DNA of 64,000 bases from Hallerella succinigenes (lineage in GTDB: Bacteria > Fibrobacterota > Fibrobacteria > Fibrobacterales > Fibrobacteraceae): positions 2,728,001 through 2,792,000 of the forward strand of contig NZ_PGEX01000001.1 in NCBI RefSeq assembly GCF_002797675.1, written 5' to 3'. Position numbers and translations under genes: made by a program. Below the pieces are notes generated by a model. That model was not told the DNA's origin and made no database searches. It saw only the letters and a program-made list of their open reading frames with translations. Below, piece by piece: positions 1 to 64,000 of this stretch (positions are counted from its first letter, which is position 1; each line of letters starts with the position of its first letter).

Positions 1-509
<509 letters not shown>

Positions 510-1574
510 TTAGCGGGTCTTGACGATGGTCCAAGCTTCGTCGAAAAGTCGGGCTGCGTCGCCCGGGTCCTTCAAGAAGACCATGCGTTTGATTTCTTCT
601 TCGGTCGGGTTGATGACGCGGTTTTCGGTGAATTCCGTTTCAAGCACTTCGAGGGAAGCTTTGTTCGGCGTTGCGTAGTTGATGTACCTTGCAAGCTGTG
701 CGCCGATCTGAGCGTCGAGAATGTAGTTCATAAAGGCGTATGCACCGTCGACGTTCGGAGCCTTGCTGCTGAGCGTCATTGCATCGACCCACATAAAGGA
801 GCCTTCGATCGGAATGGCAAACTGGAGAGTCGAGTCTTCGTCGATGGCGGCCATGGCTTCGCCGTTGAAGACGATTGCGGCCCAGTCCATTTTCGAAAGC
901 ACCTTGTCCTTGCCGCCGACAGAACCGTCGAAGCCGAGGAAGTGCGGGTCCTTTTTGGCCTGGAGAATGTAATCCACAGCCTGGTTGATTTCCGTTTTGC
1001 TCGTGCTGTTCGCATCAAAGCCCTTTGCCTGGAGCGCCATGGAGAGCATGGAACGGCTTTCTTCGAGAAGGCTGAAGTTACCCTTCGTATTGTTGGCGTC
1101 GAAGAGGAGGCTGTAGCTGACGTTCATCGGATCAATGGACGGATCTCGGTAAAGGATACCGGTCGTTCCCCAGAGATACGGGAGCGTGTAATCGTTCGTC
1201 GGATCGTAGCTCGGATTTTTGAACTGACTTGCAACGTTAACACGGTTCGGAATCTTGTTCGTATCGATCTTTCCGATAAGTCCGAGGTGAATCATCTGCT
1301 GGATCACCACGTCACTAGCGATGACGACGTCGTACTGCGCGGTACCGACGGTCTGCAACTTGCTGATCATTTCTTCTTGGGCTTCATAGAGTTCGAGCTG
1401 GAGCTTGTAACCTGTTTTTGCTTCGAAATCCTGGAGCATGGCCGGGTCGATGTATTCACTGTAAATCATGACAGTGACTTTCGTCGGCTTGTCGGAAGAT
1501 TTTTTTTCGCTTTTGCAGCCTACGAAGAGGCTAGCGATTGCCAAAAATGAAAGAGCAAAGAGAACCTTTTTCAT
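510..1574 (-). CDS. potD: Spermidine/putrescine ABC transporter substrate-binding lipoprotein (PotD)
   Basis: The periplasmic receptor that captures polyamines for the PotABC importer. 354 residues, the usual PotD length. The N-terminus is a lipoprotein signal peptide (MKKVLFALS..., lipobox ending in FVGC with Cys20) followed by a short charged linker. The rest reads as a type II periplasmic binding protein, with the PotD-like block DVVIASDVVIQQMIHLGLIG and the PYLWGTTGILY stretch typical of the family. Last gene of potA-B-C-D, 46 bp after potC, with tgt 18 bp behind it. Ligand preference (spermidine or putrescine) cannot be read from the sequence. Confidence 0.93.
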   Translation of the reverse strand: MKKVLFALSFLAIASLFVGCKSEKKSSDKPTKVTVMIYSEYIDPAMLQDFEAKTGYKLQLELYEAQEEMISKLQTVGTAQYDVVIASDVVIQQMIHLGLIGKIDTNKIPNRVNVASQFKNPSYDPTNDYTLPYLWGTTGILYRDPSIDPMNVSYSLLFDANNTKGNFSLLEESRSMLSMALQAKGFDANSTSKTEINQAVDYILQAKKDPHFLGFDGSVGGKDKVLSKMDWAAIVFNGEAMAAIDEDSTLQFAIPIEGSFMWVDAMTLSSKAPNVDGAYAFMNYILDAQIGAQLARYINYATPNKASLEVLETEFTENRVINPTEEEIKRMVFLKDPGDAARLFDEAWTIVKTR

Positions 1575-1620
1575 TTTATCCTTTGGATGATTGTGACTTT
1601 TTCAAACTTAAATTTAGAAA

Positions 1621-2442
1621 TCACTTGGACTTTGCCAGTTTGTGTTCCTTGCGAATGCCTTTCAAAACAAGCAGAAGCATGACAAACAGGGTCAGAGAGA
1701 AGATGATTGAGGAAAGGGCGTGAATCTGCGGAGAAATTCCGCGTTTGAGGGAACCATAAATGTATAGAGGCAGCGTTTGGGATTCCGGGCCACTGGTAAA
1801 GAAACTCAAAATGAAATCATCCAGGGAAAGCGTGAATGCAAGAAGCGCACCGGAAATGATCGCCGTTGAAAGCTGCGGCAAAATAACGCGGCACCAGGCC
1901 CCAGCCGTTGAAGCGTAAAGGTCTCTAGCGGCTTCGATCTGCTCCTTGCCAATACTTACGAGCCGGCTCTGTACAACAAGAACGACAAAGCTGATTTCAA
2001 GCGTTACATGGGCGATGATCATCGTGAGCATTCCCGGCTCAAAAAAAGACGTCCAGGAACGGAACAAGGCAAAGACGACCGCAAGGGCGATGGCCATCAA
2101 AATATCCGGCGTCACCACGGGAACGTTAATGGACATGTCGTAGAAGTATCGCATCTTTTTGCCCCAAGGCGTTCGATGAATACCGATTGCGAGAAGCGTG
2201 CCGAGAAGCGTTGCTATGAGCGTGCTCACGACCGCGAGTATCAGCGTGTTTACAGTCGTCGTCTGCACCATGGCATTGTCGAAGAGGCCCGTGTACCAGT
2301 CGAGTGTAAAACCGCCCCACGAAAGTCCGTGCTTGCTTGCGTTAAAGCTCTGCTGCACCACGAGGAACATCGGCAGATACAGAAGCAAAAAGCCGATGAA
2401 GGTAAGGACCGTTGCAAAAATCGGAAGTTTGCGCTTAGACAA
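1621..2442 (-). CDS. potC: Polyamine ABC transporter permease PotC (probable TTG start)
   Basis: One of two inner-membrane permeases of the polyamine importer. Six hydrophobic segments and the BPD_transp_1 coupling loop EAARDLYASTAGAWCRVILPQL, which contacts the ATPase, are visible. An ATG at 2475 would give a 41-bp overlap with potB and an atypical hydrophilic leader. A TTG at 2442 sits 7 nt after a perfect GGAGGT Shine-Dalgarno and gives SKRKLPIFATVL, a typical PotC N-terminus, overlapping the potB stop by 8 bp. I therefore chose TTG, giving 273 residues, which matches the usual PotC length. Confidence 0.9.
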   Translation of the reverse strand: MSKRKLPIFATVLTFIGFLLLYLPMFLVVQQSFNASKHGLSWGGFTLDWYTGLFDNAMVQTTTVNTLILAVVSTLIATLLGTLLAIGIHRTPWGKKMRYFYDMSINVPVVTPDILMAIALAVVFALFRSWTSFFEPGMLTMIIAHVTLEISFVVLVVQSRLVSIGKEQIEAARDLYASTAGAWCRVILPQLSTAIISGALLAFTLSLDDFILSFFTSGPESQTLPLYIYGSLKRGISPQIHALSSIIFSLTLFVMLLLVLKGIRKEHKLAKSK

Positions 2443-3349
2443 AATTCTTACCTCCGACGCGTTGGAAAATGACAAGGCTGATGACGCTTGTTAAAATGAG
2501 CACGACGCCGAGCATGGCGCCAAATGGCCAGTCGCTTGCGGAACCGAACTGCTGCTGGATCAGGTTACCGATCAGCATGTACTTGCTTCCGCCCAAAAGG
2601 TCACTGATCACATACATACCAAAGCTCGGCACGAGCGTTAAGATGACGCTTGCAATAATGCCTTGCATCATCTGCGAAAGGATTCCGTGGTAGAACGTGC
2701 GAACAGGTCCTGCGTAAAGGTCGCGGGCCGCTTCGACGATTCCCCAGTCCAAGCGTTCCACGCTGGTGTAGAGCGGTAAAACGGCAAAGGGGAGCATGGA
2801 ACTGACCATGCCGACGTAAACGGCAAAGCTTCCCGGGTAAAGGGATTCTCCTTCGGCGATCAGTCCGAGGAAGCGGGCGATGCTCGCGGGGAACATGTCC
2901 GGTCCAAGTAAGATCATCCAGGCTGCAGTACGGATGACGAGGTTCGTGCAGCTTGGCACCATGATGAGGGCAAATAAAAACGCCCGCATGCTCTTGCCGT
3001 GATTGGCAATCCAGAACGCCATCGGGAGTCCAAAGAGAATGCAGAGAACCGTGGTGAACGTTGCGATTTTGACGCTGCGCCAAAGGATGAGCAAATTGTC
3101 GGGGGACCAGCCGAACGAGCTGAACCCGAGAAGACGCTCCAAATTCAGAAGCGAAAAATTCCAATCGATGCTGCCGTAGGAACCGCGCTGTGCAAACGCA
3201 AGAACTATCAGGAATACGGTCGGAATCAACAGAAAAACGAGAAGCCACAGAATGCCGGGGCCTGTGAGAAGAACCCCGAATTTACGCATGCGGCTGCGCG
3301 TGGTGAGCTTGCCTTCAAAAACTTCGGTCTGCTGCATAGGCTTAATCAC
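2435..3349 (-). CDS. potB: Polyamine ABC transporter permease PotB
   Basis: Inner-membrane permease that pairs with PotC to form the transport channel for spermidine/putrescine. 304 residues with about six transmembrane stretches, starting GVLLTGPGILWLLVFLLIP. The EAA coupling loop EAARDLYAGPVRTFYHGILSQM lies near residue 210. The start MIKPMQQ overlaps the potA stop by 8 bp and its own 3' end overlaps potC by 8 bp, so the three genes are translationally coupled. The hydrophilic N-terminus (about 25 residues) is cytoplasmic, as in other PotB proteins. Confidence 0.93.
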   Translation of the reverse strand: MIKPMQQTEVFEGKLTTRSRMRKFGVLLTGPGILWLLVFLLIPTVFLIVLAFAQRGSYGSIDWNFSLLNLERLLGFSSFGWSPDNLLILWRSVKIATFTTVLCILFGLPMAFWIANHGKSMRAFLFALIMVPSCTNLVIRTAAWMILLGPDMFPASIARFLGLIAEGESLYPGSFAVYVGMVSSMLPFAVLPLYTSVERLDWGIVEAARDLYAGPVRTFYHGILSQMMQGIIASVILTLVPSFGMYVISDLLGGSKYMLIGNLIQQQFGSASDWPFGAMLGVVLILTSVISLVIFQRVGGKNFV

Positions 3350-4427
3350 TCAACACTTGCAAGTATTGCGGCTCGATGTAAAGATTCACCTGGTCGCCCG
3401 GATTGTAGATTTCGTCCGGGTCCGTCATGACGCGGAGCTTTAAGCTTTCGCATGCATCGACGCCCGGAAGCTCCGCGATCAGTTCCCAATAATCTCCGCG
3501 GAAAATACGTTCGAGAATCTTTGCCGGGAAAACGTTTTCTGCAAACGATTCGTTCGGCGTGCAAACGTGAATGTCTTCCATGCGAATGGCGATGCCGCCC
3601 TTTTCCCAGGTTGGATCTTTTTCGAGAACGAGATTTCCGAAGTTTGTCTTGGCGAGCTTTTCAGAGACACGTTCGCATTCGAGAATGTTCGCTTCACCGA
3701 TGAACGTGGCGACGAAACGGTTGACCGGATGTTCGTAAATGTCTTCCGGGGAACCGTCCTGGATGATTTGACCCTTGTACATCACAAGGATGCGGTCGCT
3801 GACGGCAATCGCTTCGTCTTGGTCGTGCGTCACGAGGATGAATGTCGTGTCGGTCTTGCGTTGCAGTTCGCGCAGTTCTACCTGGAGCTTTTTGCGCAGG
3901 TTTGCGTCCAAGGCGGAAAGCGGTTCGTCGAGTAGCAAGATGTCCGGCTCGTTCACCAGGGCGCGGGCGAGTGCGACGCGCTGTTTTTGCCCGCCGGAAA
4001 GTGTTGCAGGCATTTCCTTGGCGAGATCCGTGATGTTCACGATTTCCATCATTTTGTTCACACGGCGTTCGATTTCGTCTTTCGGAATTTTATGGCTCTT
4101 GAGTCCGAATGCGATGTTGTTGAAAATGTTCAGATGCGGAAAGAGTGCGTAACTCTGGAAAACCGTGTTGATGGGGCGTTTGGATGGGGATCGGTTCGAG
4201 ATGACTTTTCCGCTTAGAACGACTTCGCCCTCGTCTGCCTTTTCAAAGCCTGCAATGATGCGGAGAAGGGTCGTTTTGCCGCAGCCCGAAGGACCGAGCA
4301 GCGTGACAAATTCTCCATCTTTGATGAACACGTTGATGCCGTTGAGAACGACTTTTTTGCCGAAACTCTTATGCACGTTGCGGATGTCCAAATCAAAATT
4401 TTGACTTGGCGAAGGCAATGGATCCAT
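3342..4427 (-). CDS. potA: Polyamine ABC transporter ATPase PotA
   Basis: ATP-hydrolysing subunit that powers polyamine import. 361 residues: Walker A GPSGCGKTT near residue 45, Q-loop FQSYALFPH, signature LSGGQKQRVALARAL, Walker B ILLLDEPLSALD and the switch His in LVTHDQDEA. A C-terminal TOBE region follows from about residue 250 (IRMEDIHV, LRVMTDPDEIYNPGDQVNLYIEP). First gene of the operon, with the order potA-B-C-D as in other bacteria. The 87 bp between it and the next minus-strand stop at 4515 probably hold the promoter; I do not see a clear consensus. Confidence 0.95.
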   Translation of the reverse strand: MDPLPSPSQNFDLDIRNVHKSFGKKVVLNGINVFIKDGEFVTLLGPSGCGKTTLLRIIAGFEKADEGEVVLSGKVISNRSPSKRPINTVFQSYALFPHLNIFNNIAFGLKSHKIPKDEIERRVNKMMEIVNITDLAKEMPATLSGGQKQRVALARALVNEPDILLLDEPLSALDANLRKKLQVELRELQRKTDTTFILVTHDQDEAIAVSDRILVMYKGQIIQDGSPEDIYEHPVNRFVATFIGEANILECERVSEKLAKTNFGNLVLEKDPTWEKGGIAIRMEDIHVCTPNESFAENVFPAKILERIFRGDYWELIAELPGVDACESLKLRVMTDPDEIYNPGDQVNLYIEPQYLQVLSD

Positions 4428-4514
4428 GGCGAATCTCCGAGAAAAGACACGGTTAAATATTTCGCCCTAAAAATAGCAAGTTTGTTTGAAACGCTAAATG
4501 CCCGACCCGAAAAT

Positions 4515-4937
4515 TCAGGGATTTACCGGAGGATACTTGGGGAGAGAGGAAAGGCGCGTGTAGTTTTTTTTCGCAGAATCGAGCCCGAGGAAAATGGCGG
4601 AGTCGCCGAGGGAAAGCATAATGAATTTAGGCTTGAGAATGCGCAGGTATTTGTTGACTTGGACCTGAAGCGCGGCAGGGGATTCGACGCCCGGCCTTTT
4701 ACATTCGACAAGAAGCCAAGGTTCGTTGGCTTTTGCCCCTTCCCGAAAATCGTGGACGATGATATCCACACGGTCAGCGTTTTTTGAATCAAAGGTGCGC
4801 AGAGCGAATTCCGTTTCGACCAGATGACCGGGAACCTTTACCACATCCTTGAGCCAAGAAACCACGTTTTGGCGCACGGCTTCTTCTGGAGTCGCCGCGA
4901 CAAACTTCTTTCGGGAAGAGTCAAAGTAGGAATCCAT
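4515..4937 (-). CDS. Small protein with HsdR N-terminal-like (PD-(D/E)XK) domain
   Basis: 140 residues that resemble the stand-alone type I restriction R-subunit N-terminal domain family (HSDR_N_2). The family core is visible: AVRQNVVSWLKDVVKVP near the start, then RVDIIVHDF and WLLVECKRP. The Asp and the Glu-x-Lys fit a PD-(D/E)XK nuclease core, but no helicase domain follows. It begins 5 bp after the alr stop and is probably co-transcribed with alr. There is no methylase or specificity gene nearby, so it is not a restriction system. The role of these orphan domains is not known to me. Confidence 0.75.
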   Translation of the reverse strand: MDSYFDSSRKKFVAATPEEAVRQNVVSWLKDVVKVPGHLVETEFALRTFDSKNADRVDIIVHDFREGAKANEPWLLVECKRPGVESPAALQVQVNKYLRILKPKFIMLSLGDSAIFLGLDSAKKNYTRLSSLPKYPPVNP

Positions 4938-4942
4938 CTAGA

Positions 4943-6196
4943 TTATTTGCCCTTGCGGAGTGGATACGGCGTGAATGGAGGAACGTGGAATTCTTCCTTC
5001 AGGTCGTCCCAACGGATCAGACGGTTCTTCCAAATATACTTGCGATAAAGGCGACGGGCCACGCGGCTCGTGATTTCGTAAGGAATCGTATGATGCGCTT
5101 CCGCAACGGATTCCATGGAAATGCGGGCGTCGGCCGTACCGTTTACGACTTCGACCGTTTCACCGATTTGCACATCCGGAATACGGCTCACGTCCACCAT
5201 CGTCGCATCCATGCAGACGCGTCCGAGAATCGGGCAGAGCTGATCGCGAATTAAAACATAACCGTTGTTGTATTCACCGCGGAGGTAACCGTCACCGTAA
5301 CCGATCGCGATGGTCGCCACCTTGGTCGGCTGCTGGGCAACCCAGTACTGGCCATAGGAAACGCCTTCGCCCGTCGGCACTTCGTGAATCGTGCGGATAG
5401 TGGACTTGATCGTCATCACCGGTTTCAATTCCGGATATTCAAAGCCTTCCGGCGGTGTGGCTCCCATCGGATTGTAGCCGTAAAGGACAAGGCCCGGGCG
5501 GACCATGTCGAAGTGACTTTCCGGATGGCGCAGCGTGCCTGCGGAACTCGAGCAGTGGCAAATCTGCGGACGGACGCCTTCGTTTGTCAAAAGTTCGACG
5601 AGGTTCGAGAAGCGGTCAATCTGGCGTTGCGTGCTCACGTTCGAAGTCTTGTCGAGCATGTCGGCGGTGGCGAGATGGGTGAACATTCCTTCGACTTCCA
5701 GATGCTTCAGGGTGAGGATCCGGCGGATCGTATCGAAGTCGTCAAAGCGTACACCGTAGCGGTGCATCCCCGTGTTGATCGCAAGGTGAGCCTTGCAGTG
5801 CAAATTGTTTTCTTCGAGGTACTTGTCGAAGGCGACGGCGGTCTTCAAGTCGGAAAGAGCCGAGGTCAATTGAAATTCGACAAGGTAAGGGAAGTCAGCC
5901 GGAATGCAAGGTCCGAGAATCAGAATCGGAAGGTCCATTCCGTACTGGCGAAGGAGCATACCTTCGGAAAGATGGGCGACACCCAAAAAATCCGCTCCGC
6001 TGTTCTTTGCCGCATAAGCGCAGGCGAGGGAGCCGTGGCCGTAGCTGTCCGCTTTCACGGGAAGGAGAATTTTCGTCTTCTTCGGAATGGACTTTCGGAC
6101 AAATTGAATGTTGCTCGCGAGAGCGTCCAAGTTGATTTCGATCCAATTCGGGCGCGTGATACTGTTCAAATCAGGAGGAAGCTGTGCCAAATTCAT
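4943..6196 (-). CDS. alr: Alanine racemase
   Basis: PLP enzyme that interconverts L- and D-alanine to supply D-Ala for peptidoglycan. Visible blocks: WIEINLDALASNIQ, then LLPVKADSYGHG with the PLP-binding Lys, then MVRPGLVLYGYNP, and the second active-site block IGYGDGYLRGEYNNGYVLI, with CMDATMVDVS near the C-terminus. An ATG further out at 6256 would add 20 residues of unlikely sequence (MQKLTIFESK...). I chose the ATG at 6196, which gives MNLAQLPPDLN and 417 residues, slightly long for the family because of a basic C-terminal tail (RRLYRKYIWKNRLIRWDD). The HsdR-N-like gene follows after 5 bp. Confidence 0.93.
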   Translation of the reverse strand: MNLAQLPPDLNSITRPNWIEINLDALASNIQFVRKSIPKKTKILLPVKADSYGHGSLACAYAAKNSGADFLGVAHLSEGMLLRQYGMDLPILILGPCIPADFPYLVEFQLTSALSDLKTAVAFDKYLEENNLHCKAHLAINTGMHRYGVRFDDFDTIRRILTLKHLEVEGMFTHLATADMLDKTSNVSTQRQIDRFSNLVELLTNEGVRPQICHCSSSAGTLRHPESHFDMVRPGLVLYGYNPMGATPPEGFEYPELKPVMTIKSTIRTIHEVPTGEGVSYGQYWVAQQPTKVATIAIGYGDGYLRGEYNNGYVLIRDQLCPILGRVCMDATMVDVSRIPDVQIGETVEVVNGTADARISMESVAEAHHTIPYEITSRVARRLYRKYIWKNRLIRWDDLKEEFHVPPFTPYPLRKGK

Positions 6197-6389
6197 AGTA
6201 TTCAAAATATAGATTAGAAAGCGCGTCTTGGATTCAAAAATCGTGAGTTTTTGCAATGTTTTGGGTGTGTAAGTCCTTGTCTTTCAATAAGATACGGTGA
6301 TTGAAATCGTTTGGGGCGAAATTCGTCTTTTTGGATCATTTTCGGCGCAAAACATTAGTATTTTTTCGTCGAAACAAAAGAGGCTCAAC

Positions 6390-7505
6390 ATGGATCCTAG
6401 AATTACTCAGCTCGCGGAAATGCTTGTTCGCGATGCGATCGCCTTGAAAAAAGACGAAAATATTTTGATCGAAACGACCGATACCCCGGCGGATCTTTCG
6501 GTTGCCCTGATTCGCGCCGTATCGAAGGCGGGCGGAAGACCGTTCTTAACACATCATCGCAGTGCTGTCAACCGCGTTCTGTTGCAAAACGCGTCCGATG
6601 CGCAGTTGAAAATTGCCGCGGAACATGATCTCGCCTTTATGAAGAATATGCAGGCGTATCTCTCGATTCGCGGAAGTGACAATTTTGTAGAACTTTCCGA
6701 TGTTCCTGAAGATCGCACTTTTGCGAACCGCACGATTCGCCATCCGGTGCTCGACTGGCGTGTGAATAAGACGCGCTGGTGTGTTTTGCGCTGGCCGACT
6801 CCTTCGATGGCTCAGGGGGCAGGCATGAGCACGGAAGCTTTTGAAGACTTCTATTTTAAGGCTTGCCTTGCAGACTACCCGGCGATGCAGAAGGCGGCGA
6901 AAGCGCTTGTCGATCTGATGAACAAGACGAACAAGGTGCGCCTTGTCGCTCCGGATACGGATCTTTCCTTTAGCATTCAGAACATTCCGGCAGTCCCGTG
7001 CTGTGGCACGATGAACATTCCGGATGGCGAAGTCTATACGGCTCCGGTCCGCGAAAGCGTGAACGGTGTAATCCATTACAATACGCCGACTTTGTACGAA
7101 GGCAAAAAATTCGAAAATACTCGCCTCGTTTTCAAGGATGGAAAAATTGTCGAAGCGACGTCCTCGAATACGGAAGCGATGAACGCCATCTTCGATACCG
7201 ACAAGGGGGCGCGCTACATCGGCGAATTCGCGATTGGCTTCAATCCGTTCGTCCTGCATCCGATGTGCGACATCCTCTTTGACGAAAAGATCGCGGGAAG
7301 CATTCATTTTACTCCGGGTCGTTGCTACGAAGATGCTTACAACGGAAACCAGTCGGCTATCCACTGGGACTTGGTTCTGATCATGCGTCCGGAATACGGG
7401 GGCGGTGAAATCTATTTCGACGACCGTCTGATTCGCAAGGATGGAATCTTTGTGATTCCGGAATTGGATGCTTTGAATCCCGACAAACTTGGCGCGGCAA
7501 AATAA
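6390..7505 (+). CDS. M29-family (AmpS/AmpT-like) aminopeptidase
   Basis: Metal-dependent aminopeptidase of peptidase family M29, cytoplasmic, releasing N-terminal residues from peptides. The start MDPRITQLAEMLV is preceded by AGAGG at a good distance; an upstream in-frame GTG at 6297 lacks family similarity. Family features: IRGSDNFVELSDV, MNIPDGEVYTAPVRESVNG with an acidic ligand, EFAIGFNP, and GSIHFTPG followed by SAIHWDLV. The last two carry the His and His-x-Asp metal ligands. 371 residues is shorter than many M29 members (about 410). Transcribed alone or with glnN, although glnN has its own promoter. Confidence 0.9.
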   Translation: MDPRITQLAEMLVRDAIALKKDENILIETTDTPADLSVALIRAVSKAGGRPFLTHHRSAVNRVLLQNASDAQLKIAAEHDLAFMKNMQAYLSIRGSDNFVELSDVPEDRTFANRTIRHPVLDWRVNKTRWCVLRWPTPSMAQGAGMSTEAFEDFYFKACLADYPAMQKAAKALVDLMNKTNKVRLVAPDTDLSFSIQNIPAVPCCGTMNIPDGEVYTAPVRESVNGVIHYNTPTLYEGKKFENTRLVFKDGKIVEATSSNTEAMNAIFDTDKGARYIGEFAIGFNPFVLHPMCDILFDEKIAGSIHFTPGRCYEDAYNGNQSAIHWDLVLIMRPEYGGGEIYFDDRLIRKDGIFVIPELDALNPDKLGAAK

Positions 7506-7608
7506 CAAAACGACATTTTTGCTATCTTTTGCTACCGAAAGCGACAAAACGGTAACTTTCTTTGGCTGGACTTATGTTAAAATCGGTGAAAAACGCCAAA
7601 AATCTTCT

Positions 7609-7624
7609 TGGCACGGTTTTTGCA
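7609..7624 (+). promoter_or_regulatory. Sigma-54 (RpoN) promoter for glnN
   Basis: TGGCACGGTTTTTGCA matches the -24/-12 consensus TGGCACG-N4-TTGCW at every defined position, with the correct 10 bp between GG and GC. The expected transcription start is near 7635, leaving a leader of about 22 nt that holds AAGGAG and the GTG start at 7657. Just upstream (7532-7555) GCTACCG...CGGTAAC forms an imperfect inverted repeat that could be an enhancer-protein site; this part is inference. Confidence 0.85.
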
Positions 7625-7656
7625 AAAAGTAGGGCACAAACCATAAGGAGTACACT

Positions 7657-9723
7657 GTGAGTATTCAGGAAGAATTTGGAAGTCTCGTCTTCAATACCAA
7701 GACGATGAGCAAGTATCTCTCGCATAAGACCTATGAAAGCCTTCTTGCGACGATGGAAAACGGCACCGCTCTCGACGCAACGATCGCTGATGAAGTTGCT
7801 TCGGGCATGAAGACGTGGGCAATGGAACATGGAGCGACGCACTTCACTCACTGGTTCCAGCCGTTGAATGGAACGACTGCAGAAAAGCACGACGCTTTCT
7901 ACAATCCGGACTTCAAGGGTGGCATCGTTGCCTCCTTCAGTGGTAAGGAACTCATCCAGGGCGAACCGGATGCTTCGAGCTTCCCGTCTGGCGGTCTCCG
8001 TGCAACGTTCGAAGCCCGCGGTTACACCGCTTGGGATCCGACGAGCCCGGCATTCATCAAGGTGAACAACGACGGCGTTGCCGTTCTTTGCATCCCGACC
8101 ATGTTCTATGGTTACCATGGCGAAGCCCTCGATAAGAAAATCCCGCTTCTTCGCGCGCAGGTCGCCCTCGCAAAACAGATTAACCGCGTTGCTAAGCTTT
8201 TCGGCGTCCCGGGCGACAAGCGTCCGTTCGCAACCCTCGGTCCTGAGCAGGAATATTTCCTCGTCGATGCTGAAGTCTACCGTCAGCGTCCGGACTTGGT
8301 GCAGACTGGTCGTACCCTCTTCGGTGTTCGTCCGGCTCGTCATCAGCAGCTTGAAGACCACTACTTCGGCAAGATTAAGAACCGCGTTCTCTCCTTCATG
8401 GCAGAAGTCGACAAGGAACTCTGGAAACTCGGCGTTCCGGCTAAGACTCGCCACAACGAAGTGAGCCCGGCCCAGTTCGAACTCGCTCCGGTCTTCGAAG
8501 AACAGAACCTTTCCTCTGACCACAACATGCTCACGATGGAAGTCCTCCAGACCGTTGCAGAACGTTATGGTCTCGTTTGCCTGCTCCACGAAAAGCCGTT
8601 CGACGGCGTGAACGGTTCCGGCAAGCACAACAACTGGTCTATCACCGGTCCAGATGGCAAGAACTGGCTCTCTCCAGGTAAGACTCCGCACGAAAATGCA
8701 CAGTTCCTCACGGTCCTTGTTTCCATCATCAAGGGTGTCGACACCTACGCTCCGCTTCTCCGTGCAACGGTCGCAAGCGCTGGTAACGATCACCGTCTCG
8801 GTGCAAACGAAGCTCCTCCGGCAATCATCTCGATCTTCCTCGGCGAACAGCTCACCGATATCATCAACCAGCTCGAAAAGGGCAAGCCGACTTCGACGAA
8901 GAGCGGCTCCACGATGGAAATCGGTGTATCCATGCTTCCGCCGCTCCCGAAGGATGCAACGGACCGTAACCGTACAAGCCCGTTCGCCTTCACCGGCAAC
9001 AAGTTCGAATTCCGCGCTGTCGGTAGCGAACAGAACTGCGCAACGACCAACACCGCTTTGAACACCATCGTGGCTTGGGCTCTCGACGATGTTCTGAATC
9101 AGATCGAAGCTTTGACTTCGAAGGGCACGGACTTCAATTCTGCTGTGCAGAGCGTTCTCCAGAAGGAAATCAAGGATCACAAGCGTGTGCTCTTTGACGG
9201 AAACGGATACAGCGGCGATTGGGAAGCAGAAGCTGCCAAGCGCGGTCTCCCGAACCTCAAGACGACGCCGGAAGCTATCGAAGCTTACCGCGATCCGAAG
9301 GTCATTGAACTTTACAAGAAGTACAGCGTCCTTTCCGAAGTGGAACTCGAAAGCCGCTACGTGATTGAAAAGGAAAAGTACGAGACGATGATCGCTCTCG
9401 AAGCGAACTGCGCTCTCATGATGGCAAAGACCATGTACCTTCCGGAATGCATTTCCTACGCTGCAGAACTCGCAGACTCTTGCGCCTCTCTCACGGATTA
9501 CGTGCACACGGGCGTTTCCGCTCTTGCAAAGTCCGCAGCAGAAAACGTGGAAAAGCTCACGCAGGAAATCGACAAGCTTGAAAAGGCTATCGATTCTGGC
9601 GATTCGGCCGCAGAACTCGCTGGCATGAAGGATGTCCGCTCCGTGGTGGATGCTCTCGAACGCATCGTTCCGGATTCTCAGTGGCCGGTTCCGGGCTACG
9701 GCGAAATGTTCTTCGTCGGCTAA
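7657..9723 (+). CDS. glnN: Glutamine synthetase type III
   Basis: ATP-dependent synthesis of glutamine from glutamate and ammonia. 688 residues with the large type III architecture. The N-terminal block FGSLVFNTKTMSKYLS and HTHWFQPLNGTTAEKHDAF are type III signatures. The catalytic core includes LGPEQEYFLVD (metal-binding Glu residues), VNGSGKHNNWSI (glutamate/metal binding) and NRTSPFAFTGNKFEFRAVGS. The start is GTG with AAGGAG 8 nt upstream. A sigma-54 promoter lies 33-48 bp upstream, so expression is probably tied to nitrogen limitation. A strong terminator follows at 9751. Confidence 0.97.
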   Translation: MSIQEEFGSLVFNTKTMSKYLSHKTYESLLATMENGTALDATIADEVASGMKTWAMEHGATHFTHWFQPLNGTTAEKHDAFYNPDFKGGIVASFSGKELIQGEPDASSFPSGGLRATFEARGYTAWDPTSPAFIKVNNDGVAVLCIPTMFYGYHGEALDKKIPLLRAQVALAKQINRVAKLFGVPGDKRPFATLGPEQEYFLVDAEVYRQRPDLVQTGRTLFGVRPARHQQLEDHYFGKIKNRVLSFMAEVDKELWKLGVPAKTRHNEVSPAQFELAPVFEEQNLSSDHNMLTMEVLQTVAERYGLVCLLHEKPFDGVNGSGKHNNWSITGPDGKNWLSPGKTPHENAQFLTVLVSIIKGVDTYAPLLRATVASAGNDHRLGANEAPPAIISIFLGEQLTDIINQLEKGKPTSTKSGSTMEIGVSMLPPLPKDATDRNRTSPFAFTGNKFEFRAVGSEQNCATTNTALNTIVAWALDDVLNQIEALTSKGTDFNSAVQSVLQKEIKDHKRVLFDGNGYSGDWEAEAAKRGLPNLKTTPEAIEAYRDPKVIELYKKYSVLSEVELESRYVIEKEKYETMIALEANCALMMAKTMYLPECISYAAELADSCASLTDYVHTGVSALAKSAAENVEKLTQEIDKLEKAIDSGDSAAELAGMKDVRSVVDALERIVPDSQWPVPGYGEMFFVG

Positions 9724-9750
9724 GCTCGAATCCTTTTTAGAAAAATGGAA

Positions 9751-9790
9751 CAGAAGCCTCCGCGTTAGCGGGGGCTTCTGTTTTGTTTTG
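9751..9790 (+). terminator. Rho-independent terminator of glnN
   Basis: A 13-bp stem (CAGAAGCCTCCGC paired with GCGGGGGCTTCTG, one G-T pair) with a short GTTA loop, followed by TTTTGTTTT. It begins 27 bp after the glnN stop. Confidence 0.92.
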
Positions 9791-9795
9791 CGATT

Positions 9796-9846
9796 TCATT
9801 GCGATAACCACGCCTTCGGCTCGTTATGACACAGCGGAACAATCGC
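9796..9846. repeat. Degenerate dispersed extragenic repeat
   Basis: Contains TTCATTGCGATAACC and GGCTCGTTATGACACAGCGGA. The latter is closely similar to CCTCGTTATGACGCTGCGGA at 54456-54475, and the former to the GTCATTGCGAG motif at 47255-47286 and 54501-54518. It appears to be a decayed member of an intergenic repeat family found just beyond gene ends. Assignment is by eye only. Confidence 0.4.
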
Positions 9847-10185
9847 CTAGGCGAAAATCGCGAGAATCCAGAAGGCGACCGCTGTAATAACCCAAAGGCT
9901 TGCCAGTTTTTTACGGTGAGGCTTTCCGACCGCGGCAATGGAAATCGCCGAAGTAAAAGTCAGATACAACGCAAAGAAGTAACAGAGGATCGTGACGATT
10001 TCGTGCGGAATAAAGTAAGGGAGAATTCTTCCGCGTATAAGGGCTAGGCTTGCCGCAAAAAGTTGGATGAGTCCAGGGATGACAAAAGCCCTGCGCTTTT
10101 CGGGGGCGGTATTCCAAATGGAGTGGATGAGCAGAAAAATCAAGGCGATTGCGGCAAGAGTGCTAAAAATGGAGTATGCGGTCAT
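9847..10185 (-). CDS. Small integral membrane protein, unknown function
   Basis: 112 residues with four probable transmembrane helices (YSIFSTLAAIALIFLLIH, FVIPGLIQLFAASLALI, IVTILCYFFALYLTF, LASLWVITAVAFWILAIF) and short basic loops such as GKPHRKK. I do not recognise the family. The gene diverges from the MoxR gene with 51 bp between the starts, so the two promoters probably overlap. It could be a real conserved protein, since its hydrophobic pattern is regular and it is not a shadow of another gene. Confidence 0.6.
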   Translation of the reverse strand: MTAYSIFSTLAAIALIFLLIHSIWNTAPEKRRAFVIPGLIQLFAASLALIRGRILPYFIPHEIVTILCYFFALYLTFTSAISIAAVGKPHRKKLASLWVITAVAFWILAIFA

Positions 10186-10236
10186 GGAATGGAATATATT
10201 TTTATTTTGAATTTAGGTGGTGAAAAGGGAAGTCAA

Positions 10237-11145
10237 ATGATTCAAAAATTGATTCAGGCGCTGAACTCGGTTCTGCTCGGAAAAGAAGATTCGGTGGAAT
10301 TGCTCGTGGCGGCGATTCTTGCGAATGGACATGTGTTGATTGAAGATGTTCCGGGAACCGGAAAAACGACGCTTGCGAGAGCGCTTTCGAAAGCGGTTTC
10401 TGCGGACTATGCAAGAATTCAGTTTACACCGGATTTGCTTCCGGCGGATGTGACCGGTGGAGCCATTTTTAGACCGGGAACTGCCGAATTTGAAATCAAG
10501 AAAGGACCTGTTTTTACGCAGGTACTTTTGGCGGATGAAATCAACCGTGCAAGTCCGCGTACGCAGAGCGCCCTTTTGGAAGCGATGGAAGAACGTTCGG
10601 TTTCGCTCGAAGGCAAGACCTATGCACTCTCGAACTTTTTTGTTGTCCTTGCGACGGAAAACCCGGTGGAATTCCGCGGCGTTTATCCGCTGCCCGAGGC
10701 GCAGATGGACCGTTTCATGGTGCGCCTTTCCCTAGGCTATCCTTCCGAGGAAACGGAACTCGGCATTATCCGCGGTCACCGTTTTGAAGTTCCTGTGGAA
10801 AAACTCAAACCAGTGATGACTCCGGCAGATGTTTTGCGGATCCGTGAAGAAGTGAAGAAGATACATGTGGACGAATCGCTTGAACTTTATGCGGTAAAAC
10901 TTGTGCAGGCGACGCGCCATCGCTCGGATTTGCGGCTTGGAGCGAGTCCGCGTGCTGGCATGGCTCTGGTGGCGATATCGCAAGCCTTTGCCTATATGGA
11001 CAATCGAAATTATGTGACACCGGACGATTTGCAACGGTCGATTTTACCGGTGCTTGCGCACCGCATCTTTGCGAAAGATTCTGCTTTTGATGCGACAAAG
11101 AAAATTCTCGAAGATATTCGCAAAAACGTTTCCGTTCCCAGGTAG
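10237..11145 (+). CDS. MoxR-family AAA+ ATPase
   Basis: AAA+ chaperone-like ATPase that usually acts with DUF58/VWA partner proteins in metal insertion or envelope maturation. 302 residues: Walker A VPGTGKTTLARAL near residue 45, Walker B VLLADEINRA, and sensor LATENPVEFRGVYPLPEAQMDRF, which is diagnostic of MoxR. An in-frame extension to 10063 exists, but the ATG at 10237 (MIQKLIQALN) is preceded by AAGGGA and matches the family start. Only 3 bp separate it from the DUF58 gene, and the transglutaminase gene follows, so the three form the common MoxR-DUF58-TgpA operon. Confidence 0.93.
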   Translation: MIQKLIQALNSVLLGKEDSVELLVAAILANGHVLIEDVPGTGKTTLARALSKAVSADYARIQFTPDLLPADVTGGAIFRPGTAEFEIKKGPVFTQVLLADEINRASPRTQSALLEAMEERSVSLEGKTYALSNFFVVLATENPVEFRGVYPLPEAQMDRFMVRLSLGYPSEETELGIIRGHRFEVPVEKLKPVMTPADVLRIREEVKKIHVDESLELYAVKLVQATRHRSDLRLGASPRAGMALVAISQAFAYMDNRNYVTPDDLQRSILPVLAHRIFAKDSAFDATKKILEDIRKNVSVPR

Positions 11146-11148
11146 CTT

Positions 11149-12291
11149 TTGAAAAAAATTTGGGAAGAAATCGTTTGGCTGTGGAAAGCTTATCCGCGAG
11201 CTCCGGAAAAGCCCGGTCTTTTGATGCGCCTGTATTACTTTTGGGATGAAGTCATCACGCCTGCGGGGCATGTGTTCTCTGCCTTGTTGCTCTTTTGTTC
11301 CATGTTCCTTTTTTTGCCGGGTTTTCAGTGGGTCAAAGTTTTTGAGTTTTCCGTTTTCTGTTTGATGGTCTTTTCGATCATCGTGCGCCGTAAACCGGAT
11401 AATCGGATTTTACATGTGGAAGTCCCGATGGCGACGGAAGGCGAACCTGTGCAACTCGTGGCGACGTTCGAAAAACCTTTGTCGGAAGGCGCGTATTTGG
11501 ATTCTTTTCGCATGGATCCGAGCGTCGTCCGTTTGGAAAACGGACTTTTGCTGCCCAAGCGTCGTGGCGCTTTTCCGCTTTCGAAAATCGCCCTGGTGGA
11601 AACACGTCTTCTTGGACTTTCGCAGAGCTTTCAAAAGTATGACGGCCAGGCGGAACTCTTGGTATTGCCTAAAATCCAGAACATTTCCCAGTTTCGCTTT
11701 TTGACTCTCGGCATCAGCGGGGCCAAGTTCGAACGCTTGCTTCGCCCCGAAAATTCCCGCAGCATGGAATTTATCGGAGTCCGCGAATACCGCGAAGGGG
11801 ACAGCCTTCGCGATTTGCACCACAAAGCCTTTGCTCGCTACGGCAGGCCTTTTACCAAGGAATTTGCTACAGAAGTCGAAGGCGGCGTTACGCTCCTCTT
11901 AGATGTTTCCGCAAGGCATTTTCGTGAAAAAATGTGCGTAGAATATGCGATTCGTTTGTTCGGAAGCATCGCCTTTTGGCTATTGGAACGGAACCTTTTA
12001 GGGCGGGTTTTTATCGGTAATGAAGAAGTGCGCTTGGATAATGCGAAAAACGCTCAGGAGAAAATCCTCGCTGTTCTTGCGCGAGTTCCGTATGCGGACC
12101 TGCATACAACGTATAACTTGGACAAGTGGCATGTAAGACCGGATAATGAAATTCCGGTGCTCGCCGTGGCGGTCCATGAAGTGAATTGGCCTGCGGTCGA
12201 TAAGCAAATCGTAGTGGTGAATCGAGAAGGGAATCGTCAGGAATCGGATGCACTCAAGTTTGTTTTGCGCGGATCGGAGGCTTCGCTATGA
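11149..12291 (+). CDS. DUF58 domain protein
   Basis: 380-residue membrane-anchored partner of the MoxR ATPase. Two hydrophobic segments (VFSALLLFCSMFLFLPGF, VFEFSVFCLMVFSIIV) lie near residues 45-85. The DUF58 signature EFIGVREYREGDSLRDLHHKAFARYGRP lies near residue 205, and a VWA-like stretch GGVTLLLDVSAR follows. The start is probably the TTG at 11149 (KKIWEEIVWLWKAYP), 3 bp after the moxR stop; the next ATG would remove about 25 residues. The 3' end overlaps the next gene by 4 bp (ATGA), showing translational coupling. Confidence 0.88.
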   Translation: MKKIWEEIVWLWKAYPRAPEKPGLLMRLYYFWDEVITPAGHVFSALLLFCSMFLFLPGFQWVKVFEFSVFCLMVFSIIVRRKPDNRILHVEVPMATEGEPVQLVATFEKPLSEGAYLDSFRMDPSVVRLENGLLLPKRRGAFPLSKIALVETRLLGLSQSFQKYDGQAELLVLPKIQNISQFRFLTLGISGAKFERLLRPENSRSMEFIGVREYREGDSLRDLHHKAFARYGRPFTKEFATEVEGGVTLLLDVSARHFREKMCVEYAIRLFGSIAFWLLERNLLGRVFIGNEEVRLDNAKNAQEKILAVLARVPYADLHTTYNLDKWHVRPDNEIPVLAVAVHEVNWPAVDKQIVVVNREGNRQESDALKFVLRGSEASL

Positions 12292-14153
12292 AGAAGAACG
12301 GTTCGAACGAAGCGGCTTTGGTAATCCTTGTCGCTGCGATTTTTGCGTTGTGGAGCGCTTCTCAGACCATGCAGCTTGCCGTTCTCTCGTTGCTTTTTTG
12401 CCTTTGGACGTATCGGCGTTTAAGGCTCGGGAAAGCGGTGAAGTTGCGTCGCATTTGGCTTTATCTGGGAATGATTCCGTTTGCGATTTGGTTTGCCGCA
12501 TTTCGCAGTACGCCGGGCGGTTTTTCTCCGCTCTTCTTTTACATTCCGGCGTGGTATTTTTTGTATTTGGCGCTTGTGGAGTGGCTGTGCGTGGGGCGTG
12601 GCGGTCGCATGGTCTTTGTCTGGTTCGATGCCTTTGTGGTTTTTACTCTCAGCTCCTTTGAGGCAAGTGCGGCAATTGGCGTTGCGTTTGGCGTGGCGAC
12701 GCTTGCACTCCTTTGGGACGTGCGTTCCAAAAAGAATTTTGCGCTTTGGCTCCTCTTTTGGATCGGATTCTTTTTGCTTCTGCTAGCGGCAAAAAACTTG
12801 AATTTGGATAAACGCTCGGATTATGCAACCCGGGCGGCTCGTTATGAAAATGATTACCACAAGCGCACTTTGATGGGATTTTCAAGTGTCGGCGCATTAA
12901 CCGCTTTCTCAAAAAACTATTCGGGAGAATTTGAAGACGATGTTGTCTTTCGCGTTTATTCCAAACGAATGCCACTCTTTTTGAAAGGGATTGCTTACGA
13001 GCGTTACCTGCCCAAGGTAGGACTTTGGAAACAGTCAAAGCAGCACCGCTTTCTGCAGACAGGGCGTTTTGTCGGCGACTATGGAGGCTTTGAAGTCCGC
13101 GAACCGTTCGATTCGACTGCGGTTTGGGTTCAGTCGAACCTTTTCGTCGAAAAGGCGCTGTTTGCTCCTCCCGGAGCCGCTGGAGTCGCGCTGAAGAATA
13201 TAGACTCCCTTCCGCACTTCGCAGGAGACTTTTTCCAGACTCCGGAAAGATCTCCGCGGAACTGGTACTACTGGGACGGCATTCGGACTCGGGATACGCT
13301 GACCCAGAACGATTCCGCATGGCTTCAGGTTCCGAATTCGCTTTTACCGTTGCTCGATTCCGCTGTTCTTCAAATGGAACTTTCCCTGTCGAAGGATTCG
13401 CTGAAAAGCAACTTGAAAAAGATCCGCACCTATTTTGATGAAAATTTCAAATACCAGCTTTCCTTTGAACGCTCCGAGGAAGATCCGTTGGAAGACTTTT
13501 ACCGCAAACGGAGAGGCTTCTGCTCGTATTTCGCCTCGTTCAGCACACTTTTACTGCGTCATCTAGGAATTCCTGCTCGGTATGCAAGTGGTTTTGCGTA
13601 CCCGGAAATCGGGGAAGGCTATTGGATTTTCCGCCGCAGGACTGCGCACGGTTGGGTGGAATTTTTGGACGCAGACGGGTATTGGAACACCTTTGACCCG
13701 ACACCGGTCTCTGCTCGGTTGCAAAACGGCGAACATTCTCGGTTTGAACGTTTGAGCGAACGCCTGCGCAGCATGCTTTCCCTTGCCTGGCACGAACTGA
13801 CGGAAGGGCGTTGGCGCACTTCGCTCGATTCTTTTACCAATTGGATGTCAAATGTCTTTGAATCCTTGACGTTTAAACTGTTTTTAGGAGTGTTGCTCAT
13901 CGGATCCTTGGCTTGGTGGGTTGTTAGGTGTATTCGAATTCGTCAAAAAGAACGGGAGAATGTTTCCAAGCGGATTCTAGAATTGCGTCAAATGCTCGAA
14001 AAAGCGGAATCCAAACTTTCGGGCATGGGTTACGTTCGAAATCAGGGCGAAACCGCCTGGAGTTTTTTGCAAAGGATTCCTTCGACGCCTAAAACGGAGC
14101 CTTTCCGCCAAATGCTAGTGTCCTATTGTCTGAATCGTTGGAGATCTTTGTGA
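12288..14153 (+). CDS. TgpA-like membrane transglutaminase-family protein
   Basis: 621 residues. The N-terminal third is membrane (about six helices up to residue 170). An extracytoplasmic region follows with a transglutaminase-like core: Cys in RRGFCSYFASFSTLLLRHLGIPAR, His in TAHGWVEFLD and Asp in NTFDPTP form the usual Cys-His-Asp triad. One more helix (LFLGVLLIGSLAWWVV) and a cytoplasmic tail end the protein. These proteins travel with MoxR and DUF58; Pseudomonas TgpA is essential but its substrate is unclear. It starts inside the DUF58 stop (ATGA). Confidence 0.9.
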   Translation: MKKNGSNEAALVILVAAIFALWSASQTMQLAVLSLLFCLWTYRRLRLGKAVKLRRIWLYLGMIPFAIWFAAFRSTPGGFSPLFFYIPAWYFLYLALVEWLCVGRGGRMVFVWFDAFVVFTLSSFEASAAIGVAFGVATLALLWDVRSKKNFALWLLFWIGFFLLLLAAKNLNLDKRSDYATRAARYENDYHKRTLMGFSSVGALTAFSKNYSGEFEDDVVFRVYSKRMPLFLKGIAYERYLPKVGLWKQSKQHRFLQTGRFVGDYGGFEVREPFDSTAVWVQSNLFVEKALFAPPGAAGVALKNIDSLPHFAGDFFQTPERSPRNWYYWDGIRTRDTLTQNDSAWLQVPNSLLPLLDSAVLQMELSLSKDSLKSNLKKIRTYFDENFKYQLSFERSEEDPLEDFYRKRRGFCSYFASFSTLLLRHLGIPARYASGFAYPEIGEGYWIFRRRTAHGWVEFLDADGYWNTFDPTPVSARLQNGEHSRFERLSERLRSMLSLAWHELTEGRWRTSLDSFTNWMSNVFESLTFKLFLGVLLIGSLAWWVVRCIRIRQKERENVSKRILELRQMLEKAESKLSGMGYVRNQGETAWSFLQRIPSTPKTEPFRQMLVSYCLNRWRSL

Positions 14154-14199
14154 TTTTCTTATATTTTACTCATCTTTTGTTAATCAGAGGAATTTTTAT

Positions 14200-15354
14200 A
14201 TGAGAAGTTGGATCTTGGGAATCCTTTCGACCGCCGCTCTTGTTCTTTCGGGATGCTTCGCTTCCCCGGGTATGGTGTTGAACGAATCGTCCAACGAAGA
14301 TGGCTCCATTGATACGTTGGCTGATTTTCAGGGTGCAAAGGTGCATTTGCAGAGCATTAGTCCGCTTACGCTTTCCAAACTTTCGGGTGTTTCTTCGGAT
14401 TCGGCCACACCGGCAACCTTCGCTGCGCTTCCAGAAGAACTTTTGACTTATACGCCGGAAGCTTACAAACTCGGACCTTTTGACATTGTCCAGGTCGTCA
14501 TTTGGGAACATCCGGAACTCACGAGCCCGCTCGGTTCTTACCGTAGTGATAATGCGACAGGTCAGCTTGTTAGCGAATCCGGTGTGATGTTCTACCCGTA
14601 TGTCGGTGAAATTAACGTGGTGGGCAAGACCATTGCGGAATTGCGTGCAGAAATCGTGTCGAACCTTTCCAAGGTTTTGAACAATCCTCAGATTGACGTC
14701 CGTCTGCTCCAGAGCCAGCGTCACAAGGTTTATGTCCAGGGTTCCATCAAGAATCCGGGCGTTGTGACCTTGAACGATGTGCCGGTGACTTTCCTAGAAG
14801 CGATCAACCGCTGCGGAGGTGCAACTGCTGATGCAGATCTTTCGACGGTGGAATTTACGCGTGATGGTAAGACCTACGTTTTGAATATGCTGGCGCCTTA
14901 TGCGGCCGGTAAGGGTCCAAGCGATGTCGTGCTGAAGGATAACGATGTAATCCGTGTTCCGGATTCCGAAGAATCCAAGGTTTACATGATGGGTGAAGTG
15001 CGTAACCAGCAGGCTCTCTCGTTCAAGAACGGCAAGCTTTCCTTGGCCCAGGCTCTTGCTGAAGCGGGCGGTCTTCGCTTGGAATCGGCAAAGGCAGAAA
15101 ATATCTATGTGTTCCGCGCTTCTGCAGCGGATGCGATTGATGTTTATCATTTGAATGCCCGCAACCCGATGGCTCTTGTCTTCGGCGACCAGTTCGCGTT
15201 GAAACCGGGTGATATCGTCTATGTCGATGCGACGAATCTCTCGCGTTGGAACCGTGTCGTTCAGCTCGTCTATCCGACGGCTCAGTTGATCTACTACGGT
15301 TCCCAGACGGTGAATACGACGCATAATGCGTATAAGGCTATCCAAAACTGGTAA
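14200..15354 (+). CDS. Polysaccharide export outer-membrane lipoprotein (Wza-like, SLBB domains)
   Basis: Forms the periplasmic/outer-membrane channel for capsule or exopolysaccharide export. 384 residues. Signal peptide with lipobox LVLSGC (Cys24), then a poly-export domain (YKLGPFDIVQVVIWEHPEL...LVSESGVMFYPYVGEINVVGKTIAELR). Two SLBB repeats follow (KVYVQGSIKNPGVVTL and KVYMMGEVRNQQALSF). No polymerase, Wzc kinase or glycosyltransferase gene is adjacent; the nearest surface-polysaccharide genes are at 47-53 kb. Two small genes and a lytic transglycosylase follow on the same strand. Confidence 0.92.
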   Translation: MRSWILGILSTAALVLSGCFASPGMVLNESSNEDGSIDTLADFQGAKVHLQSISPLTLSKLSGVSSDSATPATFAALPEELLTYTPEAYKLGPFDIVQVVIWEHPELTSPLGSYRSDNATGQLVSESGVMFYPYVGEINVVGKTIAELRAEIVSNLSKVLNNPQIDVRLLQSQRHKVYVQGSIKNPGVVTLNDVPVTFLEAINRCGGATADADLSTVEFTRDGKTYVLNMLAPYAAGKGPSDVVLKDNDVIRVPDSEESKVYMMGEVRNQQALSFKNGKLSLAQALAEAGGLRLESAKAENIYVFRASAADAIDVYHLNARNPMALVFGDQFALKPGDIVYVDATNLSRWNRVVQLVYPTAQLIYYGSQTVNTTHNAYKAIQNW

Positions 15355-15414
15355 GCTTGTCAAAATATTTAGAAACCTACTTGTTTTTTCTAACACTGTG
15401 AGTATATTTTCGCT

Positions 15415-15576
15415 ATGAGTGCTAAAAACGCGAATCAGTCGGAAAGACCTTTTTGGAGTCGAAAGAACCAAAAGGCTTACCGGATTAGTCGAGCGCTCAT
15501 CTACGCTACGATGATCTTGTCGTTAATTGCGGCAGGGCTTATCTGGTTCGGCGTGAATAACGCTCTGGGAAAATAA
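15415..15576 (+). CDS. Small single-pass membrane protein, unknown
   Basis: 53 residues starting MSAKNANQSERPF, with a basic N-terminal part (WSRKNQKAYRISR) and one hydrophobic helix (ALIYATMILSLIAAGLIWFG), so N-terminus inside. No clear Shine-Dalgarno. It lies between the Wza-like exporter and a 77-residue acidic protein on the same strand. It fits one frame with a helix and clean boundaries, which makes it a plausible gene, but I recognise no family. Confidence 0.55.
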   Translation: MSAKNANQSERPFWSRKNQKAYRISRALIYATMILSLIAAGLIWFGVNNALGK

Positions 15577-15597
15577 AATAGAGAGGTGTATTCTTAT

Positions 15598-15831
15598 ATG
15601 AATATTAAGAATATGGGAATGAGCAATCCGCAGCCGATGCATTGCGGTCGTCGTCCTAAGAACGACAACATCGAACCTTCCGTGCCGCTGGCAAACGAAG
15701 AAGAACAGGAAGAGCTCGAAGAGGAAGAAGAAGAGGAAAGCCTCGATGAAGAGGTGAACTTCGACAAACCGACATTCAAGCGCGACCAGATCTGGAACGA
15801 CTACGCGGAAGATTTGGACTACGACCAGTGA
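15598..15831 (+). CDS. Small highly acidic protein, unknown
   Basis: 77 residues. After MNIKNMGMSNPQPMHCGRR comes a run made almost entirely of Glu (EEEQEELEEEEEEESLDEE), then a mixed tail KRDQIWNDYAEDLDYDQ. GAGAGG lies upstream of the ATG at 15598; a GTG at 15586 directly abuts that motif and is less likely. The stop overlaps the GTG start of the lytic transglycosylase by 4 bp, so the two are translationally coupled. Soluble, probably cytoplasmic; function unknown. Confidence 0.6.
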   Translation: MNIKNMGMSNPQPMHCGRRPKNDNIEPSVPLANEEEQEELEEEEEEESLDEEVNFDKPTFKRDQIWNDYAEDLDYDQ

Positions 15832-17762
15832 CCAGATCCCTGGAGAGGGGCGTTTTTTTCATAATCGCCTCGGCTTTCGTTTGTATATTCACTTCCTGTG
15901 CAGGAAGCAGACAGGAAGTCTATACTCCCGAAGCTGAGGAATCTTTTGTATCCCGCGCGATGAGCGATTGGGTGTCTCCCGAAGAAGAGTTGCGGGAGTC
16001 TTGGCAACAGTATCAGTTTGCCTTGCAGGCGATGGAAGATGAGGACTGGCTTGTCGCTCGACATCATCTGGATTTAGCCTTAAAAAAATTAGTGGAAGAA
16101 AACTACGACCCCGTCTATTCGATTCAGGCGCGGCCGCAGGATTCTTTGTACCGTCGGGATATGCCGCATAAGTTGATCGCGGCGTTGGACGAGGTTTACC
16201 CCCAGATCCTGGCCATGGGCGAGGACGCCTCTGTCTATGTGCGCTATGAGTTTGATGATGCGGGTCTTGAAAATTTGGACGAACCGCCTCTCGACAGTGC
16301 GGAACGCGAAGAAATCGAAAGTTTCCTCGATACGTTGAACCGTGCCGAGTTTACGCTCCCGATTGAATTCAACGAACGCGTGATGCAGGAAATTCAGTAC
16401 ATGTCGACGCGTGCACATGATTTTACGGAAGCTTCTCTTTCTCGAAAGACCGCATTTGAAGAAATGATTTACGCAAAGATCGATTCCATGGGAATGCCGC
16501 GCGATTTGATTTTCCTTTCGCTTGTGGAATCCGGTTACAAGATCAAGGCTTATAGCCGTGCCAAGGCGGCGGGGCTTTGGCAGTTTATACCGTCTACGGG
16601 AAAGCGTTACGGACTGTATCAAGATTTTTGGATGGACATGCGCCGTAATCCGGAACTTTCGACGGTTGCCGCCATGCGTTATTTAAAACGTTTGCATGAT
16701 GAATTTGGTGACTGGCTAATGGCGATGGCCGCTTACAACTGCGGCGAAGGTTGCGTGCGTCGTCGGATCCGCGAACTCAAAGAAGATACGCTTTGGGATT
16801 CGACGAAGACGATCACCTATTGGGACTTGAATCTTCCGAAAGAAACGATGCACTACGTGCCGCGGATTCTTGCCGCGATGACGATCGGACATTATCCAGA
16901 ACATTACGGTATGGATGTGGAAAAGCGTGAACCCGTTGCATTCGATACGGTGACTGTCGTGGAATTTATGCCGCTTGATCAGGTGGCGAAAGCGGCTGGA
17001 GTCGATACCAAGACGATTCAGGAACTAAACTTGGAACTGAATCGTTGGTGCACGCCACCGAAGGAAAGCGGCTACGTGATGCGCATCCCGGAAGGGACGC
17101 GGGATTCCTTCCTTGTCGCTTACGAAAAAATGGATAAAAAGTCCTGGTCGCGCTGGCAGTATCACAAGGTGATGTCTGGCGAAAATTTGGGCAAGATCAG
17201 CCGAAAGTATGGTGTTTCTGTGAAGGATATCCAGTCTGCGAATCATTTGAAGAATACGCGCATCCGCTGCGGTCAAACGCTCATGATTCCGCTGCCGTCC
17301 AGCGCCTATAATTCGAATTCCTCCAAGAATTCCACACAAACAAACTCGTCGCAATCTTCAAAAAAATCCTCGGTGCGCACGTATAAGGTAAAGTCGGGCG
17401 ATAACCTCGGCTCGATCGCTCGCAAGTTCGGCGTTTCCGTTTCGCAACTTCAAAAGTGGAACGGCGTCGATGGTTCCGCCATTCGTGCGGGTCAGGTCCT
17501 TTACGTCGAAAAGCCTGTGGAAAAGCCTGTCGAAAAGCCTGTGGAAAAGCCTGTCGAAAAGCCTGTGGAAAAGGCGATAGCAAAGCCTGTGGAAAAGAAG
17601 TCCGAAGGGAATTTCATTAAACATACGGTCCAATCGGGAGAATCCCTGTGGGATATTTCCCGTACATACGGCGTGACCATTGAACAGATTGTCGAGTGGA
17701 ATAAGAAAAAGTCCACGAAAGTCAAAGCGGGCGAAGTTTTAAGAATCCAACCAAATCGTTGA
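15828..17762 (+). CDS. Membrane-bound lytic transglycosylase (MltD-like) with three LysM domains
   Basis: Cleaves the MurNAc-GlcNAc bond of peptidoglycan. 644 residues with a lipoprotein signal (FTSC). The SLT domain lies near residues 215-330: the catalytic Glu in LIFLSLVESGYKIKAYSRAKAAGLWQFIPSTG, then MAMAAYNCGEG. Three LysM repeats follow (KVMSGENLGKISRKYGV, KVKSGDNLGSIARKFGV, TVQSGESLWDISRTYGV), separated by Ser/Asn-rich and KPVE-repeat linkers. The start is GTG, overlapping the upstream acidic-protein stop. The KPVE linker is a near-perfect 12-bp tandem repeat, so its length may vary between strains. Confidence 0.92.
   Translation: MTRSLERGVFFIIASAFVCIFTSCAGSRQEVYTPEAEESFVSRAMSDWVSPEEELRESWQQYQFALQAMEDEDWLVARHHLDLALKKLVEENYDPVYSIQARPQDSLYRRDMPHKLIAALDEVYPQILAMGEDASVYVRYEFDDAGLENLDEPPLDSAEREEIESFLDTLNRAEFTLPIEFNERVMQEIQYMSTRAHDFTEASLSRKTAFEEMIYAKIDSMGMPRDLIFLSLVESGYKIKAYSRAKAAGLWQFIPSTGKRYGLYQDFWMDMRRNPELSTVAAMRYLKRLHDEFGDWLMAMAAYNCGEGCVRRRIRELKEDTLWDSTKTITYWDLNLPKETMHYVPRILAAMTIGHYPEHYGMDVEKREPVAFDTVTVVEFMPLDQVAKAAGVDTKTIQELNLELNRWCTPPKESGYVMRIPEGTRDSFLVAYEKMDKKSWSRWQYHKVMSGENLGKISRKYGVSVKDIQSANHLKNTRIRCGQTLMIPLPSSAYNSNSSKNSTQTNSSQSSKKSSVRTYKVKSGDNLGSIARKFGVSVSQLQKWNGVDGSAIRAGQVLYVEKPVEKPVEKPVEKPVEKPVEKAIAKPVEKKSEGNFIKHTVQSGESLWDISRTYGVTIEQIVEWNKKKSTKVKAGEVLRIQPNR
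17509..17597 (+). repeat. 12-bp tandem repeat coding for a KPVE linker
   Basis: Units alternate AAGCCTGTGGAA and AAGCCTGTCGAA, giving repeated Lys-Pro-Val-Glu between LysM domains 2 and 3 of the lytic transglycosylase. One degenerate unit (AAGGCGATAGCA) lies near the 3' end. A flexible or rod-like spacer is likely. Confidence 0.85.
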
Positions 17763-17831
17763 AATTCTTCTTATATCGCAAAAAATCTCTCTAATTTGGT
17801 TATATTCTAAAGGTAACCTAAGGAGATTTTT

Positions 17832-18389
17832 ATGTCGAATCATATCTTATTTCTGTTGGCAGATGGTTTTGAAGAAACGGAATGCGTGGCTCCGTATGAT
17901 ATTTTGATTCGCGGAGGGGTAAAGGTTTCCCTTGCGAGCATTCACACCGATCCATTTGTGGAAGGCGCTCATGGTTTGACGATCAGGGCGGACGCCCTTC
18001 TTTCGGAACTTGACCCATCCCTTTATTCGGGAATCTTTTTGCCGGGCGGCGGCCGTGGCGTGGAAAATCTGCGAAACTCCCAGGCGGTGCAGGAAACGGT
18101 TCGAAGCTTTATGGGCGCAGGCAAGTGGGTGACGGCAATTTGTGCGGCTCCGATTGTTCTTGCCGCGGCGGGTGTTTTGCACGACAAACGTGTGACGAGT
18201 TATCCTTCGACGGAACCGGATATCCGTTCCTATTGCAAGAGCTATTCTCAGGACCGCGTCGTGGTGGACGGTAAACTGGTGACAAGCCGCGGTCCGGGTT
18301 CTGCAGAAGAGTTCGGATTGCAACTGCTTGCGCTTCTCGAAGGCAAGGATAAGTCAGAAGATGTCCGTAAGGGCATGGTTGCTCGCTAA
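17832..18389 (+). CDS. DJ-1/PfpI (ThiJ/YajL) family protein
   Basis: 185 residues, the usual size of YajL/DJ-1 proteins, implicated in oxidative-stress defence, deglycation or chaperone activity. The N-terminal Rossmann-like strand ILFLLADGFEETECVAPYDIL carries the conserved Glu, and the nucleophile elbow AICAAPIVLAAAG has the reactive Cys. SRGPGSAEEFGLQLL closes the fold. AAGGAG lies 8 nt before the ATG. Preceded by an AT-rich promoter-like stretch and followed by cimA after 42 bp. Substrate not readable from sequence. Confidence 0.88.
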   Translation: MSNHILFLLADGFEETECVAPYDILIRGGVKVSLASIHTDPFVEGAHGLTIRADALLSELDPSLYSGIFLPGGGRGVENLRNSQAVQETVRSFMGAGKWVTAICAAPIVLAAAGVLHDKRVTSYPSTEPDIRSYCKSYSQDRVVVDGKLVTSRGPGSAEEFGLQLLALLEGKDKSEDVRKGMVAR

Positions 18390-18431
18390 ACCCTAAAAGC
18401 GGGCTGGATGTTTTATTAAATTTGGACCATT

Positions 18432-20012
18432 ATGGCAGACGTTTTTCTCTATGATACCACTTTGCGCGATGGCAATCAGGACCGCAAGATTTCCCTTTCC
18501 TTAGGAGACAAGTTGCAGGCAGCCAAGCTGCTAGACTCTTTCGGCTTTGACTACATTGAAGGGGGCTGGCCCAATCCCAGCAATCCCATCGATGTGGAGT
18601 TCTTCAAGCATATTGGAGAAATGCATCTGACCCATGCGAAGGTTACCGCTTTCGGTAGCACGCGGCGTCCGAATATTCTTCCGGAAGACGATCCGCTGTT
18701 AAAGGCTTTGGTCGCAAGCCAAGCGCCTGTCAAAACGATTTTTGGCAAGAGCTGGGATTTGCATGTGACCGATGTCATTCGCACGACCCTTGAAGAAAAT
18801 CTCGACATGATCGAGTCCTCGGTTCGCTATCTCAAGGAAAATTCAGAATCCGTCATTTATGATGCGGAACATTTCTTTGACGGTTACAAGGCGAATCCGC
18901 AATATGCGCTCGATACATTAAAGTCGGCGGAACTCGGCGGTGCTGATTTCATTGTGCTTTGCGATACGAACGGCGGAACGATGCCGTGGGAACTTGCACA
19001 AATCATCCAGGCGGTAAAGGAAAAGGTTTCGACTCCGCTCGGCATTCATGCGCATAACGACAGCGGAATGGCGGTGGCGAATTCTCTCATCGCGGTTCAG
19101 AACGGCATCACGATGGTGCAGGGTGTTTTGAACGGCTACGGCGAACGCTGCGGTAATGCGAACTTGACGACGATCTGCGCGGATCTTGTCCTGAAGCTGA
19201 AAAAGGATCCGTTCTGCGCAAAGAACTTGCAGGATCTGCGCAAGGTGAGCCTTGCTTATGATCAGATTGTAAACATCCCGAGCAATGTCAACGCTCCGTA
19301 CGTCGGGGATGCCGCTTTTGCACATAAGGGCGGCGCTCACATCGATGGCGTGATGAAGGTCTCCCGCAGCTTTGAGCACGTGGACCCGCAGCTCGTGGGC
19401 AACAAGCGTGTGTTCGTTGCAAGCGATCAGGCGGGTGGCTCTCTGGTCGTGGAAAAGGTCAAGGAACTGCTCCATGTGGACGTGGACAAGAAAGACCCGA
19501 AGATCCGTGAACTTTTGCTTTTGATCAAAAAACGTGAAAACGACGGTTGGCATTTTGACAGTGCGGAAGCGAGCTTTGAGATGCTCGTGTACAGAACCCT
19601 AGGTCACTTTACGACGCCGTTCTCGCTTGAAAATTACCGTTTGATTGAAGACCGTACCATGCAGGGCGTGAGCGTTTCCCAAGCGACGGTCAAGCTTCAT
19701 ATCAACGATGAAATCAGTCTACAGGTAGCAGAAGGCGATGGCCCGGTGAACGCTCTTGATGCGGCACTGCGCAAGGCCTTGACCCCGTACTTCCCGTATA
19801 TGAAGAACGTTCGTTTGGACGACTTCAAGGTGCGCGTTCTTGGATCGAATGTCGGTTCCGATGCGCACGTGCGAGTGTGGTCTACCTTCGGCGACGAAAC
19901 GGATACCTGGCATGTGGCAGGCGTTTCTTCGAACATCATCGAGGCGTCTTGGTTCGCCTTGATAGACGGTCTCACCTACAAGATTTATAAAGAACAAAAA
20001 AACGGACACTAG
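18432..20012 (+). CDS. cimA: (R)-citramalate synthase
   Basis: Condenses acetyl-CoA with pyruvate to citramalate, the first step of the threonine-independent route to isoleucine. 526 residues. HMGL-like TIM barrel with LYDTTLRDGNQ at the start (metal and catalytic residues), FIVLCDTNGGTMPWE, GIHAHNDSGMAVANS and GYGERCGNANLT. A C-terminal LeuA-dimer-type regulatory domain runs from about residue 400 (VKLHINDEISLQVAEGDGPVNALDAALR). The opening and length fit the long CimA family better than LeuA. hisD begins 3 bp after the stop, an unusual pairing of isoleucine and histidine pathways. Confidence 0.9.
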   Translation: MADVFLYDTTLRDGNQDRKISLSLGDKLQAAKLLDSFGFDYIEGGWPNPSNPIDVEFFKHIGEMHLTHAKVTAFGSTRRPNILPEDDPLLKALVASQAPVKTIFGKSWDLHVTDVIRTTLEENLDMIESSVRYLKENSESVIYDAEHFFDGYKANPQYALDTLKSAELGGADFIVLCDTNGGTMPWELAQIIQAVKEKVSTPLGIHAHNDSGMAVANSLIAVQNGITMVQGVLNGYGERCGNANLTTICADLVLKLKKDPFCAKNLQDLRKVSLAYDQIVNIPSNVNAPYVGDAAFAHKGGAHIDGVMKVSRSFEHVDPQLVGNKRVFVASDQAGGSLVVEKVKELLHVDVDKKDPKIRELLLLIKKRENDGWHFDSAEASFEMLVYRTLGHFTTPFSLENYRLIEDRTMQGVSVSQATVKLHINDEISLQVAEGDGPVNALDAALRKALTPYFPYMKNVRLDDFKVRVLGSNVGSDAHVRVWSTFGDETDTWHVAGVSSNIIEASWFALIDGLTYKIYKEQKNGH

Positions 20013-20015
20013 ATT

Positions 20016-21293
20016 ATGAAAATCATTAAAGTCAAGCAGAAGTCGAAGGAAGTCGAACGCATCTGCGCACGCGGTGTCGCACCGACGGAAGAAATTCACC
20101 AAAAGGTCAAGCAGATTCTGGAAGACGTTCGCAAGGGCGGTCTTTCGAAGGCGGTCGAATACGCTCAGAAGTTCGACGGTCTCAAGGGCAAATCTCTCGC
20201 GGTGAGCGAAAAGACGATCGAAAAGCTTGCGGACAAGGTTCCGGAAACTCTCGCCAAGGGTCTTCGCCAGGCGATTAAGAATGCGATGGAATTCCACAAG
20301 CATGAACTCAAGGACCTGAACGGATTCTCTTTCAAGGGCAAGGACGGTGAAGTCCTCGGCCAGCGTATTCGTCCGATGCACCGCGTGGGTCTTTATGTGC
20401 CGGGTGGTGCTGCCGTGTATCCGAGTACGGTCATTATGAATGCGGTGCCGGCTCTGGTGGCGGGTGTTGATGAAGTCGTGGTGACGACTCCGGCGAAGGA
20501 CGGTATCCATCCGTCTGTCGCATTCGTTCTGCGCGAACTCGGCATTACGGAAGTTTATCACATCGGCGGCGCTCAGGCTGTGGCGCTCCTCGCTTACGGC
20601 GCAAAGGGGATTGAACCGGTCGACAAGATTGTGGGCCCGGGTAACGTCTTTGCCGCCATCGCAAAGAAGGAAGTCTTCGGTACAGTGGATATCGACATGA
20701 TCGCCGGTCCGTCTGAAATTCTCGTGATGGCAGACAAGACGGCGGATCCGGACTTTGTGGCTGCAGACTTGATGAGCCAGGCTGAACACGGTTCAGGCTT
20801 TGAAGCTGCTATCTGCATTACCGACAACATGGATATGGCGAAGATGATTTCTGCTTGCGTCGATGAACAGGTGGAAAATTCTCCGAAGCGCGAACTCCTG
20901 GAAAAGGTTCTTGATCACTTTGGTCGTATTCTTGTAGTGGACAACTGGTTCGACGGTGTTGCGATTGCAAACCGCATCGCTCCGGAACACTTGGAAATCA
21001 TGACATGCGAAGCGGAAGAACTTTCGAAGAGCATTCTGAACGCGGGCGCTGTGTTCATTGGCCCGTGGTCGAGCGAACCGGTCGGTGATTACTTCGCAGG
21101 TCCGGACCACGTGCTTCCGACGAACGGGACGGCTCGCTTCTCGAGCCCGCTCGGCGTCTATGATTTTGTGAAGCGCATGAGCGTCATCCACTATTCGCAG
21201 AAGGCGATTCAGAAGCACGGAAAGGCGATTGCCGAAATGGCGACGACGGAAGGTTTCTATCACCACGCTCAGGCTGTGTTGAAGCGCCTCTAA
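20016..21293 (+). CDS. hisD: Histidinol dehydrogenase
   Basis: Last two oxidations of histidine synthesis, L-histidinol to L-histidine with NAD+. 425 residues, normal length. Diagnostic blocks: RVGLYVPGGAAVYPSTVIMNAVPA, HIGGAQAVALLAYG, VDKIVGPGNVFAAIAKKEVFG, MIAGPSEILVMAD and the zinc/active-site block LMSQAEHGSGFEAAICIT. The expected proton-relay His and Glu lie in RIAPEHLEI. It shares an operon with cimA (3-bp gap). No other his genes are in the window apart from hisS at the far end. Confidence 0.96.
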   Translation: MKIIKVKQKSKEVERICARGVAPTEEIHQKVKQILEDVRKGGLSKAVEYAQKFDGLKGKSLAVSEKTIEKLADKVPETLAKGLRQAIKNAMEFHKHELKDLNGFSFKGKDGEVLGQRIRPMHRVGLYVPGGAAVYPSTVIMNAVPALVAGVDEVVVTTPAKDGIHPSVAFVLRELGITEVYHIGGAQAVALLAYGAKGIEPVDKIVGPGNVFAAIAKKEVFGTVDIDMIAGPSEILVMADKTADPDFVAADLMSQAEHGSGFEAAICITDNMDMAKMISACVDEQVENSPKRELLEKVLDHFGRILVVDNWFDGVAIANRIAPEHLEIMTCEAEELSKSILNAGAVFIGPWSSEPVGDYFAGPDHVLPTNGTARFSSPLGVYDFVKRMSVIHYSQKAIQKHGKAIAEMATTEGFYHHAQAVLKRL

Positions 21294-21320
21294 GCTTTTC
21301 TTTCAAACGGAATGTTTGTA

Positions 21321-21356
21321 AAAAAGTTCCTCGCAAAGCGGGGAACTTTTTGATTT
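21321..21356. terminator. Bidirectional terminator between hisD and the SpoU methyltransferase gene
   Basis: Stem AAAAAGTTCCTCG / CGGGGAACTTTTT with loop CAAAG. T-runs on both strands suit the convergent hisD (plus) and methyltransferase (minus) transcripts. Confidence 0.85.
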
Positions 21357-21372
21357 TAAAACTATAAAAAAG

Positions 21373-22128
21373 TTAAAACTTGTACCCGGTGCGGATCGCG
21401 TAAGAGAGAACGGCGAAGGCGCCTGCTACGTTCATGCTCGCCTTTCGACCCGCCATCGGAATTTCCACTTTGAGGGAACATTTTTCAAGCAAATCCGGGG
21501 CGATACCGAGTTCTTCGTTGCCGAGAATGATCAGGCCTTTTTTCGGCCATTCCACGGTAGAAATGGGAACGGATCCCTCGCCGGTTTCAAGCGCGATAAT
21601 GCTGTAGCCGTTTGCTAAATGCGCCTGGATGCAGTCGAACGGAGTTTCCCAGCGTTTGTGCGGAATCCAGCGTTCTGTGCCACGGGCTGCGCTCTTGAGC
21701 ATCGCATGGTCAATGTCTGGCGTGTAACCGGAAAGGTGTACCGCTTCAAGACCAAAACAGTCCGAGGTGCGGAAGACCGATCCGATGTTAAATCCGCTGC
21801 GTAGATTGTGCGCAAGCACGGCGTAGGGGAGCGTCTGCATGACCGCTTCAGAACGGTCGCCTGGTTCGTTTTCTAGGTAGACATCGCGTTCAAAGCCGAG
21901 ACCCGCCTCGGTGCGGAAGTCTTTATAAAGATCAATTAGCTCGGCTTGATTTTTTCCGTTCAAGCGTTTGGAAGCGGGGAAGTTTTCCCATTCGGCATAA
22001 TGCTCATATTCGTTACGAATCTGGGCCATGTCGTTGCCGAGCTGAAGAATGAGAATTCGCAAAAGTTCTGCGAAGCGCTTGGCTTTTGTCTTTGGCGCTA
22101 GCGCGGAAAATTTTTGAATCGAGTACAT
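21373..22128 (-). CDS. SpoU/TrmH-family RNA 2'-O-methyltransferase
   Basis: SAM-dependent ribose methylation of tRNA or rRNA, with a trefoil-knot SPOUT fold. 251 residues. The N-terminal 90 residues are helical and unlike TrmH. The SPOUT domain follows with motif 1 NIGSVFRTSDCFG (Asn and Arg), motif 2 LIILGNEELGI and motif 3 VEIPMAGRKASMNVAGA. SMNV stands where SLNV is usual. The gene begins 5 bp after the metG stop, so the two are co-transcribed. The exact RNA target cannot be told. Confidence 0.87.
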   Translation of the reverse strand: MYSIQKFSALAPKTKAKRFAELLRILILQLGNDMAQIRNEYEHYAEWENFPASKRLNGKNQAELIDLYKDFRTEAGLGFERDVYLENEPGDRSEAVMQTLPYAVLAHNLRSGFNIGSVFRTSDCFGLEAVHLSGYTPDIDHAMLKSAARGTERWIPHKRWETPFDCIQAHLANGYSIIALETGEGSVPISTVEWPKKGLIILGNEELGIAPDLLEKCSLKVEIPMAGRKASMNVAGAFAVLSYAIRTGYKF

Positions 22129-22133
22129 GGGCT

Positions 22134-24209
22134 TTAGTGAACCTTCTTGCCGTCGAGAACGTCACAGGTCACCGGCTTGTCGCCGATTTCGAGAGCGTTT
22201 TCGCCACAGAATACAACTTTGCCGCGTACTTCGAGAGAAATCTTTTCGAAGTCCTTTACTTTGAGAATACGACCGTCGGTTGCCGGAGCGATTCCGTGGA
22301 AGGTGGCGCGGTCACCCGGCTTTGCATCTTCTGGCGGAGCGATGAGCACGCAGACGTGCTCTTCGTCGGTGTCGCCGGCAAAGAGCATACCGTTGCTCAT
22401 GATGCCGCGGAGCGGAGCCGGTTTCAGGTTTGCAAAGAGGACGATCATGCGGTCCTTGAGTTCTTCTGCCTTGTAACTTGCACGAAGGCCCGAGCAAATG
22501 GTGCGCGGTTCGCCTTCGCCGGCATCGACCTGAAGAACGTAGAGGGAATCTGCGTCCGGATGGTTCTGCACGTCGATGATTTTGGCTGCGCGAATGTCCA
22601 TTTCAGCAGGCACCTCTTCTGCGGTGAGAGGCTTGTTCTGCTTCGGCTTCTGTACCGGCTTTGCCTGTTCCTGCTTCTTTTCTTCTTCGATACGCGGGAA
22701 GAGAGGCTTGCCTTCGCCGAAGGTTTCGCCGCTCTGGAGAACGCCCCAGGAAAGATCTTCTGCGCTCTGGAACTTGGAACCGAGCATGGCAAGACCTTCT
22801 TCTGCCTTGGACGGAATGACCGGCCAGAGGAGGCAAAGAGAAAGACGCACGGCTTCTGCGGAAATGTAAAGAACCGTGGCGAGTTCGTCCTTTTTGGATT
22901 CGTCCTTCGCGAGCTTCCATGGAGCCTTGACTTCGAGATAACGGTTGATGCTGCGCACGAGCTGCATAATGGTTTCGATCGACTGCGAAAGTCGAGCCTT
23001 TGGAAGGCCTTCCTTGATTTCGGCAATCACCTTACCGGCGAGATCGATGACTTCCTTTTCGGCTTCGCCGATCTGCGCTGCCTTCGGGAGCTTGCCTTCG
23101 AAGTTATTGAGCACCAGGCGGTGCACGCGGTTCAGCACGTTGCCGAGGTCGTTGGCGAGGTCGCTGTTGATGCGACGGACAAAGCCTTCGTGCGTGAAGT
23201 TTGCATCCTGTCCTACGACCATTTCACGGGCGAGGAAGTAGCGGAACGCGTCGATACCGTATTTTTCCATGTAATCCATCGGATTCACGACGTTGCCTGC
23301 GGACTTGCTCATCTTTTCGCCGCCGTTCACGAGCCACCAACCGTGGGCAAGAACGTGTTCCGGAAGCGGAATGTCAAGTGCCATGAGCATTGTCGGCCAA
23401 TAGACGCAGTGGGTCGTCAAAATGTCCTTGCCGATTAGGTGGTAAGTGGCCGGCCAAATCGGAGTGCCGTCCGCATAAGTCTTGTGGAAGGCGGTCGAAG
23501 CGCTTACATAGTTTAACAAGGCGTCGAACCAGACATAGGTCACATAGTCTGTATCGAACGGAAGTGGAATGCCCCAGCTGAGGCGAGCCTTTGGACGGCT
23601 AATGCAAAGATCGTTCAGAGGCTGTTTCAAGAAGCCGCGGATTTCGTTCCAGCGGTAATCTGGAACGATCCAATCTTTGTGGCTTTCGAGGAAGTCAATC
23701 AGCTTCTGCTGATAGGAACCCATCTTAAAGAAGTAGTTCTTTTCCTTGAGCCATTCCACCGGGCGGTGGCTGATCGGGTCGCACTTGTTTTCGTCAAGTT
23801 CGTCTTCGGTAAAGAAACGTTCTTCGCCGACGGAGTACCAGCCTTCGTATTCCTTGGAATAAATTTCGCCCTTGTCCCAGAGCTTCTGGAGGCATTCTTG
23901 CACGTAAGCTTTGTGTTCCGGCATGGTCGTGCGGATAAAGAAGTCGTTGCCGATATCCATCTTTTTCCACAGGTCTTCAAAACGGTGGTAGTATTCGTCC
24001 ACGTGTTCCTGCGGGGTGACGCCACGCTTTTCGGCGGCACGCTGTACTTTTTGACCGTGTTCATCGGTACCGGTCAAGAAGTAGGTCTGATATCCCAGAA
24101 TCTTGTGAAATCGGGTGAGAATGTCTGCAAGAACGGTTGTATAGGAGTGACCGATATGCGGCGCGTCGTTAACGTAGTAAATCGGGGTAGTAACGTAAAA
24201 GTTCTTCAT
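22134..24209 (-). CDS. metG: Methionyl-tRNA synthetase
   Basis: Charges tRNA-Met. 691 residues: HIGH motif (NDAPHIGHSYTTVLAD), TGTDEHGQK, and KMSKS motif GGEKMSKSAGNVVNP near residue 300. An anticodon-binding helical domain follows, then a Lys/Pro-rich linker and a C-terminal Trbp111-like OB fold (DIRAAKIIDVQNHPDADSLYVLQVD, LFANLKPAPLRGIMSNGMLFA) that aids dimerisation and tRNA binding. The connective peptide lacks the zinc Cys knuckles of the E. coli form. The ATG at 24209 starts MKNFYVTTPIYYVN, the universal family start. Confidence 0.97.
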   Translation of the reverse strand: MKNFYVTTPIYYVNDAPHIGHSYTTVLADILTRFHKILGYQTYFLTGTDEHGQKVQRAAEKRGVTPQEHVDEYYHRFEDLWKKMDIGNDFFIRTTMPEHKAYVQECLQKLWDKGEIYSKEYEGWYSVGEERFFTEDELDENKCDPISHRPVEWLKEKNYFFKMGSYQQKLIDFLESHKDWIVPDYRWNEIRGFLKQPLNDLCISRPKARLSWGIPLPFDTDYVTYVWFDALLNYVSASTAFHKTYADGTPIWPATYHLIGKDILTTHCVYWPTMLMALDIPLPEHVLAHGWWLVNGGEKMSKSAGNVVNPMDYMEKYGIDAFRYFLAREMVVGQDANFTHEGFVRRINSDLANDLGNVLNRVHRLVLNNFEGKLPKAAQIGEAEKEVIDLAGKVIAEIKEGLPKARLSQSIETIMQLVRSINRYLEVKAPWKLAKDESKKDELATVLYISAEAVRLSLCLLWPVIPSKAEEGLAMLGSKFQSAEDLSWGVLQSGETFGEGKPLFPRIEEEKKQEQAKPVQKPKQNKPLTAEEVPAEMDIRAAKIIDVQNHPDADSLYVLQVDAGEGEPRTICSGLRASYKAEELKDRMIVLFANLKPAPLRGIMSNGMLFAGDTDEEHVCVLIAPPEDAKPGDRATFHGIAPATDGRILKVKDFEKISLEVRGKVVFCGENALEIGDKPVTCDVLDGKKVH

Positions 24210-24224
24210 ATGCGCAAAGATAAC

Positions 24225-24252
24225 AAAAAAGCGCCTCCGAATGGAGGCGCTT
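24225..24252 (-). terminator. Terminator of the repeat-bearing porin gene
   Basis: Read on the minus strand: AAGCGCCTCC, loop ATTC, GGAGGCGCTT, then a T-run ending in TTTTTTG. It follows the porin stop by about 23 bp and precedes metG. Confidence 0.88.
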
Positions 24253-24275
24253 CAATTCGAACTGTCGAAAAAGGA

Positions 24276-25769
24276 TTAGTTGATTCGCCCGATCAAGTTG
24301 CCACTGAACTGATAGTCACGGGAAGAACCGTAGCTATGAGCACCGAAGGAAAGGGTGAAGCGCTTGGTGAGCGGCTTTTCGATGTAGAATGCACCGAGAA
24401 CATCCTTCACATGCTTCTTGTCCGTATCCGCGTATTTGGTTTCTGCGCGGTCGTGAATGTATTCTGCTTCGAGAATGATGCGGTAGTCACCCGGAGTGAA
24501 GAGAAGACCGCCGGTAATCGGAGCGACCATGTCGATTGTGCGGGTGCGTTTCTTGCCGAAACGGTCGGTATAGGTTTCTTCTGCATCGAGACCCATCAAA
24601 GCGCCTTCGAGGAAGAAGTAAGCGATGTTATCGACAATCGGGGTCTTGCCCTGGAGAGCGATTGTGTGACGGACGTCAACGTCATTGTCATGGATGAGGT
24701 CGAAGACATTTGTACGGTAGCCGAGGTCGAGGTTCAGAAATTCAATGCCGCTGAGGTCATGGAAGTTGAACATCAAACGAAGGTCACCCGTGTTGAGGTT
24801 CGGAGTCGTGCTGATGAAAGCGACGCTCATCGTCATTGTTTCCGTTGGGGTGAGCGTGAACTGCAAAGCGTTTTCGCTCGAAGCTCCAGACTTGAAGCCG
24901 TTGTAGTAGCCATCGACGTAGTTACCGAAGTAGTCACCGTTCTTCTGCGTGAATTCCCAACGACCGAGCTTGATAGAGGCGTATTTGGTGTGCTGTTCAG
25001 CCCATGCTTCGTGGATTTCAAAGAGATCGCGGTATTCATAAGAATCCGAAGTATCGCCGTCAGCGGTGTGATGGGCGTGATACTGGTTGTCTATCAAGTC
25101 GCCCGGATACATATAGAGCAAGATACGACCGTTGAAGTCATCGGAATGGGTTTCCATGCCGAGGTTGGCGCGGCCCCACCATTCTTCGAAGTTATCGCCG
25201 TTGTCGTCGTCTTCGCTTGTCCAGAGAACCTTGCTTGCCTGGATTTCAAAGCTTGCGTCGATATCAAAGACAAATTCGCCAGCCTTGAAAAGCGGTTTTT
25301 TCTGGGCTTTTTTCGGAGCTGAAATAGACTTGGGAGAAGCCATGGACATGTCCAGAGCAGGAGCCGCATTGGCTGTATCAGCGGGTGCAGCAACCGGAGC
25401 TTCTGCGACCTTGGCTGTATCGGCGGGTACAGCGGCCGGGGCTTCTGCGACCTTGGCTGTATCGGCGGGTGCAGCGGCCGGGGCTTCTGCGACCTTGGCT
25501 GTATCGGCGGGTGCAGCGGCCGGGGCTTCTGCGGCCTTGGCTGTATCGGCGGGTGCAGCGGCCGGGGCTTCTGCGACCTTGGCTGTATCGGTGGGTGCAG
25601 CGGCCGGGGCTTCTGCGACCTTGGCTGTATCGGCGGGTGCAGCGGCCGGAGCTTCTGCGACCTTGGCTGTATCGGTGGGTGCAGCGGCCTGGGCTACCTT
25701 TGCAGAATCGGCAGGCTGTGCGAACAGGGCAGTTGCCATTGCAATTGATGCAAATAGAACTTTGTTCAT
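24276..25769 (-). CDS. Outer-membrane beta-barrel (porin-like) protein with Ala/Pro-rich tandem repeat
   Basis: 497 residues. Signal peptide MNKVLFASIAMATALFA, then eight copies of a 14-residue unit (AAAPADTAKVAEAP and variants), a basic linker (APKKAQKKPLFK), and a long C-terminal region of alternating amphipathic strands with many aromatic and acidic residues. The strand-like ends (FTLSFGAHSYGSS) fit a porin barrel. The start at 25769 is chosen because GGAG lies 6 nt upstream; an ATG at 25787 would sit before this ribosome site. The repeat may span the periplasm or contact peptidoglycan. Transported substrate unknown. Confidence 0.78.
   Translation of the reverse strand: MNKVLFASIAMATALFAQPADSAKVAQAAAPTDTAKVAEAPAAAPADTAKVAEAPAAAPTDTAKVAEAPAAAPADTAKAAEAPAAAPADTAKVAEAPAAAPADTAKVAEAPAAVPADTAKVAEAPVAAPADTANAAPALDMSMASPKSISAPKKAQKKPLFKAGEFVFDIDASFEIQASKVLWTSEDDDNGDNFEEWWGRANLGMETHSDDFNGRILLYMYPGDLIDNQYHAHHTADGDTSDSYEYRDLFEIHEAWAEQHTKYASIKLGRWEFTQKNGDYFGNYVDGYYNGFKSGASSENALQFTLTPTETMTMSVAFISTTPNLNTGDLRLMFNFHDLSGIEFLNLDLGYRTNVFDLIHDNDVDVRHTIALQGKTPIVDNIAYFFLEGALMGLDAEETYTDRFGKKRTRTIDMVAPITGGLLFTPGDYRIILEAEYIHDRAETKYADTDKKHVKDVLGAFYIEKPLTKRFTLSFGAHSYGSSRDYQFSGNLIGRIN
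25353..25688 (-). repeat. 42-bp tandem repeat within the porin gene (8 units)
   Basis: Codes for eight successive 14-residue units of the type AAAPADTAKVAEAP, differing at only a few positions (Thr for Ala, Val for Ala). Nucleotide units are near-identical, so copy-number change by slippage or recombination is expected. Confidence 0.9.
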
Positions 25770-25840
25770 GATCATCTCCTTATCCAATAGTTTTCATTAA
25801 AATTATAACAAAAAAAATAGAGAATTGTTAAATTTTGTTT

Positions 25841-26275
25841 ATGATTCGAATAGAAAATTCCAGAGTCCTTTTTTTGGGCGAATTACCGATTCGGCGCTTG
25901 CTCGAATTCCGTTCTGAATTTTATCCGATCATGCTCCGCATATTAGACATAGTGTACGAGCGAAAAATTCAGATGGTCGCTTCGCCGATTACTCTTGCGA
26001 ACATCTCGTTTAAGGCACACGAAAAGGCGCAGCCGGTTTTGGCTCGGGAATTCAAGGAATTCTTTACCAAGAGTTCTCAGTTCATGCTGCGGGAAATCGA
26101 TGCGGAAATCGCCGCGGTTTCTGCAGAGTTCCGTTCCAAGTACAAGCTTTCCCTGGAAGATTCTTTGCAACTCGCGACCGCTTACGTCTGTGGGGCGGAT
26201 CTTGTACTTACGGAAAACGAAGAGTGGAAAGAGATTTCCGACATGAATGTCGTGACACTTTCCGAATTCGCTTAA
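25841..26275 (+). CDS. PIN-like domain protein, possibly catalytically degenerate
   Basis: 144 residues. The C-terminal half matches a VapC-type PIN fold: SLEDSLQLATAYVCGADLVLTENEEWKEI, with an Asp and a late acidic residue as in the canonical D...A..gad.lvTnD pattern. The N-terminal strand, normally LDTNV or similar, reads RVLFLGELPIRRLLEF, so Gly stands where the first catalytic Asp is expected. No antitoxin gene is adjacent. Either a domesticated non-nuclease PIN protein or an orphan toxin relic. The ATG at 25841 is used; a TTG at 25835 is possible. Confidence 0.6.
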   Translation: MIRIENSRVLFLGELPIRRLLEFRSEFYPIMLRILDIVYERKIQMVASPITLANISFKAHEKAQPVLAREFKEFFTKSSQFMLREIDAEIAAVSAEFRSKYKLSLEDSLQLATAYVCGADLVLTENEEWKEISDMNVVTLSEFA

Positions 26276-26365
26276 AATATTCCTTCAAATTTTTTCAAAC
26301 TTGTTTTGCCGAGCTTCGGATTTAATTAAATTTTATGCGAAAACAAAGTTTTTGGAGTTTTTGCT

Positions 26366-27820
26366 ATGTCCAAGTATTATCCAGTGATCGGTCTTGAAAT
26401 CCACTGCCAGCTTGCTACCAAAACGAAGATGTTCTGCGGTTGCGAAGTCGAAGTGAATACAAGCCCGAATAAGCATGTTTGCCCTGTTTGCCTTGGTTTC
26501 CCGGGTGCAATGCCTGTGCCGAACAAGAAGGCTGTGGAATACGCCATCCGTTTGGGTCTCGCTCTCCATTGCGAAATCGATCTGAACGCCATGTGGACTC
26601 GTAAGAACTACTTCTATCCGGACCTTCCGAAGGGGTATCAGATTACTCAGACCGGTGGACTTCCGATTTATGACCACCCGATTTGCCGTAACGGCTGGCT
26701 TGAAATTAAGCGTGCCGACGGCGTTGTCCGCCGAATCGGCATTACCCGTATTCACATGGAAGAAGATGCCGGTAAGCTTGTGCACGACATGAGCCCGACA
26801 GGCAGCCACTTTGACGCGAACCGTTGCGGTACTCCGCTTTGTGAAATCGTGACGGAACCGGATATTCGCAGTCCGGAAGAAGCCGTCCTCACCTTCAAGA
26901 AGATCAAGCAGATTCTCGAATACACGGGTGTTTCTCACGCCAACATGGAAAACGGTAACATCCGTTGCGATGGAAACATTTCTATTCGTCCGAGCGAAGA
27001 TGCTCCGTATGGAACTCGCGCTGAAATCAAGAACTTGAACAGCTTCACGAACCTCGAAAAGGCTCTCACGGCGGAATATCTCCTTCAAACCGTGACCCTC
27101 GATGCCGGCAAGGAAGTTCAGCAGTGCACCAAGCGCTATGACCCGAACGCCGACAAGACGTCCGTCATTCGCTCCAAGGAAGACGCTCCGGACTACAAGT
27201 ACTTCCCGGAACCGGATATGGTGCGCCTCGTGACCGATCCTGCATTCGTGGAAGAAATCCGTCGTACACTTCCGGAACTCCCGGATGCCCGTTACGCTCG
27301 ATTCCTCAACGACTTTAAGCTCACCGAATACGATGCTCAGGTTTTGACCGATGACATCAAGGTTAGCAACTGGTTCGACGCAGCTGCAAAGACTTGCAAG
27401 AACCCGAAGATCCTTGCTAACTGGGTCATTACGGAACTTCTCCGCGAGGTGAAGGAACTCGAAGGCGGCTTTGACGCGATCAAGGTTGTGCCGGAACAGC
27501 TCTCCCGTTTGGTGAATTTGATCGAAGAAGGCACGATCAACGGTAAGATTGCAAAGCAGGTCTTTGCCGACATGTTCGAAACCGGTAAGGATCCGGACAC
27601 GATTGTAAAGGAAAAGGGTCTTGTGCAGATTACCGATACGGCTGCAATCGAAAAGACGGTGATGGAAGTCGTCGAAAAGAATGCGGCTCAGTTTGCGGAA
27701 TTCAAGGCGGGTAAGGTCGCTCTTAAGGGCTTCTTCGTCGGTCAGGTGATGAAGTGCTCGGGCGGCAAGGCCAACCCGAAAATCGTGAACCAGATTCTCG
27801 ACAAGCTTGCACAGGGTTAA
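26366..27820 (+). CDS. gatB: Aspartyl/glutamyl-tRNA(Asn/Gln) amidotransferase subunit B
   Basis: tRNA-binding and kinase subunit of GatCAB, which converts Glu-tRNA(Gln) and/or Asp-tRNA(Asn) to the amidated forms. 484 residues: YYPVIGLEIHCQLATKTKMFC at the start with the metal-site Glu, CPVCLGFPGAMPVPN, RKNYFYPDLPKGYQITQ, and the C-terminal YqeY-like helical domain ending QVMKCSGGKANPKIVNQIL, which binds the tRNA elbow. gatA and gatC are not in this window. The downstream hairpin at 27842 may end its transcript. Confidence 0.97.
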   Translation: MSKYYPVIGLEIHCQLATKTKMFCGCEVEVNTSPNKHVCPVCLGFPGAMPVPNKKAVEYAIRLGLALHCEIDLNAMWTRKNYFYPDLPKGYQITQTGGLPIYDHPICRNGWLEIKRADGVVRRIGITRIHMEEDAGKLVHDMSPTGSHFDANRCGTPLCEIVTEPDIRSPEEAVLTFKKIKQILEYTGVSHANMENGNIRCDGNISIRPSEDAPYGTRAEIKNLNSFTNLEKALTAEYLLQTVTLDAGKEVQQCTKRYDPNADKTSVIRSKEDAPDYKYFPEPDMVRLVTDPAFVEEIRRTLPELPDARYARFLNDFKLTEYDAQVLTDDIKVSNWFDAAAKTCKNPKILANWVITELLREVKELEGGFDAIKVVPEQLSRLVNLIEEGTINGKIAKQVFADMFETGKDPDTIVKEKGLVQITDTAAIEKTVMEVVEKNAAQFAEFKAGKVALKGFFVGQVMKCSGGKANPKIVNQILDKLAQG

Positions 27821-27841
27821 TCTTTCCTTGAAACGCTTATG

Positions 27842-27881
27842 CAAAAGCCCTTTCCGAGGGCCCTCGTTCGGAGGGGCTTTT
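27842..27881 (+). terminator. Hairpin after gatB that contains the ribosome site of the next gene
   Basis: AAAAGCCC at the left pairs with GGGGCTTTT at the right, and TCCGA with TTCGGA inside, with a small bulge. It starts about 20 bp after the gatB stop and ends in a short T-run. The right arm holds GGAGGGG, the best Shine-Dalgarno for the gene starting at 27882. A terminator with read-through or a translational switch are both possible. Confidence 0.55.
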
Positions 27882-28178
27882 GTGGTTGTGTTCTGGATGC
27901 TTCTAGCGTCGAGTTCTTCTTTTGCGGCGATGGATGCTTACGATTCGATGTATGTGAATACGTTGAATATGTCGGATGCGGAAGCGGCTGCCGTTTACGG
28001 TGTGGATTCTTCAAAGATTGAAGTCAAACCGACACGCCAGGAATTGCAGGAAGAAAAGGAGCCTGAGTACGTGATGCGCGATTACAATCACAGGGAACAG
28101 GTGATTGTCGGGGTGTCAGTGATGCTCTGTGTTGCGCTTGCGATGGTGATGATGAACAATTATAATCCCTCGCGCTGA
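27882..28178 (+). CDS. Small exported/membrane protein, unknown
   Basis: 98 residues. The N-terminus VVVFWMLLASSSSFAA is a signal peptide or anchor, then a soluble stretch rich in acidic residues (LNMSDAEAAAVYGVDSSKIEV...LQEEKEPEYVM) and a C-terminal helix (VIVGVSVMLCVALAMVMM). I chose the GTG at 27882, which has GGAGGGG 6 nt upstream, over a longer reading from a TTG at 27807 that would overlap gatB and translate through the hairpin. No family recognised. Confidence 0.6.
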   Translation: MVVFWMLLASSSSFAAMDAYDSMYVNTLNMSDAEAAAVYGVDSSKIEVKPTRQELQEEKEPEYVMRDYNHREQVIVGVSVMLCVALAMVMMNNYNPSR

Positions 28179-28226
28179 CAAAAACCCACATAAAACTCAA
28201 AAACGTCTAAATTGAGCGAACAAAAC

Positions 28227-28247
28227 GGCAATTTTTATAAAATTGCC
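28227..28247. terminator. Symmetrical hairpin between convergent genes
   Basis: GGCAATTTT-TAT-AAAATTGCC is a perfect 9-bp stem. On the minus strand it is followed by GTTTTG and on the plus strand by TCTTTC, so it could end transcripts from both sides (the small protein gene and the ATPase gene). Confidence 0.65.
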
Positions 28248-28301
28248 TCTTTCAATCACTCTTATTCAAACGCAACCCTACTCAATCCACATAGTTGTTG
28301 G

Positions 28302-29891
28302 TTACCCTTCCACAACTTTCCATTCGCCGATGGTACGCTTTTCTGCATCGAACGATACGCCAATCTTGAACAACTTTTTCGGCGAGCCGTCCTTGGCCAT
28401 CGTGACGGAATATGGAATCAAATACCCCTTTTCATCGATTTGTTTCAGCGCGTCGTCTGCGGTGCCGTTCTTGTCCAACTTGAACTCGAACATATAGACT
28501 GCATCGGCGGTCTCGACAACGGCATCGCTTCGGCCCGCGGCACTGCATTCTTCGGTACGCACGACGTATGGCGTACACAGTTTGAATATCAGGAACAGCA
28601 CCGTCTTGTAGTGGTTTTCGTCCTTGCGTTCCGCATTGTACGGGATGCCGCTCATGAACGCGCGGATGTGCGCCAGTGCCTTTTCAATCTCCTTTTCTTC
28701 CAAGGCATCGACAAAGCGCAATAGGAACGAATCGTTATCGACAACATCGTCCATGGCGTAGTAGGGCATCAGCGCCTTCAGGAATCCGAGGCGGACTTCG
28801 TCATTTGGAAAACCCAGCAGATAGCGGTTGCCGGCTTTTGTCGACTTGATGGTCAGGTAGCCGCTCTGGTAAAGCATCGGGATGGGGTTCTTGGCAGTCT
28901 CCGTCGGGGCGTCGAACATGTCAAGAGTTGCCTCGAACCCGGTATCGAAAGGCGTCGGGTCCACCTTGTACTTGCGCATGAGCCTGGTCAGAATCGTCGG
29001 CGTACCGGTCGCAAACCAATAGTTGGCAAGTTCTCCATCACTTAGCGAATTGATTAGGCTGAACGGATTGAAAACGTCCGGTGAGTTTTTACAGAAATGA
29101 TAGCCGTCGTACTGACGCTTGAGCGCCTCGCATGCCCCGTCATAAGTCAAGCCGTTCTTGTCGGCGAGGGCCTGGATCTCGGGCTGCATCTGTGTCAGCA
29201 CTTCTTCTTTCGTAATTCCGCAGATGGCCGCGTAGTCATCGTTCATCGTGATGACCTTCAAATTGTTGAGTTCGCTGAAAATCGAGAGCTGGCTGAACTT
29301 GCTGATGCCCGTGAGGAACACGAAGCGGAGGATGCCGCCCAAGGCCTTCAATGGACTGTACAAGTCTCGCATACGGGTTCGAATTTTTTTCAGAAGTTCC
29401 GTATCGCCCATGGCTTCCAGAACAGGCGCATCGTATTCATCGACAAGCACCACCACCGGTTCGCCAGTCTGTTCGTTCGCCGCATAAATTAAATTAGTAA
29501 GGCGAGCACCCCAGGCACGATTGTTGCGGTCGTGCTTTATTCCATATTTTTTTTCGACTACGCCCAGAATGCTATCCATGTTGGCGGCAAAGATTTCGTC
29601 ATCCAAATCTTTGATTCGACTCATGTCAAGCCGGATGACCGGGTACTTTTTCCACTCGGTCTCCAGCTTTTCCATCGCGAGGCCCGTAAACAGGTCCTTG
29701 CGACCTTCAAAATAGCATTGCAGCGTGCTGACCAGCAGCGATTTTCCGAAGCGGCGCGGACGGGACAGAAAGTAATACAGGTCCGTATGGGTCAATTTAT
29801 AGACAAGGTCAGTCTTGTCTACATAATACATGCCGTCTTCGCGAATTCGCGCGAAATCCTGCACGCCGATGGGGAATCTCTTTAACGCCAT
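28302..29891 (-). CDS. AAA-ATPase-like / PD-(D/E)XK nuclease superfamily protein
   Basis: 529 residues of the AAA-ATPase_like plus PDDEXK_9 family, which is expanded in gut and rumen bacteria. The start MALKRFPIGVQDFARIREDGMYYVDKT is the family hallmark. The P-loop variant SRPRRFGKSLL lies near residue 50 and Walker B is VVVLVDEYDAPV. The C-terminal nuclease-like core reads GRSDAVVETADAVYMFEFKLD (Asp, then Glu-x-Lys). The role is unknown, although defence or mobile-element functions have been suggested. An ATG five codons upstream (29906) is an alternative start. Stand-alone gene flanked by unrelated genes. Confidence 0.88.
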   Translation of the reverse strand: MALKRFPIGVQDFARIREDGMYYVDKTDLVYKLTHTDLYYFLSRPRRFGKSLLVSTLQCYFEGRKDLFTGLAMEKLETEWKKYPVIRLDMSRIKDLDDEIFAANMDSILGVVEKKYGIKHDRNNRAWGARLTNLIYAANEQTGEPVVVLVDEYDAPVLEAMGDTELLKKIRTRMRDLYSPLKALGGILRFVFLTGISKFSQLSIFSELNNLKVITMNDDYAAICGITKEEVLTQMQPEIQALADKNGLTYDGACEALKRQYDGYHFCKNSPDVFNPFSLINSLSDGELANYWFATGTPTILTRLMRKYKVDPTPFDTGFEATLDMFDAPTETAKNPIPMLYQSGYLTIKSTKAGNRYLLGFPNDEVRLGFLKALMPYYAMDDVVDNDSFLLRFVDALEEKEIEKALAHIRAFMSGIPYNAERKDENHYKTVLFLIFKLCTPYVVRTEECSAAGRSDAVVETADAVYMFEFKLDKNGTADDALKQIDEKGYLIPYSVTMAKDGSPKKLFKIGVSFDAEKRTIGEWKVVEG

Positions 29892-30126
29892 GGCAACAAT
29901 ATACATTTTTTCGGCAGGGCAGGCATTACTCCCCGATGGGGGTGCCGTAGGCAGGCTGGGAATGTGCTATATTTCGGGGATAGCGAGGTGCCTAAACCCA
30001 CAGAAAAATTTTGAAATACAACAGTCCGCACCACTGAGCGCTGCGGATATTCAAGCCCTGCTCTCTATAGACCCGGACAACATGGGCGGCAAGGGCGAAA
30101 CGAAAGTTTAATAATAGGAGTATGAA

Positions 30127-31260
30127 ATGAAAACGATTAAGAAAATTGGCTTTGTGAGTGCGGTTGCATTTGCGATGCTTGCGTTCTCGGCTTGCGATGA
30201 CTCTTCGTCGGTTAGTTCCGACGAAACCGGTACTTCCAGTTCATCGGTAGAAACTTCTGATTTGGATGAGTCGTCATCTTCTGTTGACAAGAAGTCGTCG
30301 GGAAATGAATCTACGGAAAAAGACAAGTCTTCCAGTAGTGTCAAGGGTTCCGAGCCCGCCGAAGTGTCCAGCAGTTCCGCAAAAGAAACAAAGAATTCAT
30401 CTGATTCCAAGAGCTCCAGTTCCGTGAAGTCAGATGATTCTTCTAGCAGCAAGAAGGATACGTCCAGTTCGTCGGTGAGTTCGTCTTCAAGCAATAAGCA
30501 AAGTAGTAGTTCCGTAAAGTCTTCCAGTTCTTCCGTGAAACAATCTAGTTCTAGTTCAAATGTTACTCAATCGTCAAGCAGCATTGTAAAAGGGGAGTAC
30601 TTTAATCCAAGTCTCTCATATAGTGAGTTTGAAGATGATAGAGACCATCGTGTTTACAAGTATTTGACTATTACAGGGAAAAATCAAAGCGGCGAAACTG
30701 CTTCGGTTACCGTTATGGCAGAAAACTTGAATGTCGGTGAAATGATTGAAGGAACGTTGAACCAGTCTAACGAATCTAAAATTGAAAAATACTGCTATAA
30801 CAATGATACTGCGATTTGCTTGACTTATGGAGGGCTATATCAGTGGGCAGAGATGATGCAATTGCCGAGCCGTTGTAATACAGAAAGTTGTGCAGGCTCG
30901 ATTCACGAAAACCATCAGGGAATTTGCCCGAAGGATTGGAGACTTTTAACATATGATGATATGTATATAATTGTTCATGCGGACAAAAATAAGAATGGGG
31001 TTTCTGATATAAGAGCAACATTCTTTGGTGGTTTGAATTATAGTGGCTATACATTGATTGGTGCGGGGTATCTTTGGAATTACAATTTTAAAAATTTAGA
31101 TGAATCAACATATTGGTTCTATCCAGAAGAAGGATCTTTGGATAAACCATCTGCTTTGACAGGCTCCCAAAGTAGAAGCACGACGAGTGGCTTTGGAGGA
31201 CATACACAGAGTGCGTATAAGACACATGGATTTTCAGTCAGGTGTGTAAAAGTAGACTAA
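30127..31260 (+). CDS. FISUMP-domain lipoprotein with serine-rich linker
   Basis: 377 residues. Lipoprotein signal with lipobox FSAC, then about 130 residues made mostly of Ser with Lys, Glu and Asp, then a domain from about residue 160 matching the Fibrobacter succinogenes major paralogous pattern: VTVMAENLNVG, YCYNNDTAICLTYGGLYQWAEMM, GICPKDWRLLTYDDM and the ending FSVRCVKVD. Such proteins are surface lipoproteins of unknown function, present in many copies in Fibrobacter. The ATG has GGAG 8 nt upstream. This gene is the strongest single taxonomic clue in the window. Confidence 0.88.
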   Translation: MKTIKKIGFVSAVAFAMLAFSACDDSSSVSSDETGTSSSSVETSDLDESSSSVDKKSSGNESTEKDKSSSSVKGSEPAEVSSSSAKETKNSSDSKSSSSVKSDDSSSSKKDTSSSSVSSSSSNKQSSSSVKSSSSSVKQSSSSSNVTQSSSSIVKGEYFNPSLSYSEFEDDRDHRVYKYLTITGKNQSGETASVTVMAENLNVGEMIEGTLNQSNESKIEKYCYNNDTAICLTYGGLYQWAEMMQLPSRCNTESCAGSIHENHQGICPKDWRLLTYDDMYIIVHADKNKNGVSDIRATFFGGLNYSGYTLIGAGYLWNYNFKNLDESTYWFYPEEGSLDKPSALTGSQSRSTTSGFGGHTQSAYKTHGFSVRCVKVD

Positions 31261-31284
31261 CGGTTCTGTTAAAAAGGGTGATAT

Positions 31285-31618
31285 ATGGCCAAGAAAAAAT
31301 ACGATCGCGGAATGAACAATTTCAAAATTGAGCAGCTCGAACCCCGCCAGATGTTTAGTGCCGATGTTGGTCTAAATGATATTGAACAACAGCTGGAAAA
31401 CATCCCTGACATTGTTGAAAATACTTTGGAAAGTATTGATAACCTGCAAATGTCAAACCTTGGTCTAGATGCCACCCTTAACTCTGCGTCGGCTATTTTG
31501 CCGGATATCGCGACAGATATACAATCGCTGATTTCTTCGACTTTTGCAAATTATAAGAATTCTTTACCTCCAAATACGGAATCCATTTCACTAGATACCC
31601 TTGCCGCTGAATTAAATA
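31285..31618 (+). pseudogene. 5' fragment of an LEPR-motif surface protein gene, interrupted by an IS5-family element
   Basis: Starts MAKKKYDRGMNNFKIEQLEPRQMFSADVG. The LEPRQMFSA stretch resembles the LEPR-XLL motif near the N-terminus of very large secreted repeat proteins. The coding frame runs to AAELN and is then cut by the insertion at 31619; reading into the element gives a 174-residue product ending at 31809. Removing the element and one copy of the 6-bp target duplication restores AELN-NRITTDLPQSF in frame with the fragment at 33103. Original function unknown, probably exported. Confidence 0.8.
31613..31618. repeat. Target-site duplication (left) of the IS5-family element
   Basis: TAAATA, repeated at 33103-33108 on the other side of the element. 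Joining the flanks with one copy keeps the host gene open, which supports a true 6-bp duplication rather than a 2-bp TA one. Confidence 0.75.
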
Positions 31619-33102
31619 GTCGTCCCTTAAAAAGTCAATTCACGAGTGCAGGACAAGAGCGTTCGCATTTTTTGTTCATTCCGTTCCACAGAAGGCAAAA
31701 ACCGTACAGCCATTCCAACAGGACAAAAAAACGCCTCATGGCCCTCTTGAAGTTGAACGCCGCTGCTGCAAGCTTTGCATTGAGCATGTCGCCAAAGATT
31801 CCCTTGTAGAAGTTGCGACCCATGCGGTGGTCGCTCTTCAAGTGACCATTGATTGGTTCGATGCCAGCCCTCTTGCAAAAAAGCTTGTGAGCCTTTTCCT
31901 TCTGGTAGTAAGTCGCGTTTTTCTTCGGAACGTCCGGTATCACGATCTTTGTCGTTCCGGATTCCTTTTGTCCGCGGTAGCCTCGGTCGCATGCGGCCCG
32001 GCTCGGCCTGAATCCAAGCATTTGTTCAACATGGTCAAGCGTATCGTCTATCGTATGTCCGTCATACTCGTCCCGGAACGAGACCGCGCCGACAATGATG
32101 CCGCTGTAGCTCCGGGCGATTGACACCTTGTTGCCGAACTCGTATTTCTTGTGTTCCTTGCCCTTGCCGATGCATTTTACTTCGGGTTCGTGAAGCGAAT
32201 AGACCTTGTCCTTGTCGCACCTCTTCTGCTCCAAAACTTTTTTGAAAAGCTCGATTTTTTCTTTGTACGTGTTCAACAAGTTCTTGCTGGCGAGATTTCG
32301 CTCTAATTCACGGACGAGCCGTCCCGCGATTGTCTTCTGCCTGCGATCCGCCTTGTGAGCCTTCTTGGCGTTTTTCGGGTGATTGCGGAAACGCTGGTCA
32401 CGATGGACCTTCTTCAAGGTTCTCTTGTAGGACTGTCTCTGCGGAAGGCCGTGTTCTTCCACGATCCTCTGTACCTGTTCTATTATCTTGTTCGCAAGTT
32501 TGGCGTCTGTAGGGAACGTGATGTTCTTTTCCTGCACGGTCGTGTCGAGAAAGACCGTGCCGCTTCCTGTCGGTCCCTTTTTGTCATGGTCGGCATTGAC
32601 ACGGATACTTTCCTTGAGGATCATGTCCATGCCCGCTTCGCCAATCATGTGCCGGAAGTGGACAAGTTCGCTCGGGTCGCAGGGCTGCTCCGTCGAGAAG
32701 AACCGTTCTCCGCAAAAATACTGGTAATAGGCGTTTTCCTGAAACTGCTCCACGACGGACTCGTCCGATACGTTGCGGATGTGCTTCAGGATGATGAGCC
32801 CGGTCATGAGACGGATCGGCTTGTTTGGCGCACCCATCTTTTCGTCGAACAATTTGGAAAACTCGGTCTCGAACTTGTTCCAGTCAATCTTGTTCGCAAG
32901 AACGTAAAGGGGATGCTTGTGGTTCAACTGTTCCTCAAGGGAGCAGAAAAGGCTTGTCTGGGCGTGGGATTTTGGCGGTCTGTACATGGGAAAAATTGCA
33001 AGGTTTTCAGTCATACTTTAGAAAACCTTGCAATATTTTCACAGGGTAGAAATCAATTTTTCCTAATAGTTATGCAGGCTGGGCGGGATTTTAAGGGACG
33101 AC
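31619..33102 (-). mobile_element. IS5-family insertion sequence, complete (1,484 bp)
   Basis: Bounded by perfect 14-bp inverted repeats GTCGTCCCTTAAAA (31619-31632) and TTTTAAGGGACGAC (33089-33102), flanked by TAAATA duplications. It carries one intact transposase gene on the minus strand. It sits inside the LEPR-type gene. The intact gene, exact ends and clean duplication point to a recent insertion. Confidence 0.92.
31635..33014 (-). CDS. IS5-family transposase
   Basis: 459 residues. The N-terminal DUF772-type region is LYVLANKIDWNKFETEF...PIRLMTGLIILKHIRNVSDESVVEQFQENAYYQYFCGE. The first catalytic Asp lies in VFLDTTVQEKNITFPTDAKL, the second in AACDRGYRGQKES, and the Glu in GIEPINGHLKSDHRMGRNFYKG. 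The pattern fits the IS5-family group with the long Lys/Arg-rich insertion after the first Asp. The reading frame is intact, so it is probably active. The start ATG at 33014 lies 88 bp inside the right end of the element. Confidence 0.92.
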   Translation of the reverse strand: MTENLAIFPMYRPPKSHAQTSLFCSLEEQLNHKHPLYVLANKIDWNKFETEFSKLFDEKMGAPNKPIRLMTGLIILKHIRNVSDESVVEQFQENAYYQYFCGERFFSTEQPCDPSELVHFRHMIGEAGMDMILKESIRVNADHDKKGPTGSGTVFLDTTVQEKNITFPTDAKLANKIIEQVQRIVEEHGLPQRQSYKRTLKKVHRDQRFRNHPKNAKKAHKADRRQKTIAGRLVRELERNLASKNLLNTYKEKIELFKKVLEQKRCDKDKVYSLHEPEVKCIGKGKEHKKYEFGNKVSIARSYSGIIVGAVSFRDEYDGHTIDDTLDHVEQMLGFRPSRAACDRGYRGQKESGTTKIVIPDVPKKNATYYQKEKAHKLFCKRAGIEPINGHLKSDHRMGRNFYKGIFGDMLNAKLAAAAFNFKRAMRRFFVLLEWLYGFCLLWNGMNKKCERSCPALVN

Positions 33103-33600
33103 TAAATAATAGAATCACGACTGATTTGCCACAGAGTTTTGTTAATCCTTCGTTCAGTGTGCAAAATGAAGATACACTTAAATTGAATCTAGGTTATCAA
33201 TCTAACGCTGATGTCGGAAACTTGAATATAGATGCCGTGGCCCTACAGACGAACAATGAGACCATTTCAGCCTCGGTGTTGGCGAATGTGTCGGTAGAGA
33301 TTGATTTTGACAAGGATGATGATGAAATCCCTGCTGAAAACAGAGACTCCTATAACAACTTATTTAAGTGCGTGCAAAATTCTTTTGGAAAGCGAATACT
33401 CTACAACTGTTGTTGAAAAGGTGAAACGTGAACTTGCCACGACGAAAAAGGATGGTTGGTCTAATGCATTGAATGGCAATACCGAACTTCTGGATATTGT
33501 ACGAAGGTCTCGAAAATCCGCATGGGAGCCATATTTACATTGGGCTCAAACATCTTTGTGGTATCAAAATAAGTATTGCTAGAAGCCGCAGAACTGGACG
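33103..33600 (+). pseudogene. 3' fragment of the interrupted LEPR-motif gene, with frameshifts
   Basis: Continues the 5' fragment in frame (NNRITTDLPQSFVNPSFSV...DKDDDEIPAENRDSYNN) to about 33360. There a frameshift leads either to an early stop at 33416 or, in the next frame, to the better-looking ACKILLESEYSTTVVEKVKREL...NTELLDIV. A second shift near 33495 seems to be needed for the last part (IRMGAIFTLGSNIFVVSK). The gene has therefore decayed beyond the insertion itself. The end lies close to the hflX stop at 33613 on the other strand. Confidence 0.65.
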
Positions 33601-33612
33601 ATTTTGCGGAAA

Positions 33613-34731
33613 CTAGTTTGTGCGCATTTTGCGATCGTCTTCCCACGTTTGCATTTTCTGAATGAGAAGTTGCTTGAGTGACTCCATTCCTATATTTTCT
33701 TTAGCGCTGATTTGGAGTGCTTCGGGATAATGATTTAAAAGTTCCTGTCTGCGTTCGGGGCTAGCGCTTTCAGCTTTGTTGAACGCGATGATACGCGGAA
33801 TTTTTGGATCGATCAAATCTTCCAAGATTTTGTGTGTAATTTCTAGGTGCTCCTGGTAATCGTTCGCGGTGGCATCGACGACGTTTAAAATGCAGTTTGC
33901 CTTGCTTGCTGCGCCAAGCGTACTTTTGAATGTATCGATTAGATGGTGGGGAAGTTTGCGGATAAAGCCGACCGTATCGGAAAGCAGAATGAACTTGCCG
34001 TCTCCCACGTAGAGTTTGCGCATAGTGCTGTCGAGAGTGGCAAAGAGCTGGTCTTTTACATAGACGTTGCTAGACGTTAAACGGTTCGTGAGCGTACTTT
34101 TGCCTGCATTTGTGTAACCGACGATGCCGACTTGGAAAGTGTCTTCACGGCGTACGGCTTGACGTTCGCGAGCGTCCTCGATTTTGACGAGTTTCTTTTT
34201 GAGTTCCTGAATCTTTTTGTGGATAATGCGACGGTCCGTTTCGAGCTGCGTTTCGCCTGGACCGTTCATGCCGATGCCGCGTCCGCCTGCTTGGCGGGAA
34301 AGGTGCGTCCAGGCGTGGGTAAGCCTTGGAACCAAATATTGGAGCTGTGCCACTTCGACCATCAGGCGGCTTTCGGCGGTTACTGCATGCTTTGCGAAAA
34401 TATCAAGAATAATGCCTGTGCGGTCTAAAACCTTGATTCCGGGCAAGCGCTGTTCCAAATTGCGAACCTGAGAACCGGAAAGGTCGTCGTCAAAAATCAC
34501 AAGGCTCGCTTCGTCTTCTTCGAGGGCTGTTTTGATTTCGGAAACCTTTCCTTCGCCGATGAGCGTCGCCGGATTGAATGCTTGCACGCGTTGCATAAAA
34601 GTGCGGGTGACGATTGCGCCTGCGGTTTCGGCAAGACGTTGAAGTTCGGCGAGATGTTCTTCCGCTATCACCTTTCGGATGCGCGGAGTGATAATGCCCA
34701 CGAGGATCGCTTTCTCAATAGGATGTTGCAT
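33613..34731 (-). CDS. hflX: Ribosome-associated GTPase HflX
   Basis: Stress-related GTPase that splits stalled ribosomes. 372 residues: N-terminal HflX domain with FMQRVQAFNPATLIGEGKVSEIK and VIFDDDLSGSQVRNLE, the linker QAGGRGIGMNGPGETQLETDRR, then the G domain with G1 GYTNAGKSTL, G3 DTVGFIRKLPHHL and G4-like FNKAE (usually NKxD). The start at 34731 (MQHPIEKAILVGI) is preferred to an ATG at 34791, because the extra 20 codons lie partly inside the ISL3 element that ends 26 bp upstream. The insertion has probably replaced its -35 region. Confidence 0.93.
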   Translation of the reverse strand: MQHPIEKAILVGIITPRIRKVIAEEHLAELQRLAETAGAIVTRTFMQRVQAFNPATLIGEGKVSEIKTALEEDEASLVIFDDDLSGSQVRNLEQRLPGIKVLDRTGIILDIFAKHAVTAESRLMVEVAQLQYLVPRLTHAWTHLSRQAGGRGIGMNGPGETQLETDRRIIHKKIQELKKKLVKIEDARERQAVRREDTFQVGIVGYTNAGKSTLTNRLTSSNVYVKDQLFATLDSTMRKLYVGDGKFILLSDTVGFIRKLPHHLIDTFKSTLGAASKANCILNVVDATANDYQEHLEITHKILEDLIDPKIPRIIAFNKAESASPERRQELLNHYPEALQISAKENIGMESLKQLLIQKMQTWEDDRKMRTN

Positions 34732-34748
34732 ACGCTGAATAATATAAA

Positions 34749-34756
34749 GAAAAAAC
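34749..34756. repeat. 8-bp target-site duplication (left) of the ISL3-family element
   Basis: GAAAAAAC, repeated at 36227-36234. The length matches the 8-bp duplication usual for ISL3 elements. Confidence 0.85.
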
Positions 34757-34776
34757 GGCTCTTCATCAACATGTGT

Positions 34777-34801
34777 GGGTGGCTTCGCCACCCTTTTTTT
34801 G
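34777..34801 (+). terminator. Inbound terminator at the left end of the ISL3 element
   Basis: Stem GGGTGGC-TTC-GCCACCC followed by seven T on the plus strand. No host gene ends here on that strand. Its position, just inside the element and 81 bp before the transposase start, fits a device that blocks transcription entering from outside. Confidence 0.75.
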
Positions 34802-34881
34802 TTGACTTTCGCCTAAATCAAACAAAAAAAATGGGCTATTTTCTAAAATTTAATCGCCAAAAAAAACAGAAGAAAAAGCCC

Positions 34882-36198
34882 ATGTCAAAATTATACAAAT
34901 CCATCTTCAATGTCAACGGCTGTTCAGTCGTCAAGCAGGAGCAAACCGACACCACGGTCACCATCACGGTAAGACTCACCAAGGGCAACGCCAGCAGGTG
35001 CGGCTGTTGTGGGCGAAAAGGGAAGCTCTACGACAACGGCCGGGAACAGAGGGTATGGCGGACGCTCGATCTCGGCACGAAGATGGGCTTCATCAGGATG
35101 GACACCTACAGGGTGAAGTGCAGGAAGTGCGGCGTAAAAACGGTGAAGGTGCCGTGGGCAAGCCACAGGTCAGGCTTCACCGACGCCTTCGAGCAGCAGG
35201 TCGCATGGGCCGTATGCAGCATGTCGAAAAAGGCTGTCGCAAAGCAGCTACGCATCGCCTGGAATACCGTGGGAGAAATCGCCGACCGCGTATGGGAACG
35301 CCTGGACACAAGGCCTATCAAGGCAGGCTGCATCTTCAGGCGCATAGGCATCGACGAGACCAGCTACAAGAAAGGGCACAAGTACATAACGGTGGTAGTG
35401 GATCACGACAGGCGCTGCGTGATCTGGGTCCACGAGGGCTACGGGAAGGAGGTGCTGGACCTCTTCATGAGGGAACTCAGCGAAGAGCAGCGCAAGGGCG
35501 TGGAGCTTGTGACTTGTGACGGAGCCAAGTGGATAAGGTCAAGCATCGAGGAGTTCCTGCCCAATGCCGAACGGTGCGTGGACAGCTTCCATGTCGTACA
35601 GTGGGCGACAGAAGCCCTGGACAAGGTCCGTGTGGAAGCCTGGAAGGAGGCCCGCAAGGAAAACCGCAATCAGAAACGGGGCCGAGGCAGGCCCACGAAG
35701 GATAGCGTCCCGAAGGACCGCACCGCGGAGGGGATAAAGAACTCCAGGTACGCTCTGGGCAAGGCTCCAGAGAACCTTAACGAAAGCCAGCAGAGAAAAA
35801 TAGAACTCATAGCAAGCCGCTATCCGCGTCTCTACAGGGCATACCAGCTCAAGGAGGAACTGCGCATCATCCTGAAGATGGGCTATGACGATGCCAGGGA
35901 AAATCTGGACAGGTGGCTGTGGCGTGCAAGCCACTCACGCATCGGCTCAGTCAAGGATCTGTACGCAAAGATCAAGCGTAACTACGACGGAATCCTCAAC
36001 ACAATCAGGCTGGGCGTGTCAAACGCAAGGATCGAGGCGACGAACAACAAGATAAAGCTACTGATACGGACTGCCTATGGCTTCAGGAACATGAACAACA
36101 TGCTGTCGCTGATAATGTTGAGCTGTTCCTATGTCGATGTAAAGATAGCCTACGAATGGGAATCGGAATCGAGAGAATCATCTAGCAAGGCAGCCTAA
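34882..36198 (+). CDS. ISL3-family transposase
   Basis: 438 residues, usual for the family. N-terminal zinc ribbon-like CGCCGRKG and VKCRKCGVKTVKVPW, then a helix-turn-helix region (MSKKAVAKQLRIAWNTVGEI). DDE core: first Asp in GIDETSYKKGHKY, second in VTCDGAKWIRSS, and the Glu in NARIEATNNKIKLLIRTAYGFRN. The ATG at 34882 (MSKLYKSIFNVNG) follows an AGAAGAAAAA stretch; the longer in-frame reading starts outside the element and is discounted. Frame intact, probably functional. Confidence 0.92.
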   Translation: MSKLYKSIFNVNGCSVVKQEQTDTTVTITVRLTKGNASRCGCCGRKGKLYDNGREQRVWRTLDLGTKMGFIRMDTYRVKCRKCGVKTVKVPWASHRSGFTDAFEQQVAWAVCSMSKKAVAKQLRIAWNTVGEIADRVWERLDTRPIKAGCIFRRIGIDETSYKKGHKYITVVVDHDRRCVIWVHEGYGKEVLDLFMRELSEEQRKGVELVTCDGAKWIRSSIEEFLPNAERCVDSFHVVQWATEALDKVRVEAWKEARKENRNQKRGRGRPTKDSVPKDRTAEGIKNSRYALGKAPENLNESQQRKIELIASRYPRLYRAYQLKEELRIILKMGYDDARENLDRWLWRASHSRIGSVKDLYAKIKRNYDGILNTIRLGVSNARIEATNNKIKLLIRTAYGFRNMNNMLSLIMLSCSYVDVKIAYEWESESRESSSKAA

Positions 36199-36226
36199 AT
36201 GCTACCACACATGTTGATGATGCCTC

Positions 36227-36258
36227 GAAAAAACACGCAACCCAATGTTGCGTGTTTC
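36227..36258 (-). terminator. Terminator of the secreted zincin-like gene
   Basis: Perfect 11-bp stem AAACACGCAAC / GTTGCGTGTTT with a 5-nt loop, followed on the minus strand by TTTTTTC. The T-run overlaps the ISL3 target duplication, so the element landed in the terminator tail. Confidence 0.88.
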
Positions 36259-36294
36259 GAGATTGAACAGAAATGTGCGAGTTGGACTCAGAAC

Positions 36295-38694
36295 TTATTT
36301 GTGAATGTTGATGGGCTTTGCTTCGAGGAAGGATCCACAAGAAACCTTGACGATGTAAGTGGTGCTCGGAAGTCCCATCTTATTCAAGTCAAAATTGTAC
36401 TGATGGTCACCAGCCTTCTTGTATCCAACGATTTCGCTTGCGACCAGTGCACCGTAGGCGGTGAAGAGACTGACCTTGACATTGTCGTTTCGGTCGAGAG
36501 TGTAATTCACATGGAGAATTCCCTTGTTATGCGAAAGTTCCAGGTGACTTGCGACACCGTTCAAGCCGTACATTAATGCGGTTGTCATTTCTCCTTCGCC
36601 GCTTGAACTTTCGTTGGTCACGGTAATTGTGATTGTGTAAGTGACGAGTTTGTTGTTGTAGCTAAAGCCTTGCGTGAGGGTGTATGAGTTTCCGTTCGAA
36701 ACGCGGTTCGGGTAATGTCCGATTCTTGCGACTTTAGAAGTCATATCGAATTCCGAATAGATTGTCGCATTTTCGTTTGCGTATTCGACGACTTCACCGT
36801 TTGCATTGAACCAATGGCCCGGCGCATTTGCGGTCGAACTTGTATTCAAAGTTCCGTTCGGTTCAAGTGCAAAATAGGTGGCTAATGTGGCGACTTCCGA
36901 TGCGGAAATGCCAAGTGCCGAGGCGACTTCGGAAAGCTTCAGGTCAAAGGTGACGGCCGCGTAATTATCGTCGATCGGGAGCTTTAGATTGACGTTGTAA
37001 TTCAAAGCGATTGTTGCTGCGGTAGAGGCTTCGCTTGAACTGGATACTTTGGAGCTCGAACTGTAATTTTCAGAAGAGCTCGAACTGATGGATGTAGAAG
37101 AACTCGAATAGGACGGTCCCGAAGAGCTCGAAGACAGGTTTGTCCAGTCGTAATCCAGCTCGAAGTTGCGATAGTAAGCGGTGTTTGCGTTTCCGGCTCC
37201 GCTGATGCCTGTTTCAGGCTTTAAGCGATAGTCGTAATGGTAGGTGCGAATATTTTCGTTTCCTGTGTAAGCGTATTCTGTGTTCACGATAATGGCGAAG
37301 ACCATTTGAGAACCATTCGTTGTCGACGGTATTTTGTCGAGATTCAAAATGGCGGTTCCTTCGCCGGTAATCGGTTCGCTGTAAACCGGCGTGCCGTCCG
37401 TGGCGCGGTAGGCGAGAAGAAAGTTCATATTCGTGTTGTTCGAATGGCTGCCGGTCGGATAGAAGGTAACGCTGACTTGCGAGGCTCCGCTAGAAACTTT
37501 CAGCGGCACCACATTGGCTCCGGACCAACCCGGAGTCGTTTCGGATGTAGGGATTAGATATCCGCTCGAATCGGTCGTCGATTGGTACGGCGTCATCGTC
37601 CACGTGTAACTGTAATTTTTGTTATCCCAATAATCTTGTTCCCAGTAGCTAGTCTGACCAAACTGTTGATTCAAAAGATCGCGAATGGATTCGGACCATT
37701 CTTTCATATCGAGCATCGCAAGCTTGGCACGGAATTCCGTAATCAAACGGCGAACCCCTGCATCTCCAAGACCAATGTCTAAACCATAGGATTCAAGCAG
37801 GTAAGGCGTTTTGCCGTAAGCGTGACCGTATATCCAACGCACGGAACCTGTACCGAGCCAAGTTCCCATGAAGGTCGGGAAAATATTGCTGTACTGCGCA
37901 CCTCCCAAGAGATACCTCTGGTTTTTACCGGTAACGCCCTGCGCTCCTGGGCCACCAAACGTGCCATCGATCAGCCAACCGGAATAGCATTCGATCGGCA
38001 TAAACGGGGCGATTACCGTGGCGGCATTCAAAAAGCCCATTCCGCTGTAAACTTGATTGCGACGACTAAACATGTCCTGCTGAATCCAGGTGTTTCCCGC
38101 TTCCTGGAACCAGTGAGCCTCTTTTGCGCCAGGATAACCGTTTGTCATTGAATGGATGCCTTCGTGAACCATCGCGTCCATTTGGGCAACGCGGTCGCTA
38201 TAAGGGCAGCTGGTATTAAAGCTGTAAAGCGGATAAAAAGAAGCGGCAACAGCGGTGTAGCCCGCTACCCAGGTTTGCCATCCTCCAGTGGTGTCCGAGA
38301 CTGCGCCACCAGCGCATGTGCCCGAACCGTAATAGTAAATGGCACTGTATTTGCCCTCTTGAGCCTGGGCGTCGGGAGCCCAGCCTAATGAATCATAAAG
38401 GTAGCCGAAATCGGTGTCGTATTTTTTGAGAATGCTGTCGATGGTGACGTCGGTAATACGGCTGTCTCGATTCGCGCCCCAGTAAAAAGCCCACCATTTC
38501 CCCGCTTTTTTGCCGGTAACGCCATTGCAATCTGTGTTGAATTCCGTCGGCGGATTGATGATGCCGATATTTGCCTTGGTATCGTAATCCAAATCGGAAC
38601 GATAACTTGGCCAAGTGTAGGAATCCCCGTTAGCCGCGAAGCTCAAAGAAAGCGTTCCGGCGAGAAGAGTGGAAAGAATTTTTTTTTGTTTCAT
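36295..38694 (-). CDS. Secreted zincin-like metallopeptidase with serine linkers and C-terminal sorting tail
   Basis: 799 residues. Signal peptide MKQKKILSTLLAGTLSLSFA, then a catalytic-looking domain with AMVHEGIHSMTN near residue 176 (HExxH) and a likely third ligand in HWFQEAGNTW, 17 residues after the second His, a gluzincin-type arrangement. Ser-rich linkers near residues 535-575 lead to a DUF4859-like domain (VTFDLKLSEVASALGI...HWFNANGEVVEYA). The last 75 residues (LFTAYGALVASEIVGYKKAGDHQYNF...GLPSTTYIVKVSCG) resemble a type IX secretion sorting domain. Substrate unknown. An ATG at 38709 would spoil the signal peptide. Confidence 0.75.
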   Translation of the reverse strand: MKQKKILSTLLAGTLSLSFAANGDSYTWPSYRSDLDYDTKANIGIINPPTEFNTDCNGVTGKKAGKWWAFYWGANRDSRITDVTIDSILKKYDTDFGYLYDSLGWAPDAQAQEGKYSAIYYYGSGTCAGGAVSDTTGGWQTWVAGYTAVAASFYPLYSFNTSCPYSDRVAQMDAMVHEGIHSMTNGYPGAKEAHWFQEAGNTWIQQDMFSRRNQVYSGMGFLNAATVIAPFMPIECYSGWLIDGTFGGPGAQGVTGKNQRYLLGGAQYSNIFPTFMGTWLGTGSVRWIYGHAYGKTPYLLESYGLDIGLGDAGVRRLITEFRAKLAMLDMKEWSESIRDLLNQQFGQTSYWEQDYWDNKNYSYTWTMTPYQSTTDSSGYLIPTSETTPGWSGANVVPLKVSSGASQVSVTFYPTGSHSNNTNMNFLLAYRATDGTPVYSEPITGEGTAILNLDKIPSTTNGSQMVFAIIVNTEYAYTGNENIRTYHYDYRLKPETGISGAGNANTAYYRNFELDYDWTNLSSSSSGPSYSSSSTSISSSSSENYSSSSKVSSSSEASTAATIALNYNVNLKLPIDDNYAAVTFDLKLSEVASALGISASEVATLATYFALEPNGTLNTSSTANAPGHWFNANGEVVEYANENATIYSEFDMTSKVARIGHYPNRVSNGNSYTLTQGFSYNNKLVTYTITITVTNESSSGEGEMTTALMYGLNGVASHLELSHNKGILHVNYTLDRNDNVKVSLFTAYGALVASEIVGYKKAGDHQYNFDLNKMGLPSTTYIVKVSCGSFLEAKPINIHK

Positions 38695-38716
38695 GACCCA
38701 ACGACCCATTTTTGCT

Positions 38717-38732
38717 GGAGGAAAATTCCTCC
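38717..38732. promoter_or_regulatory. 16-bp perfect palindrome upstream of the zincin-like gene
   Basis: GGAGGAAAATTCCTCC reads the same in both halves except for the central AAAATT asymmetry. It lies 23-38 bp before the chosen start. It could be an operator or a leader hairpin that hides a GGAGG; function not shown. Confidence 0.35.
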
Positions 38733-38814
38733 GTTTATTTGTGTGCTGTGTAAAAATAAGTCGTATTTTTAAAATGTGAAGTGCTTAAATGCTAATGTTT
38801 TCAAAGAATCCGTG

Positions 38815-39252
38815 TTAGAAATGTGTAAAAATTTTACGGATTGAAGATAGGGGAATCTTTTGCCCGGCAATCGTCAAAATTTTTGTATGGGCGTCGAATT
38901 TTTGAAGGGTTCCTTTCGCGGAAGGGTATGTGCCCATCCCTTTTTCAAGGTTTGGATTTTGCACAAAATAGGTCACATAAACGGAAGGATGTTCTCCGTT
39001 TTCGAGCCTTTCCAAAAGTGCGTTTAAGGCTTCGTCGAGTTCTGCCCGAGAGTCTTCGAGCAATTCGTCTTTTTGCACATTTAGATTTTCAAAGCGTTTG
39101 TTCGCAATTTCGTCCTCGTATCCGCGGAGCGCGGCGAACGGGCTAAAGATTTTCGCTCGGTCGGTCAGGTTCATGCGCGGATGCCTTTCCCATACCTTCT
39201 GGAGGACTTCCGGATATGGTAGATATGCCATTTCTGCATAGGGATTATGCAC
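38815..39252 (-). CDS. YolD-like protein
   Basis: 145 residues. The block MNLTDRAKIFSPFAALRGYEDEI is the family hallmark (DRA..F.PFAAL.GY...I), and the C-terminal HTKILTIAGQKIPLSSIRKIF matches the usual end. YolD-like proteins are encoded with UvrX-type Y-family polymerases in Firmicutes and are thought to be accessory to translesion synthesis. Here the start overlaps the polymerase stop by 8 bp. It is therefore likely to be translated with it and to act in DNA-damage tolerance. Confidence 0.8.
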   Translation of the reverse strand: MHNPYAEMAYLPYPEVLQKVWERHPRMNLTDRAKIFSPFAALRGYEDEIANKRFENLNVQKDELLEDSRAELDEALNALLERLENGEHPSVYVTYFVQNPNLEKGMGTYPSAKGTLQKFDAHTKILTIAGQKIPLSSIRKIFTHF

Positions 39253-40615
39253 GGTGGCCTCCGATTTGGGAATTCCTTTCTTTGGCCGTTGCGCCTTCTT
39301 CTAGATCCATGCCTTTGAGAATCGCGTTTTTGCCAAAACGTTTTTTAATCAAGAGTTCCGCTTGCAAACGCTTTTTTTCTTTTTCTTCTGCATGGGCGTC
39401 GGTGAACAGATCGAATTCTTCGTATTTGGCGTCGAGAATGTTATTGGCTGCCAGGTTCAATCTTTTGACAGTCAAATTCGGCGGAACGAGGCGGTCAAAT
39501 AGTTCAAGGACCGCTTGCGCAATTTGGGACTGCGAAGACGTGTAATGCCCCATGTTCGCTGTTCCGTGGGCGGGCTTTGGAATTTCTCTTCCGTAGCGGT
39601 CGATGACAAGGGGTCCTCGGTACATTCCCTTGGAAACGTTTTCTCGGTCATAGCCCACGTCCAAGGTCAAAGCGTTTGTTACGAGATGCTTGTCGATCAG
39701 ATCGAGCGTAATGGAATCGACCATTTCTCGGACGACAATACGCGCCTTTTCCCAGCTGTAAGCAGAGGATAGAACCTGCCCTGCACCGAGGCTGTTCGAT
39801 TTGGGCTTGAACTTTTTGATGTCGGCGATGGTGCAAGGCTCATAGCCCCAGGCATGGTCGATCAAGATTTCCGCATTCACGCCAAAGGTCTTGTACAGCT
39901 GCTCGGGAAAGTGAAGACTTGCCCGTGCGACATCTCCCATGGTATAAAGTCCCATGGATTCAAGCCTTTGCGAAAGACCTGCACCGACCTGCCAAAAACT
40001 GGTCAAAGGTTTGTGTGTCCAGAGCTTTTCACGAAAGATCTGCTCGTCGATTTCGGCAATGCGGACTCCGTCCTTGTCGGCAGGGATGTGCTTTGCCAAA
40101 ATGTCCATCGCCGCCTTGCAGAGGAATAGGTTCGGTCCTATGCCCGCGGTCGCTGTGATGCCTGTGGTTTTGAGAACATCCTGGATCATGGAGCGGGCGA
40201 GGTCGTGGGCGGATTTTTTGTACAGCGAAAGGTACCGGGAAACATCAAAAAAGCATTCGTCGATCGAATAGACGTGGATGTCGTCGGGGCTGATGTACTT
40301 GAGATAGACGTTGTAGATTTGGGCGGAAATATCCATGTACTTCGCCATCTGCGGGGTAGCCGTAATGAAATCGATTTTTTTACCGGTCTTTCGGCGGTAA
40401 TCTTCGAGCTTTTGGAGGACTTCGAAGAGGCGTGGTCTACCGGGAATGCCGAGCGCTTTGAGGCTCGGGGACACGGCGAGGCAGATCGTTTTTTCGGTAC
40501 GGCTGGCGTCGGCGACGACGAGGTTTGTAGTCAAAGGGTCTAGACCGCGGAAAGCGCATTCTGCAGAAGCGTAAAATGACTTGAGGTCGATTGCGATATA
40601 GGTCCGCTTTTCCAC
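39245..40615 (-). CDS. Y-family DNA polymerase (UvrX/UmuC-like)
   Basis: Error-prone translesion polymerase. 456 residues, longer than DinB. Palm residues: YIAIDLKSFYASAECAFRGLDPL (first Asp) and HVYSIDECFFDVS (Asp-Glu pair). The helix-hairpin-helix region LTSFWQVGAGLSQRLESMGLYTMGDVA follows, then the little-finger domain up to about residue 420. The start is GTG at 40615. The gene begins 66 bp after the rluE-like stop; I see no LexA box. It overlaps the YolD-like gene by 8 bp. Confidence 0.9.
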   Translation of the reverse strand: MEKRTYIAIDLKSFYASAECAFRGLDPLTTNLVVADASRTEKTICLAVSPSLKALGIPGRPRLFEVLQKLEDYRRKTGKKIDFITATPQMAKYMDISAQIYNVYLKYISPDDIHVYSIDECFFDVSRYLSLYKKSAHDLARSMIQDVLKTTGITATAGIGPNLFLCKAAMDILAKHIPADKDGVRIAEIDEQIFREKLWTHKPLTSFWQVGAGLSQRLESMGLYTMGDVARASLHFPEQLYKTFGVNAEILIDHAWGYEPCTIADIKKFKPKSNSLGAGQVLSSAYSWEKARIVVREMVDSITLDLIDKHLVTNALTLDVGYDRENVSKGMYRGPLVIDRYGREIPKPAHGTANMGHYTSSQSQIAQAVLELFDRLVPPNLTVKRLNLAANNILDAKYEEFDLFTDAHAEEKEKKRLQAELLIKKRFGKNAILKGMDLEEGATAKERNSQIGGHRA

Positions 40616-40681
40616 TTTCTCAATTTAAAATTTGCCGAAGGAAATGCAAATCCTAGGTGATATGGAATACGACCCTTCCGA

Positions 40682-41284
40682 TTACCGATCGCGGTTGGAT
40701 CGATTGCGTTTACGGTGCGTTGATTGCATGGTTGTATGAGAAAAAAACGCAGTAACATCTTTCCATTCGCCAGGCTTTAGGCCATCGAGCCCGAGCTTGT
40801 CTATTTGGATGCGGACAAGGCGGAGCGTGGGGAAACCCACCGCCGCTGTCATGTGGCGGACCTGGCGGTTTTTGCCTTCGATCAGTGTCAGTTTGACCCA
40901 GGAAGTGGGGATGTTTGCCCGGTAACGGATGGGTGGATTGCGGTTCCAGAGATATTGAGGTTCCGGGACGATTTCCGCTTTGCATTTTCTTGTATGATAG
41001 CCTTGGATGACAATGCCATTCATTAATTTCTGAATGGCTTCTTCGGTGATTTGACCTTCGACCTGCGCAAGATAGGTGCGCGGATGCGCCTTTTTGGGGT
41101 CGAGAAGGGTTTTAATCAGCTGACCATGATCGGTAAGCAGTAAAGCGCCTTCGCTGTCGTGGTCCAAACGGCCTGCCGCATAAACGCCTTTCGGAAAATG
41201 GAATTCATTCAATGCCCGGTGATTCCCTTCGGGGGAAAATTGGCTTAAAACGCCGTAGGGTTTGTTGAAAAGAAGGACCGTCAT
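40682..41284 (-). CDS. rluE: RsuA/RluE-family pseudouridine synthase
   Basis: Isomerises a specific uridine in rRNA, probably 23S rRNA U2457 by analogy with RluE. 200 residues without an S4 domain, as in RluE. Motif I is VYAAGRLDHDSEGALLLTDHG with the catalytic Asp in GRLDHDSEG; motif II is YLAQVEGQ; motif III is IEGKNRQVRHMTAAVGFPTLRLVRIQID. A basic Ser/Arg/Asn tail is extra. It begins 3 bp after the thioesterase stop, so the two share a transcript. Confidence 0.88.
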   Translation of the reverse strand: MTVLLFNKPYGVLSQFSPEGNHRALNEFHFPKGVYAAGRLDHDSEGALLLTDHGQLIKTLLDPKKAHPRTYLAQVEGQITEEAIQKLMNGIVIQGYHTRKCKAEIVPEPQYLWNRNPPIRYRANIPTSWVKLTLIEGKNRQVRHMTAAVGFPTLRLVRIQIDKLGLDGLKPGEWKDVTAFFSHTTMQSTHRKRNRSNRDR

Positions 41285-41287
41285 CGG

Positions 41288-41683
41288 TTATTTAGAAATT
41301 TTAGCGTCTGCTTTAGACTGAAAACGGTCGTTTTGCACGATATAGCGTTCGTGCGTGCCGCCACCGATATGGCCTTTTTCGTCATAGGCGTCGACTTCAA
41401 AAACGAGTTTTCTTTCGTCCGTCCCCACGAGTTTTGCGATGCATTCGACCTTCATGCCGATGGGCGTCGGGGCTTCGTGGGTCACGTTCATCAGGGTTCC
41501 GACAGTCCCGAATCCTTCTTCAAGGTAAGGTTGTACGGTGGTCCAGGCTGCTTTTTCGAGCATCGCGATCATCGCAGGGGTAGCGAGAACTTCTAACGTA
41601 CCGCTGCCGATTTCCTTTGCGGTATGTTCGTCGTCGACAATGAATTCGATGCTACCTGTGAGACCCTCTTGTAATCGAGACAT
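41288..41683 (-). CDS. Hot-dog fold thioesterase (FlK-like)
   Basis: 131 residues of the small thioesterase family related to fluoroacetyl-CoA thioesterase. Visible: GSGTLEVLATPAMIAMLEKAAWTTVQPYL, GTLMNVTHEAPTPIGMKVECIAKLV with the conserved Thr/His region, and GGGTHERYIVQNDRF. The ATG at 41683 (MSRLQEGLTG) is preferred to a TTG at 41692 on ribosome-site spacing. Acyl-CoA substrate unknown; probably a housekeeping or detoxifying enzyme. Confidence 0.85.
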   Translation of the reverse strand: MSRLQEGLTGSIEFIVDDEHTAKEIGSGTLEVLATPAMIAMLEKAAWTTVQPYLEEGFGTVGTLMNVTHEAPTPIGMKVECIAKLVGTDERKLVFEVDAYDEKGHIGGGTHERYIVQNDRFQSKADAKISK

Positions 41684-41693
41684 TTTCGTCAAA

Positions 41694-42080
41694 ATCCTTG
41701 GCTGTGATAATTCCTTATAAACCTAATATAGTTATTTCCTTTTTCTAGCAGAAGGCGAGGCGAAATATCTCGCCTGCGAGCAGGATTCGAAATTTTCGGA
41801 AGACCATTTTGTCGTGTGCTGGGATGCGCAGAATCTGGTCGGCGCTTTTCTGCGGTGGATTCTTTTGTGGGCATTCCGCTTCTGTATGTGGTTGTAAAGG
41901 CCATTGTGGATGAGAATTTGGGAATTCCGGATGATGGAAAATTTATCTTTGTGAAATTGCCGAAGGGCAGACTTTACGATGGTGTGATGCATAATGGTTG
42001 CGGTATACGACAGTGGCCGCTGCGATACTTGGAACCTATGCCATTGTTTCGGAAGTTGTCGGCAGAGAACCCTAAACCAG
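41694..42080 (+). other. Unassigned stretch of about 390 bp with weak coding signal
   Basis: No confident gene. One plus-strand frame is open from about 41735 to 42112 and reads RLRAGFEIFGRPFCRVLGCAE, then VDSFVGIPLLYVVVKAIVDE and KFIFVKLPKGRLYDGV. It has host-like codon use but no ATG before the middle and no ribosome site (a GTG at 41816 is possible). Its 3' end overlaps the rmuC start. It may be the remains of a gene or a short unknown protein. No RNA gene is evident. Confidence 0.4.
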
Positions 42081-42090
42081 GAGATTCCCT

Positions 42091-43431
42091 GTGGAATTAT
42101 TGGCTGTTTTGATCGCCGCTATTTTGATGATTCTCGTGTGCGCATTCCTCTATGTTTCGTTTCGAGCGAAAAAGGATGCGGCGAGCGTCGAAAAAGAAAT
42201 TCGACTGCAATCGGACAATGAACATTTGACGGCAGAGATTTTAGCATTAAAAGAAAAGAATCATTCCCTGGAAATCGAAAATTCCGGGCTTGTGCAAAAA
42301 CTCGCCAAGGCAGAAGCGGACTTGAACGCATCTGAAGTGACATCCCAAAAGATGATTGAGGAACAGCAAAAACGCTTTGATGAAATTTCGCAGAAACTCA
42401 CCGAGCAGATGAAGAACGCGACGGGAGAAATGCTTAAACAGCGTCAGCAGGAATTTTCCAAATCGAGCGAAATGAACCTGGGACAGATTGTGAAACCGCT
42501 CCAGGAATCCATCGAAAACATGAAAAAGTCAATGGAGGAAGCCAAGGTTTCCCAGGCAGGACTTGGCGCTTCTCTTAAAGAGCAATTAAAACATGCGATG
42601 GACATGAGCTCTTCTGCAAAGGAAAGCGCCGATGAGCTCGCCCGTGTATTCAAGCATCAGAGCAAGCTGCAGGGCGATTGGGGAGAAACGGTTCTCGCGG
42701 AACTTTTGGAAAGTCAGGGTTTGGAAGAAGGCATCCATTTTGAAACACAGGGCGTTCTTCGCGATGAAAACGGGAACCGTGTAGTTACGGAAAATGGGAA
42801 AACCTTGCGCCCGGACGTGATGCTCCATTTGGATAAGAATCGCGTTGTCGTCATCGATTCCAAGGTTTCCTTGACCGCTTTTATGGAATATGTGAATGCC
42901 GAAGACGAAGTCCGTCGAGAAGCCGCTCTTCAGGCGCATCTGGACAGCATTTTACAGCATGTGAAGGAACTTTCCGAAAAAGATTATTCCTCTTATGTGC
43001 GACCGCCTCTTGTGAATGTGGATTATGTAATCATGTTCATTCCGCATACGCCCGCATTTTTGACCGCTTGGCAGAAACGTCCAACCCTTTGGCGCGAAGC
43101 GATGGACAAGCACGTTTGCATTGCGAGCGAGCAGACTCTTTACGCTGCGTTGCAGATCATTCGAATGACCTGGCGGCAGATTACGCAGGCGGAAAACCAT
43201 GAAAAGGTTTATGCGCTTGCAAACGAAATGCTCGATCGCGTGGGACAGTTCATGAAGAAGTACTCCGCGGTTGGAACGGCCTTGGCGAGTGCGCAAAAGG
43301 CTTATGAAGAAGGCGAAAAGAAACTTTCGGATTCGGGTCAGAGCATTCCGCAGACCTGTGCAAAGCTCTTAAAGCTCGGAGCAAAGCAGAGCCTTAAGAA
43401 TCCGATTCCGCAGATTGAAAATGGATGTTGA
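42091..43431 (+). CDS. rmuC: DNA recombination protein RmuC
   Basis: 446 residues. N-terminal transmembrane helix (LLAVLIAAILMILVCAFLYV), a long coiled coil (residues 30-180), and the RmuC nuclease-like domain: LQGDWGETVLAELLESQGLEEGIHF, LRPDVMLHLDKNRVVVIDSKVSL with the PD-(D/E)XK-like Asp...Asp-Ser-Lys, and VIMFIPHTPAF. RmuC limits inversion at short inverted repeats; the molecular activity is inferred from fold. The start is GTG with AGGAG 9 nt upstream. Converges on the potassium-channel genes, with 21 bp between stops. Confidence 0.93.
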   Translation: MELLAVLIAAILMILVCAFLYVSFRAKKDAASVEKEIRLQSDNEHLTAEILALKEKNHSLEIENSGLVQKLAKAEADLNASEVTSQKMIEEQQKRFDEISQKLTEQMKNATGEMLKQRQQEFSKSSEMNLGQIVKPLQESIENMKKSMEEAKVSQAGLGASLKEQLKHAMDMSSSAKESADELARVFKHQSKLQGDWGETVLAELLESQGLEEGIHFETQGVLRDENGNRVVTENGKTLRPDVMLHLDKNRVVVIDSKVSLTAFMEYVNAEDEVRREAALQAHLDSILQHVKELSEKDYSSYVRPPLVNVDYVIMFIPHTPAFLTAWQKRPTLWREAMDKHVCIASEQTLYAALQIIRMTWRQITQAENHEKVYALANEMLDRVGQFMKKYSAVGTALASAQKAYEEGEKKLSDSGQSIPQTCAKLLKLGAKQSLKNPIPQIENGC

Positions 43432-43452
43432 TGGGCGCTGTCCTGTAAAGTC

Positions 43453-44103
43453 TTACTTGAGCTTTTGCAGCTTGGAAAGGTTCTTGTTGCTGCCGATCAG
43501 AATCAAGATGTCGCCTTCTTCCAGGGTAAAGCTCGGGGTGAGTTCTACGCAAAGGCTTTCGTTTCTGCGGATCGCGATGATGTTTAGACCGTATTGAGAA
43601 CGAACGTTCAATTCCAAAATCGTTTTCCCGGTCCAAGATGGCGGGACCTCGATTTCCATGATGCTGTGGCCTTCGGAAAGCTGTGTAAAATCGACGACGT
43701 TATCCGCGGTCAGTTTTTTCGAAAGCTTCATCGCTGCCACATGTTCTGGGACAATGCACATGGACGCGCCCAAGGTTTCGAGAACTTCCTTGTCGGTTTC
43801 GTCACGGACTTTGCAGATGATCTTCTGCACTTGAAGCGCCTTCAGGTTCATGGTGATGATCACCGAAGTGGCAAGGTCGTTCGACGTACAAACAATCACG
43901 CAGTCGTATTTTTGAATGCCGAGCTGAGAAAGGGCTTCGCGATTCTTAGCATCGACTGTCACCGCTTTGGAAACGCGGTCGGCGATTTTTTCGATGATGT
44001 TCTCGTCGTTGTCGATGACGAGAACGTTGTGGCCTTCGTTGAACAGGTCCATGGCAAGTTGCGATCCAAAAAGTCCAAGTCCGATGATGGCAAATGATTT
44101 CAT
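43453..44103 (-). CDS. Potassium uptake regulatory subunit (TrkA/KtrA, RCK domain)
   Basis: Cytoplasmic NAD(H)- or ATP-sensing gating ring subunit for the membrane partner encoded just upstream. 216 residues: RCK_N Rossmann motif FAIIGLGLFGSQLAMDL, acidic residue in VLVIDNDENI, then a TrkA_C domain (HSIMEIEVPPSWTGKTILELNVRSQYGLNII...LEEGDILILIG). The single-RCK length is typical of KtrA rather than the double-length E. coli TrkA. Starts 9 bp after the TrkH/KtrB stop. Confidence 0.92.
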   Translation of the reverse strand: MKSFAIIGLGLFGSQLAMDLFNEGHNVLVIDNDENIIEKIADRVSKAVTVDAKNREALSQLGIQKYDCVIVCTSNDLATSVIITMNLKALQVQKIICKVRDETDKEVLETLGASMCIVPEHVAAMKLSKKLTADNVVDFTQLSEGHSIMEIEVPPSWTGKTILELNVRSQYGLNIIAIRRNESLCVELTPSFTLEEGDILILIGSNKNLSKLQKLK

Positions 44104-44112
44104 AAAAACTTC

Positions 44113-45462
44113 TTAACCGATAATGAGTTTTGCGGACGGATATTTAATGGACAAGTCCTCTCTTGCCTTGAAAAATCCGAGGGTTAAAGTCAAAAGTCCG
44201 ACACGGCCTGTGTACATCAGAAGGATGACGATGAGGCTTGAAACGGGAGAAAGCGAAGCAGTGACGCCGAGTGAAAGACCCACGGTCGAAATCGCGGAAA
44301 TGCTTTCAAAAAAGGCGTGAGCAAAAGGAATATCGGAAGAAAAGGCAATCAAAAATCCACCGGTGATGCTCAGCAGAACAAAGCCTCCGGAAATAGCGAA
44401 CGCATATTGCAGCTGTTCATGACTCACGGTTCTGTGGAATATCGTCACATTCTTCTTTCCCTGCAAATTAGAAAGGATGGTCATGAAAATAATCAAGAAG
44501 GTCGCCGTCTTGATTCCGCCCGCCGTTGAACCGGCAGAGCCTCCGACAATCATCAGCAGGGAAGTCAGGGCGATCGAAGAATCCGAAAGGGAACTTTGAT
44601 CGATGGAAGCAAAACCCGCTGTACGCGGCGTGACCGCCTGGAAAATGGAATTCACAATCTGGTGTCCAAGATTCATGTTACCGATGGTTTCGGGATTGTG
44701 AAACTCCATGAAGAAGAAGGAGCCTGCACCAAACAAAATCAAGAATGCACTGACGGAAATCACGATCTGGGTATAGACGGACCATTTACGAGGATGCCCC
44801 GAACTTGCGATGTCGTCCCACACAAGAAAGCCGATTCCGCCAATCACGATTAATGCGGAAAGTGTCAGAAGCACGATGGAATGATTTTGAAAACAGATCA
44901 TCCCTGCCCCCGGTGAAATAGCTCCCATCAAATCGAAACCCGCATTGCAAAAGGCGGAAATCGCATGGAAAATTCCAAACCATGCCGCTTTTAAAAATCC
45001 CATCGAAGGCAGAAAACAGAAAAATAAAATCAATGCGCCCACCGATTCAAAACAAAGAGATCCGATGAGAAGACGCATTTGAATGCGCTTTAAGTTTTGA
45101 AAGTTATCGGTTCTAAGGGATTCCGCGCTCAAGGAAAGGCTTTGGATACCTTCCCGGCGATTGAACAGGTGAAAGAAAACGGTGATGATGGACATGAATC
45201 CAAGACCGCCAATTTGCAACAACAACAGCAGCACGATTTGCCCAAACAGCGTAAAGTGCGTCCAAATATCGACCTTGGAAAGTCCCGTGACGCAGACAGC
45301 CGATGTCGACGTAAAAAGGGCGGTCAAAAATCCGCAACTGTTTCCCGTTTGAGATGCGAATGGAAGCGCTAGGAGAATTGCACCAAAAAGGATTACCAAA
45401 ATAAAGACGGCAATGGTCTTTTGGTAAAGATTCAAAATAATTCGATGTTGTTTAATCACCAT
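44113..45462 (-). CDS. TrkH/KtrB-family potassium transporter
   Basis: Inner-membrane K+ translocating subunit. 449 residues with eight to ten helices arranged as repeated M-P-M units. Selectivity-filter-like loops are visible as STSAVCVTGLS, AFCNAGFDLMG, VTPRTAGFASID and AISTVGLSLG, each with the conserved Gly. The interior Gly/Ser/Thr-rich stretch IVGGSAGSTAGGIKTATF is the gating loop. The ATG at 45462 (MVIKQHRIILNLYQ) is used; a TTG two codons upstream is less likely. Operon with ktrA-like gene, 9-bp gap. Confidence 0.92.
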   Translation of the reverse strand: MVIKQHRIILNLYQKTIAVFILVILFGAILLALPFASQTGNSCGFLTALFTSTSAVCVTGLSKVDIWTHFTLFGQIVLLLLLQIGGLGFMSIITVFFHLFNRREGIQSLSLSAESLRTDNFQNLKRIQMRLLIGSLCFESVGALILFFCFLPSMGFLKAAWFGIFHAISAFCNAGFDLMGAISPGAGMICFQNHSIVLLTLSALIVIGGIGFLVWDDIASSGHPRKWSVYTQIVISVSAFLILFGAGSFFFMEFHNPETIGNMNLGHQIVNSIFQAVTPRTAGFASIDQSSLSDSSIALTSLLMIVGGSAGSTAGGIKTATFLIIFMTILSNLQGKKNVTIFHRTVSHEQLQYAFAISGGFVLLSITGGFLIAFSSDIPFAHAFFESISAISTVGLSLGVTASLSPVSSLIVILLMYTGRVGLLTLTLGFFKAREDLSIKYPSAKLIIG

Positions 45463-45530
45463 TATCAAAAGTATAGCTTTTTTGAAGGAATGTGTAAATT
45501 GAACGCTTTAGGGGTGAAAAGGGAGAAATT

Positions 45531-45602
45531 TTGAACATTTTTGATGAATTTGAAAATGCGGACGACATTTTTGAATGGATAAAATGCTACGTGAGAGTTT
45601 AA
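45531..45602 (+). CDS. Possible 23-residue upstream peptide
   Basis: TTG start with GGGAG five bases upstream, reading NIFDEFENADDIFEWIKCYVRV then TAA. It lies alone 50 bp before the next gene. Acidic and aromatic, no known family. The ribosome site is reasonable but length and start make this weak. Confidence 0.2.
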   Translation: MNIFDEFENADDIFEWIKCYVRV

Positions 45603-45652
45603 AAAGTTGAACTTGAAAATGCTCGAAGTTAGCTTTTTTTTGAGGTGACTTC

Positions 45653-46357
45653 ATGAAAGCATTGATCGGTGTAATGCCCCTGTGGGATGACGAAAAGGAA
45701 AGCATCTGGATGTTCCCCGGCTACTTGGAAGGGATTCAAAAAGCGGGCGGAATTCCGATTGTTTTACCGCTCTCTTCCGATGAAGGCGACTTGGAGCATT
45801 TGGTAAAAATGTGTGATGAATTTCTGTTCACCGGTGGTCATGATGTTTCTCCGGAGCTATACCAGGAAAAGCTTTTGAACAAATCCGTCGTCTGCTGCAG
45901 TCGAAGGGATGCGATGGAAAAGATCGTGCTGCAAAAGGTTTTGGAACTCGACAAGCCTTTGCTCGGCATTTGTCGCGGTATCCAGTTTTTGAATGCCGCT
46001 CTCGGGGGAACCTTGTATCAGGACCTGCCGACGGAAAGACCTTCGGTGATGGAACATCACCAACAGGCTCCTTATGACGTTCCTGTGCACCGGGTAAAAA
46101 TTCTCAAGGATTCGCCTTTGTTCCAATGCTTGGGCGTGGAAGAGCTCTTGGTGAACAGTTATCATCATCAAGCGGTCAGAAGGATGTCGCCTATGTTAAA
46201 ACCAATGGCCGTTTCGGAAGACGGCTTGGTGGAAGCTCTTTATATGCCTGGACATCGCTTTGTTTGGGCGGTACAGTGGCATCCGGAATTTTCGTACAAG
46301 ACGGATGTGAGCAGTATTCAAATATTGCAAGCATTTGTAAGGATGAGTGGCAAATAA
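45653..46357 (+). CDS. Gamma-glutamyl-gamma-aminobutyrate hydrolase-family protein (peptidase C26)
   Basis: Class I glutamine amidotransferase fold, 234 residues, related to PuuD. Nucleophile elbow PLLGICRGIQFLNAALGGTLYQDL carries the Cys, and AVQWHPEFSY carries the catalytic His with its Glu. LFTGGHDVSPELYQE is the family substrate region. GAGGTG lies 7 nt before the ATG. PuuD acts in putrescine breakdown, which would fit the potABCD system elsewhere in the window, but other gamma-glutamyl substrates are equally possible. Confidence 0.88.
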   Translation: MKALIGVMPLWDDEKESIWMFPGYLEGIQKAGGIPIVLPLSSDEGDLEHLVKMCDEFLFTGGHDVSPELYQEKLLNKSVVCCSRRDAMEKIVLQKVLELDKPLLGICRGIQFLNAALGGTLYQDLPTERPSVMEHHQQAPYDVPVHRVKILKDSPLFQCLGVEELLVNSYHHQAVRRMSPMLKPMAVSEDGLVEALYMPGHRFVWAVQWHPEFSYKTDVSSIQILQAFVRMSGK

Positions 46358-46403
46358 AAAAGCACAGGGTTCGAAAAAGTTTTTTCCATCCTGCACGCAA
46401 AAT

Positions 46404-46418
46404 TGTGACTTAGTCACA
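46404..46418. promoter_or_regulatory. Crp/Fnr-type operator candidate upstream of trxA copy 1
   Basis: TGTGACTTAGTCACA is a 7+1+7 palindrome of the TGTGA...TCACA class, but with 5 rather than 6 bases between half-sites. A Crp/Fnr-family regulator gene (broken) lies just beyond copy 2. Confidence 0.5.
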
Positions 46419-46429
46419 GCTGCCTAGAA

Positions 46430-46475
46430 CCTCTTTATGTAATATATAGGTGTAAGAACAATCCACATAAAGAGG
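46430..46475 (+). promoter_or_regulatory. Inverted repeat enclosing the trxA ribosome site (copy 1)
   Basis: CCTCTTTATGT (46430-46440) and ACATAAAGAGG (46465-46475) pair perfectly over 11 bp. The right arm is the AAAGAGG Shine-Dalgarno, 6 nt before the ATG. If the left arm is transcribed, the hairpin would mask translation. AT-rich AATATATAGG between the arms may instead be a -10 region, making this a DNA operator. Confidence 0.5.
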
Positions 46476-46481
46476 TAAAAC

Positions 46482-46790
46482 ATGTCTGAACTGACGATCA
46501 CAAAAGAAAACTTTGAAGCAGAAGTTATGCAGTCCAAGGTCCCGGTGCTCATCGATTTTTGGGCAAGCTGGTGCGGACCTTGCCGCATGCTCTCCCCGAT
46601 TATTTCCGAAATTGCGGAAGAGAGCGAGGGAAAGTTCAAGGTTGGCAAGGTGAACGTGGACGAACAGGAAGAACTCGCCGCCCAGTTCCGCGTATCGAGC
46701 ATTCCGACTCTTGTCGTGGTCAAGGACGGCAAGGTCACGAACAGCTCTGTCGGCGTGCGGCCTAAGGCTCAGATTCTCGCCATGATCTAA
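46482..46790 (+). CDS. trxA: Thioredoxin, copy 1
   Basis: Cytoplasmic dithiol reductant, 102 residues. Classic active site FWASWCGPCRML, the buried Asp in PVLIDFWA, cis-Pro loop SSIPTLVVV and FKVGKVNVDEQEELAAQF. The protein is identical to copy 2 at 53542 (0 amino-acid changes, 6 silent ones), so either selection or recent exchange keeps them the same. AAAGAGG lies 6 nt before the ATG. Confidence 0.96.
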   Translation: MSELTITKENFEAEVMQSKVPVLIDFWASWCGPCRMLSPIISEIAEESEGKFKVGKVNVDEQEELAAQFRVSSIPTLVVVKDGKVTNSSVGVRPKAQILAMI

Positions 46791-46793
46791 TTC

Positions 46794-46873
46794 TGTAAGC
46801 TACCCATTTTTAGGACTGGTTTAAAGTGAACAGTCCTAATTATGGGGAAGCTTACAAAAATGGGTAGCTGACA
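46794..46873. mobile_element. Cluster of three IS-end-like inverted repeats (element relic or MITE-like hairpin)
   Basis: TGTAAGCTACCCATTTTT begins at 46794. Its near-complement CAGTCCTAATTATGGGG-AAGCTTACA ends at 46856, with TAGGACTG / CAGTCCTA inside. A third end, AAAAATGGGTAGCTGACA, occupies 46856-46873. TG...CA tips and the CCC/GGG plus A/T-run layout resemble IS3-family ends, but no transposase remains. It starts exactly where the trxA repeat stops. It may also act as the trxA terminator. Confidence 0.45.
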
Positions 46874-46881
46874 TATATCTT

Positions 46882-46920
46882 TGTATTGACATACATCAAT
46901 ACATTTCCTAAAATAGACGC
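46882..46920 (+). promoter_or_regulatory. Sigma-70-type promoter with overlapping operator; probably leaderless start
   Basis: TTGACA (46886-46891), 17-bp spacer, TAAAAT (46909-46914). Only six bases (AGACGC) separate the -10 box from the ATG, so transcription should start at or within a base of the start codon. TGTATTGA-N6-TCAATACA (46882-46903) is a perfect inverted repeat over the -35 box, a likely site for autorepression by the encoded ribbon-helix-helix protein. Confidence 0.75.
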
Positions 46921-47253
46921 ATGGCTCCAAAACGTAAATCGCAAAAACGTAAGCATCCCAAAGGCTTCAAGCTGGTAAAGGATATTTATTCCCCAAGCGA
47001 AATCGAAGCCCTGGAAAATGATACGCATGTTAGATTTCCCATGACAATCTCGGGCGGTCATGAATCCGAAACTTTGGAAGAATCGCTTTCGCGAATCAAG
47101 CGTGCCATTGCGGAATCCAAGGAAGAAAAAAAGATGTACTCAATCCGTCTCAAAGTCAAGACGGTCGATGCGATCAAGCGCAAGGCTTCTGCCGCCGGCA
47201 TTCCGTACCAAACCTACATCAACGCCCTCCTCGACAACGCCGCGCTTGCGTAG
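46921..47253 (+). CDS. CopG/ribbon-helix-helix (antitoxin-like) protein
   Basis: 110 residues. The basic N-terminus MAPKRKSQKRKHPKGFK is followed by an acidic middle and a C-terminal RHH-type region: MYSIRLKVKTVDAIKRKASAAGIPYQTYINALLDNAA, the usual strand-helix-helix pattern of CopG-like antitoxins. No toxin gene is adjacent on either side, so it is an orphan or an independent regulator. It has no Shine-Dalgarno; see the promoter at 46882, which implies a leaderless mRNA. Confidence 0.78.
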   Translation: MAPKRKSQKRKHPKGFKLVKDIYSPSEIEALENDTHVRFPMTISGGHESETLEESLSRIKRAIAESKEEKKMYSIRLKVKTVDAIKRKASAAGIPYQTYINALLDNAALA

Positions 47254-47254
47254 A

Positions 47255-47310
47255 GATTGCTTCGTCACTTCGTTCCTCGCAATGACATTCTGAACGTTCC
47301 TCGCAATGTC
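47255..47310. repeat. Dispersed extragenic repeat (two tandem partial copies)
   Basis: GATTGCTTCGTCACTTCG...CTCGCAATGAC (47255-47286) is the inverse of the widespread GTCATTGCGAGGAACGAAG... intergenic repeat. A second partial copy GAACGTTCCTCGCAATGTC follows at 47292-47310. Related sequence lies at 54478-54519, beyond the other side of the polysaccharide island. Confidence 0.75.
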
Positions 47311-47361
47311 AGTTCCTAAAATGCTATCTTTACTAGCATAGCGTAAAAAAAGGTCTTTATT

Positions 47362-48081
47362 ATGAACATAGCTCTTTTGACAGCGGGTGGAACCGGCAAC
47401 CGAATGGGACAGGACATCCCGAAACAGTTCATGTGCATTGATAATCAGCCTGTGATCATCTATACGATGCAGGCATTTCAATACAGTAAAGATATTGATG
47501 CTATCGCGGTGGTCTGCATCCCTGGATGGGAACCGATCATGCAGGCGTACGCGAACCAGTTCAACATCACCAAGTTGAAGTGGATTTTTCCGGGCGGCGA
47601 TTCGAATCAAGAGTCTATCTTCAACGGCATCAGCGGGTTGAAGTCCAACGGGTGTGACGATGACGATATTATCCTTGTGCATGATGGCGTGCGGCCTCTT
47701 GTGTCGAACGAGATCATTGCGAATAATATTGCCACCTGCAAAGAATTTGGGTATGCTGTTACCGGGCTTACTTGCAAGGAAGCGATCATGGAATTGGTGG
47801 ATGGGAACGTCCATGAAATCGAGATCCCTCGGGAACGCTTGGTTCGCACGCAAACGCCGCATACCTACCGGCTGAAATCCTTGTTGAAGGCGCACGAAGA
47901 CGCTAAAAAACAGGGGATTGTCAATACGGTCGCCTCCTGTACGCTGATTGCCGCTACGGGCGTCAAGGATCAGCACCTGGTCGAAGGTTCTGAAAAGAAC
48001 GGGTTAAAGCTGACTCGTCCGCAGGATGTCGAAATTTTCAAGGCGATGATCCATAGCGAACCTGAACCTTGGATGAAGTAG
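47362..48081 (+). CDS. IspD/TarI-family cytidylyltransferase (probably polyol-phosphate)
   Basis: Activates a phosphorylated alcohol with CTP. 239 residues: ALLTAGGTGNRMGQDIPKQFM (nucleotide-binding loop with the Arg and Lys), IILVHDGVRPLVSNEII, RERLVRTQTPHTYRLKSLL and LKLTRPQDVEIF near the end. The overall pattern and the neighbouring CDP-alcohol phosphotransferase favour a TarI-like ribitol- or related polyol-5-phosphate enzyme over IspD of isoprenoid synthesis. First gene of the surface-polysaccharide cluster; the next gene starts 1 bp after its stop. Confidence 0.85.
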   Translation: MNIALLTAGGTGNRMGQDIPKQFMCIDNQPVIIYTMQAFQYSKDIDAIAVVCIPGWEPIMQAYANQFNITKLKWIFPGGDSNQESIFNGISGLKSNGCDDDDIILVHDGVRPLVSNEIIANNIATCKEFGYAVTGLTCKEAIMELVDGNVHEIEIPRERLVRTQTPHTYRLKSLLKAHEDAKKQGIVNTVASCTLIAATGVKDQHLVEGSEKNGLKLTRPQDVEIFKAMIHSEPEPWMK

Positions 48082-48082
48082 C

Positions 48083-49099
48083 ATGCCTTACGCGGATGAC
48101 GTAAAAAGGGCTGCGGAAAGCCTGCTCCCCTGGGAAAAGTTGAGCGGCAAGAACATTTTGATTACGGGCGCTACCGGCATGATCGGTTCCACCTTAATCG
48201 ATGTCTTAATGTCTCATGCGCCTTTAGATTTTCATGTTTATGCGTCTGGGCGTAATGAGTCCAAAGTGGCGGCGGTCTTTTCTAAATACGCGAGGAATCC
48301 CCATTTCCATTTTGTCCGTTATGACGTGAGGGAACCTTTGGAAAGCGATGTTTGCTTTCACTATATGATTGCCGGTGCAGGCGTGGCTTCGCCGCAGCTG
48401 TATTCCACGGACCCGGTTTCCGTAATCAAGTCGAACCTTTGGGGGGTCGACAACTTGCTGTCGTACGGGGCTAAAAATGGCCTGGAAAAATTTCTCTACA
48501 TCTCTTCTGGCGAAATATATGGCGAAGGGGATGGACGTGTCTTTTCAGAAGACTATAGCGGCTATGTGAATTGCGCGACCCTTCGTGCCTGTTATCCGTC
48601 TGCAAAACGGGCGACAGAATCTCTTTGCATTGCCTACGGCCACCAGTTCTCGATAGATGTGAGTATTGCAAGGCCGTGCCATGTATATGGCCCCCATTTT
48701 ACCGACTCCGATAAGCGGGTGTATGCCCAGTTCATTCGAAATGTTCTTCGCAAGGAAGACATTGTGATGAAGAGTACGGGCTCGCAATACCGGTCTTGGT
48801 GCTATGCGGTGGATTGTGCAACGGCTTTGCTCTTTATTTTGCTGAAAGGCGAAAATGGGGAAGCGTACAACATCGCCGACGAAAGTTCGAATATAACTAT
48901 TAAGGAACTGGCGGAGATGGTCGCTGGCATTGGAAACCGAAAAGTGGTAATCGATTTGCCGGACGAAGCGGAAAAGCAGGGCTTTAACATTGTGACGAAA
49001 TCCCTGTATTCCACAGAAAAGCTTCGCTCCCTGGGTTGGACGTGTAACGGAAGCATGCTCGACAAGATGAAGTCGACGATAGAGGCGTTGCAAGGATGA
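48083..49099 (+). CDS. NAD-dependent epimerase/dehydratase (extended SDR)
   Basis: 338 residues with Rossmann motif NILITGATGMIGSTLIDVL near residue 25, then YISSGEIYGEG with the Ser, and YPSAKRATESLCIAYG with the Tyr-x-x-x-Lys shape shifted to YPSAKR. RPCHVYGPHF and the C-terminal sugar-nucleotide part KSLYSTEKLRSLGW follow. It probably modifies the nucleotide-activated precursor made by the upstream cytidylyltransferase or another nucleotide sugar; the substrate is not readable. Overlaps the next gene by 4 bp. Confidence 0.87.
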   Translation: MPYADDVKRAAESLLPWEKLSGKNILITGATGMIGSTLIDVLMSHAPLDFHVYASGRNESKVAAVFSKYARNPHFHFVRYDVREPLESDVCFHYMIAGAGVASPQLYSTDPVSVIKSNLWGVDNLLSYGAKNGLEKFLYISSGEIYGEGDGRVFSEDYSGYVNCATLRACYPSAKRATESLCIAYGHQFSIDVSIARPCHVYGPHFTDSDKRVYAQFIRNVLRKEDIVMKSTGSQYRSWCYAVDCATALLFILLKGENGEAYNIADESSNITIKELAEMVAGIGNRKVVIDLPDEAEKQGFNIVTKSLYSTEKLRSLGWTCNGSMLDKMKSTIEALQG

Positions 49100-50250
49100 A
49101 AAAAATTGTTGTAATGGGACTATTTACAGACCCGAATCAGGGAGATCCGTTAATTCATAGGACGGTAAAAGAACTTTATACGCGTTGTAGCGAAGAAAAA
49201 ATAGAATGGAAAGATGTGAATTTCCGCTTTTTCTTTGAAGGTCTCCCGAGGAAATTTGCAATTCATGTCGCGAAAAAATTGTTTTATAAGGTTAAACGAT
49301 TAGCCGTTCGGTTTAACTCAAAATTTTTATATAATGTTCAAATAAAAATCCTCGCATATTGCATGGCGCAACATTTTAAAGGATGCGATGGCGTTCTTCT
49401 TGTGGGCGGTGGAGTTATTCATTATAAATTCCATGATTATTGGATAACTATTTCCGCATCACTTTTAGCTTGTAAAAAATTGAACATTCCGATGCTGATT
49501 AATGCGATTGGTATTGAAGGCTTTGATGAAAAGAATCCAAAGTGCCAACTGCTCAGTAAATACATGCGGGTTGGCAGCTTGCGCTTTATTTCGACACGGG
49601 ACGATGTTACGACTCTGAAGGAAAAGTATTTAAAAGGCGACACTTCGGTCTATGTGACTAAAGTGATTGATCCTGTGATATTCTGTTCTAAATTGTTTGA
49701 TGTGAAGGTCCAAAAAGAAGGCGTTGTGGGAGTCGGTCTGCTTTGGAAAAACTTTATGAAAAAGTATCGTGAAAAAATCACGGTAGCGGATCTTCGCAAG
49801 TATTATATCGATGTTGTTGAAGAATTAGAACGCCGGAATATTCGCTGGGAATTTTTCACAAATGGTTTGGAAACAGATACAGATTTAATTCCCGATTTGG
49901 AAGAGCATTTTAAGCGAAAATTTGAGGTCCGTATTCCCCATGATACAGACGAATTCATGTCGATGATCGCTTCTTATAGAGGAATCATTACGGCCCGCAT
50001 GCATGGATGCATTACGGCTTACTCTTTTGATGTTCCGGCTGTGGCTTATAATTGGGTGGAAAAGGTGGGCTTTTGGTTCCAAAACATTCATCATCCGGAG
50101 AGGACGATCCTGTTAGACAATCTGGATGGCTCGATGGCTGTACAACGATTCTTGACTGCCGAAAAAGAAGGCTATGAGGCAGACCTGAGAAAGGAACTGG
50201 AAGAAAATCATCTCAAGTCCATAAAAAAAGCTTTGGAATTCATTCGCTAA
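49096..50250 (+). CDS. Polysaccharide pyruvyl transferase family protein
   Basis: 384 residues of the PS_pyruv_trans family, which adds pyruvate ketals to surface glycans. Visible: MGLFTDPNQGDPLIHRTVKELY, VLLVGGGVIHYKFHDYW, LRFISTRDDVTTLKEKYL and the nucleotide/substrate block YRGIITARMHGCITAYSFDVPAVAYNWVEKVGFWF. The 5' half is noticeably AT-rich compared with the core genes, a sign of acquisition. Start overlaps the epimerase stop (ATGA); the flippase gene follows 1 bp after the stop. Confidence 0.85.
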   Translation: MKKIVVMGLFTDPNQGDPLIHRTVKELYTRCSEEKIEWKDVNFRFFFEGLPRKFAIHVAKKLFYKVKRLAVRFNSKFLYNVQIKILAYCMAQHFKGCDGVLLVGGGVIHYKFHDYWITISASLLACKKLNIPMLINAIGIEGFDEKNPKCQLLSKYMRVGSLRFISTRDDVTTLKEKYLKGDTSVYVTKVIDPVIFCSKLFDVKVQKEGVVGVGLLWKNFMKKYREKITVADLRKYYIDVVEELERRNIRWEFFTNGLETDTDLIPDLEEHFKRKFEVRIPHDTDEFMSMIASYRGIITARMHGCITAYSFDVPAVAYNWVEKVGFWFQNIHHPERTILLDNLDGSMAVQRFLTAEKEGYEADLRKELEENHLKSIKKALEFIR

Positions 50251-50251
50251 A

Positions 50252-51739
50252 ATGCCAGAAAAAAACTTAACTCAAAAAACAGTCTCGTCGGTTAAATGGT
50301 CCGCCATCGAGAAATTTGGATTGCAGGGAATGCGGTTCGTTCTCGGGTTGATTATGGCCCGCTTGCTATTGCCGTCTGACTACGGTACTGTTGGGTTGAT
50401 TTCGATTTTTATTGCCATCTCGACGACTTTTGTGGACAGCGGTTTTGGTCGAGCTCTAATCCGAAAGCTGGATCGCACGGAAACCGATTTTTCGACAGTC
50501 TTTTATTTTAACATCATCGTCGCTTGCGTTTGTTATGGCATTCTTTTCTTGATCGCACCTTGGATTGCGGAATTTTTTAAGGTTCCTATATTAACATCCA
50601 TTGTCCGGGTACAGAGTATCACTTTGATCATCAGTGCGCTGATGCAAATTCATGTATCCAAGCTGACGATTGAACTCAATTTTAAGGCCCTTGCCATTCG
50701 CTCCATTCTGGCGACTCTCTTGTCTGGTATTTGCGGAATTATCATGGCTTATAACGGCTTTGGCGTTTGGGCCTTGGTCTATCAGACAATCTTGCAGCAT
50801 GTCATCAATCTGGTTTTCATTTATATCTACTGCAGGTGGCGTCCTTCCCTTGTTTTTTCTTGGAAGTCATTTAAGGAACTGGGCTCGTTTGGCAGCAAAC
50901 TTTTAGCGTCGAGTCTTTTGCATACGATTTACATGCAAATGAATACACTGGTAATCGGCCGCTTTTTTTCGGCAAAGGACATCGGTTTTTACAATCGAGG
51001 CGCCCAGTTTGCCCATTTGCCTGTGGACACAATGAACAGCGTTTTGGGTAAAGTGGCTTTCCCAATTTTTGTCAATTTGCAAAATGACGATACTCGCTTG
51101 ATCAATGCGTATAGGAAGTATGTCCGGGCACTTTCAATTCCTGTTTCATTTGGGTGTATTTTATTGGCAGCGATTGCAAAGCCGCTGATTCTGCTTTTAC
51201 TCACAAACCGCTGGGCGGATTCGATTCTTTATTTGCAAATTATCGCGCTCGCGGTAGTCTTTGATCCCATCTGTTCTGTGAATCTGGTTCTGCTTCAGGT
51301 GAAGGGTCGGTCGGATCTTTATTTGCGCCTTGAAATTATCAAGAAGACTGTTTCCATGGCGATTCTCTTTGCGGCGATCCCGTTTGGGGTTGTCGGCATT
51401 TGTGTGTCGAAGATTATTTATACTCAATTTGCGGTCATTGTAAATACGTATTATACGGGCAAGTTCTTTAATCTTGGCTATTTTGCACAAGTGAAGGATT
51501 TTTCCAAGTATTTGTTGATCGCGGTTTTCGCGTGCTTGCCTGCATTTGGCCTTGCGAATGTTCCTTTGACGGAATGGTTGTCTATTCCAGAAAACGCCGC
51601 GTATTTTGTAAGCCTAGCCGTGGGATGTATTTCTGCGACGGGCTTGTATTATCTATTTTTGCGGAAAGACGAGTCGTTTCAGTACTTTCTTAAAATATTT
51701 GAAAATAAGTTTCCCTTTTTAAAAAAGGTGTTCCGGTAA
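50252..51739 (+). CDS. Wzx-type polysaccharide flippase (WzxC/MviN-like)
   Basis: Moves lipid-linked glycan units across the inner membrane. 495 residues with about 12-14 helices. The start NLTQKTVSSVKWSAIEKFGLQGMRFVLGLIMARLLLPSDYGTVGLISIF is typical of WzxC; the middle has ASSLLHTIYMQMNTLVIGRFFSAKDIGFYNRGAQFAHLP. Sits between the pyruvyl transferase (1 bp) and the CDP-alcohol phosphotransferase (8 bp), so it probably carries the glycan made by this cluster. AT-rich like its neighbours. Confidence 0.9.
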   Translation: MPEKNLTQKTVSSVKWSAIEKFGLQGMRFVLGLIMARLLLPSDYGTVGLISIFIAISTTFVDSGFGRALIRKLDRTETDFSTVFYFNIIVACVCYGILFLIAPWIAEFFKVPILTSIVRVQSITLIISALMQIHVSKLTIELNFKALAIRSILATLLSGICGIIMAYNGFGVWALVYQTILQHVINLVFIYIYCRWRPSLVFSWKSFKELGSFGSKLLASSLLHTIYMQMNTLVIGRFFSAKDIGFYNRGAQFAHLPVDTMNSVLGKVAFPIFVNLQNDDTRLINAYRKYVRALSIPVSFGCILLAAIAKPLILLLLTNRWADSILYLQIIALAVVFDPICSVNLVLLQVKGRSDLYLRLEIIKKTVSMAILFAAIPFGVVGICVSKIIYTQFAVIVNTYYTGKFFNLGYFAQVKDFSKYLLIAVFACLPAFGLANVPLTEWLSIPENAAYFVSLAVGCISATGLYYLFLRKDESFQYFLKIFENKFPFLKKVFR

Positions 51740-51747
51740 GCTTTCTT

Positions 51748-53016
51748 ATGAGTCAGGTGAAAAGTTTTTTAAAGTCGGTCGCGAACGCGCTTTATACCAT
51801 GAAGCGGGTTGTCAAGTTTATGTTGTGGTATCCCGCTGTGGCTCTGATGCCCCGAAATCCGAAAAAGATTCTTTTTGGCGCTTGGTGGGGAAATCAATTT
51901 TCCGATAACCCCAAATATTTTTTGAAATATATCCTTTCCTTGAATCAGGGATTTGAATGTTATTGGTTTGGGAATGAGTGCATCCGTTCCAAGGTAGAAG
52001 CTTTTCCTGGAGTGACCTTTGTAAAAAAAGGCAGCCTGAAAGCGCGTTGGCATTTATTGACTGCAAAATGGATGGTTACCAATTTAGGCGCGGAATGCGA
52101 TGTGACAAATCGGTTCCCGACTTACGGCCGCATTAAGCAGCTGACTTTTTGGCATGGTACTGCATACAAGGGTGTCTGTAACCGAGACTATCACGCAGAG
52201 CTTTCCAAGAATCCTTTCAAGAGATTTGCACAGTATTTTTTATCGAAGGATTTTAGCATTGCCGCTCCGTTGTGGTCGTGGGCTTCGTTCTCGTTTGAAG
52301 AAATGCGTTTTTTGATGCCTTATGAAGTTCCTTGGCAGTTCAAGCCCGAAATGTCCATTGCTGCGGGGACTGCGAGAATCGATTACTTGATTCAAAATAA
52401 AGACAATCCAGACGAAATCCGTCGTGTCAAGGCAAACATCGCGTCGATGCTGGGGCTTCCCACGGATAAACGCTGGATCCTTTATATGCCGACATGGCGC
52501 AAGGGAATTGGGGTGAATTACTCGTTTATGACGTCTAAGAGGACCGGCGAAATCAACGCGATTCTTGAAAAGAAAAATGCCATTTTGATAGAAAAGCAGC
52601 ATCCGCAGGTTTTGCAAAAGAACAATATTCAGGGCGGATGGAACGGCTCCATTTACATGATGTCGTCGGATAACGCTTTGACGGATATCGATACTCAGGA
52701 ATTGTTGCTATCCAGTGATTGCCTGATTACGGATTATTCGTCTTGCCTGTGCGATTTTGAAACGATGGATAGACCCGTGATTCACTATGTGTACGATTAC
52801 AAGGAATACACATCGACAGAACGGACGGATTATCATGATGTCCATGAATATGCGGCCGGCCCAGTTGCTTTTTCGGAAGATGAATTTATTCAGGCTTTGG
52901 CCATGGATGATGCGGCGATGTTGGCTGTGAAGGGCCCCAAGGCTGGAGATTTGGTTGCTGCGGAAAAAGGACATGCCTGTGAAACTTTTGCAAAGTGGGT
53001 GGGGCTGATTCCGTGA
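51748..53016 (+). CDS. CDP-glycerol/ribitol glycerophosphotransferase family protein (TagF/TarL-like)
   Basis: Transfers polyol phosphate from a CDP-polyol to a glycan, building teichoic-acid-like chains. 422 residues. N-terminal membrane-proximal region, then KQLTFWHGTAYKGV with the conserved His, IAAGTARIDYLI, RWILYMPTWRKG and the CDP-binding end LLLSSDCLITDYSSCLCDFETMDRPVIHYVYD. Together with the cytidylyltransferase at 47362 this indicates a phosphodiester-linked surface polymer in a Gram-negative host. A GTG of the next, broken gene overlaps its stop. Confidence 0.88.
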   Translation: MSQVKSFLKSVANALYTMKRVVKFMLWYPAVALMPRNPKKILFGAWWGNQFSDNPKYFLKYILSLNQGFECYWFGNECIRSKVEAFPGVTFVKKGSLKARWHLLTAKWMVTNLGAECDVTNRFPTYGRIKQLTFWHGTAYKGVCNRDYHAELSKNPFKRFAQYFLSKDFSIAAPLWSWASFSFEEMRFLMPYEVPWQFKPEMSIAAGTARIDYLIQNKDNPDEIRRVKANIASMLGLPTDKRWILYMPTWRKGIGVNYSFMTSKRTGEINAILEKKNAILIEKQHPQVLQKNNIQGGWNGSIYMMSSDNALTDIDTQELLLSSDCLITDYSSCLCDFETMDRPVIHYVYDYKEYTSTERTDYHDVHEYAAGPVAFSEDEFIQALAMDDAAMLAVKGPKAGDLVAAEKGHACETFAKWVGLIP

Positions 53017-53283
53017 TAGTTGGCAACAAATTATTAGACAAAGCGGATACATATCCTCTGCGCGGGATTTGTATGCTGATGATTTTTTTCATCATGCTTT
53101 TAATCGTTATACAAACGTGGAATATACCTCTCTAGGGGAAAATCTTTTAGTTAACCCGCTATATTTATTTGCAACTGTTATGTAGAAAACTATTGGTTAC
53201 TGGTTCTTTCTTCAATTGTTGTTACGTCTGTATTTGTGTTGGCTTATGGCAAGCTAGATTCTAAAGTATTAAATAAATCTTGA
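53013..53283 (+). pseudogene. Broken acyltransferase-3-like membrane protein gene
   Basis: Begins GNKLLDKADTYPLRGICMLMIFF, then after a shift at a T-run continues HHAFNRYTNVEYTSLGENLLVNPL. This is the typical N-terminus of acyltransferase-3 proteins (LRG...F.HHAF). A stop and another frame change lead straight to NYWLLVLSSIVVTSVFVLAYGKLD, which looks like the extreme C-terminus. The central 200-300 residues are missing. So one frameshift plus a large internal deletion. Confidence 0.65.
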
Positions 53284-53453
53284 CTCTGACGAATTACAAA
53301 GTTTCTATACTAATCCCCGTCTATAATGTGTCTAGTTTTATTATTAGATGTTTAAAATCAGTGTCGGCGCAAACATATGATGGTGAATTGGAGTGTATTC
53401 TTGTAGATGATTGTGGTTGTAAACAAGTGATTAAGACCATTGTAAAGCTATGA
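53280..53453 (+). pseudogene. Truncated family 2 glycosyltransferase (N-terminal 57 residues)
   Basis: TNYKVSILIPVYNVSSFIIRCLKSVSAQTYDGELECILVDDCG is an unmistakable GT2 N-terminus with the VDD nucleotide-sugar motif. It then runs into a stop at 53451 where about 300 residues should follow. The cut lies only 9 bp before the second thioredoxin repeat begins, so the rest was lost at that junction. Confidence 0.8.
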
Positions 53454-53461
53454 CACGGCCT

Positions 53462-53853
53462 ATTGTGACCTAGTCACAGCTGCCTAGAACCTCTTTATGT
53501 AATATATAGGAGTAAGAACAATCCACATAAAGAGGTAAAACATGTCTGAACTGACGATCACAAAAGAAAACTTTGAAGCAGAAGTTATGCAGTCCAAGGT
53601 CCCTGTGCTCATCGATTTTTGGGCAAGCTGGTGCGGGCCTTGCCGCATGCTCTCCCCGATCATTTCCGAAATTGCGGAAGAGAGCGAGGGAAAGTTCAAG
53701 GTTGGCAAGGTGAACGTGGACGAGCAGGAAGAACTCGCCGCCCAGTTCCGCGTATCGAGCATTCCGACTCTGGTCGTGGTCAAGGACGGCAAGGTCACGA
53801 ACAGCTCTGTCGGCGTGCGGCCTAAGGCTCAGATTCTTGCCATGATCTAATTC
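53462..53853 (+). repeat. 392-bp direct repeat, copy 2 (thioredoxin gene with its upstream region)
   Basis: Second copy of 46402-46793, offset 7,060 bp, same orientation, 8 differences. It begins right after the truncated glycosyltransferase and ends where the Crp-like gene's leader begins. Upstream control motifs are kept: TGTGACCTAGTCACA at 53464-53478 and the 11-bp arms at 53490-53500 and 53525-53535. Confidence 0.95.
53542..53850 (+). CDS. trxA: Thioredoxin, copy 2
   Basis: Same 102-residue protein as copy 1, with WCGPC active site and SSIPTL cis-Pro loop. The six base differences to copy 1 are all at third codon positions and silent (Pro, Gly, Ile, Glu and two Leu codons). The sequence after the stop runs directly into the leader of the Crp/Fnr-type gene, whereas copy 1 is followed by foreign-looking debris. 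Copy 2 therefore probably keeps the ancestral right-hand neighbour. Confidence 0.96.
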   Translation: MSELTITKENFEAEVMQSKVPVLIDFWASWCGPCRMLSPIISEIAEESEGKFKVGKVNVDEQEELAAQFRVSSIPTLVVVKDGKVTNSSVGVRPKAQILAMI

Positions 53854-53913
53854 GAATTCATTCTCCAAAGCAACGCACCTTTTTTGTATATATTGCAAAG
53901 AAGGTGTTTGTTT

Positions 53914-54467
53914 ATGAATACAGCTCCAGTCCGTTTAATTGTGGATAGGCTCCCGTTTTGGAGCAAACTTTCGGCTAGTGAAAAGACGGTGGTTTCGGAA
54001 CGTTCCGTAATCCAGTATTTTGCGTTTCCACGGCGTCTTGCGTGATTCACCAGCTGACCTTTGAAACGGAAGTCTCGGCGGTCAAGGATACGACGGTGCT
54101 CGTCGTTCCCGCTTCCATCTGTGGACAGCTGATGGAGTCGAACATCCACGTGAAGGCTCTAGTCTTTGAAAAAGAAACGGAACGTTTTTCGCAAACGCTC
54201 TGGGCTTTGCAGATGATGCTTTTCAAAAAGTTCGATCAGCGCCTGGCTTCTTACTTTGTGGCCGCCTATGAAAAGAGCGGAAAGCTTGAAATTCAAAAGA
54301 CGCAAGAAGAAATCGCTCGCGATGTAAATTCTGCCCGAGAGGTTGTCGCTCGCATGCTCCGAGAATTTTCCGCGAAGGGCCTTGTAAACGTAAAACGAGG
54401 TGCGATTCATTTCCTCGATATAGAAGGCCTAAAAAAGATAGGATCGTCTCCTCGCTCCTCGTTATGA
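53914..54467 (+). pseudogene. Crp/Fnr-family transcriptional regulator, internally deleted and frameshifted
   Basis: The N-terminal piece (MNTAPVRLIVDRLPFWSKLSASEKTVV...VIQYF) stops at about 54045. The second piece, in another frame from about 54040, reads SCVIHQLTFETEVSAVKDTTVLVVP, then the dimer helix and a Crp-type helix-turn-helix TQEEIARDVNSAREVVARMLREFSAKGLV. Roughly 40-50 residues of the cyclic-nucleotide-binding-like barrel between them are missing. The lost protein may have bound the TGTGAC...GTCACA site upstream of trxA. Confidence 0.75.
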
Positions 54468-54477
54468 CGCTGCGGAC

Positions 54478-54519
54478 TGTCAATGCGAGACGCCCAAAAT
54501 GTCATTGCGAGCGAAGCCA
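54478..54519. repeat. Dispersed extragenic repeat (GTCATTGCGAG family)
   Basis: TGTCAATGCGAGACGCCC followed by GTCATTGCGAGCGAAGCC. Same family as 47255-47310. It abuts, and may supply, the last codons of the nucleotidyltransferase gene on the minus strand. Confidence 0.65.
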
Positions 54520-55446
54520 TCAGCAGCTAGCCACGATCTGGTTTTCGATAAGGGTGAAACTAAGCGACTCGTTTGCCCAGACGACGCAGTTCTTGATGTT
54601 CACGAATCTGAGCGAACAGTTGTCGCCGAGATCCACGTTCGGTCCTATGGTGCAGTTTTCGAGCTTCACGTTTTTGCCGATGTGGCAGGGCGGAATAATC
54701 TTGGTGCCGGGGAAGTGGAAGTTCGCGCTGTTGTCGTTCTTGTTCAGCATAATCGAATTCGTATCGATCAGCGTTTCCGGGAGTCCGCAGTCGAGCCAGC
54801 GTTCCACTGGAGCAGTTTTGAATTTGCAACCGGCTTCGATCATCATCTGCAGGGCGTCGGTCAGCTGGATTTCGCCGTTCGAGCGAATGTCTTTTGAAAT
54901 CATTTTGCGAAGTGCCTTGCGGAGTTCGGCGGTATCCTTGATGTAATAGATACCGACGATGGCTTCGTCGCTTACGTAAGTCTGCGGCTTTTCGACGAGT
55001 TCGGTGATTTCGCCCTTTTCGTTCGTAACGGCGACGCCAAAGCGGCGAGGATCCGAAACTTTGTACGTGTAAAGGACATTGTCTTCGGCGAATTCAAGCT
55101 GGGCAAGGTCCGCTTCAAAGAGCGTGTCTCCGAGAATGATCAGCAACGGTTCTCCGTCGTTCACATAGGGGAGTCCGCGGGCGATCGCTTCGCCAAGGCC
55201 CTGCGGGTTCATTTGCAACACGACACGCGTGTTTCCCCATTCCGGTTTCTTTTCCAGATATTCTTGGATCTTTTCCGCCTTGTATCCGGCAATAAAGATG
55301 GTTTCTTTGGGGGTAAGACGATCGGCGTCTTCCACAATCCAATCGATAATCGTTTTACCGCCCACAGGTAACAGGCATTTGGGCAATTCGTTGGTGTAAG
55401 GGCGCAGTCTAACGCCTTTACCGGCAATGGGTAGAATAATCTTCAT
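54520..55446 (-). CDS. Sugar-phosphate nucleotidyltransferase (RmlA/GlmU-like) with left-handed beta-helix tail
   Basis: Makes an NDP-sugar from a sugar-1-phosphate. 308 residues: IILPIAGKGVRLRPYTNELPKCLLPVGGK (nucleotide-binding loop with the Arg and Pro-Lys), LLIILGDTLFEADL with the metal Asp, and ITELVEKPQTYVSDEAIVGIYYI. From about residue 245 there are hexapeptide-type repeats (HIGKNVKLENCTIGPNVDLGDNCSLRFVNI). The sugar is not readable. The C-terminal VASC may come from the adjoining intergenic repeat. Stands alone, opposite to the polysaccharide island. Confidence 0.88.
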   Translation of the reverse strand: MKIILPIAGKGVRLRPYTNELPKCLLPVGGKTIIDWIVEDADRLTPKETIFIAGYKAEKIQEYLEKKPEWGNTRVVLQMNPQGLGEAIARGLPYVNDGEPLLIILGDTLFEADLAQLEFAEDNVLYTYKVSDPRRFGVAVTNEKGEITELVEKPQTYVSDEAIVGIYYIKDTAELRKALRKMISKDIRSNGEIQLTDALQMMIEAGCKFKTAPVERWLDCGLPETLIDTNSIMLNKNDNSANFHFPGTKIIPPCHIGKNVKLENCTIGPNVDLGDNCSLRFVNIKNCVVWANESLSFTLIENQIVASC

Positions 55447-55628
55447 GGATTTTTCTTCAAAATTAGGAAAAACTTACAAATCAAAAGATAACTTTTTCGT
55501 AACGATTTGTAAATATAAATAAAAGGGATTTGTACACCCATAGTGATCCCCCACACTCGGAATATGGGGCAAATATTCTTATTTGTTAAACAAATAGGGA
55601 AAACCGCATGGGAATAAGGGTATCCTGC

Positions 55629-55661
55629 AAAAAAAGAAGGCTCGCCAATCGGCGAGCCTTC
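55629..55661 (-). terminator. Terminator of the second porin gene
   Basis: On the minus strand GAAGGCTCGCC, loop GATT, GGCGAGCCTTC, then TTTTTTT: an 11-bp perfect stem about 28 bp after the porin stop. Confidence 0.93.
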
Positions 55662-55688
55662 GCTCATTTCAAACTCTAACTTTTGAAA

Positions 55689-57320
55689 TTAGAAGCTGAA
55701 TACGGTTTCGAGGCCGAAGCGCAGAGCGGTGTCGTCTTCGTTGTCCTGCATTGCGATGTCAACCATACCGAACGCTGTGATTTCGAGGTTTTCGACCGGG
55801 CTGATGTAGAAGCGGCCACCGACATCGAGAGTCGCTTCATCTTCTTTGTCGTCGTCGAGGGTATGCGTGTGATATTCAACCGGGATACCGATCTTGATGA
55901 ATTCAGCAAATTTGAATGCCGGTTCGCCATAGAGGAAAAAATATTCCTGGAAGTCCTTTTCTGCTTCGATGTGGCCGTCTTCAGCTTCGTCGATGAAGGC
56001 ATAGAAGGCGGTGGTCTTGATATTGAACATGCCAATTTCGAAGGTCGGTTCGGCCAAGATCGTGTGAGCAGTGGAGGTCATGTCCACATTCTTCTTAACG
56101 TCGCCGTCGTCGGCGAGGTAGTCGGCATGGAAGCCGTAAACAGCGCGGAAGCCGAAGCCGCCGATGTTCAAGCCGGCGTCAACACCAGCGTGGAGTTCGT
56201 TGTGCTGAGTGGACTGGAAGCTCTTATAGTTGACATACGGACGGAGGTGCTGACCGGCGTAGTCGAATTCGTAAGCTGCGTGAACGCTGTAGTTTTTGCC
56301 TTCGCCGTTAGCGCAGAGAGGGTTTTCTTTCTCGCCGTCATCGGCGCAGATGGAGTAGGTGTCATTATCGCCTCGACCGAAGCCCAAACCGAGTTGGAGA
56401 CCAGCAAGGTCAACTTCGAGACCGCGAATGTCACGTTCGGTCATGCCAGCGGCGTCATCAGTCGGATCATCATAACCGTAGTAAGCCTGGAATGCACCTT
56501 CCGAGAAGGTGAGGTCTCCAAGCTTCACCGCGAAGAAGTTGGCTGGCTTGTACTGGATGAATGCGCCATTGTAGATGGAAGCCGGAGAGGTGGTTTCACC
56601 GTCCGCTTCAAGACCCACAAATGCAGACCACTTTTCGTTGAACTGAACGTCGACGTTCAGATCGAAGGTAGAAGCATAGGAATGTTCGAGGTCGTCGTCA
56701 TTGATGACGTCGCCCGTGTAAATATCAAATTCAGCCATGCCGGAGAACTTCACTTCCATCTTTGCTTTGGAAGTGCCTTCGTTCATGCTAGCCTTGAGAA
56801 TGTCGAGAGCGCTGCCGGCAGCGGCAGAAACTTCGCCCTTTTCTTCAGACTTGTTATCGGCTTTCTTGGCTTCTTCGGCCTTCTTGGCTTCTTCAGTCTT
56901 CTTGGCTTCTTCGGCCTTCTTGGCTTCTTCGGCCTTCTTGGCTTCTTCGGCCTTCTTGGCTTCTTCGGCCTTCATGGCTTCTTCGGCCTTCTTGGCTTCT
57001 TCGGCCTTCTTGGCTTCTTCGGCCTTCTTGGCTTCTTCAGCCTTCATGGCTTCTTCGGCCTTCTTGGCTTCTTCGGCCTTCTTGGCTTCTTCGGCCTTCT
57101 TGGCTTCTTCGGCCTTCTTGGCTTCTTCGGCCTTCATGGCTTCTTCAGCCTTCTTGGCTTCTTCGGCGGCCTTCACGGAATCCGCAACCGGAGCGTCAGC
57201 TTCTGCCTTCGGGGCTTCTGCGGTCTGTTCTGTTGCAGGGGCAGCAACCGGAGCAGCTTGAGCAAAGGCGCCGGCGGCAACGAGGCCGAGGACCAATGCG
57301 GATGTATAAATTTTGTTCAT
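55689..57320 (-). CDS. Outer-membrane beta-barrel protein with charged helical repeat domain
   Basis: 543 residues. Signal peptide MNKIYTSALVLGLVAAGAFA, an Ala/Pro/Glu linker, seventeen units of the 6-residue motif AEEAKK (variants AEEAMK, TEEAKK), then a porin-like barrel from about residue 175 (KAKMEVKFSGMAEFDIYTGDV...ending LRFGLETVFSF with the terminal Phe usual for BAM substrates). The repeat should form a long charged single helix, like the TolA stalk, and may reach through the periplasm. ATG preceded by GGAG. Shares its overall plan with the porin at 24276. Confidence 0.8.
   Translation of the reverse strand: MNKIYTSALVLGLVAAGAFAQAAPVAAPATEQTAEAPKAEADAPVADSVKAAEEAKKAEEAMKAEEAKKAEEAKKAEEAKKAEEAKKAEEAMKAEEAKKAEEAKKAEEAKKAEEAMKAEEAKKAEEAKKAEEAKKAEEAKKTEEAKKAEEAKKADNKSEEKGEVSAAAGSALDILKASMNEGTSKAKMEVKFSGMAEFDIYTGDVINDDDLEHSYASTFDLNVDVQFNEKWSAFVGLEADGETTSPASIYNGAFIQYKPANFFAVKLGDLTFSEGAFQAYYGYDDPTDDAAGMTERDIRGLEVDLAGLQLGLGFGRGDNDTYSICADDGEKENPLCANGEGKNYSVHAAYEFDYAGQHLRPYVNYKSFQSTQHNELHAGVDAGLNIGGFGFRAVYGFHADYLADDGDVKKNVDMTSTAHTILAEPTFEIGMFNIKTTAFYAFIDEAEDGHIEAEKDFQEYFFLYGEPAFKFAEFIKIGIPVEYHTHTLDDDKEDEATLDVGGRFYISPVENLEITAFGMVDIAMQDNEDDTALRFGLETVFSF
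56859..57170 (-). repeat. 18-bp tandem repeat within the second porin gene (17 units)
   Basis: Each unit codes AEEAKK; Met replaces the first Lys in units 2, 7 and 11. Codons are almost the same in every unit (GCC GAA GAA GCC AAG AAG). The opposite strand is open across the whole gene because of this bias. Prone to slippage. Confidence 0.9.
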
Positions 57321-57494
57321 TCTAAACTCCTATGGTAGCTAAGGTTTATGATTTATTGTATGTTGCAATGAAATGTAGTATTTTCACAAAAAGTTTTACG
57401 GTCTAAATCAAGTTCCTTCCATTTTACTTGCGTTTTTGTAATTTAAAGCGTATTTAAGATGAGTGTCCGCAATGATAGCCGGGAGTTTATATTT

Positions 57495-58025
57495 ATGGGC
57501 ATGAATACTTTCCTTGAATTAGCTCAGAAGCGATACAGTTGCCGCATTTTTATTGAAAAAACGGTTGAAGCCGAAAAATTACAGCTGGTTTTGGAAGCAG
57601 GCCGCATTGCGCCGACAGCGACCAACGCTCAGCCGGTCCGAGTCTTCGTTCTCAAGTCCGAGTCCGCCCTCTCGAAGATCCGCAAAGCAACCCCAATGGC
57701 TTACAATGCTCCGGTCGTCCTCATGGTCTGCTACGACTCGTCGATCAGCTACAGAGCAAGCAAGTACAACGATCCGCACGACAGCGGCTACGAAGATGGC
57801 AGCATCGTGACGACACACATGATGCTCGAAGCCAAAGACCTGGGACTTGATACGCTTTGGGCCCGCGGTTTTAACGCTCAAGACATCGAAAAGGCATTCG
57901 ACCTTCCTCCGCAGATGAAGCTCGTTTGCCTGTTGGATGTCGGATACGCAGATCCGGAACGTGGCAATCCTAGCCCGCGTCACAGCCAGCGCATTCCGAT
58001 GGAGGAATTCTCGCAGGAACTTTGA
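57495..58025 (+). CDS. Nitroreductase-family flavoprotein
   Basis: FMN-dependent oxidoreductase of the nitroreductase fold. 176 residues from MGMNTFLELAQKRYSCRIF, with the FMN-phosphate block RYSCR, GRIAPTATNAQPVRVFV, and AKDLGLDTLWARGFN followed by CLLDVGYADPERGNPSPRH. GGGAG lies 9 nt before the ATG at 57495; an ATG at 57459 would add 12 unlikely residues. The stop overlaps the next start by 1 bp. Natural substrate unknown. Confidence 0.9.
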   Translation: MGMNTFLELAQKRYSCRIFIEKTVEAEKLQLVLEAGRIAPTATNAQPVRVFVLKSESALSKIRKATPMAYNAPVVLMVCYDSSISYRASKYNDPHDSGYEDGSIVTTHMMLEAKDLGLDTLWARGFNAQDIEKAFDLPPQMKLVCLLDVGYADPERGNPSPRHSQRIPMEEFSQEL

Positions 58026-58639
58026 TGCCGTTGAATCCAAGCCTAATGAAAGACGTCGAAAAACATCCGCTCAAACCTTTTTTGCCGAAGAATGCCAAGC
58101 TTTTGATGCTTGGCAGTTTTCCGCCTCCGCAAAAACGTTGGTGCATGCACTTTTACTATCCGAATTTCATCAACGATATGTGGCGCATTTTGGGGAAGGT
58201 TTTTTTTGATGACAGGGATTACTTTGTACTTAAAGAAAAGAAGTCGTTTGACAAAGAAAAGATCATCGACTTTTTGAATACGGCAGGGATTGGAATCTAT
58301 GATACCGCGATAGAAGTCCGACGCTTAAAGGGGAACGCCTCGGACGCTTTTCTCGAAGTGGTGAAGCCGACCGATGTGAAGGGAATGCTGACAAAACTTT
58401 CACAGTGTAAGGCCGTGGTGACGACAGGAACGCTCGCGACAAAGACTTTGTGCGAAATGCTTGGTGCAGAAGAACCTGATGTCGGCGGAAGAAGCCCGTT
58501 CAGGCTCGGAAATCGCGAGCTTTTTTTGTACCGCACCCCGAGTTCCAGCCGCGCGTATCCGCTTGCCTTTGAGAAGAAAGTGGAAGCCTACAGGAAGATG
58601 TTTTCTGAACTTGGAATGGGACTTTCAAATATGAATTAA
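58025..58639 (+). CDS. Uracil-DNA glycosylase superfamily protein
   Basis: 204 residues resembling the single-domain TDG/HDG-like branch of the UDG superfamily, which removes deaminated bases. Motif A is LLMLGSFPPPQKRWCMHFYYPNFINDMWRILG, a GSFP-type loop with a downstream Asn/Asp. The C-terminal motif is LYRTPSSSRAYPLAF (TPSSSRA in place of the classical HPSPLS). GNASDAF and TTGTLATKTLCEM are further family-like elements. Translationally coupled to the nitroreductase by TGATG. The exact base specificity cannot be predicted. Confidence 0.78.
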   Translation: MPLNPSLMKDVEKHPLKPFLPKNAKLLMLGSFPPPQKRWCMHFYYPNFINDMWRILGKVFFDDRDYFVLKEKKSFDKEKIIDFLNTAGIGIYDTAIEVRRLKGNASDAFLEVVKPTDVKGMLTKLSQCKAVVTTGTLATKTLCEMLGAEEPDVGGRSPFRLGNRELFLYRTPSSSRAYPLAFEKKVEAYRKMFSELGMGLSNMN

Positions 58640-58696
58640 CCATTCTGCAGTAAAGCTTCCTTTCTGATTTTCTGATCATTGTCCATGGTTTATTGT

Positions 58697-60544
58697 TTAG
58701 AATTGGAAATAGATAAACGGTGGGGAGTCTGCGCTCGAGAACTGGTAGATTACAAAGCACGCGACGACGGCAAAGGCGATCATAGCCCAAACCGGCAGGT
58801 GGCAAAAGACCATTCTGTACCAACGCTTGAAATGATTCGGTAACCAGTGAATGGCCATGCCGAGCAAGAACACAAGAATTATCGAAAGATGCGCAAAAGC
58901 CTGCTGCGGTACAATCGAAAGATCCCACGGGCTTCCGATCTGGTGAATCATATTGCGAGCGGTTTCCCAGGCGACTTCGTTTGCTTCTGCAGGGTCCAAA
59001 TTGGAGCCGGCGCGGAAGAAAAGACGCGTAGATGTAATGAACACGAACGTGAGCAGTACATTCCATGCATAACGGAGCTTAGGCAAAGATCTGGTCGCGA
59101 AAAGATTGTAAATCATGTTCGCATAAATGCCAAAGAAAATCACGCCGCACCAGACAGCCGCAATGCCAAAGGCAGGTTCAAAGTGATATTTGCAAGCGAT
59201 GATCGCCGCCGCGGTAATCACGAACATCAAAATGGCGCGGACTTCAATCTTTTGCTTGCTCCACTGCGTGTTTGCAATCATGCCAAGACCATTTAAGCCG
59301 CCCCAAATAATAAAGTTCCAACTCGCACCGTGCCAAAGACCGCCCATAAGCTGCGTAATCATCGCATTCATGTGCTTCGAAATCGTTTTGCGGGAATCCG
59401 GCTTAAAGTAAGCCCAAAGCCCCAAGGACAGGTACAGTACACCGAGTGCCGACGCCACCCAAACACTTCCCGACAGCATAATCGCAATCGCCGAAATTAC
59501 CGCAGTCCAGAAGAACGTGCCGAATCCCGATCCGCGGTTACCGCCGAGAGGAATGTAAATGTAGTCGCGGAGCCAGCGGGAAAGCGACATGTGCCAACGG
59601 TGCCAGAATTCCGCCGGCTTGTCTGCCTTGTATGGGGAATTAAAGTTTTGCGGCAGGTGGAATCCCATAAGCAGCGCCACACCCGTCGCAATGTCCGTGT
59701 AACCGGAGAAGTCGGCGTACACCTGCAACGAATAGGCGAAGAGCGCGAGGAAGTTTTCAAAGCCTGTAAAGAGGAGCGGTGTTTCAAAAACGCGGTCCAC
59801 GAACTGGGTCGCCAAAAAGTCGCTCATGATAATTTTTTTTGCAAGGCCGTTCAAAATCCAGAACATGGCCATGCCGAATTCATGATGCGAAAGGAAGAAT
59901 TTGCGGTGCAGCTGCGGAATGAATTTGTCGGCACGGATGATTGGGCCGGCCACAAGCTGTGGGAAGAACGTTAAGTAAAAACCAAAATCAAAAAGGTTCG
60001 TGATAGCGGGAACGCTTTTTTTGTAAACGTCCACGCAATAGCTGATCGCTTGGAACGTGAAGAACGAAATGCCCACCGGGAGAATAATCTGGTCCACGAG
60101 GGATTGCGTTTTGAAAATGGAATTGCTCGCCGCGGCAAAGAAGTTGTAAACCTTTAGGTTAATGCCGAACAGCTGATGCAAAACATCGAGAAAAAAGTAG
60201 GCGTACTTAAAGTATCCGAGCGTTAAAAGATCAATGACGACAAGCGAAACGAGAAGAGCTATCTTGCGCTTGCTCTGCTCCATTTTGTACAACAGGCGTC
60301 CGCCGAAAAAATTGACGACAACGCAAAATACAAGCAGAACGAGATAGCTTCCGCTGGTTTTATAATAGAAGAAAAGACTTGCAAAGAAAAGGAACGCATT
60401 CCGCAGCATCACCTTGCTGTGTAAAAAAGTGAACAGCGCAAAGATGACCGCGAAGAACGCCCAAAAATAGAACTGCGTAAAGATCAGCGGCTTCGACGGG
60501 TCAAATAGGAAAATGCTTTGAAGAAGGCTCGTGATATCGGTCAT
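58697..60544 (-). CDS. MBOAT-family membrane O-acyltransferase (AlgI/PatA-like)
   Basis: Moves acyl (usually acetyl) groups across the inner membrane for transfer to a surface glycan. 615 residues with 10 or more helices. The MBOAT signatures are PAEFWHRWHMSLSRWLRDYIYIPLGG (first His region) and MGGLWHGASWNFIIWGGLNGLGM (catalytic His in LWHG). The start overlaps the stop of the upstream SGNH gene by 4 bp. The gene set hisS-SGNH-SGNH-MBOAT is one run on the minus strand with gaps of 6 bp or less. Confidence 0.93.
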   Translation of the reverse strand: MTDITSLLQSIFLFDPSKPLIFTQFYFWAFFAVIFALFTFLHSKVMLRNAFLFFASLFFYYKTSGSYLVLLVFCVVVNFFGGRLLYKMEQSKRKIALLVSLVVIDLLTLGYFKYAYFFLDVLHQLFGINLKVYNFFAAASNSIFKTQSLVDQIILPVGISFFTFQAISYCVDVYKKSVPAITNLFDFGFYLTFFPQLVAGPIIRADKFIPQLHRKFFLSHHEFGMAMFWILNGLAKKIIMSDFLATQFVDRVFETPLLFTGFENFLALFAYSLQVYADFSGYTDIATGVALLMGFHLPQNFNSPYKADKPAEFWHRWHMSLSRWLRDYIYIPLGGNRGSGFGTFFWTAVISAIAIMLSGSVWVASALGVLYLSLGLWAYFKPDSRKTISKHMNAMITQLMGGLWHGASWNFIIWGGLNGLGMIANTQWSKQKIEVRAILMFVITAAAIIACKYHFEPAFGIAAVWCGVIFFGIYANMIYNLFATRSLPKLRYAWNVLLTFVFITSTRLFFRAGSNLDPAEANEVAWETARNMIHQIGSPWDLSIVPQQAFAHLSIILVFLLGMAIHWLPNHFKRWYRMVFCHLPVWAMIAFAVVACFVIYQFSSADSPPFIYFQF

Positions 60545-61938
60545 TTTTTTGCCTTCCGTTTAGGGGATTTTTTAGCCGGTTGAGTCGTCAGATTTTTCGC
60601 AGGCAAATTCTTCGGTATCACGGTCACCTTGGGTGCTTCCGGGCGAAGAACTTCTTGCAGGGCGTCGTAAAAGAGATCGCCTAATAGTTCATAGCCTGCA
60701 TTCTTAAAATGGACGTGATCTTTTTTCGCATAATCGGCGATGTACCACTTTTCCATCGATTTGAATCCACCCATTACCCCAAACATGTCCCAGAAGCCGC
60801 CCTTGTATTTTTTGGCGAGCTGTTTGCACGCTTCGACGACGAGAAGACCGTTCAAATTCGGCTTGTTCGTCTTTGTGTAAAAGTTGTCGTTGTTTGACAT
60901 AAAGAGGAATGCCGCTTTGGGAGAAACCTTTCGAATGCGGCTAATCAATGTGTCGTACCGCGCCTTGAAAAGTTCCGGGTCAAAGTTCTCGACATTTGCA
61001 TCGTTCACGCCGATGGCGAAAATCACAAGGTCCGGGCGTGAAAAGAGCAGGTCGTTTTCAAAATGTTCAAGCGAAAGATACGCTTCGAGGTCTGCGCCGT
61101 TCACCCCGATCGAATTGTACGTGAGCCCTGGAACGGTATCCGAAAGCAGAATCCCGGTGAGCGTAAAGGCTGGCTGCGTCTTCAAGAAGCTCGTGTCTGC
61201 AAAGAGCGAATCCTGACCGAGGGAATCGAGCGTCGACAGTGTATCGCGCAGCTTTTTTTCGGCGAGGGAATCTTTCCAGGGGAATGTGAGAATTAAAGAA
61301 TCCGCGCGGCGGGGAAGCGTGAATGCGTAGCTGTTCGACAGCGTATCGTGCTTTCCGAAGTAATGCGTGCCGTTCGAATCGAGCTGTAAAACCGGTTCAA
61401 TGGAATCGTTCGAAGTTCCAAAGACGCGGACATGGGTAAAGTACCAGAATTTTTGATCCGGTATGCGGCTGTCGAGCACGATGCGCACTTCGGCGTCGGG
61501 GTCGATTGTGGTGATTTCAAAGCCCATCGCTCCGAGTTTGACTTTGCGCTCCTTGTAAACGCTGCGGAGCCATTTGAAGTGGCCCTTGCGGCGCGAGGCG
61601 TAGCTTACGGGCGTGTTGGTGCGCGCCGCCGTGTACGGAAAAACAAAACCTCTGCTGGCTGCGGGGAGTTTTAGGTCTTGAAGCAAATGGACGCGGACTC
61701 GGTTCGAAATCACATCCGCCTGAATGTGGGATCCGCCCAGATGTAAAATATTGATGTTTCCCTTTCCTGTATAAACGAGCGAGTCGAGCTTGCGCAAGAA
61801 AGGAACATAGGAAATATTCCCACCCGGGAATTCGATGTGATTCTTGGACGTGTCAATCGGCAGATTCACCGTTGGAATCGTGTCTGCAAAAAGAGACGCG
61901 CTCAGAGCGAGAAGGCAGAGAAGCGCGCGGATCATCAT
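60541..61938 (-). CDS. Periplasmic SGNH/GDSL-like protein 1 (partner of MBOAT)
   Basis: 465 residues. Signal peptide MMIRALLCLLALSASLFA. SGNH blocks: block I NILHLGGSHIQADVIS (GGS in place of GDS, Ser kept), block III IFAIGVNDANVENF (GxND), block V DHVHFKNAGYELLG (Asp-x-x-His). A basic Pro/Lys tail (KKSPKRKAKK) ends the protein. Such proteins take acyl groups delivered by MBOAT partners and place them on polysaccharide, or remove them. Overlaps both neighbours by 4 bp. Confidence 0.82.
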   Translation of the reverse strand: MMIRALLCLLALSASLFADTIPTVNLPIDTSKNHIEFPGGNISYVPFLRKLDSLVYTGKGNINILHLGGSHIQADVISNRVRVHLLQDLKLPAASRGFVFPYTAARTNTPVSYASRRKGHFKWLRSVYKERKVKLGAMGFEITTIDPDAEVRIVLDSRIPDQKFWYFTHVRVFGTSNDSIEPVLQLDSNGTHYFGKHDTLSNSYAFTLPRRADSLILTFPWKDSLAEKKLRDTLSTLDSLGQDSLFADTSFLKTQPAFTLTGILLSDTVPGLTYNSIGVNGADLEAYLSLEHFENDLLFSRPDLVIFAIGVNDANVENFDPELFKARYDTLISRIRKVSPKAAFLFMSNNDNFYTKTNKPNLNGLLVVEACKQLAKKYKGGFWDMFGVMGGFKSMEKWYIADYAKKDHVHFKNAGYELLGDLFYDALQEVLRPEAPKVTVIPKNLPAKNLTTQPAKKSPKRKAKK

Positions 61939-63578
61939 TCGGCAGCTCCAAAGTCGTCATCTTCCGGAGCGTCTTCGATCGGCGTCAAAACGAGTGTGTC
62001 GTTTTGCTTGACCAGGGTGTCGCTTTTTTTGATGAGCGTGTCGGCTTCATTTTTAGAGCTGTCGGCAAAGGCGTGGATTTCGTTCAGCTTGCTCGAATCG
62101 ATTCCGTGCTTTTCGCGGAACAGGTAATAGTCGTAGTGCAACTTGAGAGCGTTGTACAAGAGGTTGCCCATGTGAGAGGCACCGTTCCGTGTAAAGTGAA
62201 TGTAGTCCGGACCGCCGAGCTTTTGCTTGACCCACGAAATCATCGCATTGTGGCTTCCCATGACGCGGTACATGTCCCAATAGGCGCAGCCGTTTCGCAG
62301 AGCGATTTCGCGGATCTTATCGATCGTCATCGTGAGAGCGGGGAAGCTCGTCCACTCGCCGTTGATTTTTTTTGACATGTCCGCAGGGCCGATGAAGAGA
62401 ATGTCGGCATCCGGTGCAACGGCCTGGAGAGCCTTGATCTGCTTTTCGAGAACGCGTTCGACCCAGTCGAGGTTCGACTTGTTGACGCTCGGTACAAGGT
62501 TTCCACCGTATTCCATGATGATGAGCTTAGCGTTCATCGCTTCGAGGGACGCGCCTAAAAGTTCACCGTTCATCTTGGTGAAGATGGTGCCCGAGCTGCC
62601 GCGCATGGCGACGTTATCAACGGCGACACCGCTTTCACCGTCTAATGAAATCGTGTACAGGTCCGCGTTTCCGCGCACGGTCAGGTTCACCGATTCCGTC
62701 ACATGCTGAAGGTCCCACGTGTAAACGGAAAGCCCGGGGAACGTTTCCACGGCCGGTTCGAGCGCAAGGAACTTTTGGGAACGTTCTTTGTACTCATCGG
62801 GCAAGGAATCTTGGCGGATCGTGTCGATGACGGTTGCACTATAGATGAGTTTGGTTTTGAGGTTTGCCTTGTTCGCGAGCAAGCGGACCTTTTGGAATTT
62901 TCCGGCGAGCGGATAACCCTTTTGATGCAAGCTCTTTTTAAAGGTGAACGTGGCAGAGCCCCGCAGTTCCGTGACCTGGGCTAGCGGGCCGTATTTGTTG
63001 TGGCGTGCGTGTTCTTCGACAGGCCCAAAAATGCGGTGACGGGAAAGGTTCCCGATGCTGTGACTGTTCAGAACGTAAGAAGGGATGTCCGCGAGGGGAG
63101 AAACCATGCCGGGGCCTGAACCGCCCCAAAGAGCCTGCAAAGGTTCGCGGACAGCCGCCGTGATGCGGTCACCTTCGAGTTGCGAATCTCCGTAGTGCAC
63201 AATGTGAATGACCTTGCCCGAATCCTTCGCTTCTTGGAGACGCTTAAAGAAACGGTCAAACCAGGATGGGTCGTTGGCGGGGAAGTCAAAGCGTGTCGGC
63301 CCTTGGCGGAAGAACTCTTCGTAAAAGTTCAGGGAGTCCGCGTATTTGGTGAATTCCCGTGCGCGCGTTTCGGCGAGCATTTTGCGAATCTGTTCTTCGG
63401 GGTCGATTTGGGCTGTATCCGTTTTATCCGATCGGAATTCTTGAAGGGCTTCAAGAATCGAAGGAAAGCGGAGTGTAGAGTTACCGATTTGAACGCCGTC
63501 CCTCGGAAAAACGAGAGACAGCAGGCCTAGTAACAGGAAAACGGCGGCTATCGAGAGGAACGTGCGACGAGGCGACAT
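61935..63578 (-). CDS. Membrane-anchored SGNH/GDSL-like protein 2 (partner of MBOAT)
   Basis: 547 residues. N-terminal uncleaved-looking anchor (FLSIAAVFLLLGLLSLVF after MSPRRT). Block I is VIHIVHYGDSQLEGDRIT (canonical GDS), then LIIMEYGGN where GxND is expected, and block V DYIHFTRNGASHMGNLLYNAL (Asp-x-x-His). So it keeps the catalytic Ser and Asp-His but has a changed block III. The acidic C-terminus ends in EDAPEDDDFGAAE. It starts 6 bp after the hisS stop. Confidence 0.82.
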   Translation of the reverse strand: MSPRRTFLSIAAVFLLLGLLSLVFPRDGVQIGNSTLRFPSILEALQEFRSDKTDTAQIDPEEQIRKMLAETRAREFTKYADSLNFYEEFFRQGPTRFDFPANDPSWFDRFFKRLQEAKDSGKVIHIVHYGDSQLEGDRITAAVREPLQALWGGSGPGMVSPLADIPSYVLNSHSIGNLSRHRIFGPVEEHARHNKYGPLAQVTELRGSATFTFKKSLHQKGYPLAGKFQKVRLLANKANLKTKLIYSATVIDTIRQDSLPDEYKERSQKFLALEPAVETFPGLSVYTWDLQHVTESVNLTVRGNADLYTISLDGESGVAVDNVAMRGSSGTIFTKMNGELLGASLEAMNAKLIIMEYGGNLVPSVNKSNLDWVERVLEKQIKALQAVAPDADILFIGPADMSKKINGEWTSFPALTMTIDKIREIALRNGCAYWDMYRVMGSHNAMISWVKQKLGGPDYIHFTRNGASHMGNLLYNALKLHYDYYLFREKHGIDSSKLNEIHAFADSSKNEADTLIKKSDTLVKQNDTLVLTPIEDAPEDDDFGAAE

Positions 63579-63584
63579 TCGACT

Positions 63585-64000
63585 TTAAGCCTTGATTTGG
63601 GCGATCTCTTCGAGAGAGCCTGCGCCTGGAGTTCCTGTGGTAAGGATCTTGTATTCGAAGCCGCCAGCCGGAGCCTTGTCGCCGTCCACATAGACGACTA
63701 TCTTGGCGCCCTGGGCGTTCGCCTGTTCCATCTGTTTGCCGAGCTTTGCCGGTGCGAGCGGATGGCTCACGTTGAAGCCACGGCTGCGCAGTTCACTTGC
63801 GACCTGGAAAACCTTGTCCATGTCGTTTGCGAAGCTTGCGACAAAGAAGTCAAGAGACTGCTTGGAAGACGGCAAAAGCCCGCGTTCTTCGAGGAGATTT
63901 GCAAGTACGACATCACCCATGCCAAAGCCCACGCCTGGAACCTTCTGGCCGCCGAGCTTTTCGGTGAGGCTGTCGTAACGTCCACCGCCTGCAATCGCGC
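63585..64000 (-). CDS. hisS: Histidyl-tRNA synthetase, 5' part cut by window
   Basis: C-terminal 138 residues. AIAGGGRYDSLTEKLGGQKVPGVGFGMG is the class II motif 3 neighbourhood of HisRS. The anticodon-binding domain follows (FFVASFANDMDKVFQVASELRSRGFNVSHPLAPAKLGKQMEQANAQGAKIVVYV). The gene continues beyond 64000. Six bp separate its stop from the SGNH operon, so an essential housekeeping gene appears to drive or share transcription with the acylation genes. Confidence 0.94.
   Translation of the reverse strand, partial: AIAGGGRYDSLTEKLGGQKVPGVGFGMGDVVLANLLEERGLLPSSKQSLDFFVASFANDMDKVFQVASELRSRGFNVSHPLAPAKLGKQMEQANAQGAKIVVYVDGDKAPAGGFEYKILTTGTPGAGSLEEIAQIKA

Follow-up and report, generated by a model that had tools for sequence, protein, structure and literature searches.

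How does an antitoxin-type gene come to stand without a toxin, behind a promoter whose -10 box ends six bases before the start codon? The question is raised by a locus of Hallerella succinigenes (host genome: one contig, 3.13 Mb), for which a window of 64,000 nucleotides was analysed. The following features were assigned, from the upstream neighbour to the end of the gene (SD, Shine-Dalgarno):

46402..46793, plus strand: copy of a thioredoxin region, direct repeat of 53462-53853, stopping where the IS remnant begins
46794..46873, no strand: remnant of an IS3-type element (80 bp), both ends joined, about 1 kb missing
46882..46903, no strand: 22-bp palindrome over the -35 box, presumed operator (from the sequence and its conservation in relatives)
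46886..46891, plus strand: -35 box TTGACA (sequence, promoter scan, aligned relatives)
46909..46914, plus strand: -10 box TAAAAT, its first three bases an in-frame stop codon TAA (sequence, promoter scan)
46915..46920, plus strand: AGACGC, the six bases from the -10 box to the ATG, without SD-like sequence
46921..47253, plus strand: orphan CopG/BrnA-type antitoxin gene, 110 aa (ORF, Pfam profile, homologues)
46921..47106, plus strand: codons 1-62, N-terminal region, which presumably binds a toxin, judging from type II antitoxins
47107..47250, plus strand: codons 63-110, ribbon-helix-helix region (Pfam residues 63-106, low-confidence model)

The initial annotation had described the protein as antitoxin-like, and the Pfam search agrees: residues 63-106 match CopG_antitoxin (PF12441) with 31.4 bits against a cut-off of 28. 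In profile searches the scores for BrnA antitoxins stay under the cut-offs (PF14384, 23.1 versus 26.1; NF047399, 16.5 versus 60). The structure model is poor (pLDDT 68), with helices at residues 79-92 and 96-109 and a poorly modelled N-terminal part. That no toxin gene is adjacent, as had also been stated, is correct for the window: the thioredoxin copy and the IS remnant lie upstream, an IspD-like gene follows 108 bp downstream, and no toxin was found among these neighbours, so that the side-by-side genes of a type II system, present at 21 of 35 aligned loci, are missing here. Since no scrap of a toxin is left in the window, we infer its loss there rather than see it. The host genome holds a single toxin match, 40% identical and paired with its own antitoxin, and no close toxin. 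A scan of 46300-47400 against Rfam gave no match at the gathering score; PADLOC and PHROGs returned weak matches to the antitoxin alone and none to the toxin described below, and the sequences of solved structures contained no relative of either protein.

The search for relatives covered the family in 111 genomes, 73 of which gave a match at E up to 0.001. Apart from the window itself, sequence comparison establishes close homologues at 29 places, aligned over almost the full protein at 73-79% identity; among loci in named genomes, 19 of 29 belong to Fibrobacter or Fibrobacterales. The lost partner that relatives had been expected to reveal is found there: a complete BrnT/DUF4258-like toxin ORF, absent here, precedes the antitoxin at 18 of the 29 places and is lacking at 11. 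The gene order in these relatives is a promoter with the palindrome, the toxin (76-80 aa in the close set) and then the antitoxin, whose start is overlapped by the toxin end by some 20-35 bases. Against the DUF4258 profile the relatives' toxins score 22.4-24.6 bits, just under the cut-off of 25. A toxin model (pLDDT 85.9) has as nearest structures toxin-antitoxin proteins of RelE/ParE/BrnT type, with Z-scores of 9.2 (7vd7_A, rmsd 2.5, 80 aligned), 9.0 (6l7q) and 6.7 (BrnT, 3u97). A RelE/BrnT-type (BECR) fold of the partner toxin is thus likely and not proven, because Foldseek itself matched the model to nothing at E up to 0.001 (a CdiA toxin ranked first, E 0.04). Each of the 19 best-scoring toxin hits (E up to 3e-27) has the antitoxin next to it; in this set, antitoxins thus occur without toxin, and the reverse was not seen. 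In distant relatives (Rickettsiales, Legionella), a small ORF that appears BrnT-like by eye follows the antitoxin in five of seven loci.

A promoter could be recognised at 35 loci, the window included. The full toxin spacing is seen at 21 of them; the 14 others, which are toxin-less, show seven different spacings from operator start to ATG, namely 66 (eight loci), 97, 165, 158, 46, 74 and, in the window, 39; a partial toxin remains in L042 and L049. In three toxin-less cases both flanks are shared with an intact locus: the flanks of L040 and L056, one toxin-less and one intact, are 97.6 and 97.8% identical, those of L049 and L051, likewise one of each, 95.8 and 89.4%, and L032 shares both flanks with L033 and L036, and also with L037, where the downstream match covers 28 bases only. 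Thirteen other genomes carry a toxin-less copy. Five of them (G025, G037, G083, G085 and G099, with completeness of 71% for G083 and 85% for G085) gave no hit to the toxin at E up to 0.001, two (G059, G095) possess an intact close operon elsewhere, and the remaining six retain toxin remnants or more distant toxins. At the sequence level, the family-wide data point to repeated loss of the toxin alone.

The antitoxin left behind in the window is well preserved. It keeps 50 of the 51 positions that are invariant in 28 relatives (a count that omits L050, L052, L053, L054 and L059-L062) and departs at residue 2 only, though it is the most divergent member; in a leave-one-out comparison the relatives themselves depart at 0 to 2 such positions. 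Among the eight toxin-less copies of spacing 66, dN/dS is 0-0.23 over 28 pairs. Towards nearly all relatives of the orphan the synonymous sites are saturated, and selection after the toxin loss is therefore indistinguishable from selection before it.

The promoter reads TTGACA-N17-TAAAAT-N6-ATG, with a spacer of 17 bp and the ATG at 46921, exactly as initially annotated, and matches the consensus at 11 of 12 positions. Scanning 2.2 kb gave four promoter-like sites versus 2.7 in shuffled sequence, so that it is the score of this site that is unusual; finding a site at all is not. The absence of a ribosome site claimed for this gene also stands, as no SD-like sequence occurs at -16..-4. A longer N-terminus starting from ATG, GTG or TTG is ruled out by the in-frame TAA at 46909-46911, and the homologues start at the corresponding place. 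A donation of the promoter by the IS was likewise rejected: the -35 box begins 13 bases beyond the IS end and the promoter looks like those of the relatives. Given that a leaderless mRNA is defined, in the cited passage, by a 5' untranslated region of <8 nt (PMC10783764), the six-base gap predicts that the orphan mRNA is probably leaderless.

The same geometry recurs at the toxin starts of the family. Sixty such starts were read, with a promoter assignable in 51 and not in nine. The distance from the -10 box to the toxin start is 0-6 bases in 33 of the 51 (15 at 4, 3 at 5, 11 at 6; for the three at 0-1 the start codon may be misassigned), 14 bases in 17 and 21 bases in one, and an SD-like sequence precedes 4 of the 33 starts at 0-6 versus all 18 at 14 or 21. 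A well-scoring promoter lies 3-6 bases before 30 of the 60 starts; with the upstream DNA shuffled 200 times, the mean was 0.065 and the highest count 2. Grouping the 60 toxins at 60% identity yields 18 clusters, nine mainly at <=6, two mainly at 14 or 21 and seven unassigned. At antitoxin starts, an SD-like sequence was found in 32 of the 35 loci and not in the window, L052 and L062; a second script, run on intact operons, found one before 55 of 57 antitoxin starts, with L052 counted as having one and three loci giving no antitoxin call. These counts point to a family of toxin-antitoxin operons with a predicted leaderless toxin start and an SD-led antitoxin. Because leaderless spacing is usual at the toxin starts of the family and an SD-like sequence at its antitoxin starts, the orphan appears to have lost its SD sequence and to occupy a toxin-like leaderless slot.

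A different pattern holds in the cluster nearest to the window gene, where 17 of 18 toxins have a 14-base leader that contains an SD-like sequence. Toxin-less copies of this clade retain the SD sequence ahead of the antitoxin, and no toxin-less copy besides that of the window shows its arrangement. As this nearest cluster sits at distance 14, simple descent of the window spacing from it is disfavoured. Within the genus of the window, all seven toxin starts that were read lie at exactly six bases. An earlier scan of the host genome with the pattern TANNAT gave six matches and little information, and the genus (six genomes) was then scanned for TTGACA-N17-TANNNT followed by ATG 3-33 bases on. 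Among the 77 distinct sites, distance 6 is the highest bin with 13, followed by distance 13 with nine. The toxin-antitoxin family of the window accounts for seven of the 13, the site in the window among them; the other six, judged by eye, precede two ATPase-like ORFs, one lipoprotein-like ORF and one of 54 aa, with two left without an ORF by the script. In the host genome, 359 ATG-start ORFs from 400 kb (L189-L208) plus the window, the window gene itself not counted, have -10-like hexamers at distance 6 in 14 cases (three being copies of one gene), at 7 in six, at 4-5 in none, at 8 in one and at 9 in eight, a second bump. From the peak at 6-7 and the genus scan, leaderless starts look general in this genome, and the spacing of the window gene fits in. 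As a prediction, the leaderless transcript of the initial annotation thus gains from both the family and the genome.

The repeat noted over the -35 box is indeed perfect: TGTATTGA-CATACA-TCAATACA, an 8-N6-8 palindrome at 46882-46903. Such palindromes are not rare alone, with seven in the whole window; position and conservation in relatives are what lift this one above chance. In the alignment of 35 promoters, that of the window among them, T19 of the right arm is present in 35, A20 in 33, C21 in 33 and A22 in 34. This set omits L058 (cut by a contig end), L059 and L060 (without TTGACA) and loci beyond L062, and L071 repeats L034. The relatives' promoters were located by the key TATTGA plus C or T, and the invariance of the left arm is therefore partly by construction; the right arm played no part in the search. 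It sits in the promoter spacer, where promoters of this type need no conserved sequence. Intact relatives' operons carry the same arms over the -35 box, L044 and L045 with exactly the arms of the window, which are also found in the toxin-less L050. The proposed self-operator is thereby strengthened as a prediction, and we infer that the palindrome would be bound by the ribbon-helix-helix dimer of the orphan.

The surroundings may bear on the origin of the locus. The direct repeat of 46402-46793 and 53462-53853 spans 392 bp at 98% identity, with identical thioredoxin protein, and the second copy lies in the gene order of the relative G004. The 80-bp IS derivative next to the first copy has one full-length match in the genome, itself, with others covering <=47 bases, and a MITE family was accordingly rejected; a full copy of the element, which we take to be of the IS3 type from its HTH_Tnp_1 and rve ORFs, is present at C1:58539-59640. 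The roughly 7 kb between the repeats carry polysaccharide genes (four checked: IspD-like, epimerase, pyruvyl transferase, polysaccharide flippase-type), so that the orphan may have come with a polysaccharide island. As separate observations, a CRP-like regulator after the second thioredoxin gene (53913-54467) looks truncated or frameshifted beside a 241-aa relative in L074, and self-comparison of the window shows tandem repeat arrays at 25363-25715 and 56857-57167.

The orphan is, with good confidence, the antitoxin of a toxin-deleted BrnT/DUF4258-like type II operon, self-repressing and leaderless as predicted. A deletion would have removed the toxin together with the SD leader of the antitoxin, and thereby moved the ATG of the antitoxin to the position that the ATG of the toxin holds in sister operons, six bases past the -10 box. 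The transcript would begin with the ATG or no more than about two bases from it, and this leaderless mRNA would be translated; the ribbon-helix-helix dimer would then bind the palindrome and repress its own promoter, keeping the level of the orphan low and steady. With its N-terminal region intact, the orphan may still bind a toxin, and for this reason a role as a guard against related toxins is proposed, after the anti-addiction model (PMC2654758). With less certainty, it may have been kept for the benefit of neutralising related toxins from mobile DNA or sibling operons. The adversary of such a guard is not in hand, as IMG/VR viral contigs and plasmid records were searched without any matching toxin or antitoxin.

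Several other readings were weighed. That the orphan now merely represses its own and perhaps a sibling operon, and neutralises no toxin, is somewhat unlikely. Two toxin-less relatives (L053, L054) have lost about 35 N-terminal residues in frame and keep the ribbon-helix-helix part and the promoter, which counts in favour of this reading; the orphan, by contrast, keeps every conserved N-terminal position save residue 2. In its own genome there are seven further operator-like sites at <=3 mismatches, one of which (C1:2576248-2576269, three mismatches) lies on the promoter of the intact toxin-antitoxin operon L025, but at three mismatches the eight sites compare with four for a reversed-pattern control and are not much above chance. 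We consider it unlikely that the gene is a decaying fossil of a dead operon without present function. Such decay would fit the lost toxin, the adjoining IS remnant, the absence of a close copy from the five other genomes of the genus that were searched, and the fact that selection since the toxin loss cannot be gauged; yet frame, promoter and palindrome are all intact, nearly all invariant positions are retained despite the greatest divergence, and toxin-less copies elsewhere are under strong purifying selection.

Two further readings concern the transcript and the partner. The main transcript might have its start further upstream and be translated from a leader without SD sequence; read-through from the thioredoxin gene, which has the same orientation, would be one way. 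Leadered starts of this kind may be common, as 220 of the 359 sampled ORFs have no SD-like sequence before the assumed ATG. Set against this are the near-consensus promoter conserved in relatives and the strong hairpin formed by the IS remnant between the two genes (-36.7 kcal/mol, z -6.6), even if the hairpin was not predicted to be a terminator, and we think an upstream start quite improbable. Even less probable, to a degree that makes it hardly credible, is a non-homologous toxin still nearby in an active pair: toxins can be replaced and opposite-strand ORFs overlap the orphan, but these ORFs are unsupported, and the neighbours with Pfam matches are a peptidase, a thioredoxin and an IspD-like enzyme.

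The toxin-deleted operon that we favour resembles known systems in part. In the BrnT/BrnA system (PF04365/PF14384), as far as the cited account goes, the toxin gene comes first and the C-terminal ribbon-helix-helix of the antitoxin controls the operon (PMC11980606). The relatives share the toxin-first order, and BrnT 3u97 (Z 6.7) is among the toxin model matches; unlike BrnT/BrnA, the toxins score nearer to DUF4258, the antitoxin stays under the BrnA cut-offs, and the window has no toxin and a leaderless spacing. The same account lists DUF4258 modules (PF14076) as antitoxin-first and of unknown activity (PMC11980606). The relatives' toxins, just under the cut-off of that profile, resemble these modules of the RelE/ParE superfamily, whereas the order here is toxin-first.

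Orphan antitoxins have been surveyed in Klebsiella, with anti-addiction as one role proposed in the sections cited (PMC7192599). The orphan has in common with them an antitoxin without toxin, and differs, as far as those sections describe them, in the repeated in-place loss, the retained operator and the switch from SD-led to leaderless. Of 953 bacterial genomes in a 2011 survey, 207 were reported to have leaderless genes; the name Fibrobacter does not occur in it (PMC3160421). A literature search, mostly of titles, turned up no report that toxins of this family are leaderless and their antitoxins SD-led, and none of an orphan antitoxin moved into the slot of the toxin. Orphan antitoxins and leaderless toxin-antitoxin mRNAs are thus already described, and the slot shift in the orphan is apparently new, as we have seen none.

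Loci that have repeatedly lost the toxin and retained the operator and the antitoxin provide a natural series for testing the anti-addiction idea. A further proposal, which we regard as speculative and rather doubtful, is that in the Fibrobacteraceae, with leaderless toxin and SD-led antitoxin, a condition favouring leaderless mRNAs tilts the operons towards the toxin, and that the orphan has moved sides. If true, leaderless-favouring conditions would shift the balance to the toxin, and the orphan would be a guard made in step with sibling or invading toxins. Leaderless toxin-antitoxin mRNAs have been measured in Mycobacterium tuberculosis (PMC3898074). Compared with what that source reports in the portion cited, they are predicted here, in another phylum, with a leaderless toxin and, the window apart, an SD-led antitoxin, and the same leaderless geometry in an unrelated phylum lets comparison test why such operons go leaderless.
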